Assembly: GCA_024225895.1 (NCBI GenBank)
Contig: JAAEMC010001144.1
Coordinates: 1 to 10,561 of the forward strand
Direction: 5' to 3'
DNA length: 10,561 bases
DNA from: Desulfobacteraceae bacterium
GTDB taxonomy: Bacteria; Desulfobacterota; Desulfobacteria; Desulfobacterales; Desulfobacteraceae
A model generated the notes under the pieces. It did no database searches. It was not told the origin of the DNA and saw only the letters and a program-made list of their open reading frames with translations. Of the stretch, positions 1 to 10,561 are shown one piece after another. The position numbers and the translations under genes were made by a program. Numbering within the stretch: position 1 is the stretch's first letter; every line of letters starts with the position of its first letter.

Positions 1-717
1 CTTGATCCCGAAGATGTTAAAAAAGCAGTTACTCCCAAAACCAAGGCCATTATCTTGAACACACCGTCAAATCCCACAGGTGCAGTTTTTGACAAAGAAA
101 GCCTAGAGCAGATTGCAGTAATTTGTAAAGAACATAAGATTATGGTCATTTCCGACGAACCCTATGAACACATCCTGTTTGACGGGAATGAACATGTTTC
201 CATTGGGTCTCTTGACGGTATGAAGGATTTGACAGTTTCCATTTATACGCTTTCCAAATCCTACGCTATGACAGGGTGGAGGGTCGGTTATGTGGTGGCA
301 AACAAAGCCATCATCGCTGAAATGGAAAAGCTGATGGAGCATATGGTGTCCGGGGTGACAGCCGTTGCCCAGCGGGCTGCCCTTGCAGCCATTACCGGTT
401 CCCAGAATTGTGTCACACAGATGCTTGAGCGGTATGCCAAACGAAGAGAATTGATGTATGACGGACTCAACAATATTAAAGGTATTTCCTGCATCAAACC
501 GGAATCTACCTTTTATGCATTTCCCAATATCTCTTCCTTTGGGATGTCATCCTGGGATTTTGCAAAGTATATGGTCAATGAGTATAAACTGGCTCTTTTA
601 CCGGGTTCCATATTTGGAGAAAATGGAGAAGGGTTCTTAAGGCTATCCTTTGCAACAAGCTCCAAAAATATTGAGACAGCACTTGAAAAGCTGGAAAAAG
701 GTATTGCCGGTATATAG
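1..717 (+). CDS. Class I/II PLP-dependent aminotransferase, 3' part (5' end outside window)
   Basis: The frame is open from the first base of the window, so this is the C-terminal ~238 residues of a protein that would normally be about 380-400 residues long. Fold-type I aminotransferase landmarks appear in order: the NTPSNPTGAV segment (substrate and PLP contacts), SDEPYEHILFDG (Asp to the pyridine nitrogen, Tyr to the PLP oxygen), TLSKSYAMTGWRVGY (the Schiff-base lysine follows LS), and near the C-terminus RLSFATS, whose Arg normally binds the substrate alpha-carboxylate. It is therefore AspC-like and should be catalytically complete at this end. The next gene starts 81 bp downstream on the same strand. 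Beside an ectoine hydrolase it could act on 2,4-diaminobutyrate or supply general aspartate/glutamate transamination, but substrate is not readable from sequence. The known ectoine-pathway transaminase DoeD is of a different class (class III). Confidence 0.93.
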   Translation, partial: LDPEDVKKAVTPKTKAIILNTPSNPTGAVFDKESLEQIAVICKEHKIMVISDEPYEHILFDGNEHVSIGSLDGMKDLTVSIYTLSKSYAMTGWRVGYVVANKAIIAEMEKLMEHMVSGVTAVAQRAALAAITGSQNCVTQMLERYAKRRELMYDGLNNIKGISCIKPESTFYAFPNISSFGMSSWDFAKYMVNEYKLALLPGSIFGENGEGFLRLSFATSSKNIETALEKLEKGIAGI

Positions 718-733
718 TTCATTAAAATAAAAG

Positions 734-772
734 CCGGGATCGAAAACTATAAAGCGGTTTTCTCGACCCTGG
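734..772 (+). other. Imperfect hairpin between aminotransferase and ectoine hydrolase genes
   Basis: The arms GGG-(A)-TCG-AAAAC (736-747) and GTTTT-(CT)-CGA-CCC (757-769) pair around a 9-base loop. CC/GG at 734-735 and 771-772 extend the stem after a one-base bulge. No T-run follows on the plus strand, so it is not a standard intrinsic terminator there. It may be an RNA-processing or partial-termination element, or an inverted repeat used by a regulator. On the minus strand a T-rich stretch does follow, but no minus-strand gene ends here. Confidence 0.4.
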
Positions 773-788
773 TATCCCATAACTGATC

Positions 789-794
789 AGGAGG
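789..794 (+). promoter_or_regulatory. Ribosome binding site of ectoine hydrolase gene
   Basis: AGGAGG, a full Shine-Dalgarno match, lies four bases before the ATG at 799 and fixes that start. Confidence 0.85.
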
Positions 795-798
795 AATA

Positions 799-1974
799 AT
801 GGCCTTATTTAGTAGAATTGAATTTCTTGAGCGGATTGCCAAAACCAAGGCATCCATGGCAAAAAGAGAAATTGAAGTTCTTGTCGTGTGTGATCCTGCC
901 AATATGAATTATCTTACAGGGTATGACGGTTGGTCTTTCTACGTGCCCCAGGCAGTTCTGGTGATTGACGATCAGGAAGAACCCATCTGGATTGGCCGGG
1001 GAATGGATACCAATGGTGCCAGACATACGGCTTTTATCCGACCGGAAAACATGATCGGGTACCCGGATGATTATGTCCAGTCTGATGTCAAACATCCCAT
1101 GAATTTTATTGCAGATATTATCAAAGCAAAAGGATGGGCCCAAAAAAGCGTAGGTGTTGAAACCGATGCCTATTATTATACTGCAAGAAGCGACCATGAA
1201 CTGAAAAAAAGCCTTGGAAGAGATACTCTTTTAGATGGCAACCTGCTTGTGAACTGGGTTCGGCTTGTAAAATCAGATGCCGAGATTAATATGATGAAAC
1301 AGGCCGGTAAAATTGCTGAAAATGTCATGTCAACAGCTCTTTCAAAACTCGCCCCCGGCGTTCGGGAATGTGATGCAGTAGCTGATGTTTATAAGGCCCA
1401 GGTCACAGGCACAAAGGATTTTGGTGGTGATTATCCATCCATTGTTCCCATGATGCCCACTGGCGAGAAAACCAGTGCACCGCACTTGACATGGACGGAT
1501 GAACCCTATCAAGCAGGACAACCTGTCAACTTAGAACTGGCTGCCTGTCGGCATCGTTATCATTGCCCCATCGCGAGAACCGCATTTATCGGTAACAATC
1601 CCCCGGAAAAACTCAAAGAACTTGCTGATATTACCGTTGAAGGATTGAATCTGACTCTGGATGCCATTAGACCCGGCCTTAAGGCTGAAGATGTAGAGCA
1701 AGTCTGGCGGAATCATATTGCTAAAAAAGGATTTGAGAAGGAATCCCGCATCGGGTATCCGATTGGACTGAATTATCCCCCGGACTGGGGCGAGCATACT
1801 GCCAGCCTTCGGCCTGGCGATAAAACTATTTTGAAACCCAATATGACTTTTCACATGATACTGGGAATGTGGATGGACAATTACGGTTTTGAATGTTCAG
1901 AGTCCTTCCGGGTTACAAAAAACGGTGCAAAGACTTTTGCCCGGTTTGAACGAAAACTTTTTGTTATTAAATAA
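799..1974 (+). CDS. doeA: Ectoine hydrolase, creatinase-like M24 family (DoeA/EutD)
   Basis: The 391-residue protein has the two-domain layout of the creatinase/prolidase superfamily: an N-terminal domain (about 1-155) and a pita-bread domain (about 160-385). It resembles DoeA/EutD as I recall it almost throughout: NMNYLTGYDGWSFYV (35-49), IGRGMDTNGARHTA (65-78), the GYPDDYVQS segment, GGDYPSIVP (209-217), SAPHLTW (226-232), RYHCPIARTAF (253-263) and IGYPIGLNYPPDWGE (318-332). Where metal-dependent M24 peptidases carry Asp ligands, this protein has the ELAACRHRYHCP segment. It should therefore be a metal-free, creatinase-type C-N hydrolase rather than an Xaa-Pro dipeptidase. The reaction is cytoplasmic opening of the ectoine ring to N-acetyl-2,4-diaminobutyrate. 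Length equals the family norm. The M20 amidohydrolase gene follows after 15 bp, and a TeaABC-like transporter lies downstream. Confidence 0.88.
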   Translation: MALFSRIEFLERIAKTKASMAKREIEVLVVCDPANMNYLTGYDGWSFYVPQAVLVIDDQEEPIWIGRGMDTNGARHTAFIRPENMIGYPDDYVQSDVKHPMNFIADIIKAKGWAQKSVGVETDAYYYTARSDHELKKSLGRDTLLDGNLLVNWVRLVKSDAEINMMKQAGKIAENVMSTALSKLAPGVRECDAVADVYKAQVTGTKDFGGDYPSIVPMMPTGEKTSAPHLTWTDEPYQAGQPVNLELAACRHRYHCPIARTAFIGNNPPEKLKELADITVEGLNLTLDAIRPGLKAEDVEQVWRNHIAKKGFEKESRIGYPIGLNYPPDWGEHTASLRPGDKTILKPNMTFHMILGMWMDNYGFECSESFRVTKNGAKTFARFERKLFVIK

Positions 1975-1989
1975 AAAGCGGGGCCTCTT

Positions 1990-3180
1990 ATGGACTATAT
2001 ACAAAAAAGAATTCAGGAACTCACATATGAAGTCATTGAACTGAGGCGTAATTTTCATATGCACCCTGAATTAGGATTTCAGGAATTTGAGACTGCCAAT
2101 ATAATCAAAGATTATCTTGAAAATCTCGGGTTTGGGACCATTCGAATGGCTGAAACAGGGGTTGTTGCAATCCTTGACAGCGGTAAGCCAGGCCCTGTTC
2201 TAATGCTTAGAGCAGACATGGATGCCCTGCCGGTAACCGAGGCCAATGACGTTGAATACAAGTCAAAAAATGATGGCGTTATGCATGCCTGCGGCCATGA
2301 CTCCCACATGGCAATGCTTCTGGTTGCGGCAAAAGTTCTCAAAGAGAACCAGGACTTGCTTTTTGGTAAGATAAAATTTGTATTCCAGCCGGATGAAGAG
2401 ATCGCAGGTGCTGTTAAAATGGTAGCTGAAGGTGTTCTTAAATCCCCTAAAGTGGATGCGGTGATGGGTATTCATATCTGGAGCCTGCTTCCATCAGGCA
2501 GGGTTTCCATCACACCCGGTGTAGTCATGGGTGGCATGGATGTTTTCAAAATGAGAGTTATAGGCAAAGGCGGGCACACAGGTTATCCCCATGAGGCGAT
2601 TGATACTGTGATTGCGGCTGCCAATATTATCCAGACGGTTCAGACCATCCAGACTCGGGAAATGGATGCTCAAAAACCTGTTGTCATTATGTTCGGCAAA
2701 CTTATGGCCGGTAAAAAATCAAATATTATACCTGAAGAGGTATATTTAGAAGGGTCCATCCGTTTTCTCCACGATGCAGCACCGGATGATGAAGATAACC
2801 CGACCAAACGATTTATCCGGATCAGCCACGCCATCAGTCTGGCTCATCAATGTACCTGCGAAATAATCATTGAACATGAAAATATTCCCCTGGTCAATGA
2901 TGTAAAGATGGCTGCTTTTGCCCAGAAGACCGCTGCCCAGGTGTTTGGAACCCCGGGTGCAATTGATCAGGGCCGATATATAACCAGTGAGGATTTCAGT
3001 GAGTACACATCCCGTGTGCCAGGTGTTTTCATGTTTCTGGGATGTGCGAATGCCCAGAAGAAAACAGACATTGCTTTGCATAATCCCCACTTTAATATCG
3101 ATGAAGACGTTTTAGTGAAAGGAGTGGAGTTGCATGTAAAAGGAGCTCTGAACTTTTTAAGCAGTTCAGGTAAAAAATAG
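1990..3180 (+). CDS. M20D-family amidohydrolase, candidate N-acetyl-diaminobutyrate deacetylase
   Basis: The 396-residue protein is a typical M20D metallo-amidohydrolase (the family of hippurate hydrolase, IAA-amino-acid hydrolase and N-acetyl-diaminopimelate deacetylase). Motifs seen: HMHPELGFQE near the N-terminus, MLRADMDALPVTE (72-84), HACGHDSHMAML with the family Cys101 and His103, FQPDEE with Glu136/Glu137, GIHIW with His162, the dimerisation-domain GKGGHTGYPHEAID (192-205), and ALHNPHFNID (362-371) supplying the last His. These match a di-metal site. There is no signal peptide, so it is cytoplasmic. It sits 15 bp after the ectoine hydrolase gene with only a weak purine-rich ribosome site, which suggests translation from the same mRNA. 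By position it replaces DoeB/EutE, the AstE-like enzyme that deacetylates N-alpha-acetyl-diaminobutyrate. Family assignment is firm; the substrate is inferred from context. Confidence 0.9.
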   Translation: MDYIQKRIQELTYEVIELRRNFHMHPELGFQEFETANIIKDYLENLGFGTIRMAETGVVAILDSGKPGPVLMLRADMDALPVTEANDVEYKSKNDGVMHACGHDSHMAMLLVAAKVLKENQDLLFGKIKFVFQPDEEIAGAVKMVAEGVLKSPKVDAVMGIHIWSLLPSGRVSITPGVVMGGMDVFKMRVIGKGGHTGYPHEAIDTVIAAANIIQTVQTIQTREMDAQKPVVIMFGKLMAGKKSNIIPEEVYLEGSIRFLHDAAPDDEDNPTKRFIRISHAISLAHQCTCEIIIEHENIPLVNDVKMAAFAQKTAAQVFGTPGAIDQGRYITSEDFSEYTSRVPGVFMFLGCANAQKKTDIALHNPHFNIDEDVLVKGVELHVKGALNFLSSSGKK

Positions 3181-3220
3181 TTTCTGATCTATTTAATATT
3201 TTATTTAAATCAATAATTAT

Positions 3221-3226
3221 AAGGAG
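3221..3226 (+). promoter_or_regulatory. Ribosome binding site of TRAP binding-protein gene
   Basis: AAGGAG is placed six bases before the ATG at 3233, inside a 52-bp AT-rich gap (3181-3232). The gap could hold a weak internal promoter, but I see no clear -35/-10 pair. Confidence 0.75.
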
Positions 3227-3232
3227 AATCAC

Positions 3233-4294
3233 ATGGAAACAACGTTTAAAAAAATGACCGCTTTATGTATTGCCGTTATCTTTTGTCTGCTTTCGACCCA
3301 CGCCGGAGCAGCCAATTACACAGGGAAACCTATCAAGGCAAAACTGGCATCTGAAGAAATAGAAGGTGATTTCATGACCGTCTGGGCCAGAAATTTTTCA
3401 GATCATATGAAAACCTGGTCAGATAATAAAATTGATATCAATGTTTATCCTTACGGAACCCTTGGTGCTACCGGAGATATTAATGAATTGGCCCAGATGG
3501 GTGTTGTTCAATATGTATTCTCTGATTATGCCTGGATCTCTTCCTTTGTTCCCCAGGGTCAGGTTTTAGCGTTGAACTATCTTTTTCCCACTGAAAAAGT
3601 ACCTGAAGTGATTGACTGGATTGTTCGAAACGGTGAGTTTTTTCCGCTTATGGAAAAAGCCTTTAGAAAAAATGATCTCGTCCCTCTTTCCATCATGTTT
3701 GAAGGATGGCAGTGGATGACCACGAAAAGCGAAGTCAAGTCTCTTGAAGATATAAAAGGACTTAAACTCAGGGTTATGTCATCAAAACTATTGGTAGAAG
3801 ATTATAAAGCCTATGGTGCTGCGCCGACTCCCATGAGTTATGGTGAAGTATACTCAGGACTGCAGATGGGATTAATCGATGGCCAGGTCAACCCCTTGTT
3901 TGCCATCAACAGCATGAAATTTTATGAAGTTCAAAATTATTGCACCCAGCTGAAAAGTGAACCTTTTCTTGGCATTCCCACGGTTAATAAGAAATTTTTT
4001 GATTCTCTTCCTAAAAATGTTCAGGACGAAATGCGTAAATTCTGGATCGATTCCATTATTCCTGCCGGAAGCTGGATCACACAAAAAAATGCCGTTGACA
4101 AGGAAAAAATGTTGAAAGCCAAGCCAGAACTTAAATTCAATGTTTTGGATGATGCAACCATTTCCACGTTCAAAGCCGCGGCCCAGACCGTTTATCCTAA
4201 ATTTACTGAGATTGGCGGAGAGGGTTCACAAGAAATTCTGGATGCATTGCTTTCCGATATTGAGAACGCTAAAAAAGCCTTAAATGTAAAATAA
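3233..4294 (+). CDS. teaA: TRAP transporter periplasmic binding protein, TeaA/UehA-like (ectoine)
   Basis: This is a 353-residue DctP-family protein. It has a signal peptide: basic start, hydrophobic stretch 9-21, likely cleavage after AGA near residue 26. Set against TeaA of Halomonas recalled from memory, it aligns along nearly its whole length. Landmarks are SEEIEGD (40-46), YGTLGATGDI (74-83), the Arg180 of KLRVMSS, PTPMSYGEVYSGLQMGLIDGQ (198-218) followed by Asn220, and YEV at 231. The polar ligand residues I recall from TeaA (Glu9, Arg144, Asn184 in mature numbering) correspond to Glu42, Arg180 and Asn220. The aromatic-cage positions are partly changed: Phe66 to about Trp101, Trp167 to Tyr203, Trp188 to Ala224, Phe209 kept as Phe245. 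It should capture ectoine or hydroxyectoine in the periplasm and hand it to the two membrane subunits encoded next. The exact ligand is inference. Confidence 0.88.
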   Translation: METTFKKMTALCIAVIFCLLSTHAGAANYTGKPIKAKLASEEIEGDFMTVWARNFSDHMKTWSDNKIDINVYPYGTLGATGDINELAQMGVVQYVFSDYAWISSFVPQGQVLALNYLFPTEKVPEVIDWIVRNGEFFPLMEKAFRKNDLVPLSIMFEGWQWMTTKSEVKSLEDIKGLKLRVMSSKLLVEDYKAYGAAPTPMSYGEVYSGLQMGLIDGQVNPLFAINSMKFYEVQNYCTQLKSEPFLGIPTVNKKFFDSLPKNVQDEMRKFWIDSIIPAGSWITQKNAVDKEKMLKAKPELKFNVLDDATISTFKAAAQTVYPKFTEIGGEGSQEILDALLSDIENAKKALNVK

Positions 4295-4301
4295 TCTTAA
4301 A

Positions 4302-4347
4302 ACAGAACAGCCCTGCCATAATTATGCCGGGGCTGTTCTGTCCTTTT
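4302..4347 (+). terminator. Intercistronic hairpin with short T-run (attenuator) after the binding-protein gene
   Basis: ACAGAACAGCCC (4302-4313) and GGGCTGTTCTGT (4330-4341) form a perfect 12-bp stem. Pairing continues inward through T-G, G-C and, past a C:C mismatch, CAT/ATG closing on an AATT loop. CCTTTTAT follows at once. The stem is strong but the T-run is short, so partial termination or 3'-end protection of the upstream mRNA is likely. That fits the usual need for much more binding protein than membrane subunits. Confidence 0.75.
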
Positions 4348-4363
4348 ATATCAGAGGCTTATT

Positions 4364-4942
4364 ATGAATGAAAAAAATAAGAATTATACCTCTTTAAGTT
4401 TTTTTCAAAAATTTAATGACTACACAGGGCGCGTGGTTAACGGTGTGGAAGTCTCCATATTGGTTTTCTGTGTAGCAGCCCTGGGCATTCTGCTCATTGC
4501 CAATGTATTTGCACGCACTTTTTTTGAAAGTATCTACTTTGCCGAAGAAATCTCTAAATTTTTAGTGATGCTCATAACCTTCACCGGTGTAAGTTATGGC
4601 GTAAGAAAGGCAAGACATATCAGGATGGGTGCGTTTTTGGATGCCATGCCGCCTAAAATGGAGAAAATCTTTATTATCATCATTTCCCTGATCTCTGCCA
4701 TTGTCATGGGAATCATGTGCTGGGCATCGTATGAGTATCTCATCAATGCCATGTCCAAAGGCCATGTAACGGCAGCCTTGCGTGTCCCGAAATGGACATT
4801 TTATGTAATCATGCCCATCGGGTTCGGCCTTGCCTGTATCCAGTATGTCAGGACGATAATTAAAAATCTTACGGAAAAAGATCCCTGGCAGTCGCCGGAT
4901 CAGCAAAGCGAATACGAAGATGAACAGATAGGGGGTGTTTAA
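4364..4942 (+). CDS. teaB: TRAP transporter small membrane subunit (DctQ family, TeaB-like)
   Basis: The 192-residue protein has the four membrane segments usual for DctQ subunits: about 28-50, 62-80, 101-122 and 145-165. Between the second and third lies a positively charged stretch (VRKARHIRM, 80-88), typical of the family and suited to a cytoplasmic loop. The C-terminus is short, acidic and soluble. The gene starts 69 bp after the binding-protein gene, beyond the hairpin, with a modest ribosome site (AGAGG at 4353-4357). It ends three bases before the large-subunit gene. Its role is to pair with the large subunit in the inner membrane. Sequence alone gives the family; the ectoine link comes from its neighbours. 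Confidence 0.9.
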   Translation: MNEKNKNYTSLSFFQKFNDYTGRVVNGVEVSILVFCVAALGILLIANVFARTFFESIYFAEEISKFLVMLITFTGVSYGVRKARHIRMGAFLDAMPPKMEKIFIIIISLISAIVMGIMCWASYEYLINAMSKGHVTAALRVPKWTFYVIMPIGFGLACIQYVRTIIKNLTEKDPWQSPDQQSEYEDEQIGGV

Positions 4943-4945
4943 GTT

Positions 4946-6235
4946 ATGGCGCTATTCGGATTTAGTTTACTTATCATGTTGTTGTTCGGGTTTCCGTTCA
5001 TGGTGACGCTCCTGGGATCACTCATCCTCTATATTTTTGTTTATATGCCGGATTTTGCTCCTACAATGATCATAACCATGGTCCAGCAGGTCATTACAGG
5101 GGTTACACCTCCGGCTCTTGTATGTGTACCGCTGTTTATCCTGTCGGCCAGTATCATTACATCGGGAGAGTCGGCAGGCCGGTTGATCCGGATGATTAAA
5201 GTTTTTGTCGGTCATCTGCCGGGAGGCCTTCCTATCACCACCAATGCTGCCTGCACCCTTTTCGGTGCGGTTTCCGGTTCCACACAGGCCACCGTGGCTG
5301 CCATTGGTGGTACCATGCGGCCTATGCTTCTGGATGCAGGATATAAAAGCTCTTTCACCCTCGGGCTGATTATTAATTCCAGTGACATCGCTTTTTTAAT
5401 CCCGCCCAGTATCGGATTCATCGTATACGGGGTTGCCACAAGCACCTCAATCGGTATGCTTTTTCTGGCCGGTATTATTCCGGGACTCATGATCCTGGTG
5501 ATGTTTTCCATTTACTGTTATGTGTACTCCAGGATTAAGAAGGTCGGGACCCTGCCCAAGGCAAGCAGTTCTGAACGCTTGGCAGCGATCAAAGACGGGT
5601 TGCCGGTCATGGGATTCCCATTGATTATTGTGGGCGGGATCTATACGGGAATTTTCAGTCCCACGGAAGCTGCCGCAGCTGCGGTATTATACTCCCTGAT
5701 CCTGGAAGTAATTATTTATAAAAGTTTAACATTTGATATCATTGTTGATGCATTCCTGCAGACCGGGGTTATTACCGGGGTTGTTTTTATTCTGGTGGGT
5801 GCAGGTCAGGCTTTTTCATTCTTAATCGGGTTTTTGCAGCTTCCAGATCAGTTTTTACCCCCGCTTTTCGGGACCGATCCATCTATGCTCAAAGTCATGG
5901 GTATCGTTGTTGTTGTCTACTTTGTTGCCTGTATGTTTGTGGACCCTATTGTGGCTATTTTTGTCTTAAGCCCTATATTCCAGCCCTATGTTGTCGCGGC
6001 AGGCGTAAATCCTATCCTGCTGGGAACCCTTGTCACCCTTCAGGCGGCCATCGGATCAGCAACCCCGCCGTTTGGCTGTGATATTTTTACGGCCCAGCTG
6101 ATCTTCAGACGGCCATACCTTGAAGTCATAGGCCATGCACTGCCATTTTTGCTGATTTTGATTCTGGCTACCATTATCTTGATTGCATTTCCCCAGATTG
6201 CACTGTTTCTGCCGAACATGGCATTGGGAGGATAG
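4946..6235 (+). CDS. teaC: TRAP transporter large membrane subunit (DctM family, TeaC-like)
   Basis: The 429-residue, very hydrophobic protein has the normal DctM length and about a dozen membrane segments. Signature stretches seen: PLFILSASIITSGESAGRLI (62-81), GAVSGSTQATVAAIGGTMRP (107-126), LIPPSIGFIVYG (151-162), the FSPTEAAAAAVLYSL segment and, near the C-terminus, GSATPPFGCDIF. This subunit forms the sodium-coupled translocation path. Its ATG lies three bases after the stop of the small-subunit gene, with GGGGGTG (4931-4937) as the ribosome site inside that gene, so the two are probably translationally coupled. Confidence 0.95.
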   Translation: MALFGFSLLIMLLFGFPFMVTLLGSLILYIFVYMPDFAPTMIITMVQQVITGVTPPALVCVPLFILSASIITSGESAGRLIRMIKVFVGHLPGGLPITTNAACTLFGAVSGSTQATVAAIGGTMRPMLLDAGYKSSFTLGLIINSSDIAFLIPPSIGFIVYGVATSTSIGMLFLAGIIPGLMILVMFSIYCYVYSRIKKVGTLPKASSSERLAAIKDGLPVMGFPLIIVGGIYTGIFSPTEAAAAAVLYSLILEVIIYKSLTFDIIVDAFLQTGVITGVVFILVGAGQAFSFLIGFLQLPDQFLPPLFGTDPSMLKVMGIVVVVYFVACMFVDPIVAIFVLSPIFQPYVVAAGVNPILLGTLVTLQAAIGSATPPFGCDIFTAQLIFRRPYLEVIGHALPFLLILILATIILIAFPQIALFLPNMALGG

Positions 6236-6254
6236 AAAATAAAAGGAAAAGACC

Positions 6255-6692
6255 ATGAAATATGACAACGTACTTGTGCTGATTGATTTTTCAAAGTATT
6301 CGGATGACGCATTGGAAGCTGCCATAGACTTTGCAAAAAAATATAATTCGCACTTAACCCTTTTGAATGTGATCCGGGATACAACGAATTTGACCTATGT
6401 CCTTTCGAATTCAGAGTATCACAACCTGGAAAAAAAATTTAAAACCCTGTCGATGGAGCGGTTTGATAAACTTGAAGTCGACATACCGGAACTAAAAGAG
6501 ATGGGTTACGAACGTAAAATTCGTAGCGGAACTCCATACATCAGTTGTCTTTATGAGATTGAGAACGGTAACTATGATTTGGTGTTTGCAGGCTCCCACG
6601 GCAAAACAAATTTAAAAAAGGCGCTCATGGGAAGCACTGCGGAAAAAGTGCTTCGCAGGTCCCCGATTTCTGTTTTTGTGACACGGAAATAA
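6255..6692 (+). CDS. teaD: Universal stress protein, ATP-binding, TeaD-like
   Basis: The 145-residue single-domain UspA protein starts with the usual beta strand (NVLVLIDFSKYSDDALEAA). It carries the ATP-binding signature G-2X-G-9X-G-S at Gly113, Gly116, Gly126 and Ser127, so it belongs to the nucleotide-binding subgroup. The gene begins 19 bp after the large TRAP subunit gene with an AAAGGAAAAG ribosome site. In Halomonas the equivalent gene, teaD, follows teaABC, and its product lowers ectoine uptake through the transporter. The same position here suggests the same job. The family is certain; the regulatory role is by analogy. Confidence 0.9.
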   Translation: MKYDNVLVLIDFSKYSDDALEAAIDFAKKYNSHLTLLNVIRDTTNLTYVLSNSEYHNLEKKFKTLSMERFDKLEVDIPELKEMGYERKIRSGTPYISCLYEIENGNYDLVFAGSHGKTNLKKALMGSTAEKVLRRSPISVFVTRK

Positions 6693-6934
6693 AACCAGTA
6701 CATAAGGGATGAAGAATGAGACAAAAAGGAACGGATAGATAGATAAATATGTCAGATATATCATTAAGAGAGATTTTTCAGGCGAAAAAAAGGATACCCC
6801 GGTTCTCCTAATCGTAAATTCCTTGCCTTAAACAATATTAAAGATGGTATTATGCGCAAGGATGAAAAAAATGCCAAACTGACCCAATTAGAAATCGAGC
6901 CCGGGGCAGTTCTATTCCGACCCGCCACAGTTAA
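6693..6934. other. Gene-free junction between the convergent blocks
   Basis: This 242-bp stretch separates the end of the plus-strand transporter block from the end of the minus-strand isochorismatase gene. It holds the possible dehydratase remnant, three GATA units (6734-6745) and an open but featureless plus-strand frame from about 6768 that runs on antisense into the isochorismatase gene. I find no convincing intrinsic terminator for either block. Confidence 0.6.
6749..6831 (+). pseudogene. Possible remnant of a threonine-dehydratase-like (EutB-family) gene start
   Basis: An ATG at 6749 opens a frame reading MSDISLREIFQAKKRI. This is the kind of N-terminus found in serine/threonine dehydratases (an SLREIFxAxxRI-type first helix). 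The frame stops at 6811. In another frame, just past an A-rich run (6785-6791), the bases read KDTPVLLIVNSLP before a stop at 6829, loosely like the family's TPL..S.SLS segment. Together they suggest a decayed 5' end with a frameshift or small deletion. EutB, a dehydratase of this family, lies near usp and the TRAP genes in some hydroxyectoine clusters, so the position makes sense. The evidence is short and could be chance. Confidence 0.3.
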
Positions 6935-7471
6935 CTATCTTTTAAAAATATTTTTTGATGGCACGGCTGTAATTTTTGGGCCAAAACTTTTGATGTTCGG
7001 CAAAGTTGCATTGTGGTGCTCCCGGATCATTTTTGCAGTTGCATGTTCTTTGTCATGGGTGGTGTGGGCATCTGAAACAAGCTGGACTGAATAGCCCAAT
7101 GCCGCGGCACGGCGGGTGGTCGTATCCACACAGAATTCTGAAGCATAACCGCAGATAATCAGGTTTTTTACACTATTCGATTCCAGGATTTCTTTCAGAT
7201 CCGTTCTAAGAAATGAATCAGGTGTGGTTTTCCGTACAAAGAGATCCGTATCTTTCACCACTAATCCGGCCTGCAGTTTCCAGCCATCGCTGTCATATGC
7301 GAGTGGGCCGGATTCTTGCTCATGCTGAATGAAAATAACAGGGATACCGGCATTTCTGGCCTGACCGGTCACCTGGTTTATTTTTTTCACGGTTTTATCT
7401 GCTTCAAAGGGCCTTGGATTTTCATCAAAAAGAGCCTGCTGGACATCAATGACAAGAACTGCTGTGGTCAT
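6935..7471 (-). CDS. Isochorismatase-family cysteine hydrolase
   Basis: Starting at the ATG at 7471, the protein has 178 residues. That start is preferred because AAGGAGA (complement of 7480-7486) lies nine bases upstream. A longer frame to 7507 adds only a basic, non-conserved MKKGFPKRRRKR piece. The family triad is visible: Asp9 in VLVIDVQQALFD, Lys81 in VRKTTPDSF and Cys114 in ICGYASEFCVDTT. This class includes nicotinamidases, isochorismatases and N-carbamoyl amide hydrolases, and most members split small amides. The residues seen do not pick one substrate. It is cytoplasmic and soluble, and is the last gene of the minus-strand block, about 100 bp after the transglutaminase-like gene, so it may have its own promoter. 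Confidence 0.88.
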   Translation of the reverse strand: MTTAVLVIDVQQALFDENPRPFEADKTVKKINQVTGQARNAGIPVIFIQHEQESGPLAYDSDGWKLQAGLVVKDTDLFVRKTTPDSFLRTDLKEILESNSVKNLIICGYASEFCVDTTTRRAAALGYSVQLVSDAHTTHDKEHATAKMIREHHNATLPNIKSFGPKITAVPSKNIFKR

Positions 7472-7533
7472 GCGTTTTCTTCTCCTTTTTGGAAATCCCT
7501 TCTTCAAGAGGCTGGAACTAATTAAAGGGTTTT

Positions 7534-7539
7534 ATTATA
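7534..7539 (-). promoter_or_regulatory. Candidate -10 element for the isochorismatase gene
   Basis: Read on the minus strand this is a perfect TATAAT within the AT-rich 102-bp gap before the gene, about 60 bases upstream of its start codon. No good -35 box is found at 16-18 bases, so this is only a candidate. Confidence 0.3.
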
Positions 7540-7573
7540 GATTAATTATTATTTACAGATGCCGGATCTTCTA

Positions 7574-8344
7574 TCATTTATTGTTCCGGATGGCATCTAT
7601 TTTTTTGTTGGTGCTTTTGCTGATAAATCTAAAGAGTATCCGGACAATGAAGTTGAGTTTGTTAATGGCATTTTCAGATGCATAAAAAGCGCCGATATCA
7701 TCAAATACCCCATGATCGGCAGTGGTAAGATCTTTAACTGCCCCATCATTGACAAATTGGCAAAATGCGTCTGTTTTCCCATCCCATTGAGAAATTCCAT
7801 TTATGTGGGCACCAAATCCGTATGCTTTTTTCTCTGCTGCCAGTCTTGCTTGTGCCTGCTTTGCCAGCTTCAGGTCCAGGACATAGCTGTCAATTTTAAT
7901 CCATTGGCCGTCAATGAGAACTTGGGCAAAGGAATGGTCCACAAAAGGGGTTCCCGGATCAATCACGCCTTCCAGAATCAAGGCGTTGATATTGACAAAA
8001 TGATGTTTGGCAGGAATTCTTTGGGCCCGCATCAGTGCAATCAGCAAAGTGGCTTTTGTATTGCAATACCCCATGCCGGATTTCAGTACATCCGAGGCTT
8101 TTTGATTGTAAAATTTGGATGTAAACCCAAAAGGGATTTTGTCCCTGACAAAATCATGGATTTTCACGGCCTTTTCCCGGTCTGTTTTGGCTCCGGCCGT
8201 TACCTTTTTAGCCCTCTCAACAATGGCGGGGTGATCTGAATCAATGTAAGGGGTTGCCGCTAAAAAATCATTTTTAGCCTCAACTGAAAACGGCAATAGA
8301 AAAAAAAGAATAAAAAAGATGAATAAACACCTGAAATGTGACAT
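7574..8344 (-). CDS. Secreted transglutaminase-like domain protein
   Basis: The 256-residue protein has a clear signal peptide: a very hydrophobic stretch (about 6-20) ending in VEA, with likely cleavage near residue 23. A transglutaminase-like core (about 35-160) follows. The papain-like triad is visible as Cys94 in GMGYCNTKATLLIALMRAQ, His137 in FVDHSFAQVLIDGQWIKID, and Asp152 in the same stretch. KIHDFVRDKIPFG (61-73) is the usual lead-in helix. The product should work in the periplasm or be exported. Bacterial members are mostly thought to be proteases, amidases or cross-linkers, and the substrate is unknown. AGGAGG (complement of 8351-8356), six bases before the ATG, fixes the start. The methyltransferase gene ends 20 bp upstream, so the two are very likely co-transcribed. 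Confidence 0.88.
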   Translation of the reverse strand: MSHFRCLFIFFILFFLLPFSVEAKNDFLAATPYIDSDHPAIVERAKKVTAGAKTDREKAVKIHDFVRDKIPFGFTSKFYNQKASDVLKSGMGYCNTKATLLIALMRAQRIPAKHHFVNINALILEGVIDPGTPFVDHSFAQVLIDGQWIKIDSYVLDLKLAKQAQARLAAEKKAYGFGAHINGISQWDGKTDAFCQFVNDGAVKDLTTADHGVFDDIGAFYASENAINKLNFIVRILFRFISKSTNKKIDAIRNNK

Positions 8345-8364
8345 ATCAATCCTCCTGTTATGGA

Positions 8365-9012
8365 TTAACGCACAAGGGGTTTTTGGGCAAATACATAGGC
8401 CCTGCGGGTCTCAACCTCCACCCCGGGATAGGGTTCTCTTTCAATGGTCTCTATAATATTAAATTCATTTTTTGTCAGTGTATTTTCAATAAAATCCGTA
8501 TTGAAATACATGAAATCAACATCGACTTTTTTATCGAGAAATTCATCGATGTGAATGGTGTCATCGCCTATGTGGTACGTAAATAAAAAAATGCCGCCCG
8601 GCTGCAATACACGAAATATTTCACCAAAGGCAGCATCCACTTGTTCTTTTGTAAAGTGGACAATGGCATAAAAAGCCACCACACCGGCAATGGCATTATT
8701 TTCAAAAGTAAGTTTGAGCATATTTCCTGTTTGGAAATGAATGTCCGGGTATAATTTTTTTGCCTGTTCCAATACTTTTGGGGACAGGTCCATCCCGCAA
8801 ATATCCATGCCAAGATCGGTTAAATATTTTGTTGTCTGGCCAGGTCCGCATCCAAAATCCCAAACCGGTGTTTTACTGCCGATGTCCCTGGTAAACCGCT
8901 TGAGAATTTCCCGGTCCATGGGTTTTTTATCATGCTCCTGGAAGAATGTTTCCGCATATTCTTTGGCCACGGTATTGTAAGTGGTTTCGATCTTTTTTAT
9001 TTCCTGTCCCAT
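8365..9012 (-). CDS. Class I SAM-dependent methyltransferase
   Basis: The 215-residue protein has a Rossmann-like methyltransferase core. Motif I is VWDFGCGPGQT (50-60), the acidic end of strand 2 is GMDLSP (Asp75), GNM (96-98) is motif III, and LQPGGIFLFTYH (136-147) is the post-core motif. It belongs to the broad Methyltransf_11/25-type group acting on small molecules or lipids; the acceptor cannot be told. A weak ribosome site (AAGGA) lies upstream of the ATG. It follows the small membrane-protein gene after 51 bp and precedes the transglutaminase-like gene by 20 bp. Confidence 0.9.
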   Translation of the reverse strand: MGQEIKKIETTYNTVAKEYAETFFQEHDKKPMDREILKRFTRDIGSKTPVWDFGCGPGQTTKYLTDLGMDICGMDLSPKVLEQAKKLYPDIHFQTGNMLKLTFENNAIAGVVAFYAIVHFTKEQVDAAFGEIFRVLQPGGIFLFTYHIGDDTIHIDEFLDKKVDVDFMYFNTDFIENTLTKNEFNIIETIEREPYPGVEVETRRAYVFAQKPLVR

Positions 9013-9063
9013 ATCTATTTATCCTTCTTGTCAACAAATGCCCGTTATGATTGCCAGGCTCGA

Positions 9064-9495
9064 TTATTCTTTTTTATTGGAAAGAATGTGATTGATAACT
9101 TTATATACACCAAAAAATCCCACAGCCAACACAGCCATACCAACAATGAAAACCGTATATCCGTGGGCCGCACCTTTTACGCCTGTAAAATAGCCCAAAG
9201 GTTCTCTTGCACCCATAAATGCACACCAGGCGCCCAGTGGGATCATCAGGATAATGAAACCTGCCAAAACCGCCAACCGCTTGACAAGAGACAGGTTGTC
9301 CAGGTTTCCATTGTCGGGCTCGTAATTTTTTTGTATCAGGTATCTCAATATAAAAAAGGCAATGACCAGCGTAGCCGGTGTCAGTATCAGATCTAAAATC
9401 GTGATTGGTATCCCATACTTCTGACGGATCAACTCGATGACTGCTGCAATTGCCAGAAAGGTCAGTATAAATATTACATTTTGGTATCGGTTCAT
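9064..9495 (-). CDS. Small four-helix membrane protein, function unknown
   Basis: The 143-residue hydrophobic protein has four likely membrane segments, about 5-22, 28-50, 72-95 and 110-133. A polar loop (QKNYEPDNGNLDNLSLVKR) separates the second and third, and a conserved-looking GAREPLGYFTGVKGAAHGY stretch separates the third and fourth. The C-terminus is short and lysine-rich. I do not recognise the family. AGGAAA lies just before the ATG. It sits between the alpha/beta hydrolase and methyltransferase genes on the same strand. Confidence 0.8.
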   Translation of the reverse strand: MNRYQNVIFILTFLAIAAVIELIRQKYGIPITILDLILTPATLVIAFFILRYLIQKNYEPDNGNLDNLSLVKRLAVLAGFIILMIPLGAWCAFMGAREPLGYFTGVKGAAHGYTVFIVGMAVLAVGFFGVYKVINHILSNKKE

Positions 9496-9536
9496 TTTTC
9501 CTGGTGTTTATGAATGAGTCTTTGCTGAAGGGTCAT
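9492..9536 (-). CDS. Possible leader or decayed frame ending on the membrane-protein start
   Basis: A 14-codon frame (MTLQQRLIHKHQEK) ends in a TGA that overlaps the ATG of the downstream membrane-protein gene as ATGA, the classical coupling overlap. The same frame is open further upstream to about 9575 (reading LRQYENLSEDD before the Met) but lacks a good start codon. It could be a tiny coupling peptide, the worn C-terminus of a lost gene, or chance. Confidence 0.2.
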   Translation of the reverse strand: MTLQQRLIHKHQEK

Positions 9537-9587
9537 ATCATCTTCAGACAGATTTTCATACTGCCGGAGGTCCCTAAGACATTAAGC

Positions 9588-10493
9588 CTATAGCAACATA
9601 TCATTATCAAATAAAAGATCTAAAGTAGCCATCCAGTCCATGATCATCGAGACCATGAAGTCCGGCGTTTTTGCCCAGGAGAAATGGTATTTGTTCTTGA
9701 GATTGTGGTCGCCGGGAGACAAATGGAAATGGGTGACATTGGCATTTTTCATCTTTTTGTATAAATGCCGGACCGCGCCGGATGGTGCAAAAAAATCATC
9801 CTCAAATGATATGGAAACAACGGGCAGGTTCAATTGGCTCAACAATAAATCATAATCCAGGGGGCTGTTTAAGATTTCATATCTGCCTGTCCGGCCCTGG
9901 CGCGACCAGTCCCTGATGACATTTTTTGCTTCCAGGCCGCCAAAGCCAAACTTATGCCCCGGCAAATACCCCAACCACTGTGACACAAGAAAGGCAAAAT
10001 TTGTTCCAGCAAGGACTTTGAAGCAATCCGGGAAACTATAGCCTTTATAATAAACTGAGTTGGCTGTAATAAGAATGAGGCCCGAAAGCTTGTATTCCTT
10101 TTGATGGCTCAGGTAAAGCGAGCTCAACTGGCCGCCCAGGCTGTGTCCGAGTATGAATATTTTATTTTCAAAAAATTTTGTTTTCACGGCTTTTATGACG
10201 GCAGGCCAGTCATAATGGATCATTTCATAGTAGCCGAAATTATGCTTTTTGGATGCCCGGACCGATGAAGTGCCAATCCCCCGAAGATCCGTTGTAACGA
10301 CATTAAATCCTTTTGCAGTAAGGCTGCGGGCAAATAAATCATAAAACCTTGCATTCACCCCCATTGCAGGAAAGCAGATGATGACAGGGGCGGATGAACC
10401 TTCCTGCGGTTTGAAAACGGTTGCGGATGATGTTATGCCGTCTTCGGCTTGAATATCGATGGTTGCCTGATCAATTGTTTTGTCTTTAGGCAT
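9588..10493 (-). CDS. Alpha/beta-fold hydrolase (serine hydrolase)
   Basis: The 301-residue protein has the alpha/beta-hydrolase fold. A short N-terminal beta part is followed by PVIICFPAMGVNARFYD (36-52, oxyanion-loop region), TTDLRGIGTSS (67-77), the nucleophile elbow GHSLGG with Ser118, an acid in SFEDDFFAP (Asp232 or Asp233), and a late His in NKYHFSWAK (His270; His263 is an alternative). A helical lid lies between roughly 145 and 210. There is no signal peptide, so it is likely a cytoplasmic esterase, lipase-like or amide hydrolase of unknown substrate. An AGAGGA site (complement of 10503-10508) precedes the ATG. It is the first complete gene of the minus-strand block; the next gene starts 92 bp downstream. 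Confidence 0.9.
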   Translation of the reverse strand: MPKDKTIDQATIDIQAEDGITSSATVFKPQEGSSAPVIICFPAMGVNARFYDLFARSLTAKGFNVVTTDLRGIGTSSVRASKKHNFGYYEMIHYDWPAVIKAVKTKFFENKIFILGHSLGGQLSSLYLSHQKEYKLSGLILITANSVYYKGYSFPDCFKVLAGTNFAFLVSQWLGYLPGHKFGFGGLEAKNVIRDWSRQGRTGRYEILNSPLDYDLLLSQLNLPVVSISFEDDFFAPSGAVRHLYKKMKNANVTHFHLSPGDHNLKNKYHFSWAKTPDFMVSMIMDWMATLDLLFDNDMLL

Positions 10494-10521
10494 AAATTTT
10501 TTCCTCTTTTTTCAGGCTCTG

Positions 10522-10560
10522 TTATCCATTTTCATTCAATTTTTTGTCGAACACCCGTTG
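10522..10560 (-). CDS. Possible 3' end of an upstream minus-strand gene
   Basis: One minus-strand frame entering from the window edge reads QRVFDKKLNENG and then stops, 28 bp before the alpha/beta hydrolase start. The composition is plausible for a hydrophilic C-terminus and the spacing fits an operon. Twelve codons are too few to be sure, and the other frames also stop soon after. Confidence 0.25.
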   Translation of the reverse strand, partial: QRVFDKKLNENG

Positions 10561-10561
10561 C

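Follow-up and report, generated by a model that had tools for sequence, protein, structure and literature searches.

The question raised by this locus is whether a unidirectional string of genes from a Desulfobacteraceae bacterium, read in a preliminary description as a compact cluster for ectoine uptake and breakdown, indeed has this role and, if so, what becomes of the breakdown product. We consider it likely (probability of roughly 0.78, judged from the sequences) that these genes serve the scavenging and breakdown of ectoine. The TRAP system would import ectoine, as suggested by its kinship and binding-site residues; the M24 enzyme would open the ring to yield N-acetyl-2,4-diaminobutyrate, in line with its DoeA grouping and conserved residues; the adjacent M20 amidohydrolase would remove the acetyl group, releasing acetate and diaminobutyrate; and, more tentatively, the class I aminotransferase may deaminate diaminobutyrate, probably at the alpha position.

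The gene string and its host

The window, that is, the entire analyzed stretch of 10,561 nucleotides (contig JAAEMC010001144.1), carries at positions 1 to 6,692 seven genes, all on the plus strand, in the order and direction previously described, with the aminotransferase gene directly upstream of the M24 gene. The gaps between these genes, measured from the ORF positions, are 3 to 81 bases, and the Pfam and NCBIfam models concur with all gene-type calls. The features are as follows.

1..717, plus strand: class I aminotransferase, C-terminal part, 238 amino acids (Pfam Aminotran_1_2, 183 bits)
799..1974, plus strand: DoeA/EutD-type ectoine hydrolase, M24 fold (TIGR02993, PDB scores, tree, residues)
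1990..3180, plus strand: M20 amidohydrolase, proposed N-acetyl-diaminobutyrate deacetylase replacing DoeB/EutE (TIGR01891)
3233..4294, plus strand: TRAP substrate-binding protein (SBP), type A (PDB matches to UehA and TeaA; site residues)
4364..4942, plus strand: TRAP small permease DctQ (PF04290, 105 bits)
4946..6235, plus strand: TRAP large permease DctM (PF06808, 320 bits)
6255..6692, plus strand: universal stress protein (generic Usp) of the TRAP cluster (PF00582, 86 bits)
6743..6796, plus strand: 5' stub of eutB, about 18 codons (blastn against locus L004; tblastn with EutB)

The aminotransferase gene is truncated at the 5' end, the contig start falling within it, and the remaining part of the protein is 93% identical to the full-length aminotransferase (AAT) of the related locus L004. 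No gene for EnuR, EutE, DoeC or a class III transaminase was found in the window. The host, an uncultured bacterium, belongs to the Desulfobacteraceae, the same family as Desulfospira joergensenii. The earlier guess that it is an anaerobic sulfate reducer is supported by this lineage: dsrA scores over the cut-off in 32 of the 39 family genomes, the source MAG counted. In the source MAG itself, which is 81% complete, neither dsrA over the cut-off nor aprA was detected, aprA being sought in this genome only.

Affinities of the hydrolase, the amidohydrolase and the transporter

For the M24 protein, the ectoine hydrolase model TIGR02993 is far ahead of the next model (479 against 199 bits), at a score below the equivalog cut-off of 613 bits, and we therefore call the protein DoeA-type rather than a certified DoeA. 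Among PDB entries, it scores 377 bits with DoeA of Halomonas elongata (45% identity), compared to 88 bits with the best prolidase and 36 with creatinase. In a tree of 46 rows, the window protein falls within an 11-row clade of Desulfobacterota DoeA1 proteins (support 96/98), which is nested in a 41-row group (92/97, under the star mark) that includes the enzymes of S. meliloti and of H. elongata; two of the 12 other DoeA1 proteins (L045 and L048) are placed outside the DoeA1 clade. The tree and the PDB scores thus uphold the assignment of the M24 protein to DoeA/EutD, far from the prolidases, and no grouping outside the DoeA/EutD clade was seen, creatinase, which is not among the tree rows, being judged by PDB score only. 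In the alignment of DoeA-type proteins, 48 of the 391 positions are invariant across 40 rows, including G41, D43, G44, S46, F47, Y48, H229, E246, P328, W330, G331, E332 and E368. Positions 246 (Glu) and 257 (Pro) both correspond to Asp in the Thermomicrobium prolidase-type row; this Asp pair presumably binds metal, and Glu 246 we take to be the residue of DoeA that acts covalently. The window protein keeps the DoeA signature residues and lacks the Asp pair of the metal-dependent M24 enzymes. The other two M24 matches in the source MAG were rejected as a second DoeA: neither matches the window DoeA at E 1e-8, and the full-length one branches far from it in the tree.

The amidohydrolase call holds at the level of the M20 subfamily (TIGR01891, 352 bits, cut-off 154) but not at that of DoeB2, the NF038260 score of 297 bits being below the curated cut-off of 550 and behind CpsA (362 bits). 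The candidate deacetylase gene is of the M20 type and does not reach the DoeB/EutE model TIGR02994. Among the 37 Desulfobacterota-type loci from L004 to L048 that extend at least 2.5 kb downstream, 36 have an M20 match no more than 5 kb downstream from DoeA1. The search of the source MAG gave no EutE match, with a weak control (one genome only, below the cut-off). From the adjacency and from EutE not being found, we infer that the M20 enzyme replaces EutE and releases acetate.

The top PDB matches of the SBP, at 158 to 176 bits, are 3fxb (UehA, 176 bits), followed by 2vpn and 3gyy (158 to 160 bits), the former a TeaA structure and the latter, we assume, another; close behind these ectoine binders comes 4pfi (154 bits), a TRAP binder for which no ligand is named. 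The identities of 3fxb and 2vpn are given in the accessible part of PMC5924519. Given the near-equal score of 4pfi and the 33-35% identity to TeaA and UehA, the term TeaABC-like is apt at the family level, where UehA and TeaA rank first, but not at the orthologue level, which is represented by the SBP of D. joergensenii (L011; 44-45%). Two SBP types, A and B, alternate at this slot, and the window has type A. The L011 protein in the same slot scores 304 bits with TeaA and 288 with UehA, and the TeaA/UehA-like SBPs of some relatives, also in this slot, show 42-46% identity (five tested). At the positions that we take to form the ligand site of TeaA, the window SBP retains E9, R144, N184 and F209, has aromatic residues at F66 and W167, and carries Ala in place of W188. 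The nearest solved relatives are ectoine binders, and the carboxylate Arg and aromatic box, the principle of ectoine binding according to the portions available of PMC6344544 and PMC2871039, are kept.

The best PDB match of the stress protein is a generic Usp, and a 78% identical protein is encoded at the same place in L009. TeaD, which has a solved structure, is missing from the eight PDB matches at E 0.001, and the TeaD-like label was accordingly abandoned.

A longer cluster in the relatives

Window positions 6643-6795 match positions 14444-14596 of L004 (blastn, 81%), and EutB residues 1-18 align at 6743-6796 (tblastn, 78%). The cluster breaks off within eutB, and nothing of the conserved cluster follows in the window: close relatives continue with eutB, a second doeA and eutC, all of which are missing from this cluster as assembled. 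The break may reflect a real deletion or a contig misjoin; no repeats were found at it, and GC content shows no step there. Compactness as a design is not supported, since the string corresponds to the leading section of a more extended cluster and is cut in eutB. EutB kin and a second DoeA are each present in 12 of the 25 loci (among L004 to L048) with at least 8.5 kb downstream; the relatives also encode EutC kin (like the EutB kin, recognized by NCBIfam models) and, in some cases, a close TeaA/UehA relative. The cultivated species D. joergensenii (L011) has the full cluster. Ectoine is the likely substrate because the M24 protein groups with DoeA/EutD and because the loci of the relatives hold EutB/EutC kin, a second DoeA and, in some of them, TeaA/UehA kin.

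A conserved racemase-like neighbor, present in relatives and not in the window, was considered as EutA and rejected, its matches to the annotated EutA proteins of L094 and L103 reaching only E 0.007 and 0.013, respectively; it fits the model PRK07475 and was not found in the source MAG by a search run without a control. A strict mutual exclusion of EutC and RidA was also dropped: L021 has EutC kin along with a YjgF/RidA-family protein of another sort.

Fate of diaminobutyrate and alternative readings

The slot before DoeA holds AAT in 22 of 35 loci and a glutamate-dehydrogenase-type enzyme (GDH) in 10; both never occur together, and three loci have neither. The best scores of this dehydrogenase are with glutamate dehydrogenase models, under their cut-offs. 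In relatives, PanB and the TIM-barrel protein ORF316 often precede the slot; PanB is absent from six of the 28 loci with enough upstream reach and does not adjoin ORF316 in L021, L022, L023 and L046. ORF316 tracks DoeA1 among the relatives and was not found in the source MAG by a query that matches in 9 of 58 genomes. Its structure model is a TIM barrel (mean pLDDT 71) whose 50 listed matches, within 2 Z units, mix aldolases, CutC, RuBisCO and methylenetetrahydrofolate reductase, so that the fold gives no function; a sequence search of the PDB was empty. The PanB encoded on C734 of the source MAG (65% identity to the cluster PanB) was rejected as the missing upstream piece, being followed by a different uncharacterised protein.

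The strongest alternative, to which we assign somewhat less than even odds, retains the same uptake and hydrolysis and concerns the second half only: diaminobutyrate would be gamma-transaminated to aspartate semialdehyde, and then converted to aspartate, by way of a class III transaminase encoded elsewhere in the genome; the AAT or GDH of the cluster would only recycle glutamate and 2-oxoglutarate, and PanB and ORF316 would be unrelated. This scheme is compatible with the 12 class III aminotransferase matches over the cut-off in the source MAG, the scores of the slot dehydrogenase, and the loose linkage and gaps of PanB, but three points speak against it: ORF316 tracks DoeA1, a glutamate cycle does not require AAT and GDH to exclude each other, and neither DoeD nor DoeC is among the labelled genes of the clusters.

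Our own proposal for this half, which we regard as unlikely, is that in Desulfobacterota a C1-yielding route replaces the aspartate-forming half of ectoine catabolism. Diaminobutyrate would be converted by the aminotransferase or the glutamate-dehydrogenase-type enzyme to 4-amino-2-oxobutanoate, from which a PanB-type enzyme acting in reverse with tetrahydrofolate, perhaps together with ORF316, would release ammonia and form pyruvate and methylene-tetrahydrofolate, thereby supplying the Wood-Ljungdahl route; hydroxyectoine breakdown, by EutB and either EutC or a RidA-type protein, would converge on this oxo acid or on a point close to it. Engineered PanB in E. coli reportedly offers a precedent for action on 4-hydroxy-2-oxobutanoate. 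Our literature search found nothing direct on this activity, and the accessible text of PMC8879981 names aminotransferases and an aldolase rather than PanB. The portion of PMC13188858 at hand gives no explanation of the AAT/GDH alternation and describes the validation of ectoine catabolism as limited to a few Proteobacteria; no assay of the Desulfobacterota branch enzymes was found in the literature.

It is quite improbable that the substrate is another cyclic amidine or an acylated amino acid, with DoeA1, M20 and the type A TRAP system being shifted paralogues. Such a shift would fit the scores under the equivalog cut-offs, the 45% identity to H. elongata DoeA and 33-35% identity of the SBP to TeaA/UehA, the distinctness of the racemase-like neighbor from EutA, and the report that low-similarity DoeA homologues branch off separately and are not accompanied by further ectoine genes (Schwibbert 2011, PMC3187862, in the part available); the EutB/EutC kin, the 42-46% identical SBPs in the same slot of some relatives and the retained DoeA signature residues argue against it. 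That uptake serves mainly salt protection, with the hydrolase only adjusting the ectoine pool, is very improbable: H. elongata TeaABC is under osmotic control (PMC5924519, available part) and the usp gene adjoins the TRAP genes, but the Usp is generic, transporter and hydrolase belong to one gene string, and no ectC was found in the source MAG by a search whose control was also silent.

The proposed ectoine scavenging and breakdown therefore remains the best reading, based on the DoeA/EutD grouping and the genes of the relatives, but it is not novel because a paper of April 2026 (Boas Lichty et al., PMC13188858) already described clusters of the same type from this phylum, including Desulfospira; its accessible text refers to putative ectoine clusters in Thermodesulfobacteriota and names Desulfospira joergensenii in the Fig. 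1 legend. Like those clusters, as far as that text describes them, the string comes from the same phylum, with a species of the host family among them, combines EutD and TRAP genes in one direction, and lacks eutE and ssd; unlike them, it has one EutD, a eutB stub and no cluster genes thereafter, and its TRAP type differs from that of Desulfospira. The cluster described in the available part of PMC5924519 likewise places EutD and usp in a single string with a TRAP transporter, whereas the window has M20 in place of EutE, a class I in place of an acetylornithine-type transaminase, and no EnuR, AsnC or Ssd. Compared to the doeABX-doeCD and teaABC genes of H. elongata, the window shares the DoeA-type hydrolase and the TRAP SBP kinship but has no DoeB, DoeC or DoeD, its Usp is not close to TeaD, and its transporter and hydrolase genes are together rather than apart (PMC5924519, same part). 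The Bacillota cluster on a Priestia plasmid (L096) resembles it in a DoeA relative (58%) and M20 in place of EutE, and shares EutB and a cyclodeaminase with the cluster type of the window's relatives, but differs in its PucR regulator, cystathionine-gamma-synthase-family protein, homoserine and aldehyde dehydrogenases, and MFS transporter.

If the proposed reading is correct, sulfate reducers of anoxic sediment would obtain carbon and nitrogen from ectoine, a common marine salt protectant, much as other anaerobes use glycine betaine. The additional conserved genes (PanB, ORF316, AAT/GDH) would yield a concrete prediction of the fate of the carbon, and the complete cluster of the cultivated D. 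joergensenii makes direct testing possible.

Gene content of the cluster and affinity of the M24 hydrolase

The preliminary description placed an ectoine uptake and breakdown cluster at positions 1 to 6692 of the window, and the gene order that it gave is borne out, with Pfam and NCBIfam concordant on the assignments:

first gene, + strand: class I aminotransferase (AAT), last 238 codons only
second gene, 799-1974, + strand: M24 hydrolase (DoeA1)
third gene, + strand: M20 amidohydrolase
fourth to sixth genes, + strand: TRAP substrate-binding protein (SBP), small permease and large permease
seventh gene, + strand, 3' end at 6692: Usp protein

The genes with family matches located 3' of the cluster are on the minus strand and unrelated (isochorismatase, transglutaminase-like protein, methyltransferase and alpha/beta hydrolase). 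The same stretch (6935-10493, minus strand) also contains a 143-aa open reading frame without a family assignment, and four of these five genes, when compared with the other loci, gave no match.

The M24 protein scores 479 bits against the NCBIfam ectoine hydrolase model, compared to 199 bits for the next model, and falls short of the curated cut-off of 613 bits. Among solved structures, it matches Halomonas elongata DoeA with 377 bits, the best prolidase with 88 and creatinase with 36. A 46-protein M24 tree, which left out creatinase and contained long stems to the distant rows that drew a tool warning, places the window protein as sister of the protein from the related locus L004, within an 11-row clade of Desulfobacterota DoeA1 (96/98) that does not take in L045 and L048, two of the 12 remaining DoeA1 rows. 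This clade is nested in a 41-row group (92/97, with an open fork) together with DoeA/EutD from Bacillota, haloarchaea, alphaproteobacteria and H. elongata, separate from the distant M24 rows, in agreement with the initial assignment to DoeA/EutD. Across 40 rows, 48 positions of the window protein are invariant, including H229, E246 and E368. The Thermomicrobium row has Asp at the positions of Glu 246 and Pro 257; such Asp residues are metal ligands in M24 peptidases, and in DoeA the Glu forms a covalent intermediate.

Two alternating transporters and an interrupted eutB gene

The nearest solved relatives of the window SBP are UehA (176 bits, 35% identity) and TeaA (158-160 bits, 33%), followed by 4pfi (154 bits). 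Among the TeaA positions that we take to be ligand-site residues (E9, F66, R144, W167, N184, W188 and F209), E9, R144, N184 and F209 are retained, F66 is replaced by W, W167 by Y and W188 by A. The pertinent parts of two studies (PMC2871039, PMC6344544) present Arg and aromatic side chains as the principle of such binding sites. Desulfospira joergensenii (L011) and others encode a different TRAP set in the same slot, with an SBP whose scores are 304 bits for TeaA and 288 bits for UehA. Among the 25 loci that extend 8.5 kb or more downstream, 18 were labeled as having the window's set (type A) and 7 as having the other (type B), the type A match being as low as 38-39% in L036 and L045. Because two unlike SBPs, each nearest to ectoine binders, occupy one place, their alternation speaks for a single substrate.

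Positions 2-6239 of the window are collinear with L004 (88%). Most of usp is missing from L004, and window 6643-6795 corresponds to L004 14444-14596, which spans the start of eutB and is where the homology ends; EutB residues 1-18 align to window 6743-6796 (78%), with an in-frame stop soon after. Since the homology runs into the eutB start and then stops, the ancestor carried eutB here, the rest having been lost in the window's lineage or its contig. The metagenome-assembled genome (MAG) is 81% complete, so copies of the lost genes may be encoded elsewhere.

Conserved neighborhood in related genomes

We examined 45 of the 79 loci found (L004-L048; DoeA 63-92% identical), all labeled as Desulfobacterota or deltaproteobacterial lineages except for L024, from a proteobacterial symbiont of a worm, and L039, labeled simply 'bacterium'. 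L009 is the most complete locus, with the order IclR, PanB, ORF316, AAT, DoeA1, M20, TRAP, Usp, EutB, DoeA2 (a second DoeA), racemase-like protein, EutC. The Eut models are the best matches for the EutB and EutC kin, yet the scores are under the eut-specific cut-offs (347 of 413 and 366 of 472, respectively); the cyclodeaminase model PRK08291 is matched above its cut-off by the EutC kin.

Neighbors were counted by tblastn (at least 50 bits) within 9.5 kb on either side of DoeA1. Upstream, IclR and ORF316 are each present in 25 and PanB in 22 of the 28 loci with at least 4.2 kb of sequence. Downstream, where 25 loci extend 8.5 kb or more, the neighbors are M20 (25/25), the racemase-like gene (24/25), EutB and DoeA2 (12/25 each), EutC (8/25) and matches to the RidA query (4/25). 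The slot directly 5' of DoeA1, assessed in the 35 loci whose upstream sequence reaches 1.45 kb or more, is occupied by AAT in 22 loci (23 on a looser count, owing to a distant 31% match in L044), by a glutamate-dehydrogenase-type gene in 10, by both in 0 and by neither in 3 (L035, L041 and L044). The dehydrogenase type, which like RidA was assigned by Pfam and NCBIfam, is present in all 4 RidA-query loci. Strict mutual exclusion of EutC and RidA is ruled out because L021 encodes EutC kin plus another YjgF-family protein.

The conserved Asp/Glu-racemase-like gene (L009:15862-16593) was considered as EutA and rejected: it fits PRK07475 over the cut-off and does not fit annotated EutA. On a Shinella plasmid (L103:5203-8347), the genes for EutA, an amidohydrolase and, between them, a DoeA-like M24 protein with 47% identity to that of the window are consecutive, and no EutE is annotated in this stretch, so the replacement of EutE by M20 may also occur in an alphaproteobacterium. 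A cystathionine-gamma-synthase-family protein is encoded within the ectoine clusters of a Desulfuromonas MAG (L041:360-1556) and a Priestia plasmid (L096:10228-11427), a hint that diaminobutyrate may be processed in a further way. Two genes of the serine hydroxymethyltransferase family, another tetrahydrofolate-linked C1 enzyme family, lie on either side of DoeA and M20 in a Clostridia MAG (L054:7369-8598 and 11788-12225, the latter truncated at the end of its contig). In a single-contig, 97% complete genome of the same family (G027:C1:1465930-1474757), DoeA survives solely as fragments (residues 332-390 at 86%, 34-245 at 46% and 3-41 at 49%), a pattern resembling decay of the cluster.

ORF316, a predicted TIM barrel, has no accepted family in Pfam or NCBIfam; with E values up to 5 allowed, a PLP-decarboxylase model is hit by 8 of 15 members (best E 0.0002). 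At an identity of at least 70%, it is present in 7/7 relatives with DoeA1 and in 1/50 without DoeA1 (G006, 70% complete), a co-occurrence with a hypergeometric value of 3e-8, shared descent being ignored; G007 encodes a 39% relative. A search of the window's own MAG found no ORF316 though DoeA1 is present, the contig ending short of the expected place. Another contig of this MAG (L093:25-2141 on C734) encodes a second PanB that shares 65% identity with the cluster PanB; next to it is the gene for a 418-aa protein that has no Pfam or NCBIfam match and is unconvincing as kin of ORF316 (hhalign probability 7%); the pairing of PanB with unfamiliar proteins may be recurrent.

Putative pathway, host and overall assessment

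Because of their kinship, the cluster proteins would import ectoine, open the ring and deacetylate the product. Alpha-amino groups are the usual target of class I aminotransferases and of glutamate-dehydrogenase-type enzymes, which suggests 4-amino-2-oxobutanoate as the product rather than aspartate semialdehyde. RidA is a hydrolase of imino acids and would fit a product of this kind in the hydroxyectoine branch. PanB, which usually transfers a C1 unit from methylene-tetrahydrofolate onto a 2-oxo acid, could act in reverse. Comparison of 20 cluster PanBs gave 43 shared residues that set them apart from the PanE-linked PanB of the same MAG, and the C734 PanB has 40 of the 43. Against the reversed route, PanB is absent from 6/28 loci and does not adjoin ORF316 in L021, L022, L023 and L046; L041 encodes the cystathionine-gamma-synthase-family protein upstream instead; AAT is the sole gene of the upstream part on the window's contig; and the dehydrogenase may merely recycle glutamate. 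The open-licence literature searched yielded no PanB route of this kind.

A search of 57 other relatives found DoeA1 at an identity of at least 70% in 7, each of which is one of the 34 genomes of the same family. D. joergensenii belongs to this family as well: the DoeA1 coordinate in L011 (contig range 1636744-1655916) coincides with that in G009 (C1:1645744), which identifies G009 as this species. The proposed sulfate-reducing host is supported for the lineage, with dsrA over the cut-off in 32/39 family genomes, and is putative for the MAG itself, in which searches found no dsrA over the cut-off and no aprA.

Clusters of this type are already in print: the accessible part of Boas Lichty et al. 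2026 (PMC13188858) describes EutD homologs of further Thermodesulfobacteriota within gene runs 9-13 genes long, which usually carry two eutD and lack eutE and ssd, names D. joergensenii in the legend of Fig. 1 and offers no explanation for the grey genes. Excerpts of earlier work mention one deltaproteobacterium with such genes, Desulfovibrio bastinii, in a 2018 review (PMC5924519), low-similarity DoeA homologs outside Proteobacteria (Schwibbert 2011, PMC3187862), doeA counts in estuary sediment metagenomes (PMC6848030) and Ehu-type transporter genes in marine deltaproteobacteria (PMC8318568). The open-licence literature searched held no further reports of these clusters, and four features were not found in print: the truncation, the alternation of two transporters, the mutual exclusion of the deaminating enzymes and the linkage of ORF316. 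A cluster for another substrate is unlikely, although it gains slightly from the supposed EutA not being EutA, which for the same reason slightly lowers the main reading, to a probability of 0.78. The identification as an ectoine cluster of the published type is well supported by sequence and by genomic context.
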